Origin: a virus
Direction: 5' to 3' (one strand)
DNA: 64,000 nt
IMG/VR virus record: IMGVR_UViG_3300025009_000050
Location: 1-64,000 of that record
The notes below the pieces were generated by a model. The model was not told the DNA's origin and searched no databases. It worked only from the letters and a program-made list of their open reading frames with translations. Shown piece by piece: positions 1 through 64,000 of the stretch. Made by a program: the position numbers and the translations under genes. The stretch's first letter is position 1, and every line of letters starts with the position of its first letter.

Positions 1-548
1 AAAAAGCCATAGAAATATATAAGTCAGTACAAGAAATTGGAACTGGCAATTGTTCAACAATCATTGGAGAATCAATGTCATTGAGGATAGCCAGAATCAG
101 AGATATTCAACTCGTTGAAGCTGGTGTTCCATTAGACTTTGTCTTCTATGGACATGGATCAGGATATTATAAGCATCTTGAGCGTGATACTAATGGCTGG
201 GCTATGAAAACAGCCTATAGTAATGGTGCAGACAGAATGAAACTTAGTATGGATGAAATTAAACAATCAATTCCTGGATTAGTTGACATTACTTTTGATC
301 ACAGTAAGGATAATACAAACCTGATTGTAATTCCACGAGGAAGCTTGCACAAATATAAGGGGTGCGAGTTGTATCAAACTGTATATGAATGGAATCCGAG
401 TATGCATGTGCCTCACATAAAAACATTCGATTGGAATGATACAATGGCACTTGGTAGAATGCAGACTGGAGCTCAGGAGAGTATTATTCTTTCTGATGAA
501 ATTAAAGGTCTCATCAACAACTTCATTGCAAGATATGGAGGTATGTAG
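1..548 (+). CDS. nadV: Nicotinamide phosphoribosyltransferase, C-terminal part (cut by window edge)
   Basis: The reading frame is already open at base 3, so the N-terminus lies outside the window; an internal ATG at 75 is not the start. The visible part matches the C-terminal region of NAMPT/NadV: a GTGN segment, a Gly-rich phosphate-binding stretch (FYGHGSGYYKHLERDT), then KLS and a late R. NadV joins nicotinamide to PRPP to make nicotinamide mononucleotide. The next gene, 1 nt downstream, encodes the adenylyltransferase that turns this into NAD, so the two form a two-step salvage operon. The family is known from large phages such as KVP40. Recognition comes from memory of the family, not from an alignment. 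Confidence 0.82.
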   Translation, partial: KAIEIYKSVQEIGTGNCSTIIGESMSLRIARIRDIQLVEAGVPLDFVFYGHGSGYYKHLERDTNGWAMKTAYSNGADRMKLSMDEIKQSIPGLVDITFDHSKDNTNLIVIPRGSLHKYKGCELYQTVYEWNPSMHVPHIKTFDWNDTMALGRMQTGAQESIILSDEIKGLINNFIARYGGM

Positions 549-549
549 C

Positions 550-1104
550 ATGGTATCAACTGGTTTCTGTATCGGTAGATTCCAACACTTTCACCTCCTG
601 CATGAGTCACTGGTACGTCCTGGTCTCACTTTATGCGATAAGTTTTTAGTTATTGTGGGATCTGCCGGTATTATACCTAATGAAAGAAATCCATTCCCCA
701 TAAATCTAAGGATTGAACTAATCCAGACGATCTTCAGTAATGAAGTTAGATCCGGTAAGCTGATGATAATGCCGTTAGCTGATCTAACAACTGAAGATGA
801 CATTTCAGAAGCATGGGGTAACTACTTGCTAACTGCAGCTAAATGCTTCCTGGGTGATACTCCTGGTATGTTTATATCAGGTAATGATGAACGCAGAGGC
901 GAATGGTTTAACCAAAATACAATTCCTTATACTCATCAGTTGATTGTGCCTAGACCACCTGGAGTACATGCTTCTGCTACAGATTTAAGGAAGATGTTAA
1001 TTGATAATAATGAATCTGAATGGAGAAAACATACAAATCCAAAGATTCATCATTATTATAATATCTTAAGGAAGGAGGTTCTGAGGTTAAGATTCGCTAG
1101 TTAA
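550..1104 (+). CDS. nadM: NMN adenylyltransferase (nucleotidyltransferase fold)
   Basis: 184 residues. ATG 550 is chosen because GGAGGT sits at 536-541; an open frame extends further upstream only inside nadV. The N-terminus has the GRFQxxHxxH signature of cytidylyltransferase-like enzymes (GRFQHFHLLH, residues 8-17), and near residue 140 there is SATDLRKML, equivalent to the ISxTxIR motif that binds ATP phosphates. Product: NAD from NMN plus ATP. With nadV upstream and PnuC at 11.7 kb this gives a complete nicotinamide-to-NAD route. The usual Pro after GRFQ is replaced by His. Confidence 0.88.
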   Translation: MVSTGFCIGRFQHFHLLHESLVRPGLTLCDKFLVIVGSAGIIPNERNPFPINLRIELIQTIFSNEVRSGKLMIMPLADLTTEDDISEAWGNYLLTAAKCFLGDTPGMFISGNDERRGEWFNQNTIPYTHQLIVPRPPGVHASATDLRKMLIDNNESEWRKHTNPKIHHYYNILRKEVLRLRFAS

Positions 1105-1127
1105 AATATTAAAGGGGAGATAGAGAA

Positions 1128-1664
1128 TTGAGCGCTAAGATGTTAATTAATAACTGGAAGGATACAGAGATTAATGCTTTAAAGAATGCATTAAATCTTA
1201 TGCCGACTCATCCAGTCAGTGTTACCTTTGCAAAGAATGTAATCAGTGGTAGGACGAGCCAAAGTATGGTAATGGCTTATCGTAAACACCTGGTCCCATC
1301 CATTATCAAAGGTCTCAAAAGTGCAATATCTGAGTATGGGTGTCCACTACCCGATAGTGTTATTTCAAATCTAGGAATAGAACTTGGGTATTCTTCGATA
1401 AGGATGAAAAAACTTGCCGATCATTACATTAAGAAAGGCATGTTCAAAAGCCTAATTAAGAAGTATACAGATAAGGCTGTAGTTAAGACACAGCTTCAGG
1501 TTGAATCCGATAAGAAAGTTACACAAAGTACTCCTGTATCAAGTAAACCTGTAAAGGCTACCATAACAACTACAATTGGTACTGATCCGGTGTCATTTAG
1601 AGTTGGTGACACTCTCTTCACTATCAAAATGACTAATGATGAAGTGAAGGTAACAGTACAATAG
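1128..1664 (+). CDS. Hypothetical protein, basic, 178 aa
   Basis: Starts at TTG 1128 with AGGGGAG seven bases upstream. Residues 1-110 are Lys-rich and helical-looking (possible HTH-like SMAKxx/IRMKKLADHY segment). A Ser/Thr/Val linker follows, and the C-terminus is a short beta-rich segment after DPVSFRVGDTLF. I do not recognise a family; nucleic-acid binding is only an inference from charge. Confidence 0.72.
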   Translation: MSAKMLINNWKDTEINALKNALNLMPTHPVSVTFAKNVISGRTSQSMVMAYRKHLVPSIIKGLKSAISEYGCPLPDSVISNLGIELGYSSIRMKKLADHYIKKGMFKSLIKKYTDKAVVKTQLQVESDKKVTQSTPVSSKPVKATITTTIGTDPVSFRVGDTLFTIKMTNDEVKVTVQ

Positions 1665-1686
1665 CAGTCGTTAAGGAGGTGAGGTG

Positions 1687-1839
1687 ATGGGACCGTGGCT
1701 GTTTATTGACTTCTTAATTGCCATACTAGTAATTATATCCTGTATCATAGGTTTAAAGAGATTCTTCGTTAAATTTGGAGGATGGGTTAGTAATCTTTTC
1801 TCCATGCCGGAAGACGAAGATAATAAAAAAGAGGAGTGA
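1687..1839 (+). CDS. Small single-pass membrane protein, 50 aa
   Basis: Begins at ATG 1687 directly after AAGGAGGTGAGGTG. One hydrophobic helix (FLIAILVIISCIIGL, residues 6-20) is followed by a basic turn and an acidic C-terminal tail. It lies 4 nt before the SPFH protein and probably shares its transcript, so it may be a membrane partner of that scaffold. Function unknown. Confidence 0.65.
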   Translation: MGPWLFIDFLIAILVIISCIIGLKRFFVKFGGWVSNLFSMPEDEDNKKEE

Positions 1840-1843
1840 TCGT

Positions 1844-2740
1844 ATGCAATTATCAACACATGGTAAGTTTGTGCTTGGAGGTACCATAGGAGGTATATTA
1901 GCATTTGTAATTCTCGTTATTGCCATTATGTGTACAATCAGTATTTCCCCAGGACAAGTAGGTGTCCTGTATGATCGAGCTAAAGGCGGCGTACAAAAAG
2001 ATCCTCTACTTCAAGGCTTCCATGTTATAATGCCTATTAAACAATCAGTTCAAGAATACCCGGTAAGTACGCAAACTTTGGAATTAACTGCTTCTAAAAC
2101 AGAGGGTAGCCCAGAAGACGAATCTTGGTTAATACCCACTAAGGAAAACTTGAATGTGAATATTGACAGTTATTTATCCTATCATATTGAACCAGCTATG
2201 GCTCCCCACGTATACAATAAGTTTAGGGGCCGTGATATCCAGGACATTGCACAGACTTATATCCGTACCAACATGAAAAACATCGCCCAAAACTGCACCG
2301 GAACATACAGTGTACTTGGCATTGCAGGTGATCAGCGTGAAGAAGCTTGTAACTTAATCACAAATAATTTAAAAGAGTTCTTTGGACCGGATGGAATCGT
2401 TGTTGAAAGATTCAACTTCGGTGAAGTCAGATTACCAAGCAGCATTCAAGCTTCCGTAAATGATAAGATTAATTCTGCACAACAGGCTCAACAGGCAGAA
2501 CTTATTCTTAAGAAGAAAGAAATTGAAATTAAACAGGCTGTAGCAGAAGCTCAAGGCCGTGCTCAAGCTATGACAATTGATGCTAAAGCTCAAGCAGATG
2601 CCAACAGAATCATTGCTGAATCATTAACACCGTCCCTTGTACAGTTGAAAGCCATTGAGAAATTCAATGATAAAGTTAATGTTATGATGGTGCCGCCTGG
2701 TATGTCAGTACTCTCAGGTATGCCTGGCTTATTCAAATAA
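1844..2740 (+). CDS. SPFH/prohibitin-stomatin family membrane protein
   Basis: 298 residues from ATG 1844, preceded by GAGGAG. One N-terminal transmembrane helix (residues 8-32) is followed by a Band-7/SPFH domain with the typical PGQVGVLYDR start. A long Ala/Glu/Gln-rich coiled coil (about 215-270, QAELILKKKEIEIKQAVAEA) leads to a short tail. SPFH proteins make oligomeric membrane scaffolds. Prohibitin homologues occur in several large phages, where they may control lysis timing or membrane-associated replication; which applies here cannot be told from sequence. Confidence 0.88.
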   Translation: MQLSTHGKFVLGGTIGGILAFVILVIAIMCTISISPGQVGVLYDRAKGGVQKDPLLQGFHVIMPIKQSVQEYPVSTQTLELTASKTEGSPEDESWLIPTKENLNVNIDSYLSYHIEPAMAPHVYNKFRGRDIQDIAQTYIRTNMKNIAQNCTGTYSVLGIAGDQREEACNLITNNLKEFFGPDGIVVERFNFGEVRLPSSIQASVNDKINSAQQAQQAELILKKKEIEIKQAVAEAQGRAQAMTIDAKAQADANRIIAESLTPSLVQLKAIEKFNDKVNVMMVPPGMSVLSGMPGLFK

Positions 2741-2746
2741 GATATC

Positions 2747-2760
2747 GCCCCTTCGGGGGC
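2747..2760 (+). other. UUCG-tetraloop hairpin after the SPFH gene
   Basis: GCCCC-TTCG-GGGGC folds into a very stable 5-bp hairpin 6 nt after the stop codon. No T-run follows, so it is not a normal intrinsic terminator; it may protect the mRNA 3' end or mark a processing site before the RNA cluster. Confidence 0.55.
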
Positions 2761-2764
2761 ATTA

Positions 2765-2815
2765 CGGGCTAGCTAGTGGACTAGTCAAAGTAGGTTCGAT
2801 TCCTACCACGGCCCG
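2765..2815 (+). other. tRNA-like element with T-arm, lacking an anticodon arm
   Basis: A perfect T-arm (GTAGG-TTCGATT-CCTAC, 2790-2806) follows a D-arm-like hairpin (CTAG...CTAG, 2769-2784), and the ends pair as CGGGC/GCCCG. No anticodon stem fits between the two arms and no CCA is encoded. It is either a decayed tRNA or a tRNA-mimicking RNA. Confidence 0.4.
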
Positions 2816-2844
2816 CCCTGATTAAATCTAAGGAGGTGATTGTC

Positions 2845-3087
2845 ATAATAGTAGGTTTTTGTTCTGTAACTAAATATGCATGCAATGTTTATATTCATGA
2901 TGAAGCAATCATAGTGATAGGACTCGTAGGAAGTGAATTTCCACAATTTGATTTTAAACTATTCGATATCAATTATAGGTGCGATATATTCATACCGAGA
3001 AATCCTGATGTGAAGTTTAAAGAATATCAAACTATACCATATGTAAGTGCAGTTCCGATGAAAACCTTATTAATGAACTATGGATAA
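2845..3087 (+). CDS. Hypothetical protein, about 80 aa, apparent AUA start
   Basis: The ribosome binding site AAGGAGG ends at 2836. The only codon in frame at normal spacing (8 nt) is ATA 2845; a GTG at 2836 lies inside the ribosome binding site itself. The protein is beta-rich with FCSVTKYACNVYIH near its start; no recognised domain. It sits between a tRNA-like element and tmRNA. Confidence 0.5.
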   Translation: MIVGFCSVTKYACNVYIHDEAIIVIGLVGSEFPQFDFKLFDINYRCDIFIPRNPDVKFKEYQTIPYVSAVPMKTLLMNYG

Positions 3088-3509
3088 CTTTGCCCAGCTG
3101 TGAGGGCCAATCCAGCACTAATTTACTTATATACATTTAATTCAGGAGCGGATGGCAGATGACAAATAAGTCCAATACCGCTCCATTCATGGGCGTACCG
3201 GGTTTCGACGGAGCGTGAGAGTAAAACTTGCCTAGAGGTTGGTTACCATATAACCACAAGGCTTTAAATGCCAAAACTACTCTTCAAGCTGCCTAGTCTC
3301 TAATTAACTTTAGAGCTGGGAGATCAGCCCCAAAACACCGAGCTTATCCCAGCAATCGGATGAGGGTCAAAGAATGGGAGAGTCCTATCGGAAACAGTAG
3401 TTCGGAAGGGCTACAGATAGGCAATAGGTCATAGAAGGCGAAAGCAATCGCTCTTTCCGGTTTAGGACTGACTAGTAAGGTACGTAGGAGAACTATGGGT
3501 CGTTCTCTG

Positions 3510-3875
3510 AAGACAACCTGGTAGAGTATTAGAAACTGGCCTCGCATACATTAGTGCAACCCTAACCCATTAAGGAGTCGCTAATGATAATATGGTGGTA
3601 GGTGGCCGAAATTCAGTCCATGTAGGGTTAAAATCCCTACTCTATGGCAAATAGTTTCTTGCATCCTAAATGCAAGTGGTGGAGGTTAATAAATATCACT
3701 GGTGGCAAATTGGCAAAGCGACACGTCGGCTCTATATGTAACTAAGTGAGCTTACGGGTGTCCACCCAGAGGTTACACGCTGAAGCGTGGCTGTTATTAC
3801 AGTTTGTAGGTTCGACTCCTACCCAGTGATGAAAGTGAGCAAGCTACTTAGTGCTGCCGTTGACCACGATGGTCT
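3510..3875 (+). mobile_element. Insertion in tmRNA, possibly a group I intron
   Basis: The boundaries are approximate. The segment lies between the tmRNA pseudoknot region and the 3' strand of its long helix: TGCCTAGA near 3230 pairs with TCTAGGTA near 3877. Inside are a 7-bp long-range pairing ACTAAGT (3741) with ACTTAGT (3846), and just after it a hairpin GACCA-CGA-TGGTC (3862-3874). Together these resemble the P7 and P9 layout of a group I intron. No open frame for a homing endonuclease is present. Group I introns in tmRNA genes are known in bacteria. The alternative is a block of inserted tRNA genes. Confidence 0.4.
3696..3830 (+). other. tRNA-like fold inside the tmRNA insertion
   Basis: TCACTGG (3696-3702) pairs perfectly with CCAGTGA (3823-3829). 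The latter directly follows a canonical T-arm GTAGG-TTCGACT-CCTAC, exactly as in a tRNA. The D-arm region resembles tRNA-Leu (TGGCAAATTGGCAAAGC). The whole is 134 nt, about 50 nt too long, and no anticodon stem could be assigned. It may be a split or intron-bearing tRNA, or a helix of a group I core that mimics one. Confidence 0.35.
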
Positions 3876-3968
3876 ATTCTAGGTAGACGGTTTAGGGTAA
3901 CAGTTCCGGACGGGGGTTCAACTCCCCCTACGTCCACCATAAAACAAATATAAAGGAAGAAGTATAAT

Positions 3969-4262
3969 ATGAAACCAATTACTTCACAAGAATGCCTTGC
4001 AGCTCTTAAGGAAGGTATAACAAAGTTCGGCACCTATGATTACTATGATAAAGGTGTAGACAGTGTAATGTTTATACCTCCATTGCTCGACAGGTTTAAA
4101 CAAATGTCAGCTAAAGATGTTCAGAAGGTATTGCTTGAGGTACTTGAATATGAGCATGGGAAACATTTTGTTGGATTTATACTAATGTGTCTTGAAGAAA
4201 TGCCTGATGCATATTGGGATGAATTAACGAATGATCCTAGTCTAAATAAGCTATTACTTTAA
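3969..4262 (+). CDS. Hypothetical protein, 97 aa
   Basis: ATG 3969 follows AAGGAAG. Acidic, alpha-helical protein (LTKDVQKVLLEVLEYE-type helices); no motif I recognise. First gene after tmRNA; its last codons form part of the hairpin at 4248. Confidence 0.75.
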   Translation: MKPITSQECLAALKEGITKFGTYDYYDKGVDSVMFIPPLLDRFKQMSAKDVQKVLLEVLEYEHGKHFVGFILMCLEEMPDAYWDELTNDPSLNKLLL

Positions 4263-4276
4263 TAAAGTAATAGCTT
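4248..4276 (+). other. Stop-codon-spanning hairpin
   Basis: AAGCTATTACTTT and AAAGTAATAGCTT form a perfect 13-bp stem that includes the stop codon of the preceding gene. There is no T-run. The next gene's ribosome binding site begins 4 nt later. It is one of several such hairpins at gene ends in this window. Confidence 0.6.
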
Positions 4277-4290
4277 TATGAGGTGATACT

Positions 4291-4512
4291 ATGCAATGGT
4301 GTCTAAGATGTAATACATTAAGGGAAGATCATGAAAAGTATTGCCCAACATGTGTAGCTAAACTTGAAGAAGGCAGACGCATATTATTAGATTCAATTCG
4401 TACAGCTACAGAACTTATCCCACCAGATTGTCTTGTGATCCGAATTTTAAGACAAATCAATATAGACATAATCAGTCTAAAGACTGGTAGACCCTGGAGA
4501 TACATATTGTGA
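4291..4512 (+). CDS. Small zinc-ribbon protein, 73 aa
   Basis: ATG 4291 after GAGGTGAT. The N-terminus carries CLRCNTLREDHEKYCPTC, a CxxC-x11-CxxC zinc knuckle, followed by a helical tail. Several zinc ribbons of this size recur in the window (4.3, 7.5, 9.0, 10.6, 14.6, 18.2, 32.6 kb). Likely a protein- or nucleic-acid-binding adaptor; specific role unknown. Confidence 0.72.
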   Translation: MQWCLRCNTLREDHEKYCPTCVAKLEEGRRILLDSIRTATELIPPDCLVIRILRQINIDIISLKTGRPWRYIL

Positions 4513-4523
4513 GGTGATTAGTA

Positions 4524-4895
4524 ATGCAAGTACAGATCATATCTTTAGTTGGTACCGATAAAGTTGTCCGTGAAGGATTGTTCACTCTTATTTCTCCTCA
4601 TCTTGAAGAAGCTACGGCTGAAGCAGAAAAGGTTCAGCTTGTTGATCCTTATGCTGGAACAACTAAGATGCCATACCATAGTAGAGAAAGTGTACTCAAA
4701 CTCAATAACATTTATGTAGGTGAGTATAGAGTTGATACAGGTGACCCTCCATATTGCAGTTATTATACAACATGCTTAATTCATGAGTTTATTAGTCAGA
4801 TAATATTTACTAAGGAAGATAAGAAGCATTATCACACTATTGAAGCTGGCGAAGTTCATGAGGAAAAGTATATCTACGTTATTACACCAAAATAG
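4524..4895 (+). CDS. Hypothetical protein, 123 aa
   Basis: ATG 4524 after GAGGTGAT. Mixed alpha/beta composition with HSRESVLKLNNIYVGEYRV in the middle and His-rich stretch KKHYHTIEAGEVHEEK near the end. No family recognised. Same strand and spacing as neighbours, so probably co-transcribed with them. Confidence 0.72.
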   Translation: MQVQIISLVGTDKVVREGLFTLISPHLEEATAEAEKVQLVDPYAGTTKMPYHSRESVLKLNNIYVGEYRVDTGDPPYCSYYTTCLIHEFISQIIFTKEDKKHYHTIEAGEVHEEKYIYVITPK

Positions 4896-4909
4896 TAGGA
4901 GGTGACGAA

Positions 4910-5230
4910 TTGTTAAGTAACGTCTCCTTAAGTAACTTTATCTTCTGCGTAATTAATGAACCTGAAGCCAGTAACGGGTTTTTTATAATTATTAATACTC
5001 AGAAGTGTTGGAGTAATGATCATATTATTACTGATCATTATACTGACGAAGAATGGGATGTTCTCAGACCAGTTCTTTCAAAATATAACCTTATAGATAC
5101 AATGGAGTCTATTTATGAAAGCAATATGAGATTTACTCCTGATAAAATGACCCAGCTTTTACTTGCTGAAGGCTTGCAGCAGGATAGTTTATTCACTCAA
5201 TGGTGCAAAACAATCCCGTCATTTTATTAG
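4910..5230 (+). CDS. Hypothetical protein, 106 aa
   Basis: TTG 4910 start with AGGAGGTG eight bases upstream. Beta-rich N-terminus, acidic middle (DHYTDEEWDVLRPVL) and a helical C-terminus. No family recognised. Confidence 0.68.
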   Translation: MLSNVSLSNFIFCVINEPEASNGFFIIINTQKCWSNDHIITDHYTDEEWDVLRPVLSKYNLIDTMESIYESNMRFTPDKMTQLLLAEGLQQDSLFTQWCKTIPSFY

Positions 5231-5271
5231 CGCTCCTCTTACAAGAGAATAAGAACATAAGAAGGTGTATC

Positions 5272-5340
5272 ATGCCAGTACTATTCTGGGGTTATATAAT
5301 CACAGTAGTTGTATTGTGGGTATTATGTAATTACTTTTAG
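5272..5340 (+). CDS. Membrane micropeptide, 22 aa
   Basis: ATG 5272 is preceded by GAAGGTG and the frame ends at TAG 5338. Nearly the whole peptide is one hydrophobic helix (LFWGYIITVVVLWVLCNYF). Its stop overlaps the ribosome binding site of the next gene, a normal arrangement in this genome, which supports translation. Confidence 0.5.
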   Translation: MPVLFWGYIITVVVLWVLCNYF

Positions 5341-5350
5341 GAGGTACTAT

Positions 5351-5527
5351 ATGTTAAGAGTAACTACTGATGAGAAAGAATTTACCGGAGTAAGTAGAGT
5401 AATAGTGTGTGATGATGGTTCACATCGTAATCCAAGGACTAATCTTCTTATAGAATTTACTAATAGTAGTGATACTGTTACTTTAACAGTAAATTCTATA
5501 TCAGATATTATAATAGATACGAAATAA
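5351..5527 (+). CDS. Hypothetical protein, 58 aa
   Basis: ATG 5351 with TAGGAGG upstream; the open frame before it overlaps the micropeptide and is not used. Beta-rich sequence ending NSISDIIIDTK. Lies directly before rtcB. Function unknown. Confidence 0.65.
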   Translation: MLRVTTDEKEFTGVSRVIVCDDGSHRNPRTNLLIEFTNSSDTVTLTVNSISDIIIDTK

Positions 5528-5558
5528 ATAGAATCTATAAACTCAATGGAGGTACATT

Positions 5559-6782
5559 ATGATTATCAAAGGTAAGCATAATACTGCAGAAGTGTTTACA
5601 GACAATGTTGACGCGCAAACTATATCTCAAATAATTGAATTATGTAATCAGGAATTTACGATTGGTAGTTCAATTAAGATTATGCCGGATTGTCATAAAG
5701 GTGCTGGATGTACCATAGGAACTACAATGACAATAAAGAATAAGATCGTTCCTAACTTAGTTGGTGTGGACATATCCTGCGGCATGCTTGTTGTTGAGTT
5801 AGGTAATATAGATATTGATCTAAAGAATTTCGATGATTATATCACTAATAACATTCCAAGCGGTTATAACATCAATGTCTTATCAAAGTGTGATTTCAAA
5901 GATCAAATTAATAAATTACTTTGTATTAGAGGTATCAGTAAGATCGCCAAAGATTTTAATAAAGCTCTGGGTAGCCTTGGTGGTGGGAATCACTTCATCG
6001 AGATTAATGTGGATAGCCAAGATAATAAATATTTAGTCATACATAGTGGAAGTAGGAACCTTGGTAAGCAAGTAGCAGAATACTACCAGGGCAGTGCTTA
6101 CGGATACCATAGTGGATTCAACGATGATTATGAAGCTATGAAGATTGCTCTAATCAAAGGATACAAAGCAGTTGGTAAGGAACATAAAATACAAAAAGCT
6201 CTGAAGGTTCTTCAGCAAGAGTGCAAGAAAGCCTGTAGTATACCTAAGGATCTGTGTTATCTAGAAGGCACCTTAATGCAAGAATATCTTCATGATGTGG
6301 CCATTATACAGCAATATGCTAGTTTAAATAGAATGACCATGGCTAGAAGAATAGTGGAGGAATGCTTAGGATTAAGATACCGTGAGCTGGATTCCTTTCA
6401 AACAATACATAATTACATTGACCTGGAGCATATGATACTTCGCAAAGGTGCTGTATCTGCTCAGTTAGGAGAAAAATTAATCATTCCCATTAACATGCGT
6501 GATGGCAGCATCATTGCTATAGGTAAGGGAAACCCTGATTGGAATTTCTCAGCTCCTCATGGTGCAGGACGTCTAATGAGTAGGTCCCAAGCTAAAAAGA
6601 ACATTGATATGAATGATTATGTCCTAACCATGAAAGGCATCTATACTTCATCAGTTACTGAATCTACCATAGATGAAGCTCCTATGGCTTATAAGCCCAT
6701 AGAGGAGATCATCGAGAACACAGGTGATACTATAGAAATAGTTAACATCATTAAGCCCATATATAACTTTAAATCAAGCTAG
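5559..6782 (+). CDS. rtcB: RtcB-type tRNA-splicing ligase
   Basis: 407 residues from ATG 5559 (ATGGAGG upstream). Hallmarks in order: PDCHKGAGCTIG (about 45-56), GVDISCGM (metal-binding Cys, about 72-79), GSLGGGNHFIE (about 138-148), HSGSRNLG (about 162-169), and APHGAGRLMSR (about 334-344), where the His is the guanylylated residue. RtcB joins 2',3'-cyclic phosphate or 3'-phosphate RNA ends to 5'-OH ends using GTP and Mn2+. In a phage it is expected to repair tRNAs cut by host anticodon nucleases. Partner genes in the window are a cyclic-phosphate receiver-like protein at 59 kb and a CCA-type nucleotidyltransferase at 20.7 kb. Confidence 0.92.
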   Translation: MIIKGKHNTAEVFTDNVDAQTISQIIELCNQEFTIGSSIKIMPDCHKGAGCTIGTTMTIKNKIVPNLVGVDISCGMLVVELGNIDIDLKNFDDYITNNIPSGYNINVLSKCDFKDQINKLLCIRGISKIAKDFNKALGSLGGGNHFIEINVDSQDNKYLVIHSGSRNLGKQVAEYYQGSAYGYHSGFNDDYEAMKIALIKGYKAVGKEHKIQKALKVLQQECKKACSIPKDLCYLEGTLMQEYLHDVAIIQQYASLNRMTMARRIVEECLGLRYRELDSFQTIHNYIDLEHMILRKGAVSAQLGEKLIIPINMRDGSIIAIGKGNPDWNFSAPHGAGRLMSRSQAKKNIDMNDYVLTMKGIYTSSVTESTIDEAPMAYKPIEEIIENTGDTIEIVNIIKPIYNFKSS

Positions 6783-6885
6783 CATACGTCTAGATACAAT
6801 ACTAGCACTCTAGTAGTGATAGAAGATATAATACTTTAGTTTCAATAAGGCGATAATAAAATTGTTAAAGGGGTCGACATAAATT
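6783..6885 (+). other. Gap of 103 bases after rtcB
   Basis: No open frame with a ribosome binding site. It contains a short inverted repeat (CTAG...CTAG) and a TATAAT-like hexamer near 6827, without a convincing -35 box. Confidence 0.3.
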
Positions 6886-7344
6886 ATGAGTATACCTCAA
6901 AATAATATCACCGCAGTTCCATATGTTAAAGGAATGGAAGATGGCTACTTCTGTTATGAGTTAAACGGTAAATTCATAGGTTATTATAAGAAGAATAGTC
7001 CACTTCCTAAAGTTAATAGGGTTCCAGTCATTGAAACTACCAACGGCTGTATTGAACCCAAAGAAGGACAGTGGATAGTGACTTCTGACAAAGGAAAGAT
7101 AGTCTGTGATCCTCAATATTTGATTGCATTTGAGGAGAAGTATATCTGCTACTCAGACGACAATATTGGTTCAACTTCTCAGGGGAATAATCTTGTAGAG
7201 CTTTGTAAACTTGAAGGCTTGATAAGTTGTGCTATAGAAATGGTGGTAAATGAGGATTTACTTGGTGGCAGGGATTCTGAAGCTAGTCTTTGCCTCAATA
7301 GGGTATTCGATTTTATTAATATCATGAAAAGAAAGGGTAAGTAG
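6886..7344 (+). CDS. Hypothetical protein, 152 aa
   Basis: ATG 6886 with AAAGGGG about 15 nt upstream (weak spacing). The middle segment GQWIVTSDKGKIVCDPQYLIAFEEKY resembles small beta-barrel PGDYG-like domains often found in phage proteins; the C-terminal third is helical. Assignment tentative. Confidence 0.7.
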   Translation: MSIPQNNITAVPYVKGMEDGYFCYELNGKFIGYYKKNSPLPKVNRVPVIETTNGCIEPKEGQWIVTSDKGKIVCDPQYLIAFEEKYICYSDDNIGSTSQGNNLVELCKLEGLISCAIEMVVNEDLLGGRDSEASLCLNRVFDFINIMKRKGK

Positions 7345-7350
7345 TCGTCT

Positions 7351-7458
7351 ATGATTAATGACATATGTATGTCAATATTATCTATATCAATGTCTATAAT
7401 GTGTTTATCTTTAGCAGCCGCATGTGTTGGTCTTGTATGGGTAATGTTTAAGAAGTAG
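7351..7458 (+). CDS. Small membrane protein, 35 aa
   Basis: ATG 7351 to TAG 7456. Met/Ser/Leu-rich hydrophobic helix (MCLSLAAACVGLVWVMFKK) with a basic end. The ribosome binding site is weak. Its stop overlaps the AGGTG of the next gene. Confidence 0.45.
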   Translation: MINDICMSILSISMSIMCLSLAAACVGLVWVMFKK

Positions 7459-7467
7459 GTGAATAAA

Positions 7468-7680
7468 CTGAAACCATTATACGTCAAAAGTGAAATTCGT
7501 TTACTTTTCTATCCTGACAGTAATATTTCAGATAGGATAAAGGCAGTAATTAAATCCGCAGAAAGTTTAGTAAGTTCTACAACAGCATTTTGTCCTAAAT
7601 GTGGAAAGATGTTGACGATTGTAGCTATAGACGACACATCTGAAAATTACTACTGTCAGACCTGTGATTATAAATATTAG
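7468..7680 (+). CDS. Zinc-ribbon protein with probable CUG start, 70 aa
   Basis: The C-terminus has CPKCG...CQTCDYKY, a two-CxxC zinc ribbon. The frame's first GTG (7459) lies inside TAGGTG. CTG 7468 gives an N-terminus KPLYVKSEI that aligns without gaps to the paralogue at 8978, which starts MEPLKIDTTI from a true ATG. CTG is therefore the favoured start. Function unknown. Confidence 0.62.
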   Translation: MKPLYVKSEIRLLFYPDSNISDRIKAVIKSAESLVSSTTAFCPKCGKMLTIVAIDDTSENYYCQTCDYKY

Positions 7681-7688
7681 GAGTTGAT

Positions 7689-7955
7689 ATGTTGGTTCTC
7701 TCCTTAACGGATATTAGAGATAAGCTTCCTGAGTGGAATCGGCTCCTTCTGTATAACAGGAAGCAAGAGAATATAAAGAAACACAGATGTGGTGAACTTT
7801 CTAATGGTTGGAATCTCGAATTCGAGATTAAAGTACATAAGGAAGATGCAGTAGACGCTTATTACTTAATCAAATACTCTGATTATTTCTGGGGTAATTT
7901 AGAACCTGAAGTGGTCACTAGTAAATATAGGGTAATAAGAGTATTCGGAAACTAA
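7689..7955 (+). CDS. Hypothetical protein, 88 aa
   Basis: ATG 7689 after AGGAGTTG. Short alpha/beta protein with LPEWNRLLLYNRKQEN near its start and an acidic centre. No family recognised. Confidence 0.68.
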   Translation: MLVLSLTDIRDKLPEWNRLLLYNRKQENIKKHRCGELSNGWNLEFEIKVHKEDAVDAYYLIKYSDYFWGNLEPEVVTSKYRVIRVFGN

Positions 7956-7967
7956 ATGGAGGCTATT

Positions 7968-8033
7968 ATGACCATATATAAGAGCGTTAAGAAGCTCCCA
8001 AGACCTACTGTAAGGCGTCCTAGCGATATTTGA
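7968..8033 (+). CDS. Basic micropeptide, 21 aa
   Basis: ATG 7968 sits 7 nt after ATGGAGG and the frame ends at TGA 8031. Lys/Arg/Pro-rich (KKLPRPTVRRPSDI). Supported only by its good ribosome binding site and its fit between two genes. Confidence 0.4.
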   Translation: MTIYKSVKKLPRPTVRRPSDI

Positions 8034-8051
8034 TTATTAGGAGGTGATAAT

Positions 8052-8360
8052 ATGAATCCTCTAAAAGCACATTTACTTAAAAATACGCAATCATTTCTAA
8101 GAGACGGATGGAGGAATCAGCTTAAAAGAAATGGCAGCTTCCTATGTTTCCGTAAAATTATTGACAACATCCGAATTGAAGTAACAGCCCCTGATGAAAA
8201 TGCCATTATGATTTTTCTCTATGACACTACAAAGTCAAAATGCAGAATTCAGGGAAAAAGGTCTCTGAAAGGGATGCAGGATATAAGTGCTATACTTGCA
8301 GAAGCGAGAAGCGTTCTTAGCTTTTATCTTGAACATTCAAGTAGTAAAGAGGTGATGTAG
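8052..8360 (+). CDS. Hypothetical protein, 102 aa
   Basis: ATG 8052 after AGGAGGTGATA. Basic first half (FLRDGWRNQLKRNGSFLCF), then beta strands and a C-terminal helix. Its stop overlaps the GTG of the next gene. Function unknown. Confidence 0.7.
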   Translation: MNPLKAHLLKNTQSFLRDGWRNQLKRNGSFLCFRKIIDNIRIEVTAPDENAIMIFLYDTTKSKCRIQGKRSLKGMQDISAILAEARSVLSFYLEHSSSKEVM

Positions 8361-8626
8361 TGCCACTAACAGATATATTTATATGCGTCCTATTTTCAGT
8401 AACTGCTACTGTACTAGCAATATGGTCAATCTTCTACCTAGACAAGGTAGCACGTAAAGAATATGTAAAGTTAACTGAACCTGGGTATCTAACTGTGAGA
8501 ATGGCTCATTATGATGGCGTAAGACCTCTATACAATTTAACTCCAGAAGAGGTAAGTCAGCTTGATCAAATTCTCTCTCAGAGAGGTGTAAAGATAATCA
8601 CATTATGTGATAAGTCAATGGGATAA
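8360..8626 (+). CDS. Membrane-anchored protein, 88 aa
   Basis: GTG 8360 overlaps the previous stop (TAGTG) and follows GAGGTGAT. One N-terminal transmembrane helix (residues 3-28) is followed by a small soluble domain with LTPEEVSQLDQILSQRG. Function unknown. Confidence 0.68.
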   Translation: MPLTDIFICVLFSVTATVLAIWSIFYLDKVARKEYVKLTEPGYLTVRMAHYDGVRPLYNLTPEEVSQLDQILSQRGVKIITLCDKSMG

Positions 8627-8654
8627 CATGCTGTTAGAGATTGGAGGCAATGAT

Positions 8655-8825
8655 ATGAATAGCTTCGGTGTTGGCGTAATAGGTGGGCTAACTTATCGAG
8701 TTTACAAAGATTTGATAGCTCAGAATATAGATATTGCCGTAGACATGGCTATAGCTCTCTTTAACAAAGAAACAGATGACGACAGAACTCGTTCAAACTG
8801 TATGATTTCAGCATGGTGCTCATAG
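8655..8825 (+). CDS. Hypothetical protein, 56 aa
   Basis: ATG 8655 is chosen over ATG 8628 because TTGGAGG precedes it at 9 nt. Gly-rich start (FGVGVIGGLTYRVY), then a helical acidic part. Not recognised. Confidence 0.6.
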   Translation: MNSFGVGVIGGLTYRVYKDLIAQNIDIAVDMAIALFNKETDDDRTRSNCMISAWCS

Positions 8826-8842
8826 TTATCAGCGCTAAGGAG

Positions 8843-8977
8843 GTGATAGATGATGTTTGGATATTTGTTGGTCTGCTAGTCATTCTTGGTATAATTATAA
8901 TTTGTAATTCTGGAGACTCAAGAGGCCGTAAAAGTAGTGGAGGCTGGGACTTTCCCGATATTGGTGGTGATGATTAA
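8843..8977 (+). CDS. Small membrane protein with Gly/Ser basic tail, no canonical start
   Basis: AAGGAGGTGATAG precedes a frame with a transmembrane helix (WIFVGLLVILGIIIIC), then GRKSSGG and an acidic Gly-rich tail. It is a clear paralogue of the protein at 9604 (same helix, GRKSSGG, DGG end). The in-frame ATG pair at 8850 is in another frame and stops at once. The start is unclear: GTG 8843 inside the ribosome binding site or ATA 8846. The stop abuts ATG 8978. Confidence 0.5.
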   Translation: MIDDVWIFVGLLVILGIIIICNSGDSRGRKSSGGWDFPDIGGDD

Positions 8978-9217
8978 ATGGAACCTTTAAAGATTGATAC
9001 AACAATTGTTGTAACTTATGATCCTGATCACTTTGCTATACAACGCATATCAGAAAGAATTAAAGAGAAGATAAAGTCTATGAGTGGTACTATAAGAGTA
9101 AGAACTCCTTTTTGTCCTGTATGTGGAAATGAGCTGATTGAGAGGACAAATCAGACTACGCGAATTTATGAATGCCCAAGTCGCGTATGTAATTATAAAT
9201 ATAGAGAGGATCTCTAA
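8978..9217 (+). CDS. Zinc-ribbon protein, 79 aa
   Basis: ATG 8978 immediately follows the previous stop, with GGTGGTGATG upstream. N-terminal alpha/beta part, then a zinc ribbon with FCPVCGNELIE and YECPSRVCNYKY. Paralogue of the 7468 protein. Its stop overlaps the next ATG (TAATG). Confidence 0.7.
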   Translation: MEPLKIDTTIVVTYDPDHFAIQRISERIKEKIKSMSGTIRVRTPFCPVCGNELIERTNQTTRIYECPSRVCNYKYREDL

Positions 9218-9306
9218 TGAAAGACTTACAAGTATCAAACTGTATAGAACCTCCTATAGAACTTGATGGCAAGGAGCTATGTCCTGATTGCTGGTGTAAG
9301 TATTAA
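9217..9306 (+). CDS. Small Cys-containing protein, 29 aa
   Basis: ATG 9217 overlaps the previous TAA, with GAGAGGAT upstream. Ends with LCPDCWCKY, half of a zinc knuckle. Translational coupling supports it. Confidence 0.5.
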   Translation: MKDLQVSNCIEPPIELDGKELCPDCWCKY

Positions 9307-9338
9307 CAGTAAATTTGTAGACCTAGGAGGACATTAGT

Positions 9339-9590
9339 GTGCAAATCATTGATGAGAGAAGCGAATCTAAGAAGATTCCTAATGTCGGTGATGTAATAGA
9401 GTTAAGTAACGGAACCAAACTACTCGTAGTCAAAGACAGTCGTTGTGCTGAAAATGAGTATAGAGTAGTTAATCTTTTAGAAAGTAGGATATACGCTGAA
9501 TCATTTGTTTCACTGGAAGACTGTGTTAATACAGCTAATATTCGTGCAATCATACCAGGAGAAAAGTTAAGGTTAACAATAAGAGTATAG
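9339..9590 (+). CDS. Hypothetical protein, 83 aa
   Basis: GTG 9339 follows TAGGAGG. The sequence (IPNVGDVIELSNGTKLLVVKD) suggests a small SH3-like beta barrel; the C-terminus is also strand-rich. Function unknown. Confidence 0.66.
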   Translation: MQIIDERSESKKIPNVGDVIELSNGTKLLVVKDSRCAENEYRVVNLLESRIYAESFVSLEDCVNTANIRAIIPGEKLRLTIRV

Positions 9591-9603
9591 GGAGGTGATA
9601 GAT

Positions 9604-9756
9604 ATAGATTTAGGTATTTTGGCTATATTTGCTTTATTTATATGCTTCCTTGTAATCGTAGTTTCTTGCTCTAGCTCAAAAGGTGGTCGCAAAAGTAGTG
9701 GTGGTGGATCAAGTTTGGACTTTTTCGATTCTGACGGTGGAGATGGTGGAGATTAA
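9604..9756 (+). CDS. Small membrane protein with apparent AUA start, 50 aa
   Basis: GGAGG (9591-9595) is followed at exactly 8 nt by ATA 9604; no ATG, GTG or TTG is available at usable spacing. Transmembrane helix LAIFALFICFLVIVVSC, then GGRKSSGGG and an acidic Gly-rich tail. Paralogue of the 8843 protein. Confidence 0.52.
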   Translation: MDLGILAIFALFICFLVIVVSCSSSKGGRKSSGGGSSLDFFDSDGGDGGD

Positions 9757-9890
9757 TGTAATTTATTGCAGGTAGCAGATTTTCTTTCTGTTAAGAGAAC
9801 AAAATCTCCTATATGAAACGGGTGTGAGCGGCATCTCACTAACAAGCCCGTCATTGCTTCGAGGAACCTAGAAAAAAGCAAGTTACAAGA
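9757..9890 (+). ncRNA. Candidate structured RNA
   Basis: No open frame. AGATTTT/AAAATCT pair around 9778-9813, and ACGGG/CCCGT enclose an inner hairpin GTGAG/CTCAC (about 9818-9853); flanking GGTAGC and AACCTAG could close a multibranch fold. I do not recognise a known RNA class. Confidence 0.35.
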
Positions 9891-9893
9891 TGG

Positions 9894-9922
9894 TTGCATG
9901 GAGTATAAGGTAATGGTATAAT
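9894..9922 (+). promoter_or_regulatory. Sigma-70/SigA promoter
   Basis: TTGCAT (9894-9899), 17-nt spacer, TATAAT (9917-9922). The expected start is near 9929, just ahead of two terminator-like hairpins. Confidence 0.75.
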
Positions 9923-9928
9923 GGGAAT

Positions 9929-9953
9929 AAGATTACGGCAGTAGTCTTTTTTT
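9929..9953 (+). terminator. Rho-independent terminator directly after a promoter
   Basis: GATTAC-GGCA-GTAGTC hairpin followed by seven Ts. It begins at the predicted transcription start, so it would act as an attenuator unless it serves the upstream transcript. Confidence 0.6.
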
Positions 9954-9960
9954 CCCTTAT

Positions 9961-9987
9961 ATCCTCCCATGTGGAGGAATTTTTTTT
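9961..9987 (+). terminator. Second Rho-independent terminator
   Basis: CCTCC-CATGT-GGAGG hairpin followed by AA and eight Ts (9980-9987). TATATCC before it and GGATATA after it could extend the pairing across the T-run. Confidence 0.7.
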
Positions 9988-10011
9988 GAAGGATATAATG
10001 GAGGTTGGGTT

Positions 10012-10158
10012 ATGCCAATTGGGTGGAGTAATTACGATCCTAACGATTATGATAGGCCAATTAGAAAGAGATCTAAAGAAGGTAACTTCGATGTAAAAAT
10101 CTTTACCGTATTATTCTTTATTATAATAGCTTTAGGATTAATCTATAAGAACTTCTAG
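10012..10158 (+). CDS. Small tail-anchored membrane protein, 48 aa
   Basis: ATG 10012 with ATGGAGG ten bases upstream. Polar, basic N-terminus and one C-terminal hydrophobic helix (FTVLFFIIIALGLIYKNF). First gene after the promoter-terminator module. Confidence 0.6.
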   Translation: MPIGWSNYDPNDYDRPIRKRSKEGNFDVKIFTVLFFIIIALGLIYKNF

Positions 10159-10221
10159 GTATAAAGATGAGTGCTCATCAAAGTGAATAGTCATATTTAT
10201 ACTACAAAGGTGGTGATATAA

Positions 10222-10587
10222 ATACATAGCTCAAGTTCTACTGTAGCGTTTTTCATTGTATTTTTAACGATATTATTAACATCAATAGCGACGTTCGTAC
10301 TGGTTAAATCAAATACTAAAATAAGACTAGAGGCTGAAGCTAAAAACATAGCTGACAAGGCTTTAGACGAACAAGTTGAACGTAGAAGAAAAGCTTATCT
10401 TGAGGTAGAAAGAGAAATTATTCTTCGTTGTGCAGAAAAACATTTAATATGTCATGATGGTGATTATTTTGTTATCACTATGGATAATGGTGTCAAGTTT
10501 ATGAAATTGTATAACAAAGAAAACATTATTAAAATATCTGTACCATATAACGTTATCAAATTCCTATTTGAACAGGAGGATGAGTAA
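10222..10587 (+). CDS. Membrane-anchored coiled-coil protein with apparent AUA start, 121 aa
   Basis: A stop codon (TAA 10219) lies directly before ATA 10222, and no ATG, GTG or TTG occurs in the first half of the frame, so ATA is the only sensible start; AAAGGTGG lies 8 nt upstream. N-terminal transmembrane helix (about 8-30), then a charged coiled coil (TKIRLEAEAKNIADKALDEQ) and a small beta domain. Confidence 0.6.
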   Translation: MHSSSSTVAFFIVFLTILLTSIATFVLVKSNTKIRLEAEAKNIADKALDEQVERRRKAYLEVEREIILRCAEKHLICHDGDYFVITMDNGVKFMKLYNKENIIKISVPYNVIKFLFEQEDE

Positions 10588-10588
10588 T

Positions 10589-10777
10589 TTGGATACATTA
10601 CCTTTAGAGGATTCTGTAATAATAGATAATATTCCGCATCGTAAGTGGAAATGTGGTATATGCGAAACTCATTATTATGTTAATCAGGAAACCTTTAATA
10701 TACTTGAGAAGATAGGCTCATGCGCCGAATGTCAAAAAGAAATGACGTATGAACAAGCTATGGGAGAAGATTTATAA
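10589..10777 (+). CDS. Zinc-ribbon protein, 62 aa
   Basis: TTG 10589 lies 9 nt after GGAGG; ATG 10580 touches the ribosome binding site. WKCGICETHYYV and CAECQKEMTYEQA give two CxxC pairs. Function unknown. Confidence 0.65.
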   Translation: MDTLPLEDSVIIDNIPHRKWKCGICETHYYVNQETFNILEKIGSCAECQKEMTYEQAMGEDL

Positions 10778-10933
10778 CTGTGGATAGCCATGCCTCATGT
10801 AGCGAGTATCTGCTGGGAGGATAAGCTCGAAGACCAGTTCAAGCCCAGACATAGCGTCTTGACGGAAGCTGCCTATGCTGAGGTAGGTGGAGCTGTAATA
10901 CTAACGAGGCTCAGATGCGATGACGAAACAGTT
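10776..10933 (+). ncRNA. Candidate structured RNA, about 158 nt
   Basis: AACTGT (10776) and ACAGTT (10928) close a 186-nt stretch with no open frame between two genes. Its G+C content is visibly higher than the flanks, typical of folded RNA in an AT-rich genome. Internal pairs are possible (CTGGG/CCCAG, GAGCC/GGCTC). No known class recognised. Confidence 0.45.
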
Positions 10934-10962
10934 ATAGTTTTGTATTAGGAGGTAGTAGCTCT

Positions 10963-11082
10963 ATGTTCACAAGGAAAGAATTAGAGATGCTCGTGTCTTG
11001 GGATACAGGAGGCATGATGTTAATTGGTTTTATTATGATGATTTCTGGATTGTGCTGCGTAGCTACTCTCTGTTCAAGGTAG
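10963..11082 (+). CDS. Small membrane protein, 39 aa
   Basis: ATG 10963 after AGGAGGTAG. Polar N-terminus with MFTRKELEMLVSW, then a Met/Ile-rich transmembrane helix ending in CC. Its stop overlaps the next ribosome binding site. Confidence 0.58.
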   Translation: MFTRKELEMLVSWDTGGMMLIGFIMMISGLCCVATLCSR

Positions 11083-11092
11083 GAGGTGCTCA

Positions 11093-11425
11093 ATGAGATT
11101 ATTAATATGCCTGCTGCTATTTATTCTACTAACTGGTTGTAACCAGAAATTAGAAGGTGACGTAAGTAAATATGTTGAGCATAAGGAGCAGCTAAACGGT
11201 GTCATAGTTTACGAAAGAGATTATCGATACAAAATTATTCTTGAAGGAATACTTGTAGGAAACGATGGCAAAGTTAAACTTCTTAACAAATGCACAAGTT
11301 GTGCAAATGTGAATAATGGTGACATCGTCGATATAGTCTATTACCCTAAATCTAAGAATGTAATTGAAATCAAGGTTGTAGGTCATACTGATGAAAGACT
11401 TACTTGGGGCTATAAAATAGAGTAG
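11093..11425 (+). CDS. Lipoprotein, 110 aa
   Basis: ATG 11093 with AGGAGGTG. Signal peptide MRLLICLLLFILLTGC with lipobox LTGC, so the mature protein would be lipid-anchored from Cys16. The soluble part is beta-rich, with a Cys pair (LLNKCTSCANV). Membrane-exposed; role unknown. Confidence 0.72.
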   Translation: MRLLICLLLFILLTGCNQKLEGDVSKYVEHKEQLNGVIVYERDYRYKIILEGILVGNDGKVKLLNKCTSCANVNNGDIVDIVYYPKSKNVIEIKVVGHTDERLTWGYKIE

Positions 11426-11432
11426 GTGAAAT

Positions 11433-11705
11433 ATGGAACCAATATTAAGAGATAATCCAATTCCCAGTGATAAGCTAGCCAAGGTATTACATCCGTCTGC
11501 TCAATTTAGCTGCAAACACATTGTATATAATCATTGCAATGACGATATATCGTATATCACACTATTAGCAAAAGACGTATCAGAAGTAGATGTATACGTT
11601 ATGTGTATGAAAGATATGTATAACAGATTATGTGATGGGAGGTGTAAATACTATGAGTCTACGTTAATCAATAGGTTACTGAGATTAATTGGGGGAGGAG
11701 AATGA
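11433..11705 (+). CDS. Cys/His-rich hypothetical protein, 90 aa
   Basis: ATG 11433 after AGGTGAA. Contains CKHIVYNHCND and CDGRCKYY, a possible metal site, and ends RLLRLIGGGE. That tail matches the end of the 17650 protein (VRRLFGGGE), so both may be diverged members of one family. Confidence 0.65.
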   Translation: MEPILRDNPIPSDKLAKVLHPSAQFSCKHIVYNHCNDDISYITLLAKDVSEVDVYVMCMKDMYNRLCDGRCKYYESTLINRLLRLIGGGE

Positions 11706-11706
11706 T

Positions 11707-12267
11707 ATGGCAATAATAATGATCATTATAGGACTAATCCTAAACTTCACATCAATGTTTATGGCAATAGATGAGGATAAGCGCTGTTGGCCAGTAGCAA
11801 TAGTTAGTATGATAGCTACTGCCGTAGGATCTTACTACCTTAAAGATTATCCTGATTTATATATGCAAGTACCACTTTTAATAATTAGTATTTATGGATG
11901 GTGGAGATGGTCACATCTTATGCTTGATGGAAGTATACTACAAATCTCACATGAAACTGATAAAGAAACTGGTATCCATACAATAGCTGGTATAGTGTTA
12001 TTTACCATAGCATACATACTTCTTTTGCTGTATACCAATATGCCTTATGTGACGGGATATGCTCTAGCAATAGCGTATGGAATACTTTCTCAATATGTTA
12101 TGGCTGAGAAGAAGGTAGAATGCTGGATATACCTTGGAATAGCAAGCATAGTAGTTGTTATCCTTTCATTAATAAGAGACGAAATTCCTATGGCAATAAT
12201 CAGCGTTATAGTTGCAGGTATTTCAGTAAAAGGTTTTTATACCTGGAAAAGAAGGAGGGGACTATAA
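11707..12267 (+). CDS. pnuC: PnuC-like nicotinamide riboside transporter
   Basis: 186 residues; ATG 11707 is preceded by GGGGGAGGAG. About seven hydrophobic segments. The PnuC signatures are present: IYGWWRW (about 70-76), and in the C-terminal half MAEKKVECW (about 131-139) and VKGFYTWKR near the end. PnuC moves nicotinamide riboside or related precursors across the membrane by facilitated diffusion. Together with NadV and NadM it would feed NAD synthesis in the infected cell. The family is usually around 190-240 residues, so this copy is compact. Confidence 0.8.
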   Translation: MAIIMIIIGLILNFTSMFMAIDEDKRCWPVAIVSMIATAVGSYYLKDYPDLYMQVPLLIISIYGWWRWSHLMLDGSILQISHETDKETGIHTIAGIVLFTIAYILLLLYTNMPYVTGYALAIAYGILSQYVMAEKKVECWIYLGIASIVVVILSLIRDEIPMAIISVIVAGISVKGFYTWKRRRGL

Positions 12268-12629
12268 TTAAAGGTAAACACGTAGCGATGATTGCAGTTG
12301 CTCTGCTTCTGGTGATCATATTAGCCGTTAGTTGCTCAAGTCACCCACGACCTGTTCCGGTTACGCATAATGTAATACCAAATCCGGTAGTACAAAGTCC
12401 AGCAGTAGTGCATCAGAGTCCTGTAGTTGTTCATACTCCAGTATACGTACCTACACCAGTGTATCATGCACCAGCACCAGTCATAAATAAAACAATCATT
12501 GTTAACAAACAACCAGTTAATACTGCACCATCTACAACAGTAACTAAACCAGCTCCTGTAACTATAAGTAAACCTGCTGTTATAAAACCGACTATGAAAT
12601 CAGGTACTGGTACTGTAACAAGGAAGTGA
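12267..12629 (+). CDS. Pro/Val-rich lipoprotein with apparent AUU start
   Basis: GGAGG (12254-12258) is followed at 8 nt by ATT 12267, which overlaps the previous stop as TAATT. Starting here gives a proper signal peptide: KGKHVA, a hydrophobic core and lipobox LAVSC. Starting at the later ATG 12288 would remove all positive charge. The mature part is a repetitive Pro/Val/Thr chain (about 35-110, units like VVHTPVYVPTPVYH), ending in a basic tail. It may span the cell wall as an extended stalk. Confidence 0.68.
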   Translation: MKGKHVAMIAVALLLVIILAVSCSSHPRPVPVTHNVIPNPVVQSPAVVHQSPVVVHTPVYVPTPVYHAPAPVINKTIIVNKQPVNTAPSTTVTKPAPVTISKPAVIKPTMKSGTGTVTRK

Positions 12630-12633
12630 GATT

Positions 12634-12840
12634 ATGTATAGAAAAGGTTTTATGATTGTATGTGGTAACTGCGGGGCGAAGGTGGACCTAACGCAGGAAG
12701 ATATTGAGGAACGTAAGAAGAAGTCTGATGATCTGGGTGAAGCATTTAATAACTACCCAGTGAAGAATGGCTGTGATTACACGTATGTTGAATGTCCATC
12801 AGATTGTGGGAATCAGATTATTATTCCAATTCTCACTTAA
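12634..12840 (+). CDS. Zinc-binding hypothetical protein, 68 aa
   Basis: ATG 12634 after GGAAGTGAG. Two Cys pairs, CGNCG (10-14) and CPSDCG (56-61), flank a charged helix. Function unknown. Confidence 0.66.
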   Translation: MYRKGFMIVCGNCGAKVDLTQEDIEERKKKSDDLGEAFNNYPVKNGCDYTYVECPSDCGNQIIIPILT

Positions 12841-12867
12841 TTAAAAATATATAAGGAGTTGTTGAAA

Positions 12868-13674
12868 ATGAAAGGCGAGTTTATCGGTACAGACGTTTTT
12901 GATGCAGGAGAGCAAGTTGAAGAGACACAGCCTATGAATTGTCTCACAACATATAATCCTGACAGTGCTATGGGAGCTCATATGTCAGTATTATTTAATG
13001 GTGTTGATTTTACCGGGCTTAATGCAGCCATTGAGAATATGGCTAGTAGCAGTAGGGACCTCCTTCCCGAAGAAAAGACCATGGCAGTCAGTATTATTGA
13101 CGACTGGCAGAGAGGTGTTGTTAATAGACTCAACGACCATGATAAGTCATTGAAAGAGTTTCTCAACTACTTCACTGGCAATACAACTATCGCTCCTAGT
13201 AACGGCTATAATAACTATTATAAAGCATATGGAGTTACTGAAGAAGCTGTCGAAGAGATTGCTGGCGCTACTGGCAAGATGCATGAATTTGGTGCCTTTA
13301 AGCAAGCAGTAAGCGCAATTGAAGAATTCAGAAAAACTGCACCGACCAGGCCAGAAGAAGACGATGATGTTCCGTATTCTGAGTATGCAGTAGCGCTGAA
13401 ACAATACGAAGTTGAACTAGTCAAATACAACCTGCAGATTAAAAAGCTCGACCGGAATATTAAGAAAGCTGAAGTAGATATGAAAGCGGCCATCATTGTT
13501 CATCCTGATTTTGCTGCGATGGTTAAGAAGATTAAAAAGTACTCCCGGAATGTTACTAAGTATGCTGCTGATTGCAGAAACTTAACCACAGTTGCTAAGA
13601 TGAATGTTACTATCGGCTCGAAAGAAGCAAGAGAATCACTGAGAACCTTGCTAGACTTCGTAGTTAGTTTGTGA
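12868..13674 (+). CDS. Hypothetical protein, 268 aa
   Basis: ATG 12868 is preferred over TTG 12859 by spacing from AAGGAG. Acidic N-terminus, long helical middle (KQYEVELVKYNLQIKKLDRN, possible coiled coil about 170-205) and basic C-terminal third. Codon use is slightly more GC-rich than neighbours, as often in highly expressed phage proteins. No family recognised. Confidence 0.75.
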   Translation: MKGEFIGTDVFDAGEQVEETQPMNCLTTYNPDSAMGAHMSVLFNGVDFTGLNAAIENMASSSRDLLPEEKTMAVSIIDDWQRGVVNRLNDHDKSLKEFLNYFTGNTTIAPSNGYNNYYKAYGVTEEAVEEIAGATGKMHEFGAFKQAVSAIEEFRKTAPTRPEEDDDVPYSEYAVALKQYEVELVKYNLQIKKLDRNIKKAEVDMKAAIIVHPDFAAMVKKIKKYSRNVTKYAADCRNLTTVAKMNVTIGSKEARESLRTLLDFVVSL

Positions 13675-13675
13675 T

Positions 13676-14512
13676 ATGTACAGTGCATATGATATCAACC
13701 CGGTAGAAGAGCTATTTAAATCGATTAAGCTACTCCAAAGTTACGATGAATGTGCTGTGGAAGTTGACCTACTAGTAAAAAAGCTAGTAGGTTACATTAC
13801 CACAGAGAAAAATGGTATCAGAGTGTATGGGAAAGATATTAAGTACTATCCCAATGGTCTATGTACTAGAATACGTGGTACAGGTAGCAATATAAATAGA
13901 GCTGATATCTTACTTCCGGAATGGGAACCTCAGACTGAAACTCCGGAACCAGTTAAAGAAAAATCTAATGATATGAAGAGGATGCTTACTAAGTTAACTG
14001 AATTTAATCTTCTATGGGGGCTACAGATTAAAGAGCATCTTGGTCTTAAATACATAGTCACTAAGGATCGTAAGATTGAAGTGGCTAAATTAGTTGCTAA
14101 GTATGAGGAATTCGATAAAGTTATTCAAGAGACAGGCAATCCTATCCCAGAAATAGTGATGAAAAATTTTATCAAAAGAATCGATACGATTACACATCGC
14201 TTTATCTATTTCCTAAGAAATAACGCAAATATGTATGGTTACAATAGTAATTCCGATTTCTGCTACCTAAAGAAGGAATACCGTGACCTGATATCTGTAT
14301 TAGTACAAACTGAAACTGATACCTACTATCTTCATAGTAAACTTGCTGATATCTTCAAAGGAATCAAGAGAAATCCGCCCATCACCTTTGATAAGATTGA
14401 AATTACTGTACATGATACACAAAGAAATTTAATTATCAATCGTTACAATACTCTTAAATCAATTGAAGATGAAAACCTTAAGAAGGTAATGACCAGGTTA
14501 GGCATTATATAG
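13676..14512 (+). CDS. Hypothetical protein, 278 aa
   Basis: ATG 13676 lies 2 nt after the previous stop; no strong ribosome binding site, so translational coupling is likely. Helix-rich with a PEPVKE linker near residue 85. Its size and the coupling suggest it works with the upstream protein. Not recognised. Confidence 0.72.
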   Translation: MYSAYDINPVEELFKSIKLLQSYDECAVEVDLLVKKLVGYITTEKNGIRVYGKDIKYYPNGLCTRIRGTGSNINRADILLPEWEPQTETPEPVKEKSNDMKRMLTKLTEFNLLWGLQIKEHLGLKYIVTKDRKIEVAKLVAKYEEFDKVIQETGNPIPEIVMKNFIKRIDTITHRFIYFLRNNANMYGYNSNSDFCYLKKEYRDLISVLVQTETDTYYLHSKLADIFKGIKRNPPITFDKIEITVHDTQRNLIINRYNTLKSIEDENLKKVMTRLGII

Positions 14513-14532
14513 GTGCACAATATTGTGCACCT
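14511..14532. other. Perfect 22-bp palindrome at a gene end
   Basis: AGGTGCACAAT/ATTGTGCACCT is a perfect inverted repeat with no loop, overlapping the stop codon of the preceding gene. As RNA it forms a hairpin; as DNA it could be an operator for a dimeric repressor. No T-run. Confidence 0.65.
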
Positions 14533-14589
14533 AAGTATTTATACATATGGTAGGCGTGCTTACTATATTTATGAATGCTGGGAGGCAAT

Positions 14590-14844
14590 ATGATGAAGTG
14601 CAATAATTGCCATACTCGTATAAGTGAAAAGTATAATTACTGTCCGAAATGTGGTGTTGAACTACAGCAGAAAGTAGAAGCACCTACGGAAAAAGATCAT
14701 GTGTCTATTCATGTAGGATCTGACATCTTAGCCGCCCATAAAGTTTTAAGTCCAGAAGAAATCATGGAAAAGCTTGTAAGAATATACCCAGAACACAAGT
14801 ATTCTTCGCTTGTAAGAGTTGGTAATAGATACAAAGTTAGGTAA
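14590..14844 (+). CDS. Zinc-ribbon protein, 84 aa
   Basis: ATG 14590 after GGGAGG. CNNCHTRI...YCPKCG zinc ribbon (residues 4-25), then a C-terminal domain ending SSLVRVGNRYKVR. Paralogue of the protein at 32623, which has the same order and the end SSITKVSYGYEVR. Function unknown. Confidence 0.72.
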   Translation: MMKCNNCHTRISEKYNYCPKCGVELQQKVEAPTEKDHVSIHVGSDILAAHKVLSPEEIMEKLVRIYPEHKYSSLVRVGNRYKVR

Positions 14845-14921
14845 TAATAAATTCCATAGGGTGGTGTTTATCATGTAACAGACATGTAGTACCTCATATT
14901 ATATTTGGAGGAGTGTTCTAT

Positions 14922-15467
14922 ATGCTGTCTGCTGCTATTATTGGTTCAAGAGAACCAAGTTATGCTCAACGTAAAGTTGCTGAATTATACACCAGTACGC
15001 TAATCCAATTAGGATTTAAGATCCGTACAGGTGGTGCAGTAGGGATTGATGAGATTGCTATGAGAGTAACTAGTCAGATGGGTGGTGAACTAGAAGTAGT
15101 ACTACCATGGGCAAGTTATAATAGTGATTTAATCACTAAGTATAAACCTCAATCAATGCTTGTATTTGATCCTAAGATTCATCAACTATGGGAGCAGACG
15201 GTACATGAGTTTCATCCAAATCCTAAAGCATTAGCTCCTGCGGCTATTAAGTTACATGCCAGGAACTTTCCTATAGTGGGACTTTCCGACATTACAGTTG
15301 CATTGCCAGGAGCTACAGGTGGTGGGACAATGCAGGGGATTAGAATTGCCAGAGGATACAAGCTGCCTCTAATCACATTCCAGCATGTATTACCACTCAG
15401 TGCTATAGAATTAAATGTTCCATCCTTCGTAACAATGGTTAGATATGTGATGGGCAATGCAGCCTAA
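14922..15467 (+). CDS. SLOG/DprA-like Rossmann protein
   Basis: 181 residues from ATG 14922 (GGAGG upstream). IIGSREPS (about 6-13), RTGGAVGIDEIAM (about 36-48) and a late LPGATGGGTMQGIRIA (about 129-144) are the nucleotide-binding loops of the SLOG superfamily, seen in DprA, LOG and DUF2493 proteins. The family binds nucleotides, nucleotide sugars or ssDNA. A DprA-like role in loading RecA (48 kb) is possible, but the protein is shorter than DprA. Nucleotide sensing or ADP-ribose handling is equally possible. Confidence 0.65.
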   Translation: MLSAAIIGSREPSYAQRKVAELYTSTLIQLGFKIRTGGAVGIDEIAMRVTSQMGGELEVVLPWASYNSDLITKYKPQSMLVFDPKIHQLWEQTVHEFHPNPKALAPAAIKLHARNFPIVGLSDITVALPGATGGGTMQGIRIARGYKLPLITFQHVLPLSAIELNVPSFVTMVRYVMGNAA

Positions 15468-15535
15468 TCACATTCTACATACTTAGGCCAAGAGCCTGCT
15501 AGTGAGTAAATAATAATCTAGAGGAGGAATTTAGA

Positions 15536-16066
15536 ATGGTATTATCAGTAGCTGAAAGGTTAGCACAATTAAGAGAAAGCGCAAAAATTGGGACAGGTAG
15601 TCCTGCACCTACATTGAGATCAATACCTAACCCAACAGGAATAAGACCATCATTTGATGGTAGTTCCTCAGCGGACATGTGGTATCTGTCAGATGATCCA
15701 TCACGTGGGTTGGATAAGGTAACATCCCAACGTGAAAACCCACTACTCGGCATCAATTCAATCCAGTTTGTCGAGGGTAAGAGCGAGAATCAAACCGCCT
15801 ACAATATCCTTGGCAGAGTAACCTTAAGAACGGCGGTTGCTGACATCTTTAATATCACTGTTTTCTACCGTCCACTGGATGATGGCCGCTTCTCACTCAG
15901 TCTTAAAGATCCATCTTATAAGGTGCAAAGGGAAGGGAAGGAAAAGCCTGACTACGTATCTGACATTAAGATAAATGATGCAGTCAAGGCACAAATACTC
16001 CGTCACTTGCATTATGGAATCAAAACTAACCGTGAGTGGGCAGAAGCGCGAGGAATCGAGTATTAA
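15536..16066 (+). CDS. Hypothetical protein, 176 aa
   Basis: ATG 15536 after GAGGAGG. Disordered Pro/Ser-rich first 60 residues, then a folded domain (AYNILGRVTLRTAVADIFNI) and a basic C-terminus. G+C content is higher than in neighbours. No family recognised. Confidence 0.72.
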   Translation: MVLSVAERLAQLRESAKIGTGSPAPTLRSIPNPTGIRPSFDGSSSADMWYLSDDPSRGLDKVTSQRENPLLGINSIQFVEGKSENQTAYNILGRVTLRTAVADIFNITVFYRPLDDGRFSLSLKDPSYKVQREGKEKPDYVSDIKINDAVKAQILRHLHYGIKTNREWAEARGIEY

Positions 16067-16075
16067 TATCTTTAA

Positions 16076-16107
16076 GATGCATGTATAGTTCTTGTTATAC
16101 ATGCATC
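16076..16107 (+). other. Intergenic hairpin, 12-bp perfect stem
   Basis: GATGCATGTATA and TATACATGCATC pair perfectly around an 8-nt loop. It begins 9 nt after a stop codon; there is no T-run. Same class as the hairpins at 4248, 14511 and 61005. Confidence 0.6.
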
Positions 16108-16119
16108 AAACAATAGGAG

Positions 16120-16455
16120 GTGTTCAAGTTAGTAGTATTGAATAAGGAGTATGAAGACAATACACTTTATTCACTTATAAACGGAAGACCAATTAAATGC
16201 GTTAAAGGTGCCGTAAATCTAGGTTTTAAACCTGGTAAGCTGAATCCCGCAGGCTTTATGGTCGTTTTAGGTGAATGCTTAAACAATGCAGGAACTAAGT
16301 CTCTTGAACTTGGCATTCAGAAATGTAATAGCTGTTTACAGGAACAAGAGACTGTTCTTGTGGTAATTAAACGTGGATTGGTATATTGGGCAGATGTTTA
16401 CTGCAAGGATTGTGCAGACTTAACACTGCAATTTACCGAAGGGAATGGGGGGTAA
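16120..16455 (+). CDS. Zn-finger-like protein, about 105-111 aa, start unclear
   Basis: TAGGAGGTG precedes the frame. GTG 16120 lies inside the ribosome binding site and TTG 16138 is 17 nt away, so the true start is uncertain. Contains a conserved GECLNN box and a Cys set (CNSCLQEQ...YCKDCADL). Tandem paralogue of the next gene. TTG 16138 would align best with its start. Confidence 0.6.
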   Translation: MFKLVVLNKEYEDNTLYSLINGRPIKCVKGAVNLGFKPGKLNPAGFMVVLGECLNNAGTKSLELGIQKCNSCLQEQETVLVVIKRGLVYWADVYCKDCADLTLQFTEGNGG

Positions 16456-16456
16456 C

Positions 16457-16780
16457 ATGGCAGACCAGTTTTTATTTAATAAGTTTTACACCTTAATCAA
16501 TGGCTTTGCTTCTGAAGTAGCTACCACCTATGTTAAGAACCAAGGATACGCACTTGGTGATCGGATAATGTCAGGTGGAGTGTTGGTTGACGGTGAATGT
16601 TTGAATAATATTGGTAAGAAGTCTGCATTCATCAGTGCGGGAGCTTGTGACAAATGCTCAACATATCATAATGAGCGCGTGTTACTTATAACTAAGCTAA
16701 AGAACAACCGCTACCACGCCAATAGATATTGCAGAACATGCATTGAATGTGAGTTAGGAAAGAAAGTAGCTGCTGGCTAA
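16457..16780 (+). CDS. Zn-finger-like protein, 107 aa, tandem paralogue
   Basis: ATG 16457 with GGGGGG upstream. Shares with the preceding gene YTLING/YSLING, GECLNN and a four-Cys cluster (CDKCSTYH...YCRTCIEC), so the pair arose by tandem duplication. Function unknown. Confidence 0.68.
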   Translation: MADQFLFNKFYTLINGFASEVATTYVKNQGYALGDRIMSGGVLVDGECLNNIGKKSAFISAGACDKCSTYHNERVLLITKLKNNRYHANRYCRTCIECELGKKVAAG

Positions 16781-16804
16781 ATATCCTAAAGGGGGAAGAT
16801 AAAA

Positions 16805-17383
16805 TTGAGATTCTGCTTGTTAACTAAAGGCTACATTAAAGCTGTTCATCTTTATAATCGGAACAAACTGCCCATGCAGAGAGTATGTAAGTGCTGTGGA
16901 AATAAATGGGCACTTATAAGTTCTCATTGGGTCCAAGTTCAGAAACTACTTAAGAACAAAAATAAGGACACAATGGCAAATTATAATTATATCTGCAAAG
17001 AGTGCGATCCCAAAGATGAAGCATATGCTGCGAAACAGACAATGTCATGCAGACAATGCCGTGAGAATCGCACAGCAAGACCTTCATATTACAGCAATGT
17101 ATCAATGGAGGTCAGCCTTGTTACAGGCGGTAATAGATGCACTTCCCCTGGAACGGATGAAACATTGAATATACTTAAGACAACATCAGATTCATGTTGT
17201 GAAGCTGATTGTCCGGTATTCCTGGAGTTAATTGAAGCAAGAAATACCGGAATAATGAAGAGAGGAGTCCTTCTTGATCCTTGTGAAAACTGTACAAGGT
17301 ACTGGAATAAATACCATGAAGAAGGCCCTTGTACTGGTAAATTTGTAGACCAAGGTGAGTGTATCACCTATTATATTAAATAA
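16805..17383 (+). CDS. Cys-rich hypothetical protein, 192 aa
   Basis: TTG 16805 after GGGGGAAG. Many Cys pairs: CKCCGNKWA (29-37), CKECDP, CRQCRENR, SCCEADCP, CENCTRYW. These could bind three or more zinc ions. It probably extends the function of the two smaller zinc proteins before it; no family recognised. Confidence 0.7.
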   Translation: MRFCLLTKGYIKAVHLYNRNKLPMQRVCKCCGNKWALISSHWVQVQKLLKNKNKDTMANYNYICKECDPKDEAYAAKQTMSCRQCRENRTARPSYYSNVSMEVSLVTGGNRCTSPGTDETLNILKTTSDSCCEADCPVFLELIEARNTGIMKRGVLLDPCENCTRYWNKYHEEGPCTGKFVDQGECITYYIK

Positions 17384-17395
17384 GGAGGAATTACA

Positions 17396-17650
17396 TTGGC
17401 AAAGAGAGAGTTAGTAATTGAAAGTTTTGCAGTAGAGGTCGAAGATGCCAAGGTCACAATCGGGAATATAAAAATCTCGTCTGACATGGATATCGAGGAA
17501 ATGAAAGTTGCAATGGCTGGCAGTAAAGATGCTATGGAGGCCATGATTGGACATATTAAAGTCCTAGTTGATGCTAAAACCAATAGCGGGATTGAAGAAT
17601 TAATGAGTCAGCTAGCTGATATGGGTATGAGCAATGAAGACGAAAAATAA
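17396..17650 (+). CDS. Hypothetical protein, 84 aa
   Basis: TTG 17396 after AAGGAGG. Acidic with alternating strands and a Met-rich helix (MEEMKVAMAGSKDAMEAMI). Its stop overlaps the next ATG (TAATG). Confidence 0.66.
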   Translation: MAKRELVIESFAVEVEDAKVTIGNIKISSDMDIEEMKVAMAGSKDAMEAMIGHIKVLVDAKTNSGIEELMSQLADMGMSNEDEK

Positions 17651-18108
17651 TGGTCTTCATCATTGAGTATCGCGATGGAAATGAGATTGCTGTGTTCTTT
17701 GAAGGTGTTACTGATGTAAAAGTATTATTTAATAACACCATGGAAGAGCTACCCATAATGGGTAAAAGAGTAACTTGTTTCCATCAAGGAAGAGTTGCCT
17801 TACTTGAAGAATGTATTGACGTAGAGGTAGAAATGAAATATTATTCTATTTCTACGTCAAAAACCGTAGTTATGCATTCTGCCCTATATCAGGACATTTA
17901 TAATGAACATTGCTCAAACTGTATTTATTTACACAGGATCTGTACTTACTCTCCCATAAATGATAATATAAATGAGTGTACAAATTTTATTAAGTCAAGC
18001 TTTGTAAGATCTTTAGTTAGGAGATTATTTGGAGGAGGTGAATCAACTGTTAGGCATTATTATTATGTCAGTAATCCTAGGAATGATCTTGCCAGTATTC
18101 TCATTTAG
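17650..18108 (+). CDS. Cys-rich hypothetical protein, 152 aa
   Basis: ATG 17650, coupled to the previous stop. Beta-rich N-terminal half, then HCSNCIYLHRICTYS and a basic helix with the VRRLFGGGE motif shared with the 11433 protein. The C-terminus overlaps the next gene by about 60 nt. Confidence 0.66.
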   Translation: MVFIIEYRDGNEIAVFFEGVTDVKVLFNNTMEELPIMGKRVTCFHQGRVALLEECIDVEVEMKYYSISTSKTVVMHSALYQDIYNEHCSNCIYLHRICTYSPINDNINECTNFIKSSFVRSLVRRLFGGGESTVRHYYYVSNPRNDLASILI

Positions 18109-18235
18109 ATTAACCGGGATGATTGATAATCGCTGGATTAGGTTTCTCATATGCACGTGTTCAGGGATCGTTCTGCCAGTAATCTTTGTTTACTCCATAG
18201 TGTTACAGTTTCCTGGTTTGTTCGGATTGAGGTGA
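18047..18235 (+). CDS. Two-helix membrane protein with probable CUG start, 62 aa
   Basis: GGAGG (18034-18038) is followed at 8 nt by CTG 18047; ATG appears only 18 nt later within the first helix. Two hydrophobic helices (about 2-23 and 34-56). Overlaps the end of the previous gene. Confidence 0.55.
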   Translation: MLGIIIMSVILGMILPVFSFRLTGMIDNRWIRFLICTCSGIVLPVIFVYSIVLQFPGLFGLR

Positions 18236-18239
18236 AACT

Positions 18240-18401
18240 TTGAAACGTAATAAAAATAAGATAACCTATAACCCTATTAAAATACATGGACAACATCAAT
18301 GCCCACATTGTAAGCGCAATGTATTAAAACATACCTTAATCACTCTTGAAGGAATTATAGTATGTTGCACATCATGCTGGCCTGCATGGTACAAAGGATG
18401 A
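18240..18401 (+). CDS. Zinc-finger protein, 53 aa
   Basis: TTG 18240 after GAGGTGAAAC. Basic N-terminus (KRNKNKITYNPIK), then HQCPHCKRN and CCTSCWPAWY: a CxxC...CxxC zinc finger. Its stop overlaps the next start (ATGA). Confidence 0.6.
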   Translation: MKRNKNKITYNPIKIHGQHQCPHCKRNVLKHTLITLEGIIVCCTSCWPAWYKG

Positions 18402-18628
18402 AATTGTTCAAGAAAGAAGAACTCGTAGTCTGTACGTATGCAAATAATGTCCCAAGGCTAACAATAGTAGCACGCAAAGGTGTGTATATCATCGAAGACA
18501 CAAAGTTCTGTCGTGCTAGATGTGAACATAATTATAAAGAAAAGTGTACTGGGCAAATACTTAAAATAAAAACTATTTGGCTTTGCGCTTACGGGTTTAA
18601 AAGACTTATAGGAGGTGAAAACCTTTGA
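18398..18628 (+). CDS. Small beta-barrel-like protein, 76 aa
   Basis: ATG 18398 overlaps the previous stop; TTG 18404 is an alternative. FKKEELVVCTY opening, then CRARCEHNYKEKC, a Cys cluster, and a GGEN end. Similar openings (KxDQ/ELVV) occur in the next two genes and at 43888 and 58140, so this is one paralogous group. Confidence 0.6.
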   Translation: MKLFKKEELVVCTYANNVPRLTIVARKGVYIIEDTKFCRARCEHNYKEKCTGQILKIKTIWLCAYGFKRLIGGENL

Positions 18629-18911
18629 GACAGATCAAGTAGTAATATTTGATGTAGATAATGAACAATTCAGTGAGTTCATTGGCATGCCAGTAATAAT
18701 CACAGGCATACACAAATGTTTAACAATTAATTGTTTAACAGCCATTGAACAGAACTGTCCTAAAATTGCTTTGTCAATTTATGGGCCATCGAAATCAAAT
18801 ATATACAATGGTTCCTTATGCGGATGGACATTTAGACCACCCACTGATGAAGAGTTATTACTACTCAAAACTATAGATCATAGTAAACTTGAAAGGTTCC
18901 CATATGAATAA
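18615..18911 (+). CDS. Hypothetical protein, about 98 aa, non-standard start
   Basis: GGAGGTG at 18611 contains the only GTG; codons at normal spacing are ACC or TTT, so the true start is uncertain. FETDQVVIFDVDN matches FQVDEIVVLSID of the next protein. Contains CLTINCLTAIEQNC. Overlaps both neighbours. Confidence 0.52.
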   Translation: MKTFETDQVVIFDVDNEQFSEFIGMPVIITGIHKCLTINCLTAIEQNCPKIALSIYGPSKSNIYNGSLCGWTFRPPTDEELLLLKTIDHSKLERFPYE

Positions 18912-19146
18912 ATTTCAAGTAGATGAGATAGTTGTTCTATCAATTGATTTAAAGGATATAAATAATGATGAAATAGTAGCTAAGAAAAATAGCTATGCAG
19001 TAGTATTGGCAATTTCTAATTGTAATTACGATTGTAAAAGAACTTGTCCACATCAAGAACTAATTCTATATTCTATAGAATCAGAACAACGTATAAAATA
19101 CAGTAGGTGTGGATGGGTCGCAAATAAAATACTAGGAGATGATTAA
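18904..19146 (+). CDS. Hypothetical protein, 80 aa
   Basis: ATG 18904 with GAAAGG upstream, inside the end of the previous gene. KFQVDEIVVLSIDL opening and CNYDCKRTCPHQ cluster; a paralogue of the two preceding proteins. Probably a small SH3-like fold with a zinc or disulfide cluster. Confidence 0.62.
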   Translation: MNKFQVDEIVVLSIDLKDINNDEIVAKKNSYAVVLAISNCNYDCKRTCPHQELILYSIESEQRIKYSRCGWVANKILGDD

Positions 19147-19147
19147 T

Positions 19148-19558
19148 TTGAGCAAGATAGCAGTTATTCAACAAGGACATTTTACGGTGGCTATTCTTCA
19201 AGGAGTTAAGGACGGAGAAGCTATTACATCAGTCGGGTTCTCAAAGTACAATGCAGATGACGCTAATGGCTTCGTGCGTGATCGTATAACTGGTAAGTAT
19301 AAGCGCAACGAGAAAGGTAAACGGATTCCGATGAACAGGCCGTTTAACCCACAGCTTGGCAAAACAATTGCCGTGAACAGAGCTCTGGACAATCTTAAGA
19401 ATGGTAAGCTTGATTTTACTGTTGAAGAACTTGCCATTGAACTTCCAGCAGAACTTCCGGTGGAAGAAGCACCTATCAGTTTTATAGTATCTGATTCTAA
19501 ACAACAGGATGTCATTGAACTGTGTGACACCAAGCTGGTTGAAGAACTAGCTGTATAA
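19148..19558 (+). CDS. Hypothetical protein, 136 aa
   Basis: TTG 19148 lies 9 nt after AGGAG; ATG 19139 touches it. First half basic, rich in strands and ending in a KGKRIPMNRPFNPQLGK loop; second half acidic with alternating Glu/Pro. No family recognised. Confidence 0.68.
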   Translation: MSKIAVIQQGHFTVAILQGVKDGEAITSVGFSKYNADDANGFVRDRITGKYKRNEKGKRIPMNRPFNPQLGKTIAVNRALDNLKNGKLDFTVEELAIELPAELPVEEAPISFIVSDSKQQDVIELCDTKLVEELAV

Positions 19559-19761
19559 TGTATGTAATTGGCGATATAGTAGTTGCTGTAGTGACAAGGG
19601 ATCGTAGATTACTTACAAAAGATAAGATTTATACAGTAAGAGATACATCAGTATGTCGTACTCGTAATACTCACCCACTTTGCTGCAGATGCAAAGGTTG
19701 TTATATAAAAATTACTGGAGTTCCTGAGGACTTCTGTGGCGGTAGATTTGTAAAAATATAA
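19558..19761 (+). CDS. LTxDKIYxV-family small protein, 67 aa
   Basis: ATG 19558 overlaps the previous stop (TAATG). GDIVVAVVTRDRRLLTKDKIYTV shows the family motif LTxDKIYxV, followed by a Cys cluster (CRTRNTHPLCCRCKGC). At least eight relatives occur between 42 and 60 kb. Predicted small beta barrel; function unknown. Confidence 0.66.
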   Translation: MYVIGDIVVAVVTRDRRLLTKDKIYTVRDTSVCRTRNTHPLCCRCKGCYIKITGVPEDFCGGRFVKI

Positions 19762-19775
19762 GGGAGGAATTCTTT

Positions 19776-20171
19776 GTGAAGGAATTAACTGTAAAACTAC
19801 CTGAGGTTAAAAGAAATCCATTTTGGTATCTAGAGCATAAGGATGATCTGGCTGTTGTAACTTCCGAATCATCTAACACTGCCCTTGGCATTAATGATAT
19901 TGTTATTCATCCGCCAAATTCCAGGCAGAAAGAGATTGGTATACTATGCAAGGTTGTTATTTCTACACTTACAGGCACATTGAGCAACATCAGTATTGAA
20001 CAGGCTAATGTTGGCCATAAAGCATTAAGGATTAAGTTGCCAAGTAAAAACATTGCAGCTCCTGGAGAGAGGGCTAAGTTTGTCAATGATTTTATCATCA
20101 ATACTAAATGCAAAGCTCAAATCCTAAGTTACGTTAGCACATTTCTTGAGGAGGTTACTCCTCAAGAATAG
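19776..20171 (+). CDS. Hypothetical protein, 131 aa
   Basis: GTG 19776 after GGGAGG. NPFWYLEHKDDLAVVTSESS near the start, mostly beta in the middle, helical end. Not recognised. Last codons overlap a new ribosome binding site. Confidence 0.68.
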   Translation: MKELTVKLPEVKRNPFWYLEHKDDLAVVTSESSNTALGINDIVIHPPNSRQKEIGILCKVVISTLTGTLSNISIEQANVGHKALRIKLPSKNIAAPGERAKFVNDFIINTKCKAQILSYVSTFLEEVTPQE

Positions 20172-20182
20172 GAGGAGTATGT

Positions 20183-20347
20183 TTGTATCTTAAATTATTC
20201 CATGTATCATGTGTATTGCTTTTTATTATAGCAGCCGCATTTAATTTTACTATGAATAAGTTTGGTCCTGCTTTTATGTCATTTGCAGTTGGTTTCTATT
20301 ACTTTAACAGAGTGATGTCAAGCGCTAAGGTGGTTAAAGATGAATAA
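20183..20347 (+). CDS. Two-helix membrane protein, 54 aa
   Basis: TTG 20183 after AGGAGGAG. Hydrophobic segments at about 5-23 and 27-43, then a basic tail AKVVKDE. The stop overlaps the next ATG. Confidence 0.55.
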   Translation: MYLKLFHVSCVLLFIIAAAFNFTMNKFGPAFMSFAVGFYYFNRVMSSAKVVKDE

Positions 20348-20765
20348 CGTAGTCTTTGTCCGTCTACCACACGGATCACTAACTGAACTTTACTTAAAAC
20401 TTGATCTTGCCAAAGAACTAGGTGGCTCTGTAAAATTTATGTTCTACAGAGCCACATGTCGCATGGCAATCATAGTAGATAACAATGAATGCAATGAATT
20501 TGTAAGTGTGATTACTGGATTGGAGGATGATGAAGATTCATTAAGATTCATAGAATTTATAAGAAAACACACACTATCAATCAGCAAAGATCAAATCATA
20601 GGCTTACTTCATCCGAATGAATGGTGTGCACGCAAAGGGGAAAGCGTAGAGAGAGATCTCATAATACTGAATGAGATTTCCACTGAGTTTAGTATACCAA
20701 TAATTCCACTCAGTGATACTAGACGTGAACTCTTGGAGGTGTACCATAATGGTATCCATACGTGA
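20340..20765 (+). CDS. Hypothetical protein, 141 aa
   Basis: ATG 20340 with AAGGTGG upstream. Alpha/beta protein with GSLTELYLKLDLAKELGGS and a helical C-terminus. It overlaps the nucleotidyltransferase gene by 17 nt, so the two are probably co-translated. Not recognised. Confidence 0.68.
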   Translation: MNNVVFVRLPHGSLTELYLKLDLAKELGGSVKFMFYRATCRMAIIVDNNECNEFVSVITGLEDDEDSLRFIEFIRKHTLSISKDQIIGLLHPNEWCARKGESVERDLIILNEISTEFSIPIIPLSDTRRELLEVYHNGIHT

Positions 20766-21495
20766 TGTAAGCTTTACTATCCCAAATGAACTTAGAATTG
20801 TTATAAATCTTCTTAATCTGTACTCATTGCCAAACGGAGATCCATACTCAATAGTCGGTGGTTACATCAGAGACTTAATTCTTGATGGTAACCCTCGTGA
20901 TATTGATATTTGTTATTATGAACGATCACTTCTAGATAGTTATATAATAAGAAATAATCAAATCCGTTATGAGCAGGTTAGGAATAAAACGATACAATAC
21001 CTTTTATTCCACGGGATTGAAATACCTATTGATTGGGTACCATGTAATACATTACTGCCATACCCACCTAGATTTGACTTTACAATTAATGAGGTGGCTT
21101 TATTCCCTGATGGAAGATTAATAGCCTGCCCTCAAACATGGCTTGATCTTGAAACAAGAATTCTAAGATTAAGGGAGGAAAAAAATCCAACAACCAACAT
21201 AGTGTTAAGGGCTTGTAGATTCATAGTAACCTGTAACTTGAAACCTTGTAATAGTACAGTAAAAGCAATTAAAGAAGCTATGGTTAATAAAAAATTAAAC
21301 CAGATTACTCTTACTAATCAGTTACAAAATGCTGAAAATACTGGTATACTATATGAAGTATTTGAGTTAATGAGATTCTTCAATATCCCTATAAATGGTT
21401 TTAAGAGTGGCATCTCACTCCTTGAATACCTACTAGACAAGGAAAGAAATAGCCATCTTGATATAGGAGATGAAGAGTACAATGAAATATACTAG
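20749..21495 (+). CDS. CCA-adding/poly(A) polymerase-type nucleotidyltransferase
   Basis: 248 residues; ATG 20749 after TTGGAGG. SIVGGYIRDLILDGNPRDID (residues 34-53) is the class II nucleotidyltransferase head: GG at 37-38, RD at 41-42 and the catalytic DxD at 51-53. WLDLETRILRLRE and a later RACRFIVTC match the next motifs of the family. Bacterial CCA enzymes are near 400 residues; this one lacks most of the C-terminal body. Likely substrate: 3' ends of tRNA, consistent with tRNA-like genes without CCA here and with RtcB. Confidence 0.78.
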   Translation: MVSIRDVSFTIPNELRIVINLLNLYSLPNGDPYSIVGGYIRDLILDGNPRDIDICYYERSLLDSYIIRNNQIRYEQVRNKTIQYLLFHGIEIPIDWVPCNTLLPYPPRFDFTINEVALFPDGRLIACPQTWLDLETRILRLREEKNPTTNIVLRACRFIVTCNLKPCNSTVKAIKEAMVNKKLNQITLTNQLQNAENTGILYEVFELMRFFNIPINGFKSGISLLEYLLDKERNSHLDIGDEEYNEIY

Positions 21496-21506
21496 GGAGG
21501 GCTGCA

Positions 21507-22091
21507 ATGAAAGTTAAATTTATTTATAAGTCTAAAAAATTTAAACATCCTGAAATCGCTGAAGCGATTAAGGAAGTGTTTGCCCATGTAGCTAGTACTA
21601 AATGGGCTAGATACTTCCCTAAGAAAGTAAAAGTTTTGTTTTTTAAGAATGCATTCTCTCATGATAATAGGTCTCCAGGTATGATGCGAGTAGACTGTTT
21701 CGGGCCTAAATTCTTTTTTGCTGTGGATGTGCTGCATGCAATGCATACTTTAGAGCCATATATTGATGTTGCTATTAATAATGGCAATGTGGTTTATGAT
21801 CATGTTCATGCAGCAAAATTAACTGCAGCACATGAAATTGGACACTGGCTGGTGTTATGTAGCTTAGCTAAATACCCTCAATTTGGAGGACATCCGATGG
21901 CGACTCATATATTAATGTCGGATACTTATTTCAGACATAGTGCTGAAAGTCACATCAATAAGCGAGACATAATGAATACTCAATTATCATATAGGAACGT
22001 ATTTGCTGAACGTTGCTCCGATAGGTTTGCAAGATTTATCGTAGCAAGAATGGGAGGTGCGGGTATTGAGAACACCAAACAGGACACCTAA
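21507..22091 (+). CDS. HEIGH-motif zinc metalloprotease-like protein
   Basis: 194 residues, ATG 21507 after GGGAGG. AAHEIGHWLVL places the HExxH zinc motif at residues 109-113; a candidate third ligand is Glu in the later ERCSDRFARF stretch. The gluzincin/metzincin-like core is embedded in a basic protein without signal peptide, so it would act in the cytoplasm. Substrate unknown. Confidence 0.75.
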   Translation: MKVKFIYKSKKFKHPEIAEAIKEVFAHVASTKWARYFPKKVKVLFFKNAFSHDNRSPGMMRVDCFGPKFFFAVDVLHAMHTLEPYIDVAINNGNVVYDHVHAAKLTAAHEIGHWLVLCSLAKYPQFGGHPMATHILMSDTYFRHSAESHINKRDIMNTQLSYRNVFAERCSDRFARFIVARMGGAGIENTKQDT

Positions 22092-22410
22092 TACTCCAAA
22101 AGAGGCAAAGCATTTTTTAAACTTTACCAAAAAGAATTTTTATTTTGGGTTAGGTACTGGCGCATTTAATTTATTCATGCTATTAGTCTGGGTACACTTG
22201 ACGTATAAGGCAATGATTGAAGAAAACATAGTGCTGACCATCATAAGCATAGGATTCCTAGCACTAACTATATTCTTTTTCATAATAAATTGTCGCCAAA
22301 TCTCTGAAAAATTTATAATGATTGATGTAGCTAGTGCGGTATTAAAGGCTGTTGAATATAGAACAGCTGAAAAATTCAAAAAACTTGAAAAGAGGTTTAA
22401 AAATGATTAA
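22066..22410 (+). CDS. Two-helix membrane protein, 114 aa
   Basis: TTG 22066 lies 8 nt after GGGAGG; the GTG at 22057 is inside the ribosome binding site. Polar N-terminus with Thr/Pro, two transmembrane helices (about 27-48 and 53-75), and a basic C-terminal helix. Overlaps both neighbours. Confidence 0.65.
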   Translation: MRTPNRTPNTPKEAKHFLNFTKKNFYFGLGTGAFNLFMLLVWVHLTYKAMIEENIVLTIISIGFLALTIFFFIINCRQISEKFIMIDVASAVLKAVEYRTAEKFKKLEKRFKND

Positions 22411-23092
22411 TGGAAGTGAGTACGAAGTAGTAGTAAAGTTGAAGCTTGAAAACTTTGAAACCGAAAATGAGGTTAGAGAAGCTATCGACTCTATAATTAA
22501 GCCAGGCTTAACAACTTACAAGGCATCTTATGGGGATATGATGGGTAAGAATGCGTCAATAACTAATGTAAATATGACACTTTCAGTACCTCCCTTTGAA
22601 GCTCTTAACCAAATGATTGCTGCAAAACTTTTAAGTCACAAGATGACACAAAATGATAGAGCTGAAGGAGCTTACAAAACAAGAGGCAGAATTGCAGGCG
22701 CGTTCTATCTTGTAGAATCAGTATTAACTCCTGTGCTACATCAAGTACATGCTAACAACTATTTTGAGTTTTATCACAAATCTGGCACTAGTCAGTATCT
22801 GATTCGTGATGTACTTGGCAATGTCGTTCATGACTTTACTGAAATACCGGACAAGGTGATGGAACTCTCTCAATTCTTCATGACTCTGGTAAATTACTAC
22901 AAGCTAAATAAAGACCAGCTTAGTGTAATTGAAACCGGAAGAGCCGATATTACGGAGATCGATCCGGATATCATGGATTATACAACTGATGCTGTTATGG
23001 AAAGCAAGTCAAAAGTAATTTTGCAAGCTATTCCTACTGCTGTATCACCTACCAATCCATTTGTAGGTATGTTAACACCAGTGAAAGAATAG
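22403..23092 (+). CDS. Hypothetical protein, 229 aa
   Basis: ATG 22403 after AGAGG. N-terminal beta-rich segment (SEYEVVVKLKLENF), helical centre with YKTRGRIAGAFYLVES, acidic C-terminus. Directly upstream of the MoxR gene with 10 nt between, so likely the first gene of the ubiquitin-like operon. No family recognised. Confidence 0.7.
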   Translation: MINGSEYEVVVKLKLENFETENEVREAIDSIIKPGLTTYKASYGDMMGKNASITNVNMTLSVPPFEALNQMIAAKLLSHKMTQNDRAEGAYKTRGRIAGAFYLVESVLTPVLHQVHANNYFEFYHKSGTSQYLIRDVLGNVVHDFTEIPDKVMELSQFFMTLVNYYKLNKDQLSVIETGRADITEIDPDIMDYTTDAVMESKSKVILQAIPTAVSPTNPFVGMLTPVKE

Positions 23093-23102
23093 GGGGCTTT
23101 AA

Positions 23103-24323
23103 ATGCAACCCAAGGAGATTAAGAAGGCATATAGAAGATCAATGAACCAAGCTTTAGAAGCAGGCGTTGATCTTCCTGAATGGATTGATATGTCTACAGC
23201 TAAACTTAAAGAAAAGCTGAATGAAGAAATAGCTACTGGATCTATTGATCCAATGGAAGCAATGAACCTCATTATAAGACATGACCAGTTGATGAAAGAA
23301 GTCCTGGGATACGGCAAGGAACATGGACTTAAACCATTGTCTAAAAAGCAAAGATGTATTAAAGCTATTGATGACATAATGCTCGACACTAAATACGGCT
23401 TTAGAGACATAGTATTTGGCCTAAGAAAGAGGTTTGGTAGCAAAGGAGAACTACAAAAAATGATCAACGAACTAAATCCTGACACACTGAAAGATACAAT
23501 GGAAACTAGATGCAAGTATGTTTGCAGCGCTGATATCGCTATGAACATCTACGTAGCGCTTGCCCTTGGTAAGCCATTACTAGTTGAAGGACCACCTGGC
23601 TGTGGTAAAACAGAGTTAGCAAAAGTACTTTCCACAATCTTTAACACAAAGCTTATCCGGCTACAATGTTATGACGGGATCGACGCTACTCATGCACTTT
23701 ATGAGTGGAACTATCAGAAACAGATCCTTGACATACAACGTGGTAAAGGCGATGGGAATATCTTTGGTGAAGATTACTTGCTTGAAAGGCCATTACTCCA
23801 AGCATTGAGAGAAGAACCTACTCCGGTTCTACTTATTGATGAAGTGGATAAAGTCGACCAAGAGTTCGAAGCTCACCTTCTTGAAATACTGTCTGACTTT
23901 CAGGTATCAATACCTGAATATGGAACAGTAATCGCTAAGAAGATTCCGCCAGTTATCCTTACGTCTAATGGGGTAAGAGATCTTGGTGATGCACTTCGTC
24001 GTCGTTGTGTTTACCTTTGGGTCGGGTTTCCGACCATTGATAAGGAAGCAACAATCTTGATGAAAAAAACTGATACTTTGCGACCTAACACTGCTCTACA
24101 GATTGCTAGAATCATGAGTGTTATTCGTAATGAGGTCAACTTGCTCAAACAGCCTAGTGTTTCAGAAAGCCTGGACTTAGCTGCAGCCCTTACAAACATG
24201 GGCATAAGAAAAATTGAATCTCCCTTGCTTGATCAATTGACAACTCTGTTTCTTAAAAACAGAGAAGATCTGGATAAGATGCAAGAGAGAGGTGGAGCGA
24301 AATGGCTGTTGGAGCGGGCGTAA
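23103..24323 (+). CDS. MoxR-type AAA+ ATPase
   Basis: 406 residues; ATG 23103 after AGGGGGC. A helical N-terminal extension (1-135) precedes the AAA+ core: Walker A GPPGCGKT (163-170), Walker B LLIDEVDK (243-250), sensor 1 ILTSNG (about 283-288), and arginine finger region DALRRR. MoxR ATPases work with VWA-domain partners to remodel or activate protein complexes. The VWA gene follows with a 22-nt overlap, the classical pairing. The extended N-terminus is not typical of MoxR and may recognise the substrate. Confidence 0.85.
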   Translation: MQPKEIKKAYRRSMNQALEAGVDLPEWIDMSTAKLKEKLNEEIATGSIDPMEAMNLIIRHDQLMKEVLGYGKEHGLKPLSKKQRCIKAIDDIMLDTKYGFRDIVFGLRKRFGSKGELQKMINELNPDTLKDTMETRCKYVCSADIAMNIYVALALGKPLLVEGPPGCGKTELAKVLSTIFNTKLIRLQCYDGIDATHALYEWNYQKQILDIQRGKGDGNIFGEDYLLERPLLQALREEPTPVLLIDEVDKVDQEFEAHLLEILSDFQVSIPEYGTVIAKKIPPVILTSNGVRDLGDALRRRCVYLWVGFPTIDKEATILMKKTDTLRPNTALQIARIMSVIRNEVNLLKQPSVSESLDLAAALTNMGIRKIESPLLDQLTTLFLKNREDLDKMQERGGAKWLLERA

Positions 24324-25180
24324 GAGACGCCCACCTAGACTTTTGGAACTGGATGACAAATACCAACCAGCAACAGCAGTCGCAGGTACAAAGTAAACCA
24401 GGTGATGAGGATGGGCCGGAAGGCCCACCTGGACAACCTGGGCAACCTGGAGCAGGAAAAAGTGATGGCAATCTTACGAGACCTAATATACATGAAGACG
24501 AGGTACTTAAGGCACGTAGAAATATGCGGAAAATTGCCAGACAGATCATTACAGCAATGTCTCGTCATCGCAAGGAAAGTAAGAAAATGGCTATGATCAA
24601 TTTCCGTAAGACTATAAACAATGCAAAGTCTACTGGTGGTATACCAATTCAGATCAGCTGGAAGGTTAAAAAAATTCATAAGCCTAGACTACTAGTACTT
24701 TTAGATACGTCAGGCTCAATGGATCGACATGCTAAAACATTGACTTTAATTTGTCAGGCAGTCGGTCAGGAGATCTCTAAGTTTGAGCTATTTATATTTT
24801 CAAATAAGCTCGAATATGTAACCAAGGATATTAGGACTGACTGGAGAGAGACATTGACTAATCTCGAAAGAAGACAACAATGGGGCGGTGGAACTGATTT
24901 GCCCAAAGCCCTTAAAAAGCTATTAAAAGATTATCATAATAAATTGTCTCCTCAAACTGTTGTATTTATCATGTCTGACCTCGATACACGTGGTTCAGAA
25001 GAAGCACCTGGACTTGTTGAGGAAGTAAGAAGAAAGAGTAAGAGTCTGTATATATTCAATCCTGATGAATACGAATATAAACATTATGAGAATGCCTATG
25101 AAGGCAAAGCAACCAAAATGTTTCTGACTCCTACACTTGAAGATATGGCAAATGCTGTTAAGCAAGCTTGTCTTAAGTAA
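24302..25180 (+). CDS. VWA (CoxE-like) domain protein, MoxR partner
   Basis: 292 residues; ATG 24302 with AGGTGGAG, overlapping moxR. Residues 20-60 are a Gln-rich and collagen-like linker (GPEGPPGQPGQPGAG). The VWA domain has an intact metal site: DTSGSM (135-140), GGGTD (about 193-197) and MSDLD (about 224-228). It would bind ligand proteins through the metal, under control of the MoxR ATPase. Placed next to ubiquitin-like and E1-like genes, it may handle modified substrates. Confidence 0.82.
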   Translation: MAVGAGVRDAHLDFWNWMTNTNQQQQSQVQSKPGDEDGPEGPPGQPGQPGAGKSDGNLTRPNIHEDEVLKARRNMRKIARQIITAMSRHRKESKKMAMINFRKTINNAKSTGGIPIQISWKVKKIHKPRLLVLLDTSGSMDRHAKTLTLICQAVGQEISKFELFIFSNKLEYVTKDIRTDWRETLTNLERRQQWGGGTDLPKALKKLLKDYHNKLSPQTVVFIMSDLDTRGSEEAPGLVEEVRRKSKSLYIFNPDEYEYKHYENAYEGKATKMFLTPTLEDMANAVKQACLK

Positions 25181-25263
25181 TAAAGCAGAGGTAGGACCGC
25201 AATGGTCGGGATAAAGCTGGAAGGTGGGAACCAGCTAATTTAAAAATTTGGAGGAATGTTTAA
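25181..25263 (+). other. 83-nt leader before the ubiquitin-like gene
   Basis: Contains two small hairpins (GGACCGCAATGGTC and AGCTGG...CCAGCT) and the ribosome binding site TTGGAGG. A short resemblance to the T-box sequence (AGGTAGGACCGC) is probably chance. Confidence 0.3.
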
Positions 25264-25644
25264 GTGAGAACAGTTCAGTATGCAGGTAACAATTTGGTAA
25301 TCGAAGATGACACTATGTCCCTGGCTCAAATTAAAGAGTCTATGGCTGAAATTTTTCCGGAGCTGCAAAATGCTACTCCAACCCAAGAAGGCGAGATCAT
25401 CAAATTCGAGGTTAAGGCTGGTACCAAAGGTACTCGTACAGTTCAATACGCAGGCAACAACCTCGTTATTGAGGATGACACAATGACCCTGGCTCAGATC
25501 AAGGAATCCATGGCTGAGATCTTCCCTGAACTTCAAAATGCTACTCCAACCCAAGAAGGCGAGATTGTTAAGTTTGAAGTTAAAGCTGGTACCAAAGGTC
25601 TCTTCTCTCGCTTCTTGCAAGCCATCGCTAAGCTGCGTGGTTAA
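25264..25644 (+). CDS. Tandem ubiquitin-like (PRTRC protein C-like) protein
   Basis: 126 residues from GTG 25264 (TTGGAGG upstream). Two 56-residue repeats (2-57 and 58-113) differ at only three positions at protein level. Each repeat ends in KAGTKG, the same GTKG end I recall for PRTRC system protein C, a ubiquitin-like small protein. A 13-residue tail ends AKLRG, recalling the LRGG end of ubiquitin. Being followed by B-like, JAMM and ThiF genes, it is the likely modifier of this system: activated by ThiF at a C-terminal Gly and trimmed by the JAMM protease. The C-terminal Gly is already exposed, without a processing extension. Confidence 0.75.
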   Translation: MRTVQYAGNNLVIEDDTMSLAQIKESMAEIFPELQNATPTQEGEIIKFEVKAGTKGTRTVQYAGNNLVIEDDTMTLAQIKESMAEIFPELQNATPTQEGEIVKFEVKAGTKGLFSRFLQAIAKLRG

Positions 25645-25652
25645 GTCTAGTT

Positions 25653-25674
25653 ATGGTGGGCTTTTGCCCACCAT
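25653..25674 (+). other. Hairpin after the ubiquitin-like gene
   Basis: ATGGTGGGC-TTTT-GCCCACCAT, a perfect 9-bp stem, 8 nt after the stop. No T-run. It could stabilise the upstream mRNA, giving more of the small modifier than of downstream enzymes. Confidence 0.6.
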
Positions 25675-25705
25675 TAACAGGTAAATATGTTACGGTGGTG
25701 TTTAT

Positions 25706-25963
25706 ATGTCAACTGAAAACTTAGCTAAAAACTTACTTCATCTGCCCAACTACGATTATTTACCTATTGAGGTAAGGATAGTAGTTGATAAAGTAATTAA
25801 TGCTACAAATGCCAATGATTTAATGAAAGTGCCCTTAGACGACATACTCAAAGCTCATAAAGAAGTAGTAAACCGACAGCCTGTAGTCATAAATCAAATA
25901 TCAGAACTTGTCGAAAAGATCAAAAGAATCCCTGCTATTGTGGCAAGCTCAGACTATATATAG
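25706..25963 (+). CDS. Small helical protein in the ubiquitin-like operon, 85 aa
   Basis: ATG 25706 after GGTGGTG. All-helical sequence (NLAKNLLHLPNYDYLPIEVR, LKAHKEVVNRQPVV). Not recognised. Conserved position between the modifier and the next gene would suggest a structural partner. Confidence 0.65.
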   Translation: MSTENLAKNLLHLPNYDYLPIEVRIVVDKVINATNANDLMKVPLDDILKAHKEVVNRQPVVINQISELVEKIKRIPAIVASSDYI

Positions 25964-25978
25964 AAAGGAGGAACAGAA

Positions 25979-27211
25979 ATTAATACTTCTGTAGAAATCC
26001 TACGTCGTGCTGACTTCATAGAACTTGTGAAAATTGGCAGACAGAAAGGTATTGAGAAGTTTGCTGAGAATATTGAAATTCCAATTGATATCGCAGAATT
26101 CAGTACACTTATCAAAAAGCTAAGTAAGGAATTAATCATATCATTAATACCAGGATGTTATGTCCGTCAAAATGACAATGATTTCTCTATAAGATTTGAA
26201 GGAGAAATCTTTGACATGATTAAGATGTTGGAGGACTCTATTCATATTTATAAGTTCCCATCACCAAGAATTGCACATGTTCTATTGGAGCTAAACATAG
26301 CTATAAGTGGATTCCATGATACAAGAATCCGCAATGGGAAGAGATACATTTATATCCCATTGGACTTAGACTCTATGTATCTTCGTCATCAGCGCGTCTT
26401 ATCCAACTCATTGGCAGGAGTTATGAATATGGGTGTTGTGCTAGACAAACTTAAGCAATGTCATGACGAATTAAGCGGTGACATCCAAGCGTTCATACAA
26501 AAGAAGAAAGATAAGCTTGCTGAATTGCAAAAAATGCAGCGTGAAATAGCTGAACGCAAGAAGACACAAATAGTTGAAGCTGTTAGGATTCAACCTATCC
26601 CGACTCCTGAACCAAAAACGTTGATAAACTCACTTATAGATCAACTTAGCACTAAAACTATGACAATGCAAGAAAGATTGAACCAAGTGTTAGCAAAGAA
26701 TACTGGCAAAACTGCTACAGCAGATACCAGATTATCAACAATCAGGAAATGGGTGCAAATAGGAGACACCGTTAGAATCATAGTAAAAACTGGCCCCAAT
26801 CTAAGGAATAGAGATTATTATATCTATCCTCCTGAAGTAGAGCTTGATATTCCGGCAGGTTATCGTCAACACCTTGGAGTGGATAGGATTGAAATTATAT
26901 TAACCGAGCCTGATCCACGACATGATACTGTTGTAAAAACTAATAGTAAACTCCACTGTAACTTCAACGAAGAACATTGGATGCCACTCAAAAACCTTTA
27001 CGAAAATGAAGTGAAGAACAATGAACCAGGATTTTACTACAAGAAGAACGGGAGCTTTGTAGTAGTTGATGAAAAGAAAAGGGAGTTCCCGTTTAAGAAC
27101 TATGAGTCTGCTGTGGAACTCATAAACATGACTGGATTAGGTTTTGATATAACGAAGGTAATGGTTTATGAAAATCCATCCGTAATAGCAGATGTAGGGG
27201 AGGAAAGCTAA
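25979..27211 (+). CDS. PRTRC F-position protein, 410 aa, apparent AUU start
   Basis: GGAGG (25967-25971) is followed at 7 nt by ATT 25979; GTG 26027 lies 48 nt further and would remove a helix. The N-terminal 130 residues are alpha/beta, a coiled coil follows (about 150-200, FIQKKKDKLAELQKMQREIA), then a Pro linker and a C-terminal beta domain. Its length and place between C-like and B-like genes match PRTRC protein F, but I see no decisive sequence motif. Its stop overlaps the next ATG. Confidence 0.65.
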   Translation: MNTSVEILRRADFIELVKIGRQKGIEKFAENIEIPIDIAEFSTLIKKLSKELIISLIPGCYVRQNDNDFSIRFEGEIFDMIKMLEDSIHIYKFPSPRIAHVLLELNIAISGFHDTRIRNGKRYIYIPLDLDSMYLRHQRVLSNSLAGVMNMGVVLDKLKQCHDELSGDIQAFIQKKKDKLAELQKMQREIAERKKTQIVEAVRIQPIPTPEPKTLINSLIDQLSTKTMTMQERLNQVLAKNTGKTATADTRLSTIRKWVQIGDTVRIIVKTGPNLRNRDYYIYPPEVELDIPAGYRQHLGVDRIEIILTEPDPRHDTVVKTNSKLHCNFNEEHWMPLKNLYENEVKNNEPGFYYKKNGSFVVVDEKKREFPFKNYESAVELINMTGLGFDITKVMVYENPSVIADVGEES

Positions 27212-27930
27212 TGAAACCACGGGCTGTATTAGAGATTCACGCAGATAGCGTGAGATTAATTGAACATGATGAAAATGGGATTTCTAAAACAAGGCAAATT
27301 TCACCGGATGGCCTTGCTCAAGCAGTTGCCAATGACTTTCGGCATGATACAGGTATCATGCCTTCTCCTCACGGAGTTGTGAGGATGATTAAGAAAAACG
27401 CTAGCACTTTGATAGTATATCAGATACCTGAAACTAGAAGGCGTATTAGTTATCAGGATGAAGGCTCTGTAGGAGTTTACAAGAATGTGCTTGTACCTAG
27501 CTGTGTATTTATATTTATTCTTAATCAACATCAAAATGGAGAATATATGTTAAGATTAAGCCATGTATATGCTGCTAAGGGTCCAATACTCATTACAACA
27601 GATACATTGTGTCGCTTCCCATTCACCAATGTTCAGGACGATGCTAATATATGTTGGGGTGGACATAGCACAGCAAAACAATGGAGGAATCTTGCCGGTA
27701 TATCTGGGTTCGTTGAGCAATTCTTTAGCTCAAATTTTAATGCGCACCTTGAGAACAGTAACTTCTATCCGTTGGCTGTGCAAACACCTAATGGCAGGAC
27801 AGTAAGGGTTGACAGGGTTCATAGCCTAATTAAACATCTTGATGGTGTTGCTACATTCCCGTATGAAATCCTTAAACCGTTAAGGTCTGTAGCAAGCATA
27901 ATTCAAAATTTGGAAGGAGAATTGAGATAA
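27211..27930 (+). CDS. PRTRC system protein B-like
   Basis: 239 residues; ATG 27211 with GGGGAGG. The first part (LEIHADSVRLIEHDENGIS) is strand-rich; the C-terminal half has ICWGGHSTAKQWRNLAG and VEQFFSSNFNAHL, a pattern I recall from PRTRC protein B (Cys/Trp-Gly box then a W...FF...SxF helix). B proteins occur with JAMM and ThiF genes in PRTRC cassettes and have no settled biochemical role. Coupled to both neighbours by 1-nt overlaps. Confidence 0.62.
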   Translation: MKPRAVLEIHADSVRLIEHDENGISKTRQISPDGLAQAVANDFRHDTGIMPSPHGVVRMIKKNASTLIVYQIPETRRRISYQDEGSVGVYKNVLVPSCVFIFILNQHQNGEYMLRLSHVYAAKGPILITTDTLCRFPFTNVQDDANICWGGHSTAKQWRNLAGISGFVEQFFSSNFNAHLENSNFYPLAVQTPNGRTVRVDRVHSLIKHLDGVATFPYEILKPLRSVASIIQNLEGELR

Positions 27931-29357
27931 TGTCATTAAAAGATGAGCTGGAAGCTCAGGTTAGAGAGAAAGAAGCACAAAAGGCTGCAAGTAAGGCTGC
28001 ATTAATCAGACAAGCTGCTGATTATCTTATTGATGTTCCTGCAGAAGGTCTTACCAAGGCTGTTAACTACATCATGACTGCGGATGGTACAAAGATGGTA
28101 CGGCACACTGGAATGGGTGACTTTGTAATGATACCGGAGACTGTTCCCGGCTTACAAAAACTTAAGTTAGGCTTGAATCTGTCCATTCCTAAGATTCCGT
28201 TTCATATGATTTGCCAGATCCTGAACTTCTTTATAGCTGTTCATGAGAAGGACAAAACCGAAGCGTCTGCTCTAATCTTCTGGGATCAGGACACAAAAGA
28301 GCATTTCATTTACATCCCTGAACAGAAAAACTCTGGTGGACTTTCAGAGTTCCATGAAGATCCGGAAGTAAATCGCTTACGCCTTGATAAAGTTCCTGTA
28401 ATGGAAATCCACAGCCATCATACTATGGGAGCTTTCTGGTCTGGTACTGACAATGCCAATGAAAATGCAGCTCAGTGCTACATGGTATTTGGTACTATCA
28501 CTACTAGCCCAACTTACCTCACACGTTATGCGTGTGCTGGTCAGCAAGTTAATATCCCCATATGGGAAATCGTAGAGAAACCTGAGATTGCTATGAATGT
28601 AGCTAACCAAAAGTATTTACTTCAGGTACCTGAGGTAATGGGTATATTCCCGAAAGTTAGCTTCCCGGAAGAGTGGATGACGAAGCTAAAAAAGCCCACA
28701 GTAGTTGGTTGGCAAGGTGGAAGAGATTATCTAACCTATGGTAATAACGGTAAAGTAACTACTTTTGGTGCTGGCGCAACTACTGAAGCCATTCCTCAAA
28801 AAAAATGGTATTTTCACGGGGCCGGGACAGACGCAGAAACAAATTCGGAAAAAAAAACTGACGGAGCAGACGTGCACAGACTGCAAACAAATGTATTGTC
28901 TGGACCCGAACACAGAGCGGATGTGCCCAATCAGAGTCGAGTAAAGAATATCATTGATTTTGTTGTGAAAAACTTTGACGATATATCTCTCTCCCAGTTG
29001 ATATTGACAGCAATGTTCTCTGGGAGAGATGTAGTGAGTCCAGTTGAAAAAGGCATTAAGTATATCAACGAAAATCCGAATATGTTTAAGCCTCAACAAG
29101 ATCTTGAAAATTGTTACACCTGTGAGCTCGCAAGCCTGTGTGAAGTATGCAGCGGTAAGTGTTGCGAATGTGATAGAATTAAAGAATGTCAGCCTATTTT
29201 AGATTTTGCAGCTAAGAAAAATCTTGAGGCTGCAAAAACTGTCGAAAGCTGTGATGGACCGGATTGTCCACATTACACCTTTTGTATGTCATGCACATTA
29301 CAGTATCGTTGTTGCGATTGTACAATCGAAGATTGTAAGAATGTGCACTTAAAATAG
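27930..29357 (+). CDS. JAMM/MPN+ isopeptidase with Cys-rich C-terminus
   Basis: 475 residues; ATG 27930 after AAGGAG. The JAMM motif is complete: MEIHSHH (158-164, HxH at 161 and 163) and SGTD (171-174), with an upstream Glu in the EASALIFWD strand. This is the active-site set of zinc deubiquitinases such as Rpn11 and of PRTRC protein A. The last 90 residues hold about 20 Cys (CYTCELASLC, CSGKCCECD, CDGPDC, CSCTLQYRCCDC-like), forming several zinc sites not usual for PRTRC A. Expected job: release or trimming of the ubiquitin-like protein. Confidence 0.8.
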   Translation: MSLKDELEAQVREKEAQKAASKAALIRQAADYLIDVPAEGLTKAVNYIMTADGTKMVRHTGMGDFVMIPETVPGLQKLKLGLNLSIPKIPFHMICQILNFFIAVHEKDKTEASALIFWDQDTKEHFIYIPEQKNSGGLSEFHEDPEVNRLRLDKVPVMEIHSHHTMGAFWSGTDNANENAAQCYMVFGTITTSPTYLTRYACAGQQVNIPIWEIVEKPEIAMNVANQKYLLQVPEVMGIFPKVSFPEEWMTKLKKPTVVGWQGGRDYLTYGNNGKVTTFGAGATTEAIPQKKWYFHGAGTDAETNSEKKTDGADVHRLQTNVLSGPEHRADVPNQSRVKNIIDFVVKNFDDISLSQLILTAMFSGRDVVSPVEKGIKYINENPNMFKPQQDLENCYTCELASLCEVCSGKCCECDRIKECQPILDFAAKKNLEAAKTVESCDGPDCPHYTFCMSCTLQYRCCDCTIEDCKNVHLK

Positions 29358-29370
29358 TAAGGAGGTAATT

Positions 29371-30231
29371 ATGTCTATACTTGAAAAGACTTACGCACTT
29401 GATTTTGATGCGGTGACCAATAACGCACCGCATCATTACATAATCATAGGTAATGGTGGCACTGGTGGATTCTTGGTACCCAATCTTGTAAGACAGATTA
29501 GTATTAAGAATTACACCCGTAAGGAAGGCCAAAAGCATATGATAACTCTTGCTGATCCGGATAAAGTTGAGGAGAAAAACTTAACTCGGCAAAACTTCAT
29601 TATGCCAGACCTGAATAAAAGTAAGGCTATGGTGCTTGCTGCCCGTTATTCAAATGCCTTCGGAACACCAATCAACGCTCATGATGCTTATGTAGAGACC
29701 AAAGCAGCATTGAAGATGCTTATGGATCTACATAAGAACTGTTATCCGATAATTATCGGTGCAGTTGATAATAATAAGACCAGGCAGTTGATAGCCGATC
29801 TGTTCTATTCCGGTGAGAGAAATATGGTATATCTTGACAGCGGCAACGAACTTTACAATGGCCAGGTAGTATTGGGAGTAAACCATAAGGGAACACTTCA
29901 GGAAGGTAATAATAAACCACATTCATTCTACATGCCTTGTGTCACTGATGTCTTCCATGATGTTATGAATGATACCAATACGAAGTTTACCACAGAATTA
30001 AGCTGTGCTGAGCGGGCTATTAGCCATCCTCAGTCTATGGCAACTAACTCAACAGCAGCAATGTTGATATTCAACTTCTGCAATGTTTTGCTTAACAACA
30101 AGGAAATGGGTGGATTAAGGGTCAATGCAGTTACATTCAATGTAAAGAACAATGGCTTTGATCCAAAACGCAATACCAAGGATCAGTTGAACTTAAGATA
30201 CATTAAGAAGCAAGCTGCTGCCGCTGGCTAA
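29371..30231 (+). CDS. ThiF/E1-like activating enzyme (PRTRC ThiF)
   Basis: 286 residues; ATG 29371 after AAGGAGG. Rossmann loop IIGNGGTGG (25-33), acidic ATP-binding LADPDKVEEKNLTRQNF (60-76) with the Arg-Gln pair, and Lys-83/85 are all typical of the E1 superfamily. SCAERAISHPQSMATNS (about 211-227) fits the later conserved block. The enzyme would adenylate the C-terminal Gly of the tandem ubiquitin-like protein. The usual pair of CxxC zinc motifs of ThiF is missing, as in PRTRC ThiF proteins. Last gene of the operon. Confidence 0.82.
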   Translation: MSILEKTYALDFDAVTNNAPHHYIIIGNGGTGGFLVPNLVRQISIKNYTRKEGQKHMITLADPDKVEEKNLTRQNFIMPDLNKSKAMVLAARYSNAFGTPINAHDAYVETKAALKMLMDLHKNCYPIIIGAVDNNKTRQLIADLFYSGERNMVYLDSGNELYNGQVVLGVNHKGTLQEGNNKPHSFYMPCVTDVFHDVMNDTNTKFTTELSCAERAISHPQSMATNSTAAMLIFNFCNVLLNNKEMGGLRVNAVTFNVKNNGFDPKRNTKDQLNLRYIKKQAAAAG

Positions 30232-30286
30232 AAGATTTAGTAACTAATACTGGAAGTAATGAGAAAATTCAATAGGGGATATCTAA

Positions 30287-30643
30287 TTGATACGTGTGAT
30301 GCCAAATGGCAATGTTCTTGAGCTCAGGATTTCTGGGTTATCAGGAAGGATTTTTTATGATATAATTGAAACAGTAAAAGCCATCCCCGGTAGAAAGTAT
30401 CGAGATGGTATATGGCTTGTCCCTGTAAATCAAGCAGGGTTGTTACTCGAAGTCTTTGGAGATGAGCTTACTTGGGAAGTTCCATATGAAGAGATAGTAA
30501 AGGAGCCCAGTAAGCCCGAAACACCTCCAATAAAAATTATTGATGTCAATCTTAAGCTAGCTTTATACCCATTCCAGCTAGTAGGAGCTTCTTTCTTAGT
30601 ACATATTAAGAAAGGTCTCCTAGGCGATGAAATGGGTTTAGGT
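30287..30643 (+). CDS. SNF2-family helicase, exon 1
   Basis: TTG 30287 start after AGGGGAT. Encodes 119 residues: an N-terminal HARP-like domain (AIPGRKYRDGIWLVPVNQ) as in SMARCAL1-type annealing helicases, then LALYPFQLVGASFLV and LLGDEMGLG, the start of Walker A. The frame then runs into non-coding sequence and stops at 30665. Joining base 30643 to 31208 restores GDEMGLG-KTPQSIGAADYL exactly, giving a 579-residue enzyme. Confidence 0.85.
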
Positions 30644-31207
30644 TCGGTCGGAGCCGTCCTAAGATGAAAGTCTTAGGAGTACTAGAGGCGGAATTAAGCT
30701 GGGAAGCTGAGAATGCTAATCAGAACCGAAGGCGTAAGTGGAAACTTACTTGACTATGGTGACATAGTTAATAGCTCTATACCGAGCTAGTCAGGGGCAA
30801 CGCATAGACAGTGAGATAATCTGTCCACGAGGCCGCCCTACCTAAGTCAGCGAATTAGTTTGTGTCTGTGAATAATGCCACTTTGCAAACTATTGGCAAA
30901 GGATGAATGGAACTGCATTGAGTCCAAGATGCAGCAGTCTCGATGCCATGAGTAACATAGTTAAATATGGCACAATGACGGTATAGACGTAGTGAATCTA
31001 TATGAAAATTAATAAACTATATTGTATCTCCAATATAGCTCCTACCAGATAATGCTGAGGATGAAGCGAGAATAGCAGACACTTAATGATATGGTAAAAA
31101 GTTATGCTGAGCTCCCATGAGTTTACATGGGCTCTGGTGGTAGCCACCAGGAGCGAACAAGAAGCTCCAGAAGTAGAGGATAAAAAGCCACTACGATAAC
31201 AAAACTG
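30644..31207 (+). mobile_element. Group I-like self-splicing intron, 564 nt, no ORF
   Basis: The boundaries follow the group I rule: the upstream exon ends in T (30643) and the intron ends in G (31207). CCTAAG at about 30658 can pair with exon TTTAGG to form P1. GGAATTAAGCTGGGAAGC and CTAATCAGAACCGAAGG resemble the conserved P and Q segments; GGCGG/CCGCC fits P3; TCTATACC/GGTATAGA is a further long-range pair. Peripheral hairpins (ACTATG-GTGA-CATAGT, CTGGTGG-TAG-CCACCAG) follow. No homing endonuclease is encoded, so mobility would need help in trans. Confidence 0.72.
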
Positions 31208-32590
31208 AAAACTCCACAATCCATAGGTGCTGCGGATTATCTTATTTGTAATGGTTTAGCCAAGAGAATATTGGTAATTTGCCCTGCATCACTAAAGTAT
31301 CAGTGGGAAGATGAGATTGGAAAGTTTACTAACTATAGTGTTACAGTAATTGATGGAGACCTCGGAGATAGAGTTAAAATCTATAAAGAGAACGATAGCA
31401 TCTTCACAGTAATAAACTATGAGTTAGTGCGTCAGGATATGGACTTAGACAGATTAAGAGCATTAGATGCAGATGTTATAATCCTTGATGAAGCACATAA
31501 GATAAAGAACAAGGATGCGATAACAACTAAACAGATTATGCAGTTGGATGCTAAGTATAAATGGCTACTAACTGGAACACCAATGCAGAACCGTCCTGAT
31601 GAATTGTATAGCTTGTTCTCATTTATGAACCCTGAAATATTAGGAAGTTGGACATCATTCAGAAACAGATATATAGTCATGGGAACGAAATTTGGAAGAC
31701 GTGGCATTATATTGGGATATAAAAACCTCAATGAATTACGTGGAAGGATCTCTCTATATATACTGCGTAGACTTGTTGATGAAGTAGCTCCTGAACTTCC
31801 GTCTGTGTTAATTAATAATTTCACAATCCCTATGACAAAAGAACAAGCAGCCCTACATGAGGATATACGTCTTGTCATACGTGATATCATGGAAGAGATG
31901 AAATCATGGGATAAGGACGAGCCGCATCCTAAAGAAGGTCAGCTACTTGGTATGTTCACAATGCTTACTGAAGTAAGTGATTCTCCACAACTACTGTCTA
32001 TGAGTACATCACGGATGGCGTCTAAATTTGCTATTAAATCCACAAAGTCTCCTAAGCTAGATGAGTTATATGAACTTATGCAACTTAAACTGGAAGATAA
32101 TCCAGATTTAAAAGCCGTCATATTTACTCAATTTGAGCGTATGCAGAGACTTATAGTTGAAAGACTTAGTAAACTAGGTGGGTGTAGGGTACTCAATGGT
32201 AAAATGAAACCATATGAAAGACAAGCTGCTATAGACAGATTTAGGTTTGATAAAGATGTGAAGTTCTTTGTCTCTACTGACGCTGGGAACGCAGGAATTA
32301 ATCTTCAAATAGCATCAGTATTGGTAAATTACGATCTTCCATGGAATCCAGCTACATTGAAGCAAAGAATTGGTAGGATACGTAGAATTGGCTCAGAATT
32401 TAAGACTGTCAATGTAGTTAACCTTATATCACAAGACAGCATAGATGAGCGAATATTACAAGTCCTATATTCTAAGACAGAATTATCAGACCAGATTGTT
32501 GAGAAGACTGATCAAGAGAAAGCCATAATATCTAGTCTTACCGGAAACATTATTGACAAACTCACAAAGCAGAAAAGGAAGAGGAAGTGA
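31208..32590 (+). CDS. SNF2-family helicase, exon 2
   Basis: 460 residues that begin inside Walker A (KTPQS). Motifs in order: VICPASLKYQWEDEI (Ia), ILDEAHKIKN (DEAH box), LLTGTPMQN (III), VIFTQFERMQ (IV), STDAGNAGINLQ (V) and RIGRIRRIG (VI). Snf2 ATPases translocate on DNA and can anneal or remodel forks; the HARP-like N-terminus suggests fork reversal or annealing during phage replication. A TTG at 31271 could start translation of an unspliced fragment, but it would lack the ATP-binding Lys. Confidence 0.88.
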   Translation, partial: KTPQSIGAADYLICNGLAKRILVICPASLKYQWEDEIGKFTNYSVTVIDGDLGDRVKIYKENDSIFTVINYELVRQDMDLDRLRALDADVIILDEAHKIKNKDAITTKQIMQLDAKYKWLLTGTPMQNRPDELYSLFSFMNPEILGSWTSFRNRYIVMGTKFGRRGIILGYKNLNELRGRISLYILRRLVDEVAPELPSVLINNFTIPMTKEQAALHEDIRLVIRDIMEEMKSWDKDEPHPKEGQLLGMFTMLTEVSDSPQLLSMSTSRMASKFAIKSTKSPKLDELYELMQLKLEDNPDLKAVIFTQFERMQRLIVERLSKLGGCRVLNGKMKPYERQAAIDRFRFDKDVKFFVSTDAGNAGINLQIASVLVNYDLPWNPATLKQRIGRIRRIGSEFKTVNVVNLISQDSIDERILQVLYSKTELSDQIVEKTDQEKAIISSLTGNIIDKLTKQKRKRK

Positions 32591-32622
32591 TTCCTCTTCC
32601 CATATATTATAGGAGGTATTAT

Positions 32623-32868
32623 ATGGAATGTAATAATTGTAAGAGACCTATAACAATCAATAATATCGACTATAAATTCTGTCCGTATTGTGGGAATGAG
32701 ATACGTAATGTTGTCTATGTCAAAATATGCTTTAATCTGCATGAGTATATATTAGCCATACCAGATAATTGGGATGTTAATAATATCTATGATGAACTTA
32801 TAATGTTCTACCCAGGCTTAAAAAGATCTTCTATAACTAAGGTAAGTTATGGTTATGAAGTGAGGTGA
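32623..32868 (+). CDS. Zinc-ribbon protein, 81 aa
   Basis: ATG 32623 after AGGAGGTA. CNNCKRPI...FCPYCGNE zinc ribbon, then a C-terminal domain ending SSITKVSYGYEVR. Paralogue of the protein at 14590. Function unknown. Confidence 0.72.
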   Translation: MECNNCKRPITINNIDYKFCPYCGNEIRNVVYVKICFNLHEYILAIPDNWDVNNIYDELIMFYPGLKRSSITKVSYGYEVR

Positions 32869-32873
32869 TAAAC

Positions 32874-33377
32874 TTGAGAACAGCAGCAAAGATATCTCTT
32901 GAAAGACTAAAAGATATAATCAAAAATCTTGTCGATGACTATGATCTTATTGATATGGGAGATATGATCTATGAGTTAAGAACTCATGGTGTTATCTTCA
33001 ATGTCCAATTTGATGAAGAGCCTGCTACAGCAGGATTTAATCCAGATGATTTTACTAACTCTAATGGTGTCCTAATAGGATATAAGACACTAGATAACGA
33101 ATTGTCCTTCTTAGGATTCATATCCAATGGTGAATATGCTCCAGTATTCTCAATCATATATTATGATGGTGTCAGCCTTAAAGGTTATACGCCGAGATTC
33201 GGTAATATAATTAACCCAGAATCAGATGCCGAGTTAAATGATTATAGTAATGATGATGAGAAATACATCAGAATGTATGGTGTAGAATCTGTAGAAGATA
33301 TTACCCTTGATTATCTTGATTGGGAACTTATCCGATCAGATATTATCCACAACATTAAGGTAAGCAATCATGGATAA
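32874..33377 (+). CDS. Hypothetical protein, 167 aa
   Basis: TTG 32874 after GAGGTGATA. Helical N-terminus (TAAKISLERLKDIIKNLVDD), then an acidic alpha/beta domain with repeated Asp/Asn/Tyr. No family recognised. Overlaps the next small gene. Confidence 0.68.
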   Translation: MRTAAKISLERLKDIIKNLVDDYDLIDMGDMIYELRTHGVIFNVQFDEEPATAGFNPDDFTNSNGVLIGYKTLDNELSFLGFISNGEYAPVFSIIYYDGVSLKGYTPRFGNIINPESDAELNDYSNDDEKYIRMYGVESVEDITLDYLDWELIRSDIIHNIKVSNHG

Positions 33378-33531
33378 AGCAACTGTGTTAGTAACGACAA
33401 TACTTCTTTATTGCATAACAATACTACTTGCAGTAGTTGTAACAAAGTCTGGATTGCCATTATTGGCTTTCTTTTTCCTTGACCAAATATTAATAGTAAT
33501 ACCTAGCTTATTAAAAAAAGAAATAGATTAA
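33370..33531 (+). CDS. Two-helix membrane protein, 53 aa
   Basis: ATG 33370 inside the previous gene's end, TAA 33529. Hydrophobic helices at about 5-24 and 28-46, then KKEID. Its stop overlaps AAGGAGG of the next gene. Confidence 0.55.
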   Translation: MDKATVLVTTILLYCITILLAVVVTKSGLPLLAFFFLDQILIVIPSLLKKEID

Positions 33532-33543
33532 AGGAGGAAACAC

Positions 33544-34008
33544 ATGTATTTTTCAACTGGCAGCGTAGTCACGGTCATAAGAGTCGAGGGTTATAACTAT
33601 GTTATACCTCATGCCACTGAAGCAGATTTACGTACTATCGTTAAAAAGCTTACAGCCAGTGGTTTCTCAAACTCTGTTCACAAAACAGAAGTAACTGTCA
33701 AGTTTGACATAACAGACAAGCTTGCTCAGTTTGATGCTGTCCCCAAACTACCGGCACAAGGAGTTCTAGCATTGTCTGATAACTTTGTGGCAAGAGAGTC
33801 AAAGGAGCTCTTAGAAATTATAGGAGCTGTTATCAGACTTGAAGCACCAGTATTGGTTAAAGAATTATCTCTTGTATCATTTGATGACGGGATAGTAGCC
33901 GTCGAGAACCCTGGTAGTAATGAGGTAGTTTCTAAAGCTACTGGCTATATCGAAGGCGAAACCTTCGTATGTGAATTCGGCGTATTGCCGTTTAAGGGAG
34001 GTAAGTAA
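33544..34008 (+). CDS. Paralogous family protein (VIRVEGYNYVIP type), 154 aa
   Basis: ATG 33544 after AAGGAGG. Begins VVTVIRVEGYNYVIP, and later has NFVARESKELLEIIG. These two boxes recur in the 34008, 46539 and 46869 proteins (VVRIDGYTYAVP; FVVRISKKLLRSLM). Small alpha/beta protein of unknown function, seemingly duplicated several times in this genome. Confidence 0.7.
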   Translation: MYFSTGSVVTVIRVEGYNYVIPHATEADLRTIVKKLTASGFSNSVHKTEVTVKFDITDKLAQFDAVPKLPAQGVLALSDNFVARESKELLEIIGAVIRLEAPVLVKELSLVSFDDGIVAVENPGSNEVVSKATGYIEGETFVCEFGVLPFKGGK

Positions 34009-34610
34009 TGGCTACAGAACTTCATGCTACAGCGGTTAAGCCTATAACTAAGCTTGCCGTAGCAAAGAAAAACTACGATGTTATAAACTTTGATGACATA
34101 AGTTATATTCTTCCGGCTATTGACCAATCAAATAGTCATCTAATGGCTCCTCTTGTTGCATTTTGCAAAAAAGAGGATATTGAGATGACAATGTTAATCC
34201 AGGGAGTAAGCATCTCTCCATTCATTCCTCCGAGCAATGCTAAAGTTACAGAACACCCAAAGTTTAAGATTGACTCTTTTGTCAGGGTTAATAATAAACA
34301 AATAATTGCTCGTATGTCATCCGAGTTACTTGCTATACTCGGTACTGAAGCAGTTGAAATGATGGCTACTAATATAGAAACACAGTCATCAGGTGAAAGT
34401 AAGACAAAGATCATTAAGGACGCAAATGGAAAACTCATCGCAGTCCAAGAAGACCCAAATATCGAAATGGCAATCGTATGGGATAATACAGAGTTTATTG
34501 CTACTAAAGATGCTAAGGGCTACACAGAAGAACAGTATGGAGGATCTGCTAAAGGCAGATTAGTAAATGGGATGTTCGAGTGTAGATATGGGCTGTTAAA
34601 AGTAAAATAA
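34008..34610 (+). CDS. Paralogous family protein, 200 aa
   Basis: ATG 34008 overlaps the previous stop, with GGGAGGT upstream. Has DISYILPA and RVNNKQIIARMSSELLAILG, matching both family boxes of the preceding gene, plus an extra acidic insert and tail. Adjacent duplicate, diverged. Confidence 0.7.
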   Translation: MATELHATAVKPITKLAVAKKNYDVINFDDISYILPAIDQSNSHLMAPLVAFCKKEDIEMTMLIQGVSISPFIPPSNAKVTEHPKFKIDSFVRVNNKQIIARMSSELLAILGTEAVEMMATNIETQSSGESKTKIIKDANGKLIAVQEDPNIEMAIVWDNTEFIATKDAKGYTEEQYGGSAKGRLVNGMFECRYGLLKVK

Positions 34611-34620
34611 GGAGGACTTT

Positions 34621-35277
34621 ATGCCTGAAAATTTTGAAGATGCAATCGAAAACTTGTTTAAGCCGAAACCAGTCCATGAGAATGAGCTAAAAGCCGAGAG
34701 CATCAAGGAAGTAGTAGGTATTGACAAGTTGTTTGTCAATACCGAGAAAAAACCTGATGCGCCAAGTGAATCCTACATTCGCTGGATGGGATGTGACGGC
34801 AACTGCAATGATAAATGCAAATGTGACCGCACACTTAGCACAATAAGAGAGAAACTTAGTCCAATAAGAAGAATTATTGTAGATTCAATGGACGGAGTAT
34901 TGTCAATTAACTTGATACAGCTAAATCATATGCATGTGCCCCAAGAACTTATTGATAACATCATAGGTAGCTATGGAAAGCTATACTGTAATAATATCCT
35001 GTATCTTCTGGATTTAACAGTTGGTATTTATATTCCGAAAGAAAACTATCCACAAGAGTTATTGGATATCATGGCCAAGGCAGAACCTGATAATCAACTT
35101 TCACAACAGATCAAAATAATCATGTCAGAACTTTATGCAAGATTTATTGAATGTATCAGAAAAGAACTTGGGCCACTTCCATCAATGGTACTTGATGCTC
35201 CGATGAAGGCATCATTTCACACGGCTAATCTATTCTTAGAGCCTCTGATATCGTTTTGCAAAAGTGAAAAGGGATAG
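34621..35277 (+). CDS. Hypothetical protein, 218 aa
   Basis: ATG 34621 after AAGGAGG. Disordered N-terminus, then MGCDGNCNDKCKCDRT (a four-Cys cluster, about 57-70) and a helical domain. Immediately followed by RNase H with no gap. Not recognised. Confidence 0.7.
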   Translation: MPENFEDAIENLFKPKPVHENELKAESIKEVVGIDKLFVNTEKKPDAPSESYIRWMGCDGNCNDKCKCDRTLSTIREKLSPIRRIIVDSMDGVLSINLIQLNHMHVPQELIDNIIGSYGKLYCNNILYLLDLTVGIYIPKENYPQELLDIMAKAEPDNQLSQQIKIIMSELYARFIECIRKELGPLPSMVLDAPMKASFHTANLFLEPLISFCKSEKG

Positions 35278-35979
35278 ATGTACACTATCTCCCGTGAAAT
35301 GGCTTATGATCTTATCCGTATGTATGTTGAACGTCTACATGTTGGCGAAGTAAAACATGGAATGCCGGGAAAGAAGTTGGAGAAGTGGACTGTAGCCAAA
35401 GATGGGCTTACAAGTCTACTTGTCCAAATAAAACTTAATGGCGATGATCCTGACAAAATACTCAATGACATAAAGGAAGAACTTGGTATCCGTTTCTCTC
35501 ACAAAGAATTAATTATAAGAATAGATGGTGCTGCCAGAGGAAATGATAATCCAGATATAGACAATAAGTCTGCACTTGCTTTTATCATTTACGGTGATGG
35601 AAATGAGATAACAAGGTATGCGGAATATATTGGCTCACACATCATTATCCCGAAGAGTGGAATTGACGACGCATCTGTAGCGCGAGCTACTAGTAATGTG
35701 GCTGAATATATGTCCTTGATTAGCTCTCTTGAATACCTGATTGAGAAGGAGATCACTGCTCCTAATATTATATTCTTAAGTGACAGTAATGTAGTTGTCC
35801 AGCAAATTAATGGCACTAATGCTACTAGGGCACCTCATCTTGTAAAGCTTAGGAATAGGGCAAGATTATTATCAAAGCGACTTCCTAACTTTACCATAAG
35901 GCATGTACCTAGAGAAGAGAACGCTGAGGTGGACCTATTGGTGAATAAAATATTAGATGAGCAGGAAACAAATGCTTGA
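35278..35979 (+). CDS. RNase H type 1 with N-terminal extension
   Basis: 233 residues; ATG 35278 directly follows the previous stop. Residues 1-75 are an extra helical domain. The RNase H fold follows: IRIDGAARGN (first Asp about 83), SNVAEYMSLISSLEYL (Glu about 145), LSDSNVVVQQING (Asp about 167) and PREENAEVDLLVN (last Asp). All four metal-binding acids are visible. It would remove RNA primers or R-loops during replication. Confidence 0.85.
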   Translation: MYTISREMAYDLIRMYVERLHVGEVKHGMPGKKLEKWTVAKDGLTSLLVQIKLNGDDPDKILNDIKEELGIRFSHKELIIRIDGAARGNDNPDIDNKSALAFIIYGDGNEITRYAEYIGSHIIIPKSGIDDASVARATSNVAEYMSLISSLEYLIEKEITAPNIIFLSDSNVVVQQINGTNATRAPHLVKLRNRARLLSKRLPNFTIRHVPREENAEVDLLVNKILDEQETNA

Positions 35980-36004
35980 AAGATACGTGATTGCATGTTA
36001 TAAT
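35976..36004 (+). promoter_or_regulatory. Sigma-70/SigA promoter
   Basis: TTGAAA (35976-35981), 17-nt spacer, TATAAT (35999-36004), starting within the end of the RNase H gene. It would drive the 3D-domain gene and perhaps dnaE. Confidence 0.75.
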
Positions 36005-36036
36005 ATATATGTAATTTACATCTACTCTAATACTAG

Positions 36037-36054
36037 GAGAGGCTACGGCCTCTC
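36037..36054 (+). other. UACG-tetraloop hairpin in the leader
   Basis: GAGAGGC-TACG-GCCTCTC, perfect 7-bp stem, followed by TTAATTAG rather than a T-run. It lies between the promoter and the ribosome binding site of the 3D-domain gene, so it could modulate leader stability. Confidence 0.6.
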
Positions 36055-36077
36055 TTAATTAGTAGAAAGGTGGATAT

Positions 36078-36572
36078 ATGAACTCAAATGGAAAGTTGAT
36101 CCTACTCATTCTATTACTGTTAGTCTCCTTTATTATATCTCTCGTTATTCTTATTAATGATACGACCAGAATAAAAGAAGAATTGTCTATAACAAAACAA
36201 AAACTCGAAGAGGTGAATAGAAGACTGAGAGATACTCAGTCTCAGCTTCAGAAAGCTAGAGAATCTCGTACTCTTAAAGCTCAGCCTTCCAGAGGCAACT
36301 CAAGTTTTATAGCCACTGCCTATACATGGACAGGACAAAAAACTAAAACTGGCACTTGGCCTAAAGTCAATAGAACAGTTGCTGTTGATCCTAAAGTAAT
36401 TCCGTTAGGATCTAAATTGAAAATAGTTTCTGACTATCCAGGTATATCCGGAACATACATAGCTGAAGATACAGGCGGGCTCATACGTGGTTCCAGAATA
36501 GATATTTTTGTAGAAGAAAGTATTGCAAATGACTTTGGCAGAAGGCCAGTCAAATTGAAAGTAGCTAACTAA
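36078..36572 (+). CDS. Membrane-anchored 3D-domain protein
   Basis: 164 residues; ATG 36078 after GAAAGGTGG. Transmembrane helix (7-28), coiled coil (32-65, IKEELSITKQKLEEVNRRLR), then a 3D domain: ATAYTWTG, AVDPKVIPLGSKLKI, EDTGG and GSRIDIF, with the three Asp of the family. 3D domains occur in peptidoglycan-cleaving transglycosylase-like proteins. It could weaken the cell wall for lysis or act in host envelope modification. Confidence 0.8.
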   Translation: MNSNGKLILLILLLLVSFIISLVILINDTTRIKEELSITKQKLEEVNRRLRDTQSQLQKARESRTLKAQPSRGNSSFIATAYTWTGQKTKTGTWPKVNRTVAVDPKVIPLGSKLKIVSDYPGISGTYIAEDTGGLIRGSRIDIFVEESIANDFGRRPVKLKVAN

Positions 36573-36591
36573 TGAAGGAAGGAATGACCTA

Positions 36592-37002
36592 ATGGTTGAT
36601 TCAAAAATCATTGAACAATTAAAGCCATGGGTTACTGCATTCAGTGCAGCCGTACCACTTAAGTTTAAGCATGGTGACGAAGTGTGTGTAGGCGGAGAGA
36701 TTGTAGAAATTCAGAATTGGCAGTCTTTCTTTGGAGGAAATACCTTTGGGGAAGGCAAAGATGAAACAAGGTGCGTTGTGAATATCATATTAGATGATGC
36801 TGTAGGACAAACGGAATTAATGTTTATCGATCAAATATATGACATCTATAATGAGAAACACAAGTTTGAGAAGGGTATGGTCGTAATCGCCAAAGGTCGT
36901 GTCTATGTATCCAAGAATAAGAAAGAAAAAATTGGAAACTATAGTAACACGATAGCATGTGGAGAAATCTATCCTCTTGTAAACTGTACTGCAACAGAAT
37001 AA
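36592..37002 (+). CDS. OB-fold-like hypothetical protein, 136 aa
   Basis: ATG 36592 with AAGGAATG. Strand-rich with KHGDEVCVGGEIVEIQNWQS and GMVVIAKGRVYVSKNKK, resembling the OB/tRNA-anti domain found near the C-terminus of bacterial polymerase III. It lies 23 nt before dnaE, so it may be a split-off accessory domain. Inference only. Confidence 0.6.
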   Translation: MVDSKIIEQLKPWVTAFSAAVPLKFKHGDEVCVGGEIVEIQNWQSFFGGNTFGEGKDETRCVVNIILDDAVGQTELMFIDQIYDIYNEKHKFEKGMVVIAKGRVYVSKNKKEKIGNYSNTIACGEIYPLVNCTATE

Positions 37003-37025
37003 ACTTAAATAAGGAATGAGGCCAA

Positions 37026-40000
37026 ATGGCATTTGTACATCTTCATGTACACACCTGTTATAGTCTACTTGATGGACTAGGAAGACCCAAGAAACTTGCA
37101 AGAAGAGCTAGTGAAATGGGTCAAACTGCTATAGCCATCACTGATCATGGAGTGATGTATGGGACAATAGAGCATTACAAAGCCTGCCAAGAAATTGGCA
37201 TTAAACCAATTATCGGCTGTGAAATGTATGTTACTAAAGATCATACAGTCAAGGATAAAGCATTATTATCCGAACTCCCTTATGATAATTGTCACTTGGT
37301 ATTACTAGCTATGAACGACGAAGGACATGAAAACCTTCGTCGTTTGGTGTCTCTAAGTATGTTAAAGGGTTTTTACTATAAACCCAGAGTAGATTTTAAT
37401 CTACTACAACAATATAGTAGTGGAATTATAGCTCTATCTGGATGTCTTGCTGGCGAAGTGCCACAGTTACTATTACGTGGAGAGTATGAAGAAGCAAAGG
37501 AACTTGCATTTGGGTATAGAGATACATTCAATGGATACTTTCTTGAGATACAAGCAAATAACATACCTGAGCAAGCCATAGTAAATGAACTACTTAAACA
37601 GCTTAGTGAAGAAACTAAAATTCCATTAGTAGCCACCTGTGATACCCACTTCGTACTTCAAGAAGATGGTAAAATACATAAGAACTTTACTATACTAGGA
37701 AGTGCAAAGAGCAAAGGAGAAGATAGATGGGAGTCAATATACGCTCATGCATGGCTTAAATCAGAAGAAGAAATGCTATCAATGGGAATGCCTCAAGAGG
37801 CGTTAGACAACACACAAGCAATAGCTGAAATGTGTAATATAACAATTCCCATGGGTACTTTCCACATGCCTGAGTTTATTGTTCCAGAAGGCTATACATT
37901 AAACACTTATCTATCTAAACTTTGTCAAGATGGATTGTTTCAAAGGGCTATGGAAACAAATATAGATGTTACCGATATTTGCTTTTACTCTGAGAGACTT
38001 GAGTATGAATTAAGTGTAATTAATGGTAAGGATCTATCAGGTTATTTCTTAATTGTTCAGGATTTCGTTAATGAAGCTAAAAGTAGAGGTATTTATGTAG
38101 GTCCAGGTAGGGGAAGTGCTGCTGGCTCTTTAGTGTCTTATGTATTAAAAATAACTAATGTTGATCCATTAGCTCATGGCCTTCTGTTCGAAAGATTCAT
38201 TAATCCAGATCGCCCATCTATGCCAGATATTGATGTAGATATCATGGATGAACGTAGAGAAGAGATAATTCAGTACTTATCGGACAAGTATGGTACTAAT
38301 AACGTATGCCAAATCATTACTTTTGGCAGTATGTTAAGTAGAATGGTACTCAAAGATGCTGGTAGAATATTAGATATTGACTTTGATATAATCAATGCCT
38401 TAACTAAATCAATACCAGTCATTGAGGGTAAACCATATACTATTGATCAGGCTGTACATGAGATACATGAGATAGCCGAAGCAGAGATAGCATATCCAGA
38501 ACTATTTGAATTAGCAAGAGAACTTGAAGGATTACCAAGACAAGCCGGTACTCATGCTGCTGGAGTTGTAGTTACACCAGATGAATTAGTAAAATACTTT
38601 CCACTAGCTAGAGGTAAAGAAGGTGAAGCCCTAAGTCAATTCGATAAGAATACTATCGAAGATTTAGGTTGCCTGAAAATAGATCTTCTTGGACTCAAGA
38701 CATTAACTATTATGAAGATAGCTATTGACCTGATAAATGAGAGGTATGGCTATAGACTTGATCTTGATAATTTACCTCTGAGAGATAAGAAGACCTTAGA
38801 TTTAATATCTAGTGGGAAGACTGTTGGTGTGTTCCAGCTTGAGTCAGAAGGAATGCAACATATTTTCAAAGAGTTGAATAATGTAACCTTTGGAGCATTA
38901 GTAGCTGGAATAAGCCTCTACCGTCCTGGACCGTTAAAGCTGATTCCTACTTACATATCTGGTTATAACGGATATCGCAATGTAGAGTATCTAACACCTG
39001 AATTAGAACCTATTCTAGATGAGACCTATGGCGTTATTCTTTACCAAGAGCAAACCATGAAAATAGCTACTGATCTAGCTGGCTATACTCCAGGTCAATC
39101 CGATATGTTACGTAAATCAATCGGTAAGAAAAGTCCTGAGATTATGGCTAGAGAGTTAGACAAATTAGTTAATGGTAGCGCTGAAGAAGGTATACCAGGT
39201 ATGATTGCCAATGGCATACCACTAGCTATTGCGGAACAAATAGCTATCCTGATAGAAAGATTTGCTTCTTATGGGTTCAATAAAAGTCATGGTACTGGAT
39301 ATGCATTACTCGCCTATCAAACAGCTTATCTTAAAGCTCATTTCCCATTAGAGTTTATGTGTGCATTGCTTACTGTGGCATCTGATAACTCAGATAAAAC
39401 TAAAAAATATATTCATGAAGCTAAGAGAATGGGAATTAAGATATTGGTTCCAGATATCAATAAATCAGATATCAAATTTACAATTGATGGTGATGCTATA
39501 AGATTTGCACTATCAGCTGTTATGAATGTTGGACCTAATGTAGCTACCTATATTACAAAAACACAACCATTTGATAGTCTGGAAAATCTAGTAAGTAGTC
39601 TACCTAAACGTCAACTTAATAAAAAGACAATCACATCGCTAGCTTTATCCGGTGCCTTAGATCAGTTCGGAAATAACCGTATGGCCATACTTCAAGAGGC
39701 TTTAAGATATCGTGATGAAAAAATTGATATGACGGAAGAGGTAAGTAAGTTCGATGAAAGAGCAAAACTTGGATATGAAAACTCATTGCTAGGTTCATTT
39801 ATTTCTGGTCATCCATTACAGAGTGTGGCCAAACCAGTCAATTGGGATGTCATTGAGGAAAGAAAGCCATTCGATGTATTTGGAATGATAATGGAGATTA
39901 AACAAGTCAACACCAAGAAAGGCGATCCTATGGCGTTTGTAGAGATAGAAACGCTTGAAGGAAAGAAACTAATAACGATATTCACCAAGGTTTATGCTAC

Positions 40001-40115
40001 ATGCAGGGGAGAGATCGCTCCAGGCTTAATCGCAAAGATTAAGCTGGTAAAGGATAAGGCAGGTCTTGTAGTGAGAGAAATATATATCCCTAAGAGGGTC
40101 AACAAGATGGCATAG
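37026..40115 (+). CDS. dnaE: DNA polymerase III alpha subunit (DnaE type)
   Basis: 1029 residues; ATG 37026 with AAGGAATGAG. PHP domain at the start with metal ligands (HLHVHTCYSLLDG, TDHGVMYGTIEHY). Polymerase core: GPGRGSAAGS (about 360-369) and PDIDVDIMDER (about 400-410) with the catalytic Asp pair; SYGFNKSHGTGYAL (about 752-765) belongs to the fingers. Helix-hairpin-helix and a C-terminal OB domain (FGMIMEIKQVNTKKGD) follow. Slightly shorter than bacterial DnaE (about 1100-1160), mainly at the tau-binding C-terminus. As replicative polymerase it makes the phage independent of the host enzyme. Confidence 0.93.
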   Translation: MAFVHLHVHTCYSLLDGLGRPKKLARRASEMGQTAIAITDHGVMYGTIEHYKACQEIGIKPIIGCEMYVTKDHTVKDKALLSELPYDNCHLVLLAMNDEGHENLRRLVSLSMLKGFYYKPRVDFNLLQQYSSGIIALSGCLAGEVPQLLLRGEYEEAKELAFGYRDTFNGYFLEIQANNIPEQAIVNELLKQLSEETKIPLVATCDTHFVLQEDGKIHKNFTILGSAKSKGEDRWESIYAHAWLKSEEEMLSMGMPQEALDNTQAIAEMCNITIPMGTFHMPEFIVPEGYTLNTYLSKLCQDGLFQRAMETNIDVTDICFYSERLEYELSVINGKDLSGYFLIVQDFVNEAKSRGIYVGPGRGSAAGSLVSYVLKITNVDPLAHGLLFERFINPDRPSMPDIDVDIMDERREEIIQYLSDKYGTNNVCQIITFGSMLSRMVLKDAGRILDIDFDIINALTKSIPVIEGKPYTIDQAVHEIHEIAEAEIAYPELFELARELEGLPRQAGTHAAGVVVTPDELVKYFPLARGKEGEALSQFDKNTIEDLGCLKIDLLGLKTLTIMKIAIDLINERYGYRLDLDNLPLRDKKTLDLISSGKTVGVFQLESEGMQHIFKELNNVTFGALVAGISLYRPGPLKLIPTYISGYNGYRNVEYLTPELEPILDETYGVILYQEQTMKIATDLAGYTPGQSDMLRKSIGKKSPEIMARELDKLVNGSAEEGIPGMIANGIPLAIAEQIAILIERFASYGFNKSHGTGYALLAYQTAYLKAHFPLEFMCALLTVASDNSDKTKKYIHEAKRMGIKILVPDINKSDIKFTIDGDAIRFALSAVMNVGPNVATYITKTQPFDSLENLVSSLPKRQLNKKTITSLALSGALDQFGNNRMAILQEALRYRDEKIDMTEEVSKFDERAKLGYENSLLGSFISGHPLQSVAKPVNWDVIEERKPFDVFGMIMEIKQVNTKKGDPMAFVEIETLEGKKLITIFTKVYATCRGEIAPGLIAKIKLVKDKAGLVVREIYIPKRVNKMA

Positions 40116-40130
40116 CCAAGGAGTGATACA

Positions 40131-42224
40131 GTGTATCCAAATAGTATAACTAAAAGGGATGGACGTAATCGGACATTCAACTCTAGTAAAATTCTAAATG
40201 GAATACTCTCAGCAATGCAAGATACTGAGAGTATCAACGAAGACTTAGCTCAATCCATGACAAATGAAATCATTGAAGAAGCTAAGTTGATTCCTGATAT
40301 TAAGGCAATTGATCTATATGATCTGACAGTGAAGAAGCTAATAGACAATAAGATGTATGATGTTGTTGCTTCTTATATCAACTTCCGCAATGAAAGAGAT
40401 GAAATAAGAGATGTCGAATCAGATTTGATGAAGACTATATCTAAGATCACTAAGGAAACAACACGTGACAATGCGAATATAGGTAATAGTCCTTCGTCAA
40501 AGATGCTTCAAATCGGTTCAGCAGCTAGTAAGAAGCACAACCTCTCTAAGATGCCTAAACACATAGCTAAAGCTCATGCATCAGGTGCTATCCATATACA
40601 TGACCTAGATTATCTGGAGAAAACAATCAACTGTCTCCAGATTGATTTAGGTGAAGTTCTTAAGAAGGGATTTGATGCTGGACGTGGTTACATTAGGCCA
40701 CCCAAAAGAATTGGGTCTGCTGCCGCATTAGCTGCTATCATATTACAGTGTAACCAGAATGACATGTACGGTGGTCAATCATTTGACCAGTTCGATACGT
40801 ACATGGCTCCGCATGTTCCTGAAGGTTATGCAAGTGTTGCAAGAATTAAGCCTCCTATGTATACGATGGGAAATTCTATGGAAGTTTACGAACATAGGCA
40901 AGCAAGACGTGAAGAAATAAGAAATGAAGTTTACCAGGCTATGGAAGGCTTTGTATATAACCTTAACAGCATGCATAGTAGGGCAGGGAATCAATGTCCC
41001 TTCAGTTCAATAAACTTTGGTTGTGATACGACGCCTGAAGGTAGGTTAGTGTCTGAAATGTTACTTAAGGCATTCAAAGCTGGACTAGGACGTGGTGAAA
41101 TCCCATTATTCCCAAATCTTATTTTCAGACTGAAGGAAGGCATTAACATGTCGCCTGGAGATCGTAATTATGATTTGTTCAAGTTAGCATGTGAAGTAGC
41201 TGCTAAGAGAATGAATCCTACATTCAGCTTCATGGATATGACCATAAATAAGCCTTATGGGATAATGCCAAGCTATATGGGATGTCGCTCAAGAGTTCAA
41301 GCTAACGTGAATGGTGAAGCAATAGCACACACACGCGGTAATATTGGCTTCGTAACTATGAATCTTCCTAGGCTAGCGATTGAGGCTAAAGGCAACTGGA
41401 AGAAGTTCTATAAACTTTTAGATAAATTAATCGCCCTATGCGAAGAACAACTACTCCATAGATATGAAGTGACTAGTAAGCTGAGAGTTAAAGATCTCCC
41501 ATTCCTGATGGGTCAACACCTATATATGGGTAGCGAGAACCTAAAGGATGAAGATACCATTGAAGAAGCCACAAAGCATGGGACATTAGCTATCGGATAT
41601 ATTGGTATAGCTGAAGTTTTACAGTTACTTAATGGTAAACATCATGGTGAAGATGAGCAATCACACGCTGATGCTTTAAATCTAGCAGAGTATATAGCGC
41701 TTAAGGTTAAGGAAATGACTCAGAGACACCATCTTAATTTTACTACTATAGCTACTCCAGCTGAAGGATTGTCGGGTAGGTTCATATCAATTGATAAAGA
41801 GAAATACGGAGATATACCTGGTGTGACAGATAAAGGATATTACGTAAACTCATATCACATACCACCTGATTATGGAATCAGTATGTTTAATAAGCTTAAG
41901 CTCGAAGGACCATTCCATAAATTTTGTGATGCAGGTCACATAAGTTATGTAGAGCTTGAGTCTGCTCCAACTCATAATCCTGAAGCCATAATGCAGTTAG
42001 TGCTGCATGCTGCCAGTTGCGACATGGGCTACATGGGAATCAACTTTCCAATTGATCATTGTGGTACCTGTGGATACGATGATGTAATTGATGAGAGAGA
42101 ATGCCCGAAGTGTGGCAGTTCTGATATTAAACGTATTAGGCGCGTAACTGGATACCTCAGTTCTGTAGATAAGTTCGGAGACGGGAAAACAGCCGAATTA
42201 AAGGCAAGAATAATTCATAATTAA
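40131..42224 (+). CDS. nrdD: Anaerobic ribonucleoside-triphosphate reductase (class III)
   Basis: 697 residues; GTG 40131 after AGGAGTG. N-terminal ATP-cone (VTKRDGRNRTFNSSKI type, 5-95) gives allosteric control. The catalytic barrel includes CPFSSINFGCDT, and near the end lie the zinc site CGTCGYDD...CPKCG and the glycyl-radical loop RVTGYL. The product makes dNTPs under anaerobic conditions after activation by NrdG, found at 45.9 kb. This strongly suggests an anaerobic host. Confidence 0.92.
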   Translation: MYPNSITKRDGRNRTFNSSKILNGILSAMQDTESINEDLAQSMTNEIIEEAKLIPDIKAIDLYDLTVKKLIDNKMYDVVASYINFRNERDEIRDVESDLMKTISKITKETTRDNANIGNSPSSKMLQIGSAASKKHNLSKMPKHIAKAHASGAIHIHDLDYLEKTINCLQIDLGEVLKKGFDAGRGYIRPPKRIGSAAALAAIILQCNQNDMYGGQSFDQFDTYMAPHVPEGYASVARIKPPMYTMGNSMEVYEHRQARREEIRNEVYQAMEGFVYNLNSMHSRAGNQCPFSSINFGCDTTPEGRLVSEMLLKAFKAGLGRGEIPLFPNLIFRLKEGINMSPGDRNYDLFKLACEVAAKRMNPTFSFMDMTINKPYGIMPSYMGCRSRVQANVNGEAIAHTRGNIGFVTMNLPRLAIEAKGNWKKFYKLLDKLIALCEEQLLHRYEVTSKLRVKDLPFLMGQHLYMGSENLKDEDTIEEATKHGTLAIGYIGIAEVLQLLNGKHHGEDEQSHADALNLAEYIALKVKEMTQRHHLNFTTIATPAEGLSGRFISIDKEKYGDIPGVTDKGYYVNSYHIPPDYGISMFNKLKLEGPFHKFCDAGHISYVELESAPTHNPEAIMQLVLHAASCDMGYMGINFPIDHCGTCGYDDVIDERECPKCGSSDIKRIRRVTGYLSSVDKFGDGKTAELKARIIHN

Positions 42225-42231
42225 CAACTCT

Positions 42232-42249
42232 AGGGTGGATGACCACCCT
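42232..42249 (+). other. Hairpin after nrdD
   Basis: AGGGTGG-ATGA-CCACCCT, perfect 7-bp stem with a GNRA-like ATGA loop, 8 nt after the stop; no T-run. Confidence 0.55.
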
Positions 42250-42263
42250 GTACATATTAAACT

Positions 42264-42377
42264 ATAGAGAAAGAAGTACGTAATGATGGATTGCAAATTG
42301 AGATTGAGGATAAATATGACATTGTAGGTATTACACAGATCCTTGAGTTTATTAATTCAAAGCTAGGTGGTGAATAA
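42264..42377 (+). CDS. Possible small protein, 37 aa
   Basis: An open frame after TAA 42261 encodes an acidic helix (IEIEDKYDIVGITQILEFIN). It has no ATG or GTG; ATA 42264 or TTG 42291 could start it, neither with a good ribosome binding site. Weak call. Confidence 0.3.
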   Translation: MEKEVRNDGLQIEIEDKYDIVGITQILEFINSKLGGE

Positions 42378-42660
42378 TGTAGAAGACATATTATTCAAGG
42401 TGGTGTGCATTGCACCACCATTACATGACTATAAACTGACTGTGGACAAAATCTATGATGCGAAGTGTGTATATCAGAGTGGGTCTTATAATTCATATGT
42501 GTTAAATGATGCTGGAAAATATGAATTATTTAACATCTCACATAGCGATCTGGCACTTGGATCGCAGAATTACAGGACTATGCTACTCCTTCTTAGTCAA
42601 GAAAATTGTCCTAATAGGCCGATGATATGTGATAAAATGGAGGGTATCTATGACTACTGA
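42367..42660 (+). CDS. LTxDKIYxA-family protein, 97 aa
   Basis: GTG 42367 or 42370, with AGCTAGG upstream. Contains LTVDKIYDAKCVYQSGSYN, the family motif, in a strand-rich domain, and a C-terminal helix region with Cys. One of about ten relatives in the window; function unknown. Confidence 0.6.
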   Translation: MVNNVEDILFKVVCIAPPLHDYKLTVDKIYDAKCVYQSGSYNSYVLNDAGKYELFNISHSDLALGSQNYRTMLLLLSQENCPNRPMICDKMEGIYDY

Positions 42661-42790
42661 AGAACAAAATAGGATTATGAGAGAGGCTCTGGAAAAACTT
42701 GAAGCTTATGCTGTCGAAAGAGCTATGTGTTCTGTATATCTTGACATTATAGCAGAGAATATAAGACATGTGTTAGCGAGCTTGGAGTGA
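42650..42790 (+). CDS. Small helical protein, 46 aa
   Basis: ATG 42650 after ATGGAGGG, overlapping the previous gene end. One long amphipathic helix (EEQNRIMREALEKLEAYAVE). Not recognised. Confidence 0.58.
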   Translation: MTTEEQNRIMREALEKLEAYAVERAMCSVYLDIIAENIRHVLASLE

Positions 42791-42796
42791 ATAGAC

Positions 42797-43195
42797 ATGG
42801 ACTACTGTAATAATAGGTGCTGTTTAAAATTAAGAACTTGTAAAAACCACATTGTTAATGCAAAACCTAATGGAACTTATAATGTGAGAGATTACAATAA
42901 TAGCACAGACACTTGTGATCTATATGAATCTATAACTTGTAGCAAATGTAGAAAAAATCAAAACATATACGCTAGAGGTTTGTGTAAAAGCTGTTATTAT
43001 AGAGAACATCCTTATCCAAAGAAAGATAAGCATACTGAACCAAAGGAAAGAGTTAAAAGAGAAATAAGTCCAGAAAATATAGCACGAAAAGCTTTAATAA
43101 ACAGCCTAAGGCAAGAAGGCAAAACATTCGAAGAAATAGGGATACTCTTAGGCTTGTCAAAGCAAAGAGTATCTATGATTCATAACAAAGACTAA
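42797..43195 (+). CDS. Zinc-finger and HTH protein, putative regulator, 132 aa
   Basis: ATG 42797. N-terminal Cys clusters (CNNRCCLKLRTCKNH; CSKCRKNQ...CKSCYYREH) precede a basic linker. The C-terminus has TFEEIGILLGLSKQRVSMI, a helix-turn-helix like sigma-70 region 4 (EIxxxLGLSxxRVxxI). It may redirect transcription of phage genes; no other sigma domains are present. Confidence 0.7.
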   Translation: MDYCNNRCCLKLRTCKNHIVNAKPNGTYNVRDYNNSTDTCDLYESITCSKCRKNQNIYARGLCKSCYYREHPYPKKDKHTEPKERVKREISPENIARKALINSLRQEGKTFEEIGILLGLSKQRVSMIHNKD

Positions 43196-43222
43196 CTTGT
43201 ATTACTTGAAGATTGAGGTGAG

Positions 43223-43396
43223 ATGATGACACCGGATGAATTATTAAATAAGCTTAAGGACGAGAAGCTCTGTCCAAGTAAACTTGGATTACATGATTAC
43301 GGTATGCCAGAATGTGCAAATGCCGATGAAGATAATTATCTATTTTATAGCTGTGACTATTGTAGAGAATTAGCTACATCTGACCTAAGGAGATGA
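43223..43396 (+). CDS. Hypothetical Cys-containing protein, 57 aa
   Basis: ATG 43223 after GAGGTGAG (ATG 43226 also possible). Helical start, then CPSKLGLHDYGMPEC and SCDYCREL, four Cys that could bind zinc. Its end contains the next ribosome binding site AAGGAGATG. Confidence 0.58.
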   Translation: MMTPDELLNKLKDEKLCPSKLGLHDYGMPECANADEDNYLFYSCDYCRELATSDLRR

Positions 43397-43397
43397 A

Positions 43398-43640
43398 ATG
43401 ATTAAAGAAGGAGACATACTGGTTGCTATTAAAGACGACAACTACGAAGGATTTAGGTTTCAAAGAGACAAATGTTATGCTGTATCCGTAGCTTATCAAT
43501 GCAGTCATCATAATAATCCTGAAGGATGTATACATCCTCATGCCTGGGAAAAATGTAGTAAACATCAGGTTAGTTTGGAAGGCATGAAGATAGCCGGAAT
43601 GTGTTCATATAGATTCATTAAGATTAGTGAGGGTCGATGA
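43398..43640 (+). CDS. DKxY-family protein with Cys/His cluster, 80 aa
   Basis: ATG 43398 after AAGGAG. KEGDILVAIKDDNYEGFRFQ and DKCYAVSVAY correspond to the LTxDKIYxV pattern; CSHHNNPEGCIHPHAWEKC adds a metal-binding cluster. Overlaps the next gene by 4 nt. Confidence 0.6.
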   Translation: MIKEGDILVAIKDDNYEGFRFQRDKCYAVSVAYQCSHHNNPEGCIHPHAWEKCSKHQVSLEGMKIAGMCSYRFIKISEGR

Positions 43641-43834
43641 TGAAATTTTTATGCATAAAAGAATATGGATATCTGGACACAAATGTTCTTACGATGGATA
43701 GAATATATGATGCTATCCTTGCTGATAACATGAACGATTCTTATTATGTCGTATGTGATGATGGTTATCCCATAATTGTATCAGTAAATAAGGGATACAT
43801 CTTTGACTCTTACTTCATAGCTGTAGATATATAA
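43637..43834 (+). CDS. LTxDxIYDA-family protein, 65 aa
   Basis: ATG 43637, coupled to the previous stop. NVLTMDRIYDAIL carries the family motif and the end DSYFIAVDI matches the FNRYFISLE end of the 57941 protein. Small beta barrel expected. Confidence 0.62.
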   Translation: MMKFLCIKEYGYLDTNVLTMDRIYDAILADNMNDSYYVVCDDGYPIIVSVNKGYIFDSYFIAVDI

Positions 43835-43887
43835 ATGATATTTCTGTTGAGGTAAGCCAAGAGCAATGTTATTTAGGAGGCTACACA

Positions 43888-44256
43888 ATGATAATGAAAC
43901 ATTATTGTAGACAACATGATCACTTTAAAACAGATCAACTAGTAATGGTATGTTTCTGGCTATATAACATAGCTAAATGGAGACTTGCTGTTGTCAAGCA
44001 TATAGGTAACGCGGATAGTGAAACATGTGTGGTAGCTAGGTATCTTGAAGAATGTAGAGAAGCTGACGTGTTTGTCAATTATAACTCACAATACATATTG
44101 AACCTTGATGAATACGAGCATATGAATAAGTTAGATGCCAAACTCTATCACTATAAGACTTGGCATGGAAGTAATCCAAGTTGTGTGTTAGATGTTGTAG
44201 CAGCAGAATTTGGTACGATAATATTTAAAGATAATACTTATATTGAGGTGAACTAA
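43888..44256 (+). CDS. Hypothetical protein, 122 aa
   Basis: ATG 43888 after TTAGGAGG. HFKTDQLVMVCFWLYNI resembles the opening of the 18.4-19 kb paralogues. Strand-rich, with several Tyr and His. Not recognised. Confidence 0.66.
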   Translation: MIMKHYCRQHDHFKTDQLVMVCFWLYNIAKWRLAVVKHIGNADSETCVVARYLEECREADVFVNYNSQYILNLDEYEHMNKLDAKLYHYKTWHGSNPSCVLDVVAAEFGTIIFKDNTYIEVN

Positions 44257-44718
44257 GTGATACCAAAGAGAAAGATTGAAATAATAGAGTTTTGGAAGAC
44301 TAGTGAACCTTATGGGTTCCTAAGTAACTTCTGGTATGCTACAATAATGATTAGTGGGAAAATATACTTAACCACTGAACATTACTTTCAGTCACAAAAG
44401 TTCGTAGGAACTGAACACGAGTATGTAATAATTAATCAACTAACTGCTTACGAAGCAGCCAAAGAAGGACGTAAGAAACACCGCCCATTACGTGCTGACT
44501 GGAACCTGATTAAGGAAGAAATTATGCTTACAGCCTTGCGTGCTAAGTTTACTCAGCATAAACATTTAAGAGATATGTTACTAGCCACAGGAGATGCCTA
44601 TCTGGTTGAATCAAGCCCAGTGGACTCGTACTGGGGTACAGGTCCAGATGGTACTGGTAAGAATAAACTTGGAATATTACTAATGCAAGTTAGGGAGGAA
44701 TTAAGGTATGTTAATTAA
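44257..44718 (+). CDS. NADAR (YbiA-like) domain protein
   Basis: 153 residues; GTG 44257 with TTGAGGTG. The fold signature is clear: EPYGFLSNFWYA (about 12-23), TTEHYFQSQKF (about 33-43), REGRK-like EGRKKHRPLRADW and DSYWGTGPDGTGKNKLG (about 126-142). NADAR proteins act on NAD or ADP-ribose related compounds; some remove ADP-ribose from DNA and counter DarT-type defence. Together with the NAD salvage genes this suggests a phage interest in ADP-ribose chemistry. Confidence 0.85.
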   Translation: MIPKRKIEIIEFWKTSEPYGFLSNFWYATIMISGKIYLTTEHYFQSQKFVGTEHEYVIINQLTAYEAAKEGRKKHRPLRADWNLIKEEIMLTALRAKFTQHKHLRDMLLATGDAYLVESSPVDSYWGTGPDGTGKNKLGILLMQVREELRYVN

Positions 44719-45034
44719 TATTACTGATTCTGATTTAGCGTTATCTAACGATGAACTAGTCAGAATGATAAGAAAAAAACAGGAAGAAAAATTAGTTGAT
44801 GAAACTTATGCAAAATCAATTAATGACTTAAAAAGAAATATCAGAGACTCTATGATGATTGTAGATCAAAAGATAAGAGATAAATATTCCTCTAAGCCTA
44901 GTTCTACTAGATATGATTATATATCGGAGCTTGTTGATCAACTAATGGAAGTATTGCCAAGTATAAAACAAGAACATATAGTACTTACAGCAACCATAAG
45001 TGATTATATGGCTCTTACAGGTAAGAGGATATAA
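44708..45034 (+). CDS. Hypothetical helical protein, 108 aa
   Basis: ATG 44708 with GGGAGGAA, inside the end of the NADAR gene. Charged helices (IRKKQEEKLVDETYAKSIND). Not recognised. Confidence 0.66.
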   Translation: MLINITDSDLALSNDELVRMIRKKQEEKLVDETYAKSINDLKRNIRDSMMIVDQKIRDKYSSKPSSTRYDYISELVDQLMEVLPSIKQEHIVLTATISDYMALTGKRI

Positions 45035-45239
45035 TTGTTCAATTTCTTAATCTTAATGATGATGCTAAACAAGCTTTGTCATCAAACCTAAAAATGTACA
45101 ATATGGAAGATTAAACGAAATTCTTCCTGAACATATATTACAGAAAATAGACGAAAAAGCTGAGAGGAAGAGATTATGTTATAAAGTACGATAAATATTG
45201 TGTACCAATTCTTAAATCTAAGTACGGAGAAGTGATCAA
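45035..45239 (+). pseudogene. Fragmented or frameshifted coding remnant
   Basis: Three short open frames follow each other in different phases: QFLNLNDDAKQALSSNLK, GRLNEILPEHILQKIDEK and KYDKYCVPILKSKYGEVIKW. None has ATG with a ribosome binding site. Protein-like composition suggests one former gene broken by frameshifts, or several micro-ORFs with AUU/AUA starts. Confidence 0.35.
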
Positions 45240-45488
45240 ATGGCTAGACTAGTAATACGCGGAAACACGTATCTGTTCTATTGTCCAGGATGTGGAAAAC
45301 TACACTGTGTGGATAATACATGGGATTTTAATGGTAATGTTAATTATCCTACATTGAATCCATCAGTGCTTTACTTAGAACATCCAAGATGCCATAGTTT
45401 TATAACAAATGGCGTTATTGAATATATGACAGATTGTGATCATTGGCTATCAGGAAGGAAAGCTATGCTTCCTGAAATTGATCTTTGA
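45240..45488 (+). CDS. DUF6527-like protein, 82 aa
   Basis: ATG 45240 with CGGAGAAG. FYCPGCGKLHCV, WDFNGNVNYPTLNPSVL, CHSFITNGVIEYMTDCDHWLSG: the pattern W-F-N-G...P-T-x-x-P-S...C-H...D-C-x-H is that of small phage proteins I know as DUF6527. Function unknown; likely zinc-binding. Confidence 0.75.
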   Translation: MARLVIRGNTYLFYCPGCGKLHCVDNTWDFNGNVNYPTLNPSVLYLEHPRCHSFITNGVIEYMTDCDHWLSGRKAMLPEIDL

Positions 45489-45497
45489 GGTGGTAAT

Positions 45498-45887
45498 ATG
45501 AATTTAACAGCTTATAATCAACTAAATGAAACACTTAATAAGCTATCTGATACTCTTACAGGAACTAGAAATAGCACAAGAGGTAGAAATGAGCCTTTAC
45601 CAACTAACACTAGGACATTAGGACAAACATTAGCAGATCAACAAGCTGATAGACCAATTGCTAATCCTCGTAGGAGACATGAACCAGTTAATGTCTATGA
45701 TGTTATCATGAATAATCGGCGTAATAAGATAAATGAGATTAAAGCTAGTGGAGAATCGCATCTTGATCTTCCTAATGGTGATTTCGTTGTGATTTACTTT
45801 GTCCCTAATGCTGATAGACTAGCTATCGTATATGACAATGCAGGAAGTACTAAATGTGTATCACTGCACCATAACAATGGATATTAG
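45498..45887 (+). CDS. Hypothetical protein, 129 aa
   Basis: ATG 45498 after GAGGTGG. Asn/Thr/Arg-rich low-complexity first 70 residues, then an alpha/beta domain with LDLPNGDFVVIYFVPNADR. Overlaps the nrdG start. Not recognised. Confidence 0.66.
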   Translation: MNLTAYNQLNETLNKLSDTLTGTRNSTRGRNEPLPTNTRTLGQTLADQQADRPIANPRRRHEPVNVYDVIMNNRRNKINEIKASGESHLDLPNGDFVVIYFVPNADRLAIVYDNAGSTKCVSLHHNNGY

Positions 45888-46446
45888 GATAGCTGGTATA
45901 ACCAATGAATCAGTAGTGGATGGTCCAGGAATAAGGATTACAATCTTCACTCAAGGATGTCCACATCATTGCCCAGGATGTCATAATCCAGATACTTGGG
46001 ACCCTAATGGTGGAAGACTCATGAAAGTTAATGAAGTTAAGAGAATGATTAACAGAGCACACTTGACATCAAGAAGTATCTCTGGAATTACACTATCAGG
46101 TGGTGAGCCATTATTACAAGCTGAACCATTAATAGAGATAGTGAGGTGGTATAAGAGGTTCTACCCAGGCACAGTAATTTTATATACTGGTTATGTACTG
46201 GAAGATATATTACGGAATGTACAGCCATCCTCTCCAATACTTACTCTAGTAAATGAGGTGTCATTACTAATTGATGGACCATATCAATTACATAATAGAT
46301 ATCCTATCACACCATGGAAAGGAAGTAATAACCAGAGGATAATAAACATACAGGATTCCGTGTTAACTAAATATGGAAGATTGATAACCGTGGAGTACAG
46401 TAGTTCCAACAATTCATATACTGAGGCAAAACCCTTAATATACTGA
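45880..46446 (+). CDS. nrdG: Anaerobic RNR activase (radical SAM)
   Basis: 188 residues. ATG 45880 is the best fit because GITNESVVDGPGIR (8-21) is near the N-terminus of NrdG; no strong ribosome binding site, so coupling to the overlapping upstream gene is likely. CPHHCPGC gives the radical-SAM CxxxCxxC (Cys28, 32, 35), and TLSGGEPLLQ (about 67-76) binds SAM. It makes the glycyl radical in NrdD, encoded 3.7 kb upstream. Confidence 0.9.
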   Translation, partial: DIRIAGITNESVVDGPGIRITIFTQGCPHHCPGCHNPDTWDPNGGRLMKVNEVKRMINRAHLTSRSISGITLSGGEPLLQAEPLIEIVRWYKRFYPGTVILYTGYVLEDILRNVQPSSPILTLVNEVSLLIDGPYQLHNRYPITPWKGSNNQRIINIQDSVLTKYGRLITVEYSSSNNSYTEAKPLIY

Positions 46447-46538
46447 AAAATACCAAATTTTTTTATAGGGCCTAAGGGTCGTCAATATGTTTTCTGGTTT
46501 TTCTCGGTGAATACTAAATCTATTTTTGGAGTGATGTT
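46447..46538 (+). other. Gap of 92 bases after nrdG
   Basis: Contains CAAATTTTTTTATAG with no clear stem before it and a weak GGCC-centred repeat. Not a convincing terminator. Confidence 0.3.
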
Positions 46539-46853
46539 ATGATTGTAATGAAAGAAGGAGAATTTATTAATGTACTAAACATTAATCAATACTTCTACGC
46601 TGTTCCAGTAAAAGCTATGGGCGTAGAAGAACTTAGGAACAAAATAACTAACATGAGATCTACATCGATTGCGTATGAAAACGTTAAAATTACAGGCTAT
46701 CTAGAACAAGGCGCAGCATCCTTATATAGAAACCATGAAGAATATCCGGTTGAAGATATATTACAAATGACTTCTGGATCGATAGCAAGAATGTCTGACA
46801 AACTCTATCGTCAGCTTGGAATCTTGCCTGGATATCCACCTATGCCATTTTAA
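46539..46853 (+). CDS. Paralogous family protein, 104 aa
   Basis: ATG 46539 after TTGGAGTG. VLNINQYFYAVPVKAMGVEE and SIARMSDKLYRQLGI match both boxes of the 33.5-34.6 kb family. Adjacent to a second member. Confidence 0.64.
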   Translation: MIVMKEGEFINVLNINQYFYAVPVKAMGVEELRNKITNMRSTSIAYENVKITGYLEQGAASLYRNHEEYPVEDILQMTSGSIARMSDKLYRQLGILPGYPPMPF

Positions 46854-46868
46854 GAAAGGAATGATTCT

Positions 46869-47144
46869 ATGATAATTGGAGACAGAATTAAAGTAGTGAG
46901 GATAGATGGATATACTTACGCAGTTCCATTAGGAACTGATATAGGTAAGATAGACGGTAAAGGGAAACTAGTCACAACACTATATCCACATGCTACTATA
47001 ATAGCTATTGACAATAGGAATAAGAATGCTTTTCACTATAATGAAAACTATCCTATTGATCATATAGTAGATATAGAACAAGACTTTGTCGTTAGAATAT
47101 CTAAGAAACTACTTAGATCTTTGATGCAGGGAGTTGTTGTATGA
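46869..47144 (+). CDS. Paralogous family protein, 91 aa
   Basis: ATG 46869 after GAAAGGAATG. KVVRIDGYTYAVP near the start and FVVRISKKLLRSLM near the end, as in the 33544 protein. YHYNENYP-type middle (FHYNENYPIDHIVDIE) is shared with the 46539 protein (NHEEYPVEDIL). Confidence 0.66.
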   Translation: MIIGDRIKVVRIDGYTYAVPLGTDIGKIDGKGKLVTTLYPHATIIAIDNRNKNAFHYNENYPIDHIVDIEQDFVVRISKKLLRSLMQGVVV

Positions 47145-47344
47145 TATACATTGTTATAGCTATTCTTTCCCTCATTCTTATCCATGTAATGTGGTATATG
47201 AAAGAGGATAAACCTGAAGACATGAGAGAATATTCGTTTGCATTATCTACGGCTATGATATTAGCATCATTAGCATGGCCATTAGTGATCATAGCGGTAA
47301 TGACACATGAGATCGTAATGTTAGTTAAGAAAGCTAGAAGCTAA
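47141..47344 (+). CDS. Two-helix membrane protein, 67 aa
   Basis: ATG 47141 overlaps the previous stop (ATGA). Hydrophobic helices at 2-16 and about 32-56, with an acidic loop between. Function unknown. Confidence 0.62.
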   Translation: MIYIVIAILSLILIHVMWYMKEDKPEDMREYSFALSTAMILASLAWPLVIIAVMTHEIVMLVKKARS

Positions 47345-47373
47345 CTTTCCTGCGCCTGGCAGGTGAAATACAA

Positions 47374-47402
47374 TTGAAATATTACTACTTTTGTAGTATA
47401 AT
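47374..47402 (+). promoter_or_regulatory. Sigma-70/SigA promoter of the replication block
   Basis: TTGAAA (47374-47379), 17-nt spacer, TATAAT (47397-47402). The spacer contains ACTAC-TTTT-GTAGT, an inverted repeat touching the -10 box, a possible operator. SSB, RecA, ThyX, UvrD and others follow. Confidence 0.8.
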
Positions 47403-47435
47403 ATGCTATATAGCGTCGAGGAGGAAAAATTTAAT

Positions 47436-47798
47436 ATGTTTGCTAGATTTGAAGCGATTGGAAGACTGGTTAAGGACCCTAGTGAGGGCCTAAGACGTGT
47501 AACGATCAACGGTGAGGAAGTTTCAGTATGTACATTCACAATTGCATGTGATGGTGAATTCAAGGATGCACCTTCAGACTTTTATGATTGTGTAGCTTGG
47601 CGTAAGACAGCAGATAATCTCTGCAACTTTATGGACAAAGGTAAATTGATCTTTATAGCTGGTCGTCCTCATACAAAGACTTGGGAACAAGACGGTGTGA
47701 AGAAGTACAGAACAGAATATAAGATTGATAATATCAAGTTCCTTGAACGTGGCAAGGGTGCTGGTGCAGTTGCCAACTCTGATGACACACCGTTTTAG
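47436..47798 (+). CDS. ssb: Single-stranded DNA-binding protein
   Basis: 120 residues; ATG 47436 after GAGGAGG. OB-fold of the bacterial SSB family: FEAIGRLVKDPS, FTIACDGEF, DFYDCVAWRKTADNL, GRPHTKTWEQDG. The acidic C-terminal end DDTPF resembles the DDIPF tip that recruits repair and replication proteins. First gene after the promoter. Confidence 0.88.
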   Translation: MFARFEAIGRLVKDPSEGLRRVTINGEEVSVCTFTIACDGEFKDAPSDFYDCVAWRKTADNLCNFMDKGKLIFIAGRPHTKTWEQDGVKKYRTEYKIDNIKFLERGKGAGAVANSDDTPF

Positions 47799-47811
47799 AA
47801 GGTGAGATAAG

Positions 47812-48102
47812 ATGACTCCTAGTCATGAGACACTGATAAATGGACTTCATCAATATTCAATGCATTTGTATAACCTATATATCAAAGGTGGCTTTAGTGA
47901 AACCCAGGCTAAAGCTAAAGTAGCTAAGATACTATGGGAAGAATATATGCAGTTCAATCCTGAAGCTACAACAGTATGTAAAGCAGATGATAAGACTACT
48001 CTCTCACTCTTGAAAGAAAAGTTAGAGAGAGTAGTAGACGAGTCAGAACGCTTTAGGATTATGAATAGGATCGAAGAACTACAAACACTTGCAAAGAGCT
48101 AA
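47812..48102 (+). CDS. Hypothetical helical protein, 96 aa
   Basis: ATG 47812 after GAAGGTGAG. Helices with TQAKAKVAKILWEEYMQF and a coiled-coil-like end. Between ssb and recA, so possibly a recombination helper; not recognised. Confidence 0.66.
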   Translation: MTPSHETLINGLHQYSMHLYNLYIKGGFSETQAKAKVAKILWEEYMQFNPEATTVCKADDKTTLSLLKEKLERVVDESERFRIMNRIEELQTLAKS

Positions 48103-48118
48103 AATGGAGGAATCAAAT

Positions 48119-49135
48119 TTGGCATATGCCGATGTGGACAAAGCACTAACACTTCTTAATAAGAAGTTTGGCGCTGGTTCAGTCCAAAGATTGGGCGATA
48201 ACTTTACCAATTATGATATCAAGGTTGAGTCAACAGGTTCTCTGTTACTTGACCTTGCGTTAGGTAAAGGAGGATTACCTACTGGTAGAATAGTAGAGCT
48301 ATACGGAGCGCAAGCTTCAGGCAAGACTACTCTTGCTCTACTACACATAGCTGAAGTACAGAAGTCAGGTAGACTAGCTGCATTCGTTGACGTAGAACAT
48401 GCATTAGACCCTAATTTAGCACAAGAGTATGGAGTAAACATAGACGACTTGATTATTAACCAACCATCCACTGGTGAGGAAGCACTAGAAGTAGCTGAAT
48501 CCTTAGCCAGAACAGGTGAATTTGGTGTGATAGTTATTGACTCAGTGAGTGCTCTACTCCCTTCTGCTGAATCAGAAGCAGAGATGGAACAAAACTCTAT
48601 AGGTCTACAAGCTAGGCTTATGAGCAAGGCTCTACGTAAAATGACACCGGTCACATCAGAAGGTAATTGTACTATAATCTTCATCAACCAAATTCGTGAA
48701 AAGGTTGGTGTCCTTTATGGCAATCCGGAGGTTACCAGTGGTGGAAGAGCGCTCGCGTTCTATGCATCAATTAGGATAGCTGTCAGTCAGAATGGTGGTA
48801 ACAGTGGCCAGATTAAAGACACTGCTGGTGTAATCATTGGACATCAAATTAAATGTAGGATAGTTAAAAATAAGATAGCTACACCATACAAAGAAGCTAT
48901 CTTTAATCTACAGTACGGAATAGGTGTAGATAGACAAGCAGAAGTGGCTGACGTAGCCATAACAGCCGGTATAATTAAACAAGGCGGGGCATGGTTTACA
49001 TACGGAGAAGAAGGTAGTCCAGACTACTTTAAGATCCAAGGTAGAGACAATGTCAGAGCCTATGTTAAGGAAAACCAAGAATTCTGTAATATGTTAGAAC
49101 AAATGTTACGTGGAGGGCAAATGCCGAATGAGTAG
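48119..49135 (+). CDS. recA: RecA recombinase
   Basis: 338 residues. TTG 48119 lies 8 nt after TGGAGG; the longer open frame overlaps the previous gene. Walker A GAQASGKT (63-70), EHALDPNLAQEYGV, Walker B VIVIDSVSAL, loop L1 region EMEQNSIGLQARLMSKALRK, loop L2 NQIREKVGVLYGNPEVTSGG. All RecA hallmarks are present; the acidic C-terminal tail is short. It promotes strand exchange in phage recombination and repair. Confidence 0.93.
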   Translation: MAYADVDKALTLLNKKFGAGSVQRLGDNFTNYDIKVESTGSLLLDLALGKGGLPTGRIVELYGAQASGKTTLALLHIAEVQKSGRLAAFVDVEHALDPNLAQEYGVNIDDLIINQPSTGEEALEVAESLARTGEFGVIVIDSVSALLPSAESEAEMEQNSIGLQARLMSKALRKMTPVTSEGNCTIIFINQIREKVGVLYGNPEVTSGGRALAFYASIRIAVSQNGGNSGQIKDTAGVIIGHQIKCRIVKNKIATPYKEAIFNLQYGIGVDRQAEVADVAITAGIIKQGGAWFTYGEEGSPDYFKIQGRDNVRAYVKENQEFCNMLEQMLRGGQMPNE

Positions 49136-49286
49136 AATAGCCTTTAGAAAGAAGGTTAACCTCTGCGCATTAATCGAGGACATGCTAGGTATGCAAATAC
49201 CTAGCCTCGATAGAATGCAGACTAAGGATGTAGAAGCATTATATCATGCTCTCGAATCTAAGTTAAGAGAGGTTAACATGGTATGA
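49128..49286 (+). CDS. Small hypothetical protein, 52 aa
   Basis: ATG 49128 after TGGAGGGC, overlapping the recA end; the stop overlaps thyX (ATGA). Basic start and helical end (DVEALYHALESKLREV). Coupling on both sides supports it. Confidence 0.58.
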   Translation: MSRIAFRKKVNLCALIEDMLGMQIPSLDRMQTKDVEALYHALESKLREVNMV

Positions 49287-50053
49287 ATGTAACTTTATTA
49301 TCAAAACCGGAAGAAACAATAAATATTCTGTATACTGCTTGTCGCACTTGCTATTCATCAGACACTCCAATGGAGATATGGGAGAAAGCATACAACATAC
49401 CTATTGAGCAGAAAGTGACACTTATTAACGATATTATATCTTCCGGGCATCATAGCATTCTAGAGCACACAAGCTTTACTTTTGCTATCTCAGGAATTAG
49501 TAGAGTAACTAGTCATCAATTAGTTAGGCACCGTCTTATATCTCCATCACAGCAGTCTCAAAGATATGTGCAAACAACTAAGGATACTTTCTCCTATGCT
49601 ATACCTGAAGAAATTAAAGAGCTAGGACTTGAGGACCTGTATAGAGAGTGTATGATTGATTCTTTACTTGACTACCAAGACTTAATCAAGATGGGTGTTA
49701 AGAAAGAGAATGCAAGAATGCTGATGCCTGAAGGCAGTACTACTAACATGGTCATTACTATGAACCTTAGAGAATTAATCCATATCTGTAATGTTAGACT
49801 ATGTAAGAGAGCTCAGGAGGAGATTACTGAGCTTACAAGAAGGATAGCAGAACAGATAAGAACCGTGTACCCAATGTTTTCTAAGTATTTGGTACCTAAA
49901 TGTAGGGTGTTAGGATACTGTTCTGAGAATAGAAACAGAACTTGCGGAGAGTTTCCACTTAAAGAAGAAGTGTTGGAAGCTTATCGTCAAGTATCATGTG
50001 CACGGGAGAATGCTAATGAAAATTCTACAAGAACTGAACAAGGCACAGAGTAA
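49283..50053 (+). CDS. thyX: FAD-dependent thymidylate synthase
   Basis: 256 residues; ATG 49283. The ThyX motif RHRxxSxxxxSxR is present as RHRLISPSQQSQR. HSILEHTSFTFAI, NARMLMP and LRELIHICNVRLCKRAQEEI complete the family pattern. It makes dTMP from dUMP using FAD and folate, and fits with dUTPase and NrdD in nucleotide supply. Confidence 0.92.
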   Translation: MNVTLLSKPEETINILYTACRTCYSSDTPMEIWEKAYNIPIEQKVTLINDIISSGHHSILEHTSFTFAISGISRVTSHQLVRHRLISPSQQSQRYVQTTKDTFSYAIPEEIKELGLEDLYRECMIDSLLDYQDLIKMGVKKENARMLMPEGSTTNMVITMNLRELIHICNVRLCKRAQEEITELTRRIAEQIRTVYPMFSKYLVPKCRVLGYCSENRNRTCGEFPLKEEVLEAYRQVSCARENANENSTRTEQGTE

Positions 50054-51935
50054 AGCTGCATTAAGTGAAAGTAAAAATATTCTTGTATTAGCTGGTGCGG
50101 GTTCTGGAAAGACTCGCACCTTAGCTTACAGAATAGCACACAAGATATATAATGGAGTTGACCCCTCTAGAGTATTAGCTGTGACTTTCACAAATAAAGC
50201 TGCTAATGAAATGAGATCTAGATTATCTAATCTCGTTGGTAATTCCGTAAGATACAGCTGGATAGGAACTTTCCATGGTATAGGTGTTAGAATGTTGTCT
50301 AAATTTGGTGCATCTGTTGGAGTACAATCAGGATTCACTATATTAGACAGCAAAGATCAACTTAAGCTTATCAAACAGGCTATGAAACAGGTAGGAATAG
50401 AAGATGGATATAAGCCGGAGTTTGTAGCTGATATGATAAGTAAAGCAAAGAACAACATGGTTACTCAGCAGGAATTAATGGAGAAAGCCATTAAGAAGGC
50501 CGAGAAAGACGTATCTAATGCCTATCATAGGTACCAAGAACTACTAGCTGAGAATAACAGTCTTGACTTTGATGATCTAATTATGAAGCCTGTGCAACTA
50601 CTACAGAGTAATAAAAATATCAGAGGAACCTTTCAGAACAAATTTGAACACATTCTGGTTGACGAATTTCAAGATGTTAATAGCTCACAAAATGATCTTC
50701 TACAGCTGTTACATACAGAGAATAATAATTTATTCGTAGTAGGAGACATTTCACAAAGCATATATAGTTTTAGAGGTTCTGATATCTCACACATATTAAG
50801 CCTTGGTGAGCATGAAGATACTGAAATAGTCAAGCTGGAGCAAAACTATCGTTCTACTTCTACAATTATCAGAGCAGCTAATGCAGTTATATCTAACAAT
50901 AAAGAGCAGATTACTAAAGAACTTTGGACTGAGAATAGCGCTGGAGTTCCAATAGTATTCCATCATGCAGAAGATGAGACTGATGAAGCTAGACTGATAG
51001 CAGCATTAATTAAAAGGACTATGAAAGTAGAAGAGAGAAATTATGGTGACTTCTCTATCCTCTATAGAACTAATACACAGTCAAGAGCGATAGAGGAAGC
51101 CTTAATCCAGAACCAAATCCCTTATCAGATCGTTGGAGGATTAGCGTTTTACGACCGTAAAGAGATCAAAGATATGATTGCTTATCTCAGAATATTAACC
51201 AATGAATTTGATTCCCTTGCTTTAAGGAGAATAATCAATGTTCCTAAGAGAGGAATTGGAGACACTACAATCAAGAAGATAGAGCAGTTTGCTCGTGATG
51301 CAGGGATATCATTCCCTGATGCTCTGGAAAGATTTGATGAAGTACCCAAGCTATCAAAGGGAACTAGAGATAAATTATCTGGATTCCTTGATTTGATTAA
51401 AGACTTACGTGAATACTCTAATAATCAAGAGAACAAGTTAACTGATATAATCACTAAAATATGGCATGATACTCAATACGTAGCTATTCTTATTGAAGAT
51501 GGCTCTGAAGAATCATTGGTAAGGATTGATAATCTTAATGAATTATTAATAGTAGCTGAAAGATATCAATCAGAGAGTGCTAGTCCAACCATGACATCCT
51601 TCTTATCTGGTATTAGTCTACTTTCAGACCAAGACCAAATTAAAGACGATAAGGATATGGTAAAGTTAATGACCGTACATACTGCTAAGGGACTTGAATT
51701 TCCTATAGTATTTACTGTTGGTATAGAAGAAGGTATCTTTCCTCATGCAAGATCATTTAGTAACCCTAAAGACATGCAAGAGGAGAGACGTTTATTCTAT
51801 GTAGCAGTTACAAGAGCTAAGGACAAACTTTATCTATCAGGCAGTAGATTAAGAATGATTGCGGGAATGACAATGGAACAGAAAATCTCTAGGTTCATCA
51901 ATGAGATTCCAGAGGGTCTCATAAGAAGAGTATAA
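50016..51935 (+). CDS. UvrD/PcrA-type superfamily 1 helicase
   Basis: 639 residues; ATG 50016 after GGGAG, overlapping thyX. Walker A AGAGSGKT (26-33), TFTNKAANEM (Ia), FDDLI, DEFQDVN (II), QSIYSFRGS (III), LEQNYRST (IV), TVHTAKGLEFP (V) and VAVTRAKDKLYL (VI). A 3'-5' DNA helicase for replication or repair. Shorter than PcrA (about 720 residues) at the C-terminus, where the RNA polymerase-binding tail lies. Confidence 0.93.
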   Translation: MKILQELNKAQSKAALSESKNILVLAGAGSGKTRTLAYRIAHKIYNGVDPSRVLAVTFTNKAANEMRSRLSNLVGNSVRYSWIGTFHGIGVRMLSKFGASVGVQSGFTILDSKDQLKLIKQAMKQVGIEDGYKPEFVADMISKAKNNMVTQQELMEKAIKKAEKDVSNAYHRYQELLAENNSLDFDDLIMKPVQLLQSNKNIRGTFQNKFEHILVDEFQDVNSSQNDLLQLLHTENNNLFVVGDISQSIYSFRGSDISHILSLGEHEDTEIVKLEQNYRSTSTIIRAANAVISNNKEQITKELWTENSAGVPIVFHHAEDETDEARLIAALIKRTMKVEERNYGDFSILYRTNTQSRAIEEALIQNQIPYQIVGGLAFYDRKEIKDMIAYLRILTNEFDSLALRRIINVPKRGIGDTTIKKIEQFARDAGISFPDALERFDEVPKLSKGTRDKLSGFLDLIKDLREYSNNQENKLTDIITKIWHDTQYVAILIEDGSEESLVRIDNLNELLIVAERYQSESASPTMTSFLSGISLLSDQDQIKDDKDMVKLMTVHTAKGLEFPIVFTVGIEEGIFPHARSFSNPKDMQEERRLFYVAVTRAKDKLYLSGSRLRMIAGMTMEQKISRFINEIPEGLIRRV

Positions 51936-51954
51936 TTCTAAAAGGAGTTTTGAT

Positions 51955-52407
51955 ATGAAGAATGTATCATTAGATGTAAAAGAAGGAGAAAAACTTTACA
52001 AATTCATCATACAGGTTAATGGTTCTATAAGTAATGAAGCTCCATTCCATAGAATATTAACAAAACAAACTGTTGATGGAAGAATTGAAGCTGTAGTCGT
52101 ATATGAGTATCCTGATAGGAAAAATCATGCCTATTTTGAGTGCGGTTCTTCAGAACAGTTTGAGAGTAGTATAGACACTCTAATCGAACAGCTATCCAAA
52201 GCCTACGAGCACATATTCGGTATTCCTTCTGAATATGAAGTGATTGACTTCTCTAATTGTGAAACTATAGAGGAGCAACTGTCAATCATACAGGAAAGAC
52301 CAGACTTATTTAATTCATGGGATTATAAGAAAGATGGGACTAGACGTCCAACAAGGATGGATAATAAATTCTTATTGGACAATGATGTTCCAAAAAATAA
52401 ATACTAA
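51955..52407 (+). CDS. Hypothetical protein, 150 aa
   Basis: ATG 51955 after AAAGGAG. Alpha/beta with FHRILTKQTVDGRIEAVVVY and an acidic centre; basic C-terminus. No family recognised. Confidence 0.68.
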   Translation: MKNVSLDVKEGEKLYKFIIQVNGSISNEAPFHRILTKQTVDGRIEAVVVYEYPDRKNHAYFECGSSEQFESSIDTLIEQLSKAYEHIFGIPSEYEVIDFSNCETIEEQLSIIQERPDLFNSWDYKKDGTRRPTRMDNKFLLDNDVPKNKY

Positions 52408-52417
52408 GGAGAAGTTA

Positions 52418-52687
52418 ATGGAAAGTTTTGAAATTGGTATGGATCTATTGAAGATCCTACCTAAATTTAATATGGCATTAGCTGGCGACATTGGACCACA
52501 AGATATTAAAGACACGGCACCAATCGGAATTGAATTGTTGAATTTAATTAAGACTAAAAATATAAATCCTGGGCAGTTGATGTTCCTATTGTCAACTCTT
52601 TTAATAAGTGTTATAAAAGATGCAGCAACTGATGACACACCGGAACCTACTCCAGAGAAGTTCTCATTAAATGATTTCAAATTTTAA
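52418..52687 (+). CDS. Hypothetical protein, 89 aa
   Basis: ATG 52418 after AAGGAGAAG. Helical and hydrophobic (GQLMFLLSTLLISVIKDA), with an acidic Pro-rich end (DDTPEPTPEKF). Resembles neither neighbour. Function unknown. Confidence 0.66.
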   Translation: MESFEIGMDLLKILPKFNMALAGDIGPQDIKDTAPIGIELLNLIKTKNINPGQLMFLLSTLLISVIKDAATDDTPEPTPEKFSLNDFKF

Positions 52688-52701
52688 TTGGAGGATGCTA
52701 C

Positions 52702-53169
52702 ATGGCAAAGAAAGACAATGAGGTTCAATACAGTAAAACCATTGATGTTGACGTGATGTTAACTGGTGGCAAAGTTCCAGAATACATGACTGAAAATGCC
52801 GCTTGCGCTGATATGTACGCAAGCCTTGCAGAAAGCATGACGATATATCCTGGCTTTCGTGCACTAGTACCATTAGGTTTTGTCACATCATTTCCTAGCG
52901 ACTATATTGGTTTAGTAGTGCCTAGGAGTGGTAGAGCAATGAACGAAGGACTTACTATTCTTAATGCTCCTGGAACTATTGATTCAGACTTTCGTGGTGA
53001 ATGGAAAGCAATAGTTATTAACCATGGTAACATGCCTGTAACTATTGAACCTAACGAAAGAATTGCTCAAGTTGTCTTCATTCAGAAGGTAAGAGCTAAC
53101 TTTAACTTGAAGAAAGAACTCGATGACACTGAACGTGGGCAAGGAGGCTTTGGTTCAACTGGAAACTAA
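52702..53169 (+). CDS. dut: Deoxyuridine triphosphatase
   Basis: 155 residues; ATG 52702 after TTGGAGG. The five dUTPase motifs are visible: AACADMYAS (I), VPRSGRAM (II), NAPGTIDSDFRGEW (III), NERIAQVVF (IV) and RGQGGFGSTG (V). It hydrolyses dUTP to dUMP, feeding ThyX and keeping uracil out of DNA. Confidence 0.92.
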   Translation: MAKKDNEVQYSKTIDVDVMLTGGKVPEYMTENAACADMYASLAESMTIYPGFRALVPLGFVTSFPSDYIGLVVPRSGRAMNEGLTILNAPGTIDSDFRGEWKAIVINHGNMPVTIEPNERIAQVVFIQKVRANFNLKKELDDTERGQGGFGSTGN

Positions 53170-53365
53170 TCTTGTATGGAAGTGTATGGGGTGTGGTAAC
53201 ACAGAGAGGTTCTGTGCAGATGCAAACTTCTCAGATGGATCAGTAATTGTAGACGGCAACGAACAATTTCTCGAACTAGATTCTAATCCAACCATAGAAA
53301 ACATTCATAGACCAAATAGCTGCTATGAATGTGGTAGCAGCAATATCAAACAAGTAAAGAGGTAA
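53159..53365 (+). CDS. Zinc-ribbon protein, 68 aa, start uncertain
   Basis: AAGGAGG lies inside the end of dut. In frame are TTG 53150 (2 nt away) and CTG 53159 (11 nt); ATG 53123 is upstream of the ribosome binding site. WKCMGCGNTERF and CYECGSSNIKQ form a zinc ribbon around an acidic loop. Confidence 0.55.
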   Translation: METNLVWKCMGCGNTERFCADANFSDGSVIVDGNEQFLELDSNPTIENIHRPNSCYECGSSNIKQVKR

Positions 53366-53370
53366 CAATT

Positions 53371-54564
53371 ATGTTTTATCCACGTGAATTCCTTGATGAA
53401 TTGAAAACGAAAGTTGACATACTTGACTTAGCAAAACTATATGGGATTCATGTTATTAAGAGCGGGGGTATCTACCAAGCTAAGTGCATACATCCTGGCG
53501 ATGATACTCCCAGTCTTACCTTTTATCCTAAGACAAATAGCTTCCATTGCTTTGGATGTGGAGCATCAGGTGACACAATAAACTTTGTTGCCTTCATTCA
53601 TGATATAGAATTTGACGAAGCCGTACAAAAGTTAGCTGATCACGCTGGTATATCATTGAGTATGTTTTCTAGTGGACAAAGTAAAGTGTTCAGTAGACAA
53701 TATGATTCAATGATAAGTTATAACCGTACATACTGGAAAGAATTACAAGATAATAAGGAAGCTATAGATTATTTACTATCAAGATTCATAACTGAGAAAG
53801 ATATAGGTGATTGGAGAATCGGTCTAGTCCCAGAAAGATACAACAAGCCTTATACAGGACGCATAGCGTTTGCTATAATGGATGAACAAGGTAGAACAGC
53901 AGGGTTTGGATATAGGTCAGTTGATGGATCTAAACCTAAGTATATAAATAGTCCTGACTCACTCATATTTAAGAAAAGTTCATTATTGTATGGGTTACAT
54001 AACATTAAGAAGTTGATTCGAGATAAGGACTATGTTATATTAGTAGAAGGATACACTGACGTAATACAATTACAGAAGTATAATGAGCCAGCAGCTGGAC
54101 TAATGGGAACCGCACTCTCTCAAGAACAGGTAGAGTTGATTAAAAAACATACAAATAATGCGATACTGTTCTTGGATGGAGATGCAGCTGGTGCACTATC
54201 TACTAATAGAATAGCACAGATACTCAAGGATAATGGAATCCAAGTAATGGCCATCATAACTGATAAAGATCCCGATATACTAGCTATAGAGCTTAAAGAT
54301 AATATTAGTGACTATATAAAGGAAAATGCAGTTCTCATACCTGGATTCAATATTAATCGACTATTATCTGATGTTCAAACTAAGCTTGATGCAGTTATAT
54401 TATCTAGTCTGAGACAAGCTCTTCCATTATTAGCACAGATGCCTGATGCTGTTGAACTGGAACACTATGTATCAAGGGTATCATTAGTTCTAGGAATAAA
54501 TAAGAATGAGATTTATAACATGCTCACCAAGGGAGGTTATTATGGTAACAAAGGAAGAAGTTGA
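53371..54564 (+). CDS. dnaG: DnaG-type primase
   Basis: 397 residues; ATG 53371 after AAGAGG. CHC2 zinc finger (KCIHPGDDTPSL...FHCFGCGASGD, about 38-72), an RNA-polymerase-like core with GRIAFAIMDEQGR, and Toprim motifs VEGYTDVIQL and FLDGDAAG with their acidic residues. Shorter than bacterial DnaG (about 600), as usual for phages, since the helicase-binding domain is reduced. Makes primers for the DnaE polymerase. Confidence 0.92.
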   Translation: MFYPREFLDELKTKVDILDLAKLYGIHVIKSGGIYQAKCIHPGDDTPSLTFYPKTNSFHCFGCGASGDTINFVAFIHDIEFDEAVQKLADHAGISLSMFSSGQSKVFSRQYDSMISYNRTYWKELQDNKEAIDYLLSRFITEKDIGDWRIGLVPERYNKPYTGRIAFAIMDEQGRTAGFGYRSVDGSKPKYINSPDSLIFKKSSLLYGLHNIKKLIRDKDYVILVEGYTDVIQLQKYNEPAAGLMGTALSQEQVELIKKHTNNAILFLDGDAAGALSTNRIAQILKDNGIQVMAIITDKDPDILAIELKDNISDYIKENAVLIPGFNINRLLSDVQTKLDAVILSSLRQALPLLAQMPDAVELEHYVSRVSLVLGINKNEIYNMLTKGGYYGNKGRS

Positions 54565-55240
54565 TTTGATTAGATCTATATCAGGACACATGGTACAAGG
54601 TCAAGATCCTAAAGTTTTAGTTGAATGTGCTAAGAAGCTTCAGGAACTAATACAACTAAGATCCAATCCTCCAACACTTGATGAGAGAATCGCTAGTTGT
54701 AAAGCATGTAAACTAATTGATAGCTGTACTAATAAAGTTCCTGGAGAAGGTCCGATGCCTGCGAATATTATGTGCGTCGGGGAAGCTCCTGGTCAGATAG
54801 AAGATGAAATGGGTAGACCATTTGTTGGACCAGCAGGTAAATTACTTAATAATATTATTGGAGCTATCAAATGGAAGCGCGAAGACATATTCATCTGTAA
54901 CATCGTAAAGTGTAGACCACCTAATAATCGTACACCAGAGATATCTGAGGTAGTAATGTGTAAAAGATTTCTGGACGAACAGATAGAATTAGTCCAACCT
55001 AAGTTAATTATATGTTGGGGATCACCTTCTGCTAACACAGTAATCCATCCTAACTTCTCAATTACTAAGGAACATGGAGTGGTTTTCTCATTACCAAATA
55101 AAACAAAGGCAATGGCTATATTTCACCCTGCATATATATTGAGGTTAGAATCAGTAGATAAGGATAAATGGATGGAGGCTAAGAAAGCTGTATGGGAAGA
55201 TATCCAGAAGGCTGATAAGCTTTTGAAAGGTGAGATCTAG
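54542..55240 (+). CDS. Family 4 uracil-DNA glycosylase (Fe-S)
   Basis: 232 residues; ATG 54542 after GGGAGG, overlapping dnaG. CKACKLIDSC gives two of the Fe-S Cys; GEAPGQIEDEMGRPFVGPAG is motif A of family 4; NIVKCRPPNNRTP follows; and FHPAYILR is motif B. Removes uracil from DNA. With dUTPase and ThyX it shows that this genome uses thymine and guards against uracil. Confidence 0.88.
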   Translation: MVTKEEVDLIRSISGHMVQGQDPKVLVECAKKLQELIQLRSNPPTLDERIASCKACKLIDSCTNKVPGEGPMPANIMCVGEAPGQIEDEMGRPFVGPAGKLLNNIIGAIKWKREDIFICNIVKCRPPNNRTPEISEVVMCKRFLDEQIELVQPKLIICWGSPSANTVIHPNFSITKEHGVVFSLPNKTKAMAIFHPAYILRLESVDKDKWMEAKKAVWEDIQKADKLLKGEI

Positions 55241-55416
55241 TGTTTAATGGTTACGATGAATCAGGTAAATGTATCACAACGCCTGAATATGCATGTCGTG
55301 ACTGTGGTATTTGCTTCTATACAGAAGAAGAAAAAACATATAGACATCTTGAACTACTAATGAGTTTCATAAACCTAATTGTAAAGGACTTGGAAGAAGG
55401 TATAAATAAGATATGA
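55240..55416 (+). CDS. Small zinc-finger-like protein, possibly frameshifted
   Basis: GTG 55240 overlaps the previous stop (TAGTG). 58 residues with CRDCGICFYTEEE. Near the end a +1 frame reads FHKPNCKGLGRR, which would supply the His and Cys to complete a CxxC...HxxxC finger. So a frameshift (natural, or in the sequence) is possible. Confidence 0.48.
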   Translation: MFNGYDESGKCITTPEYACRDCGICFYTEEEKTYRHLELLMSFINLIVKDLEEGINKI

Positions 55417-55868
55417 AGATAAGAACTGACTTTGTAACTAACAGTAGTAGTTCCTCATTCATTATAGCTATGCTAGGTAAACCAGAGAGCGTCAAAGCCC
55501 TTAGGTACTCGTTATTTGGCAATAACGAAAAAGTATACCATCGATACACTAATGATATACTTCCGACAGATTTTATTGCTGAAATAATATTTAATGATAT
55601 GCAAAATGAAGATACTATCATAACCAAAGAACATGTAATGAAAAGAATATCTTCAGATTTGCATGAATGGCCTGATGGAATGAGCTGGAATGAATTTGAA
55701 GCAATGATTGTAAATGAACCACATGAGGATGCTGTAAAGTTCATAGCAGAGAACGAGAATTCTATCTTTTATGAACTTGAATATTCTGACGAAACTCAAA
55801 CAGGTTCTATGATAGAGCATGGAGACATATTTAATAATGTCCCACACTTTAGAGTAAGTCATCATTAG
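55413..55868 (+). CDS. Protein with RTDFVTNSSSSSF N-terminal tag, 151 aa
   Basis: ATG 55413, coupled to the previous stop. Starts MKIRTDFVTNSSSSSFI, a sequence found at the N-terminus of otherwise unrelated proteins in Firmicutes and phages; its role is unknown. The rest is an acidic alpha/beta domain without a recognised family. Confidence 0.72.
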   Translation: MKIRTDFVTNSSSSSFIIAMLGKPESVKALRYSLFGNNEKVYHRYTNDILPTDFIAEIIFNDMQNEDTIITKEHVMKRISSDLHEWPDGMSWNEFEAMIVNEPHEDAVKFIAENENSIFYELEYSDETQTGSMIEHGDIFNNVPHFRVSHH

Positions 55869-55877
55869 GAGGAGACA

Positions 55878-56144
55878 TTGAACATACCTACACAATTTAA
55901 AGCCTTCTTCTCTAAGGATGCACTAGAGCTAGCTATATGGGCATACGAGGAGAAGGATAGAGAGAAACAGATACGTATAGCACGTATAGCCGATAAGATA
56001 GAAATAAAATCAAGACAACTATATGGTGGTCTAAATGGAATAAGAAGAGGACAACACATGATAGAGTATCCTTCTATGCTGTTACCAAAGATAATGAGGT
56101 CTCCACCTCCACCACCAAAACCACCACCGTGTAGAATAAGTTGA
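55878..56144 (+). CDS. Hypothetical protein with Pro-rich tail, 88 aa
   Basis: TTG 55878 after TTAGGAGG. Charged helices (LELAIWAYEEKDREKQIRIA), ending in RSPPPPPKPPPCRIS. The polyproline end could be a binding ligand or slow the ribosome. Confidence 0.64.
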   Translation: MNIPTQFKAFFSKDALELAIWAYEEKDREKQIRIARIADKIEIKSRQLYGGLNGIRRGQHMIEYPSMLLPKIMRSPPPPPKPPPCRIS

Positions 56145-56152
56145 TATTAGTA

Positions 56153-56181
56153 TTGACGGAATAATATTCCTATAGTATAAT
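56153..56181 (+). promoter_or_regulatory. Sigma-70/SigA promoter with palindromic spacer
   Basis: TTGACG (56153-56158), 17-nt spacer, TATAAT (56176-56181). GGAATAATATTCC (56158-56170) is a perfect palindrome within the spacer, a likely repressor site. Confidence 0.8.
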
Positions 56182-56207
56182 ATACATAAATAATGGAGGC
56201 GATATGA

Positions 56208-56768
56208 ATGAAGCTTGCAGAAGCTATACTCGTAAGAGATGACTTCATAAAAGATGTCAGAGTATGGACTGAAAGAAGATTCGAAGGTAGATATTCATCC
56301 TGGAAAAAGGGAGAAATCGGAGAGAAGGTTCCAGTCTTAATCCCCGAATATTCAGTTGATGAATGTGATGCCATAATAACTAAGCTTAACTCAGACATCC
56401 GTAAGATTCGTCAGCTAATCTCATTAGCTAATGCATCTAATACGATTAACTGGCTTATTGATGACAAACAAATCACATTAGCTGAAGCAATAATCTTAAT
56501 AGAGCAAATGAGAGTTGAGAAAGGTAACTACGATGCCTTAGCCAGCTGTAAAACACACTCACGCGTTAACTCTATGAGTGGTAATAGATTCGGTAATGGC
56601 GCAAACGACTTCTCATTCCAAGAGAACTTTGAGGTTACTTATGACACTAAGAAATATCGTAATGAAACTGATAAGTTATCTAAAGCTATTACTAAGTTAC
56701 AATCTGCGATTCAGCAGGCTAATTGGATTATAGATATAGAATGGGAGGAGACTACGATTGGGGCCTAA
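56208..56768 (+). CDS. DIP1984-like protein, 186 aa
   Basis: ATG 56208 after GGAGG. MKLAEAILVRDDFIKDVR opens like DIP1984-family proteins (MKLAEALLxRxDL). The protein is helical with a central NSMSGNRFGNGANDF loop and a helical end. The family has no settled function. Confidence 0.7.
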   Translation: MKLAEAILVRDDFIKDVRVWTERRFEGRYSSWKKGEIGEKVPVLIPEYSVDECDAIITKLNSDIRKIRQLISLANASNTINWLIDDKQITLAEAIILIEQMRVEKGNYDALASCKTHSRVNSMSGNRFGNGANDFSFQENFEVTYDTKKYRNETDKLSKAITKLQSAIQQANWIIDIEWEETTIGA

Positions 56769-56805
56769 ATGTCCGGGTTGTCCAGGTGGGCCTGGTTGTC
56801 CTTAA
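56758..56805 (+). CDS. Cys/Gly/Pro-rich micropeptide, 15 aa
   Basis: TTG 56758 lies 7 nt after GGGAGGAG, within the end of the previous gene. The peptide GPKCPGCPGGPGCP has three Cys spaced CxxC and CxxxxC, and is collagen-like. It could bind metal or be a leader peptide. Its reality depends on the strong ribosome binding site. Confidence 0.4.
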   Translation: MGPKCPGCPGGPGCP

Positions 56806-56918
56806 CAACCAATAAAATACGAATTTCATGGAGGTGGTTTTGCCTCCTGAAGCAAACTTTTTAACACACACAAGCAGAGGCTCACCTGGCCTCTGCATTT
56901 ATTTTAAGGAGGAGGAAT
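56806..56918 (+). other. Non-coding stretch with two hairpins
   Basis: GGAGG-TGGTTTTG-CCTCC (56832-56849) contains a ribosome-binding-site-like sequence sequestered in its stem. GCAGAGGC-TCACCTG-GCCTCTGC (56876-56898) has an 8-bp stem followed by ATTTATTTTAAGG, a weak terminator-like end. Confidence 0.45.
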
Positions 56919-57149
56919 ATGGTTAAGGAAGGGATGAGTATAGTATATAAGTCAAACAAGCTCTTATATCTTACTAGAGATAAAATATATAAGGTAAAGT
57001 TTGCTAAACATCGTAAGGATATGAGTTGCTTAGCTATATTTTTAACTAAAAGCTCCTTCTATATTGTAGCTAGTATAAATGGGAAACCATTCAATGGAGA
57101 GGAAGCATTCGAAAGAGACTTTGTAATATTAGATAAGTGGGAGGGATAA
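56919..57149 (+). CDS. LTxDKIYxV-family protein, 76 aa
   Basis: ATG 56919 after AAGGAGGAGG. LLYLTRDKIYKVKFA holds the family motif; the end FERDFVILDKW corresponds to the RxFVKI/RYFISL ends of relatives. Small beta barrel expected. Confidence 0.66.
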   Translation: MVKEGMSIVYKSNKLLYLTRDKIYKVKFAKHRKDMSCLAIFLTKSSFYIVASINGKPFNGEEAFERDFVILDKWEG

Positions 57150-57151
57150 CG

Positions 57152-57733
57152 TTGAACAAGGAACTAATATATCTTAAAGGGTTTGCTAAGGGCCATAGCC
57201 TATTTGAATTACTGAAGGCAATTAACGCAGCAACTAAATTGCATGAAGGACAGATCAGAAATAATGGTGAGCCATTTATTATTCATCCTACTAGAGTTAC
57301 TTCTCACTTGGTATCTCTCGGGATACATGATGATATTATGTTAGCCTCTGCTATACTACATGATGTGGTTGAAGATTGTGGAGTAACAATCCAGACGCTA
57401 ATGCTTGATTACGGGATAGATCCTGCTACAATTGCAGTAGTTAAACTATTAACTAAATACGACGCAATATCGGATGAACATTATTACCAGGAGATAAGTA
57501 AAGACCAGAGAGCACTGCTTATAAAGATAAGTGATAGATGCAATAACGTTTCAACAATGGTTGGAGCATTCACTAATCTAAAAGTAGTTGATTATATAAA
57601 GGAAACTGAGAGCCACATAGTTCCGTTATGTAAACATGGAACGAGATTCTATCCTGAGTATAGCGATAAGATATTTGTTATGAAGTATCACATTGAGTCT
57701 GTGATGAATGCAGTTAAACTGCTAATAGCGTAG
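57152..57733 (+). CDS. HD-domain hydrolase, SpoT/MESH1-like
   Basis: 193 residues; TTG 57152 after GGGAGGG. AATKLHEGQIRNNGEPFIIHP (about 22-42) and LHDVVEDC (about 71-78) are the HD-domain motifs of RelA/SpoT (p)ppGpp hydrolases, and ISDRCNNVSTM (about 124-134) is the third. Length fits a small alarmone hydrolase. It may lower (p)ppGpp or a related nucleotide during infection. Confidence 0.82.
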   Translation: MNKELIYLKGFAKGHSLFELLKAINAATKLHEGQIRNNGEPFIIHPTRVTSHLVSLGIHDDIMLASAILHDVVEDCGVTIQTLMLDYGIDPATIAVVKLLTKYDAISDEHYYQEISKDQRALLIKISDRCNNVSTMVGAFTNLKVVDYIKETESHIVPLCKHGTRFYPEYSDKIFVMKYHIESVMNAVKLLIA

Positions 57734-57740
57734 GTGAGAT

Positions 57741-57944
57741 ATGTTAAAAGCTATATGTCTTAACAATAACTTTAACTATGCACTTTATAGCCACAACTAT
57801 GATACAGATGGTATATATAATTACGAGTACGATGATGAGCATAATATGATCACTATACGTACTAAATTTGATATAGGATTTGTATTCTCACCTGGCTCTT
57901 GGGCACTTAATCATTTCCTGATTATCAATATGGAGGATTTATGA
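57741..57944 (+). CDS. DxIYN-family protein, 67 aa
   Basis: ATG 57741 after AGGTGAG. HNYDTDGIYNYEYDDEHNMI is a diverged LTxDKIYxV motif; WALNHFLIINMED matches the family end. Overlaps the next gene by 4 nt. Confidence 0.58.
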   Translation: MLKAICLNNNFNYALYSHNYDTDGIYNYEYDDEHNMITIRTKFDIGFVFSPGSWALNHFLIINMEDL

Positions 57945-58165
57945 AGATTGTTTGTAAACGAGATTTAAGAGCAGCAAACATTCTGGATCTATTCATTAAA
58001 GATAAGATATATGGAACTAATGAGGTAAATGAAAGATATTTAGTAGTTAGATGCGAACAAGATTATAATATAAGAGTAACGCTAGGTACAAATCATAATG
58101 GTATTTTTTTCAATAGATACTTTATATCATTGGAGGTGCAACATGATACCAGAACCATTCTATAA
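57941..58165 (+). CDS. DKIY-family protein, 74 aa
   Basis: ATG 57941 after TGGAGG, coupled to the previous stop. LFIKDKIYGTNEV has the motif and FFNRYFISLE the family end. Part of a tandem cluster of relatives from 56.9 to 59.7 kb. Confidence 0.64.
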   Translation: MKIVCKRDLRAANILDLFIKDKIYGTNEVNERYLVVRCEQDYNIRVTLGTNHNGIFFNRYFISLEVQHDTRTIL

Positions 58166-58445
58166 GGATCAGATAGTAATTAACACTAAGGATGTTTGTG
58201 TTCATCCACGTAGTTATGTGCCAGAAGGATCGGCAATGATAGTTAAGAGTACACGCTTTTGTAATTCAGTGCTTTATGAGGCAGAAGGTTTTGATAAATG
58301 TGGCTTAATAACATGCTTTGGTGATAAATGCATTGGACAAATTATTAGAGTACTCGTTCCTAATGGTATTTCAGAAATATGTTGGTGTCATTTTAGAAAG
58401 GTTAATACAGGAGAACTAATAGAGTTCAAGAAAACCATCAAATGA
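58140..58445 (+). CDS. Hypothetical Cys-containing protein, 101 aa
   Basis: ATG 58140 after TTGGAGGTG, within the end of the previous gene. FYKDQIVINTKDVCVHPRSY resembles the openings of the 18.4-19 kb paralogues, and CFGDKCIGQIIRV matches KCTGQILKI of the 18398 protein. Same family, distant. Confidence 0.64.
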   Translation, partial: NMIPEPFYKDQIVINTKDVCVHPRSYVPEGSAMIVKSTRFCNSVLYEAEGFDKCGLITCFGDKCIGQIIRVLVPNGISEICWCHFRKVNTGELIEFKKTIK

Positions 58446-58495
58446 TTAAAGCTAGAAAGGATATTTGATGGTTTTCTAATACTATATTATAACAT

Positions 58496-58570
58496 CGGGA
58501 TGTAGCTCAGTGGAGGAGCGCCTGCTTTGGGAGCAGGAGGTCGAAGGATCGTTCCCTTCCATCCCGACCA
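58496..58570 (+). tRNA. tRNA-Pro (anticodon UGG)
   Basis: Full cloverleaf: acceptor CGGGATG/CATCCCG, D-arm GCTC/GAGC, anticodon stem CCTGC/GCAGG with loop TTTGGGA (anticodon TGG), T-stem GAAGG/CCTTC, and encoded ACCA end. The T-loop reads ATCGTTC instead of the usual TTCRANY. Confidence 0.85.
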
Positions 58571-58592
58571 TTAAAACTTTAGTGAGGACATT

Positions 58593-58811
58593 ATGGAATT
58601 TGTTTGCAAGCAAGAAATGAGAGATTATGATGGTATTACACTATTCATAGTAGATAAGATATATCATGCTCATATTAATGAGCATTGTAATATCCTCTTT
58701 GTCATTAATGAGAGAGACAAAAGATTCTATATATGTGGCATACAAAATAATAGGATGATAAACGGCTATGATCATTATTTTAAATACATAGGAGATGAAT
58801 ATGAATCCTAA
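58593..58811 (+). CDS. DKIY-family protein, 72 aa
   Basis: ATG 58593 with GTGAGGAC. LFIVDKIYHAHINEHCNIL has the motif; DHYFKYIGDE matches the family end. Overlaps the next gene. Confidence 0.63.
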   Translation: MEFVCKQEMRDYDGITLFIVDKIYHAHINEHCNILFVINERDKRFYICGIQNNRMINGYDHYFKYIGDEYES

Positions 58812-59064
58812 TTTCAGATTCATTAAAAACTATAAAGCTGTATGTTACAAGGCCCATTATACTAGTACTGGTAGGCCCATATATCTTCAGGATAAGATAT
58901 ATGATCTGTACCAATACAATGATTCAAAGAGTATCATGATAGGAGAAACTGAGCTTGGTATTTCTGCCGTACTAGGATCTAAGAGACAAGACGGACTTAC
59001 AGTGCCTGGACCAGTTAATAAACAGTACTTGACTATAATATATGTAGGTGATATATATGATTAA
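58801..59064 (+). CDS. DKIYD-family protein, 87 aa
   Basis: ATG 58801 after TAGGAG. IYLQDKIYDLYQYNDSK has the motif, after a slightly longer N-terminus. Ends in KQYLTIIYVGD. Overlaps the next gene. Confidence 0.62.
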   Translation: MNPNFRFIKNYKAVCYKAHYTSTGRPIYLQDKIYDLYQYNDSKSIMIGETELGISAVLGSKRQDGLTVPGPVNKQYLTIIYVGDIYD

Positions 59065-59371
59065 TATATATCTTGACGACGTAAGACCATGTCCAGAAGG
59101 TTTCGTACTAGCCAAAACACCAGAAGAATGCATGAATCTACTACGTGATAATGAGGTTAATATACTTTCACTGGATCATGATATTGACTTTAATTTATCA
59201 AGAAAAACTGGTTATGATGTAGCTATGTATATAATTCATAAGAATAAGTATCCAGATATCATTTATCTTCATACTAGTAATCCCGTAGGTAGAGATAACA
59301 TGTACAGATTACTCAAAGTAAACGCTCCATTACATATTGAAATATATCCATGGGCTATGAGGTTAAAATGA
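59057..59371 (+). CDS. Cyclic-phosphate-processing receiver-like domain protein
   Basis: 104 residues; ATG 59057 after TAGGTGA. INIYLDDVRPCPEGF (2-16), TPEECMNLLRDN, LSLDHDIDF (about 40-48) and TGYDVAMYI match the cREC-type receiver domain (LDDxRxxPxG...LSLDHDLG...GYDV), proposed to act on cyclic phosphates of RNA ends. It would complement RtcB in repair of cut tRNA. Confidence 0.72.
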   Translation: MINIYLDDVRPCPEGFVLAKTPEECMNLLRDNEVNILSLDHDIDFNLSRKTGYDVAMYIIHKNKYPDIIYLHTSNPVGRDNMYRLLKVNAPLHIEIYPWAMRLK

Positions 59372-59655
59372 TTATTGAAAACTATATAAAAACTGATACT
59401 AAACTCATATGTACTGATGATTTTATTTCATCTCGTATAACTGGATGTAAAAAGTTATTTACCAGGGATAAAATGTACGATGTCTACAGGCATGAATATA
59501 ACAACTCGCTTTATACACAGGATGATACTGGATATATAGCACTACTTACGTTTGGATACTCACATGAATATGCATATCGTGGTTTTGTAGTGAAGCATTT
59601 TATACTTGTACATAACATAAATATCTTAGATGAGGTAATAGAATGTATCAGATAG
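59368..59655 (+). CDS. DKMYDV-family protein, 95 aa
   Basis: ATG 59368 after TGAGG. KKLFTRDKMYDVYRHEYNNS has the motif; FVVKHFILVHN the family end, then a short helix. Coupled to neighbours. Confidence 0.62.
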   Translation: MIIENYIKTDTKLICTDDFISSRITGCKKLFTRDKMYDVYRHEYNNSLYTQDDTGYIALLTFGYSHEYAYRGFVVKHFILVHNINILDEVIECIR

Positions 59656-59942
59656 ATCAACTTGTTATAATCAAAGATAATGGCGAAAGGTATCCTTACC
59701 ACCATACTTTAGCTGGAGAATTAGGTTATCCGAATGCAGTGATAGATTTCTATGACCATACTGTTAATGACAAGGATACTAATATTCCTAATGGAACAGT
59801 CTGTTATGTATTAGCTAAAGGAATGAAGAAGGAGCATCCTTGTAAAATATGTTATATAGTTTGCTCTCCGAAATTAGATAGAACGATATTGATCGGAGGG
59901 AAAGGTTTGCGCCATATACTTGATGATGAAATAAATTTATGA
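59643..59942 (+). CDS. Hypothetical protein, 99 aa
   Basis: ATG 59643 after TGAGGT. YQIDQLVIIKDNGERYP opening is like the KxDQxVI paralogues. NGTVCYVLAKGMKKEHPCKICYIV in the middle suggests a small barrel with Cys. Not recognised. Confidence 0.62.
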   Translation: MYQIDQLVIIKDNGERYPYHHTLAGELGYPNAVIDFYDHTVNDKDTNIPNGTVCYVLAKGMKKEHPCKICYIVCSPKLDRTILIGGKGLRHILDDEINL

Positions 59943-60104
59943 TGTTGCTGGTAGCATAGTAACGGTTCGAATCCGTTAACCGAGAGATAAAATCTAAAGG
60001 TGGCTGGTGCCAAATCTTAGAGGTTCGATTCCTTAGACGTCATAATAAATTGGTGAAGTTGGGTTAGTGTAGGCTATAGACTACCTATCCTTCCTTCACC
60101 TCCG
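59940..60104 (+). other. Cluster of tRNA-like elements
   Basis: TGATGTT (59940) pairs with GACGTCA (60036-60042), seven pairs with two G-U. The latter directly follows a T-arm (AGAGG-TTCGATT-CCTTA). Inside, AACGG-TTCGAAT-CCGTT could be an anticodon arm reading CGA (Ser), with a very long variable region. Total 103 nt, no CCA. Next, GGTGAAG (60052) pairs perfectly with CTTCACC (60094-60100) in a 50-nt element that has no T-arm. Real but odd tRNAs, or remnants. Confidence 0.4.
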
Positions 60105-60130
60105 AAAATTAAATAGGGGAGATGATAGTT

Positions 60131-60421
60131 TTGTTTGGTTTATTAGCATGGTGGAGGAATAGAAGGATTAAGTCTCATACAGAGACAATCATTAGGGATT
60201 TGAATGAGGATCTCAGGGATTTTGATCGTAAGGTTGAGAACCAACTGAATATCTTCAAGCGCATTGTCACTAAGATTAATAAAATCAACAGCAAGATTGA
60301 TAGCAGAATTGTAGTTGCTAGGTCTCAGATTACTGATCTTAATGATCTGGTAGTTAATCTTGAAAGTTCTAGGGCTGCTAACGAGAAAGTTAAGACTAGG
60401 TTCGAAGAGATGGTAATGTAA
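60131..60421 (+). CDS. Membrane-anchored coiled-coil protein, 96 aa
   Basis: TTG 60131 lies 9 nt after GGGGAG; ATG 60122 touches it. Short hydrophobic start (FGLLAWWRN), then a continuous coiled coil (DLNEDLRDFDRKVENQLNIF...). Function unknown. Confidence 0.62.
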   Translation: MFGLLAWWRNRRIKSHTETIIRDLNEDLRDFDRKVENQLNIFKRIVTKINKINSKIDSRIVVARSQITDLNDLVVNLESSRAANEKVKTRFEEMVM

Positions 60422-60667
60422 ATGAACTTTGGTATTGACGATTTGGTTCCTAAGTGGATCTTATACCCATTAGCTTATATCTTCGGCATAATATTACTTC
60501 CGATTGGCATAGTATTAGTGCTAGTATACGGAAGAGGCAGAAGTACTACACTATGGACAGACCTACTATATCCAGGAACTTTAGTAGCTTGTGTAACATC
60601 AACGTTAATATTGTGTTTGGTATATCCAATATTCAAGCTAAAGAATATAATTACTAAAAACACTTGA
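60422..60667 (+). CDS. Two-helix membrane protein, 81 aa
   Basis: ATG 60422 immediately follows the previous stop. Hydrophobic helices at about 12-36 and 50-74. Probably a partner of the preceding coiled-coil protein. Confidence 0.62.
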   Translation: MNFGIDDLVPKWILYPLAYIFGIILLPIGIVLVLVYGRGRSTTLWTDLLYPGTLVACVTSTLILCLVYPIFKLKNIITKNT

Positions 60668-60692
60668 AATTGAATCATAAATGTGGTAAAAT
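60664..60692 (+). promoter_or_regulatory. Sigma-70/SigA promoter of a non-coding RNA
   Basis: TTGAAA (60664-60669), 17-nt spacer, TAAAAT (60687-60692). The next 300 nt contain no credible gene, so it may drive an RNA. Confidence 0.7.
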
Positions 60693-60698
60693 ATCTTT

Positions 60699-61000
60699 GT
60701 TAGGGATGCATAGTGTGAGCGGTTCAACCTGGCGAACAGAGGACAGGTGTAGTGGATCAAACACGAATCAATTTGATACGTAATACACATTAAATTAATA
60801 GGAACAACATGGTTCTTACAAGAAGAAAACTTATTATCTAAACAAAGTATAAGTTATACTTCACTGTTCCTTAGTTACACTTACTTATTCATACTGAGCA
60901 TACATCACACTTCAAATACTGTAGTACATTCTTTGTACAAAAATAAATTGCTCCGTGTGCAAACTTAACATAAAATATAATGCTTCCGACAAAGTATTAT
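60699..61000 (+). ncRNA. Candidate non-coding RNA, about 250-300 nt
   Basis: Own promoter, no open frame with ribosome binding site. GGAACA/TGTTCC (about 60801-60870) enclose an inner stem AACTTAT/ATAAGTT, and AGTGTGA near the start can pair with TCACACT near 60906. Ends near the 61005 hairpin. No known class recognised; a 6S-like regulator is one possibility. Confidence 0.45.
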
Positions 61001-61004
61001 CACG

Positions 61005-61031
61005 AATGCCCTGACATAATGTCAGGGCATT
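61005..61031 (+). other. Hairpin with 13-bp perfect stem
   Basis: AATGCCCTGACAT and ATGTCAGGGCATT pair across a single base. No T-run. It may end the upstream RNA or shield the leader of the next gene. Confidence 0.65.
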
Positions 61032-61051
61032 ATGAATATGGAGGTTCTATA

Positions 61052-61483
61052 GTGGAAATGGAATGGGAAAATGAACTACCTCATTTCGAATGGTTCGATA
61101 AAGATATGCATTGTATTATACATAGAAATCCTAGAATGAAAAATCTTAATGGTTATGTAGGAGTTAAGCCCAATCATCCACTACATAGAGTTTCTCATAT
61201 TGATGATTACAGTAAAACTGATAGTCTTCAATGTCATGGTGGCATTACATATTCAGAGGAAGGGCCACACATAGAAGGTATGCTTAAGGGCTACTGGTAC
61301 TTTGGTTTTGATACAGCTCATTCCTTTGATTACGTACCAGGTCTTATTGAAATCGCTAATAAAGTATCAGAGAGATTTCCAATGATTCCTTTACCAATAG
61401 AAGATGAAAAAGTATACAGAAACTTTGAATATGTGATGGATGAAGTTAAACAACTTGCTAAACAGCTTAAGGAAATTAAATAA
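61052..61483 (+). CDS. Hypothetical protein, 143 aa
   Basis: GTG 61052 lies 7 nt after TGGAGG. The open frame begins at ATG 60980, but that has no ribosome binding site and would include the 61005 hairpin. NGYVGVKPNHPLH, CHGGITYSEEG and WYFGFDTAH(S)FD form a pattern I know from many small phage and bacterial proteins of unknown function. Confidence 0.75.
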   Translation: MEMEWENELPHFEWFDKDMHCIIHRNPRMKNLNGYVGVKPNHPLHRVSHIDDYSKTDSLQCHGGITYSEEGPHIEGMLKGYWYFGFDTAHSFDYVPGLIEIANKVSERFPMIPLPIEDEKVYRNFEYVMDEVKQLAKQLKEIK

Positions 61484-61496
61484 GGAGAGTTGCTAA

Positions 61497-62162
61497 TTGG
61501 ATTTAGTAGATGCTTATAATGCGTCAGTAGGTGGGAGAACCCACATTGTTTATGTACTAGACCAGAGTGGTTCAATGAAACCCGTAGAAGAACAAACTAT
61601 ATCAGGATTCAACGAGCAGGTTCAGATGCTCAAAAGTGAGCAAGCTAATAATAATGTCAGTGTTTCGCTCATAAAGTTTAACCATACAGTTAATCCAGTA
61701 TTCCTTAGTGAATCATTAGATTCATTACAAGAGCTTACAAGCGAATCCTATAAGCCTAATGGTGGAACAGCAATGTATGATGCTGTAGGATATGCAATTG
61801 AGCATATCAAGAGTTTATCTGGTAATGAGAACGATTCTATACTGGTTACTATCATTAGTGATGGGGAAGAAAATTCTTCAAAAGAATATACCCAGAACCG
61901 TCTTGCAGAACTAATACAACAATGTAACAGTTCGAATAAGTGGACATTTGCTTATATGGGTGCTAACCAAGACCTATCTAAGATTTCAGAGAATCTAAAC
62001 ATCAAGATTGGTAATATGGCCTCATATACTAATGATGTATTAGGTACAAAAGATGCATTCACTACTATGTCTTGTGCTACCAAAGGTTATATGAGGGGTA
62101 GAGCTGATGGACAGTCTGCTACATTATCATTCTATGATCCTGATTCTGCAACTGATGAATAG
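61497..62162 (+). CDS. VWA-domain protein
   Basis: 221 residues; TTG 61497 after AAGGAGAG. Starts soon with VYVLDQSGSM (metal site), then GGTAMYDAVGYAI and IISDGEENSS. The VWA fold makes up nearly all of the protein. Unlike the 24.3-kb VWA protein it is not next to an ATPase. It may be an inhibitor or adaptor binding host proteins. Confidence 0.84.
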   Translation: MDLVDAYNASVGGRTHIVYVLDQSGSMKPVEEQTISGFNEQVQMLKSEQANNNVSVSLIKFNHTVNPVFLSESLDSLQELTSESYKPNGGTAMYDAVGYAIEHIKSLSGNENDSILVTIISDGEENSSKEYTQNRLAELIQQCNSSNKWTFAYMGANQDLSKISENLNIKIGNMASYTNDVLGTKDAFTTMSCATKGYMRGRADGQSATLSFYDPDSATDE

Positions 62163-62226
62163 TTAGAGGAGTGAAGCGGATGCAAGAAAGGATGCGACGT
62201 AACACCTTCTAAGGGAGGTGGTCATA

Positions 62227-62577
62227 GTGTCAAGAAGTTATAGACACAATCCATGTGTGGGTGATAGTGGCCCACACTACAGAAAGTATGCTAAGAGATT
62301 AGCTAATAAGAAAGTACGCAAGTTACATGATGTACCGTATGGTAAGGTATATAAAAAATACTTCTGTAGTTATGATATAGTAGATTATAAAAGCTACTGT
62401 ACATTAGGTGAATGGTTATTTCTAGCCAATAGATATGTACCTCATTATGCTTATCGTTATGACGAAAATAATGAGACATGGATAAAGGTAGTAAACGAAT
62501 GTAGTGAAGCTTGGGTTAAACGTAACCAAGAATACTACACAGAAGTTAATTGGAGGAAGTGTTACTACTGGAAGTGA
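62227..62577 (+). CDS. Basic aromatic-rich protein, 116 aa
   Basis: GTG 62227 after GGGAGGTGG. Rich in Arg/Lys/Tyr (RHNPCVGDSGPHYRKYAKRLANKK-like start split by Gly). SRSYRHNP... resembles ribosome-associated or RNA-binding small proteins seen in phages. Overlaps the next frame. Confidence 0.66.
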   Translation: MSRSYRHNPCVGDSGPHYRKYAKRLANKKVRKLHDVPYGKVYKKYFCSYDIVDYKSYCTLGEWLFLANRYVPHYAYRYDENNETWIKVVNECSEAWVKRNQEYYTEVNWRKCYYWK

Positions 62578-62578
62578 T

Positions 62579-62899
62579 ATCACGGTAAAGTACATTTATA
62601 TCGATTATAATCTTCGATTGGCAATCGAAGATGAAGTCTCTTCTGACATCAAAAAAAATCTATACTGGGGAAATCTTGACGAATGTGATTATTATATAAG
62701 GTTAGAACGTAAGAAAGAATCTTGCATCTTTGAATGCTGGCACGAACTAACTTACAAATTCGTTACCTATGAACCAGGAATAGACCTAAGAGAAATAGCT
62801 ATGGATCTCTATAGATCCTATATCAAGTCTAATAGGGTGGAAAAGACATTAGCTCAGAAGAAAAGAGACACGTTACTAGCCATTGATGATGATTTTTAA
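62579..62899 (+). CDS. Hypothetical protein, about 106 aa, non-standard start
   Basis: The frame is clearly protein-like (WGNLDECDYYIRLERKK, PGIDLREIAMDLYRSYI), but it has no ATG, GTG or TTG at a usable place. GGAAGTGAT at 62570 precedes ATC 62579 and ACG 62582, so initiation at a non-canonical codon, or coupling from the overlapping gene, is required. Confidence 0.5.
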   Translation: MTVKYIYIDYNLRLAIEDEVSSDIKKNLYWGNLDECDYYIRLERKKESCIFECWHELTYKFVTYEPGIDLREIAMDLYRSYIKSNRVEKTLAQKKRDTLLAIDDDF

Positions 62900-62928
62900 G
62901 ATGTGATCAAAGTCAGGAGGTGTTATAG

Positions 62929-63237
62929 TTGGAGGTATACTTACTCTTTGGTTTCGTACCTAATAAACGAGGTAGAGCATATAAGAGGCATCAAAGAATG
63001 CGCATAATAAACTACCGTAGAAATAGAAGGATGGAAGGCCAAAGATCTTGGCGTAATATGCGAAATTATTCTGATAGATATATTGAACAGCCAGGTAGAC
63101 TTGCTAAACATAATACCTCCTGTAGCTGTTGGATGTGTAAATGGGAGAAGAAGAATAGTATTCTTAAACCCAAAGAAAGGCAATCATTAAGGATATATCA
63201 AAGTTATGTTAGATATAAAAGATGTTATGATATTTAA
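62929..63237 (+). CDS. Basic protein with CSCWMC motif, 102 aa
   Basis: TTG 62929 after CAGGAGGTG. Highly basic first half (RMRIINYRRNRRMEGQR), then HNTSCSCWMCKWEKK, a short Cys motif common in small phage proteins. Possibly RNA-binding. Function unknown. Confidence 0.66.
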   Translation: MEVYLLFGFVPNKRGRAYKRHQRMRIINYRRNRRMEGQRSWRNMRNYSDRYIEQPGRLAKHNTSCSCWMCKWEKKNSILKPKERQSLRIYQSYVRYKRCYDI

Positions 63238-63263
63238 TGATACCGCAAAGGTAGTGATTCAAT

Positions 63264-63512
63264 ATGAAGATAAGGATGTACTACACACTAGAAGGAATGA
63301 TAGAAGCAGAGGTAAGAAATCCATATGACTATGGACATCTAGTTGAGGTATTAGATGAGATAAGTGATCGAGACCTTTTATCAGGGCTACATAGAGAAAC
63401 ATTTGATGGAAGACTATCTAATGTTGAACTTGTTTCTGCTGAATCAGAACCAGATGGTAAAGGTTTCGTTGTATTCTATTATCCGAAGATTGATGACATT
63501 CAGAACCAGTAA
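63264..63512 (+). CDS. Hypothetical protein, 82 aa
   Basis: ATG 63264 with GGTAGTG upstream. Acidic alpha/beta protein (YDYGHLVEVLDEISDRDLLS-like middle). Not recognised. Confidence 0.64.
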   Translation: MKIRMYYTLEGMIEAEVRNPYDYGHLVEVLDEISDRDLLSGLHRETFDGRLSNVELVSAESEPDGKGFVVFYYPKIDDIQNQ

Positions 63513-63526
63513 AGGGGAATCATTCA

Positions 63527-63715
63527 ATTGATTTAAAAACCGCCATTAGAAACATTTACCCATTGAAAACTAAATATGGTGATGTAGTTCATACCATTAA
63601 GAAAGACAATGGTTACTGGCTACAGATCAAAGGTGGATATTTAATAGAAGTACCGGAAGAAAACTTTACTAAGATTAGTAATGATCTTAGAGAATTTATT
63701 GCTAAGCAATTATAG
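63527..63715 (+). CDS. Hypothetical protein with apparent AUU start, 62 aa
   Basis: AAAGGGG (63511-63517) is followed at 9 nt by ATT 63527; the overlapping TTG leads to an immediate stop. DLKTAIRNIYPLKTKYGDVV and a helical end LREFIAKQL. Not recognised. Confidence 0.55.
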   Translation: MDLKTAIRNIYPLKTKYGDVVHTIKKDNGYWLQIKGGYLIEVPEENFTKISNDLREFIAKQL

Positions 63716-63731
63716 GCGGTTATACCGCCTA
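63713..63731 (+). other. Stop-codon hairpin
   Basis: TAGGCGGT-TAT-ACCGCCTA: the 8-bp stem starts with the stop codon itself. It precedes tRNA-Gly by 3 nt; no T-run. May guide processing of the tRNA 5' end. Confidence 0.6.
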
Positions 63732-63734
63732 CAT

Positions 63735-63808
63735 GTGGTAGTAGTTCAACGGTAGAACAACGGCTTCCAACACCGTAGATTTGGGTCCAATTCCTAACTA
63801 CCATGCCA
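63735..63808 (+). tRNA. tRNA-Gly (anticodon UCC)
   Basis: Acceptor GTGGTAG/CTACCAT (one G-U), D-arm GTTC/GAAC, anticodon loop TTCCAAC (anticodon TCC), T-arm TTGGG-TCCAATT-CCTAA, encoded CCA. The anticodon stem has a C-A mismatch at its top, and the T-loop starts TCC instead of TTC. Confidence 0.8.
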
Positions 63809-63830
63809 ATATAAACTAGGAGCAGTGATC

Positions 63831-64000
63831 ATGATTACCTATGAAGTAGATGGATACTTTAAAACTCAGCTTATCACTCATGAGAAAGAATTTGATATTG
63901 AATCACTTAGATATATGTACCAAGAAGCTCTTAATTACATAGAGTACAAGCATGGGAGTATCACAGAAGTAGCTGATATACTATGTGGAATGTTTGGTTT
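63831..64000 (+). CDS. Hypothetical protein, cut by window end
   Basis: ATG 63831 after AGGAGCAGTG. 56 residues visible (ITYEVDGYFKTQLITHEKEF, then a helix). Incomplete; not recognised. Confidence 0.55.
   Translation, partial: MITYEVDGYFKTQLITHEKEFDIESLRYMYQEALNYIEYKHGSITEVADILCGMFG

Follow-up and report, generated by a model that had tools for sequence, protein, structure and literature searches.

Ubiquitin-like conjugation operons of the type described here have been known from bacteria and plasmids since 2006 (PMC1779556). In those of type 6d the E2 has an absolutely conserved His downstream of its Cys, and the JAB protein has an N-terminal alpha+beta domain that bears a conserved Arg and Trp (PMC1779556). 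A full Ubl conjugation set is also carried by the FtsH-ternary MoxR-vWA systems of bacteria (PMC7159879). Little attention has been paid, in the literature that we searched, to the fact that many jumbo phages carry a polyubiquitin cassette, and a 2021 survey of jumbo phages does not mention JAB.

The window is the whole stretch of viral DNA that was analysed (64,000 nt; positions 1 to 64,000 of IMG/VR record IMGVR_UViG_3300025009_000050). Judged by sequence, its core, from 25264 to 30231, belongs to the PRTRC or Iyer-2006 'type 6d' kind of ubiquitin-like conjugation cassette and has the gene order Ub, small helical protein, F-position protein, E2, JAMM and E1. There is good support for the phage-borne, PRTRC-related conjugation cassette of the original prediction.

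Organization and distribution of the cassette

All genes described below are on the + strand, but so are most genes in the window and the shared orientation therefore carries little weight as an argument for one unit. There is a tRNA nucleotidyltransferase/poly(A)-polymerase-like (CCA) gene at 20713..21495 (PolyA_pol 3.7e-4, just under the cut-off), which serves as a syntenic anchor; its homologue is also upstream of the cassette in locus L012 and in Bacillus phage KLEB27-3. The next gene, 21507..22091, encodes a 194-aa protein for which a family search gave no match, and a HEIGH (HExxH) motif read directly from it marks it as a possible metallopeptidase. The protein upstream of MoxR (22403..23092) is an orphan without a convincing family, and a search of phages gave nothing up to E 1. 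The MoxR and VWA genes overlap by 22 bp, and the F/E2 and E2/JAMM pairs each share a single base. These overlaps are genuine, and the genes named in the original prediction are real and were given the correct place and strand; its count of eight consecutive genes, however, is nine by its own list.

The order Ub-E2-JAMM-E1 is shared by phages in culture (Bacillus KLEB27-3, Salmonella Arash and Vibrio D69), by Bacillus phage-plasmids and by IMG/VR contigs, which range up to about 340 kb; in Acinetobacter ME3 it is present but interrupted. Its recurrence in these phages and in numerous contigs of jumbo phages suggests that the core gene order is more than chance.

Other neighbours were considered and rejected. 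A chaperonin is found in five records but is close upstream of the cassette in one only. The phage's copy of ClpP is at 74340-74879, 44 kb away, and has PHROGs head-protease matches and non-structural neighbours. A ClpX zinc domain was searched for and not found.

The modifier and the predicted enzymes

The Ub gene (25264..25644) starts with GTG, with GGAGG approximately 9 nt upstream, and its product matches Prok_Ub (5.9e-8, above the gathering score) and PRTRC_C (1.1e-8). The precursor consists of two 56-residue units in tandem, each ending in KAGTKG, followed by a 14-residue tail. The KG is invariant in 22 of 22 aligned Ub domains, giving a modifier C-terminus of GTKG, and the residues that follow it are not conserved, so a protease is needed. 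LRG, originally proposed as a modifier end, is just the last residues of the non-conserved tail; tails differ in every phage, which rules it out as a second terminus. In locus L038 the Ub is fused to the small protein and the junction is GIKG. Directly 3' of the Ub stop codon there is a perfect hairpin, read directly from the sequence (25651..25677, TAATGGTGGGC-TTTT-GCCCACCATTA).

In an AlphaFold (AF2) model of the repeat, with a pLDDT of 86.8, strands and helix follow one another as in the beta-grasp (beta-beta-alpha-beta-beta). Foldseek matches of this model include ubiquitin-like domains with TM 0.55-0.62 but with non-significant E-values.

Within one phage the repeats are mostly 90-100% identical as protein while their synonymous sites are saturated, as in polyubiquitin (pN 0-0.085 vs pS 0.6-1.05). 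With the exception of one set, in which few codons are comparable, codon identity between repeats is at the level expected by chance. Taken together, these values suggest that the equivalence of the repeats is maintained by means other than gene conversion. Selection for codon scrambling is not supported, because codon identity matches random expectation.

The PRTRC-B-like gene (27211..27930) matches Prok-E2_D at 8.9e-15 with a score of 55.3 bits, where the cut-off is 25. In an alignment of 31 divergent sequences P96 and C148 are invariant and N140 is present in at least 90%. The spacing of the predicted active site, N140-x7-C148, is that of the HPN..C motif of UBC proteins. No His is invariant in this alignment, and the downstream His of type 6d is not conserved. 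In the AF2 model (pLDDT 90.9, pTM 0.81) the N..C loop is preceded by a beta-meander and followed by helices. Foldseek against the PDB found no significant solved E2 and was uninformative, and a profile search reached the RWD domain only at E 0.34. The statement in the original prediction that there is no E2-like gene is contradicted by the Prok-E2_D score and the conserved N-x7-C.

The JAMM/JAB isopeptidase (27930..29357; Prok-JAB 5.5e-7, above the cut-off; PRTRC_A 1.1e-10) has a complete HxH/SxxD site, as had been proposed, and its predicted active-site residues are E111, H161, H163, S171 and D174 (HSHx7SxxD). The N-terminal region is present; in an alignment of related JAMMs W118 is invariant and the Arg is not. 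The C-terminal tail, with 16 Cys, is absent from the related JAMMs aligned and has no Pfam match, only a weak similarity to PHF5A (E 0.047). The E1/ThiF-like enzyme (29371..30231; ThiF 4.9e-12, above the cut-off; PRTRC_ThiF 9.8e-31) has GxGGxG at 27, NLTRQ at 70 and a candidate catalytic C212, and its alignment has invariant columns. A viral scan with this protein as a single sequence gave no matches, and an alignment-based search was needed.

The small helical protein (25706..25963) ends in -DYI, which fits the -[FY][IV]-COOH end conserved in 14 of 16 syntenic small proteins. The fast-evolving F-position protein (26027..27211) shares its position with close relatives and is barely conserved, with sequence matches to loci L011-L014 only (E about 7e-4). 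These two proteins probably give target choice or act as a scaffold.

From what its genes encode, the residues that are conserved, the synteny and the way the repeats evolve, the core is probably a self-contained jumbo-phage system for ubiquitin-like conjugation and deconjugation, for which we infer the following steps. The JAMM would make a cut behind every GTKG of the tandem precursor and trim the tail. The E1 would adenylate the C-terminal Gly and hold the modifier as a thioester on C212, from where it would be handed to C148 of the E2-like protein. The E2 would put it on lysines of target proteins, and the JAMM could strip it off again. If the cassette works in this way, phages write and erase their own ubiquitin-like code. 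From the -KG end and standard masses, a target lysine would be expected to keep a single Gly (+57.02 Da) after digestion with trypsin. Alkylation by iodoacetamide adds the same mass, so routine proteomics could have missed the tag. Phages that are in culture, KLEB27-3 and Vibrio D69 among them, make the question directly testable.

Possible targets and the MoxR-VWA pair

The cassette might modify the phage's own virion proteins, for example those of the tail, during assembly, although we consider this rather unlikely. The E1 and E2 genes of Salmonella phage Arash carry the annotation 'structural protein' and have tail-spike genes beside them, the Vibrio D69 cassette adjoins PAAR/tail genes, and the MoxR-vWA pairs of group 2.2 jumbo phages have been proposed to act in virion assembly (PMC7824862). 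The cassette in the window, however, is surrounded by genes for tRNA repair, helicase and DNA polymerase. Another possible, if not a likely, set of targets is the proteins of replication, recombination or partition, as they might be for plasmid PRTRC-like cassettes. Many homologues are on plasmids of 100-300 kb, and neighbours include beta clamp and Rad52 (L003), RecA and UDG (L021), and RadC and DNA polymerase III (L007, L008), but genes of that sort are common in large phages.

Upstream of the core, the MoxR AAA+ ATPase (23103..24323; AAA_5 8.8e-13, NCBIfam MadB_ATPase 4.8e-67) is of the CoxD type and is 46-52% identical to plasmid CoxD-like proteins. It has Walker A GPPGCGKT at 163, Walker B at 243 and approximately 140 extra N-terminal residues. 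The VWA protein (24302..25180; VWA_CoxE 6.3e-32, above the cut-off) is of the CoxE type and its MIDAS is present (DTSGS at 135, GGTD at 196). The two nearest MoxR relatives that we inspected are in the order MoxR-VWA-XdhC within CO/xanthine-dehydrogenase operons.

A MoxR relative is absent from 24 of 24 whole records, every close sister included, and is beside no other cassette among 142 loci. There is no tblastn relative of the VWA protein among annotated phages, and a viral scan with the MoxR protein as a single sequence gave no matches. MoxR matches in 'Acinetobacter phage MD-2021a' were discarded; their neighbours are bacterial chromosomal genes (recR, rnd and aroC), suggesting that the record is mislabelled. 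The genes that lie between CCA and Ub differ from one relative to the next. From these sequence comparisons, the pair is best read as a CoxD/CoxE-type pair privately acquired by this phage lineage. The originally proposed joining of MoxR-VWA to the Ub cassette is not supported as a conserved unit: in this survey of 24 records and 142 loci the adjacency occurs in this phage only, the outcome that the original prediction had itself named as refuting it. Adjacency is also the sole evidence that places the pair in one functional unit with the Ub genes.

The acquired remodelling pair may act on tagged complexes or independently. It is unlikely that pair and cassette form, in this lineage only, one machine in which MoxR-VWA would pick out tagged complexes and unfold or release them, in principle as Cdc48 does. 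The pair immediately adjoins the cassette with tight spacing, the FtsH-ternary systems set a bacterial precedent for MoxR-vWA with Ubl conjugation (PMC7159879), and a separate clade of phages, of 316-340 kb, has an AAA+ Lon protease upstream of its cassette, at a distance of approximately 2-6 kb. However, the Lon cases belong to one clade and so represent about one event, the sister cassettes are all without MoxR, the content of the CCA-to-Ub gap varies by relative, and CoxD/CoxE normally act in metal-cluster maturation. It is more doubtful still that the phage joined the CoxD/CoxE remodeller to its poly-ubiquitin cassette to give a viral machine that tags and unfolds complexes of the host or the virion.

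A thiocarboxylate sulfur-transfer system, an idea built on the supposed lack of an E2, is very improbable: ThiF, a Gly-ended beta-grasp protein and JAMM are also found in sulfur assimilation clusters (PMC1779556) and CoxD serves the sulfuration of molybdenum (PMC4240915), but the Ub is in tandem repeats, the cassette includes an E2-like gene whose Cys is invariant, and no sulfur-transfer domain was found in ten cassette-region proteins.

Comparison with known systems

Group 2.2 jumbo phages also have a MoxR-vWA pair, in which, however, vWA and a metallopeptidase are fused (PMC7824862). As in the CoxD/CoxE pair (PMC3471820, PMC4240915), the CoxE-type VWA directly follows the CoxD-type MoxR and the genes overlap; the extra N-terminal region of the window's MoxR is a difference. 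XdhC and molybdo-hydroxylase genes had no match among ten scanned neighbours. The FtsH-ternary systems (PMC7159879) likewise have a MoxR-vWA pair beside E1, E2, Ubl and JAB. In those, the Ubl is fused to E2 and EAD1 and there are also FtsH and a RING E3, whereas Ub and E2 are separate genes in the window and FtsH, RING and EAD had no match in the ten cassette-region proteins.

The PRTRC families (TIGR03735-03738) have significant matches in the window for Ub (C), E2-like (B), JAMM (A) and E1 (ThiF), all four below the NCBI curated cut-offs (ThiF, 106.9 against 144.75 bits; A, 41.4 against 101.8; B, 48.3 against 131.45; and C, 35.1 against 45.95). The PRTRC ParB-related, D, E and F proteins had no NCBIfam or Pfam match in the ten cassette-region proteins and, unlike PRTRC, the window has a tandem Ub and an upstream MoxR-VWA pair. 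Type 6d (Iyer, Burroughs, Aravind 2006, PMC1779556) shares with the window a separate Ub with a terminal Gly, a helical protein, a Cys-bearing E2, a JAB with an N-terminal region and an adjacent E1. In contrast with type 6d, the E2 in the window is without the conserved downstream His, the Ub is made as a polyUb precursor, and the cassette is phage-borne and has two extra proteins, the small and F proteins.

The E2-like protein and other cassette components

All the genes named in the original prediction were found on the + strand. Domain scans of the cassette region match MoxR AAA+, CoxE-type VWA, tandem Prok_Ub/PRTRC_C, Prok-E2_D/PRTRC_B, Prok-JAB/PRTRC_A and ThiF/PRTRC_ThiF. The cassette had been thought to lack an E2-like gene, but one is present at 27211-27930: its Prok-E2_D score of 55.3 bits exceeds the cut-off of 25. 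P96 and C148 do not vary across 31 divergent sequences from phages and prophages, and N140 hardly does. The pattern P-x(0-2)-N-x7-C occurs in 38 of 52 matches, a count that includes some duplicates and a few matches that look spurious (L024 and L025); others have a spacing of 6. Eukaryotic E2s have the same Asn-Cys spacing in their HPN..C motif. In a confident AlphaFold model (pLDDT 90.9, pTM 0.81), a helix precedes a beta-meander, which leads through the N..C loop into more helices. Foldseek matched this model to phage homologues only, with no significant match to a solved structure, so the predicted E2 fold rests on profile and topology.

The small helical proteins have little in common except that 14 of 16 end in [FY][IV], mostly D-[FY]-I. 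In the related locus L038, Ub is fused N-terminal to the small protein, with GIKG at the junction. The conserved end and this fusion tie the small protein to the system. The F protein keeps its position but, by alignment, scarcely its sequence.

The C-terminus of the JAMM protein is a duplicated 16-Cys segment (29112-29357) with weak similarity to the PHF5A-like zinc knot; the related JAMMs that were aligned lack this segment. In Acinetobacter phage ME3 (L006:5745-9882) the JAMM gene is interrupted exactly at the HxH motif by an insert of ~2 kb, containing a tRNA and small ORFs, which resembles an intron with a homing endonuclease.

The modifier and its repeats

AlphaFold models the repeat protein in the order beta-beta-alpha-beta-beta, with a floppy C-terminus. 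Foldseek matches to the model include ubiquitin, FUBI, the USP14 UBL and the TONSL UBL (TM 0.55-0.62), all with non-significant E-values. Both repeats in the window end in KAGTKG, and the final K-G is the sole invariant feature across 22 Ub domains from distant cassettes. The residues that follow vary from phage to phage (LFSRFLQAIAKLRG, LILA, MPRIVVK, ARFTKLVIKLA and others), as would be expected of a removable tail.

The two repeats in the window differ at 27 of ~36 synonymous sites and only 4 of ~129 nonsynonymous sites. Repeats 1 and 4 of L012, a related locus, are identical in protein, yet 29 of ~40 synonymous sites differ. Codon identity between repeats is close to a random draw from the phage's own codon usage (window, 0.49 against 0.42, within chance; L012, 0.399 against 0.393; KLEB27-3, 0.529 against 0.550), with the exception of the related locus L007, for which only 15 codons are comparable. 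Only about half of the Ub residues are common to different phages. The saturated synonymous sites and random-level codon identity indicate that the repeats are old and are held near identical by selection on the protein rather than by gene conversion. This is the polyubiquitin pattern, which argues that each repeat would be released as an equivalent tag.

A perfect hairpin of 11 bp that lacks a T-run lies directly 3' of the Ub stop (25651-25677); it may serve to stabilise or separate the Ub message. In Salmonella phage Arash the Ub gene (L004:107-307, end TGTKG) is unannotated and an overlapping frame is annotated in its place.

Distribution and genomic neighbours

E1 tblastn matched 8 phage records, and the core cassette could be read directly in four phages: Bacillus KLEB27-3, Salmonella Arash, Vibrio D69 and Acinetobacter ME3. 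Profile scanning of IMG/VR yielded 48 loci (22 E1+E2+JAMM, 23 E1+E2 and 3 E1+JAMM), a species-genome scan gave 61, mainly in Oscillospiraceae, and 227 plasmids had an E1 match; scanning was E1-based and cassettes with a divergent E1 could escape it. In the E1 tree (n=101) the window falls inside an 8-member clade (98/85) whose members, jumbo phages and Bacillus phage-plasmids, all have tandem Ub.

The survey does not support the proposed joining of the MoxR-VWA pair and the cassette as a conserved unit. The sole MoxR match in 142 surveyed loci is the window's own copy, and in 24 whole records, including close sisters, there was no MoxR relative and no VWA_CoxE above cut-off, although records very near this genome may be outside the searched set. 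In relatives the gap 5' of Ub is occupied by other genes. The best-matching proteins on bacterial and archaeal plasmids are 46-52% identical to the MoxR, and the two of these whose neighbourhoods were read have the order MoxR-VWA-XdhC, adjoining CO or xanthine dehydrogenase genes. The pair is most simply read as privately acquired, in a gap whose contents vary. A short protein with a HEIGH motif (21507-22091), encoded between the CCA gene and MoxR and possibly a metallopeptidase, gave no family match. CAKLQH020000018.1 (L166), labelled as an Acinetobacter phage, carries the bacterial chromosomal genes recR, rnd and aroC in the stretch read.

A complete Lon protease gene lies ~2-6 kb 5' of the Ub cassette in three jumbo phages of 316-340 kb (L016:2748-5090; L019:2655-4973; L018, near the start); Lon was absent from the 16 other records searched. 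A connection to AAA+ machines is hinted at, but the three phages are related and so amount to roughly one event. The source record also has a stand-alone ClpP gene (74340-74879, 292 bits) with non-structural neighbours, which matches PHROGs head maturation protease families.

Host, targets and precedents

The virus record is 244,052 bases long, and the window (bases 1-64000) carries RtcB, family-C DNA polymerase, anaerobic ribonucleotide reductase and UvsX-like genes. This gene content suggests that the host is probably anaerobic or facultative. The Arash and D69 cassettes adjoin tail genes, which would favour virion proteins as targets; elsewhere cassettes adjoin replication and recombination genes, which would favour proteins of DNA metabolism.

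A 2006 study (PMC1779556) already predicted this type of operon in bacteria, FtsH-ternary systems combine MoxR-vWA with a full Ubl system (PMC7159879), and other jumbo phages have MoxR-vWA pairs proposed to aid virion assembly (PMC7824862). The parts, and in principle the pairing of MoxR-vWA with Ubl, are therefore already known; what is new is a phage polyubiquitin cassette with a MoxR-VWA pair upstream.
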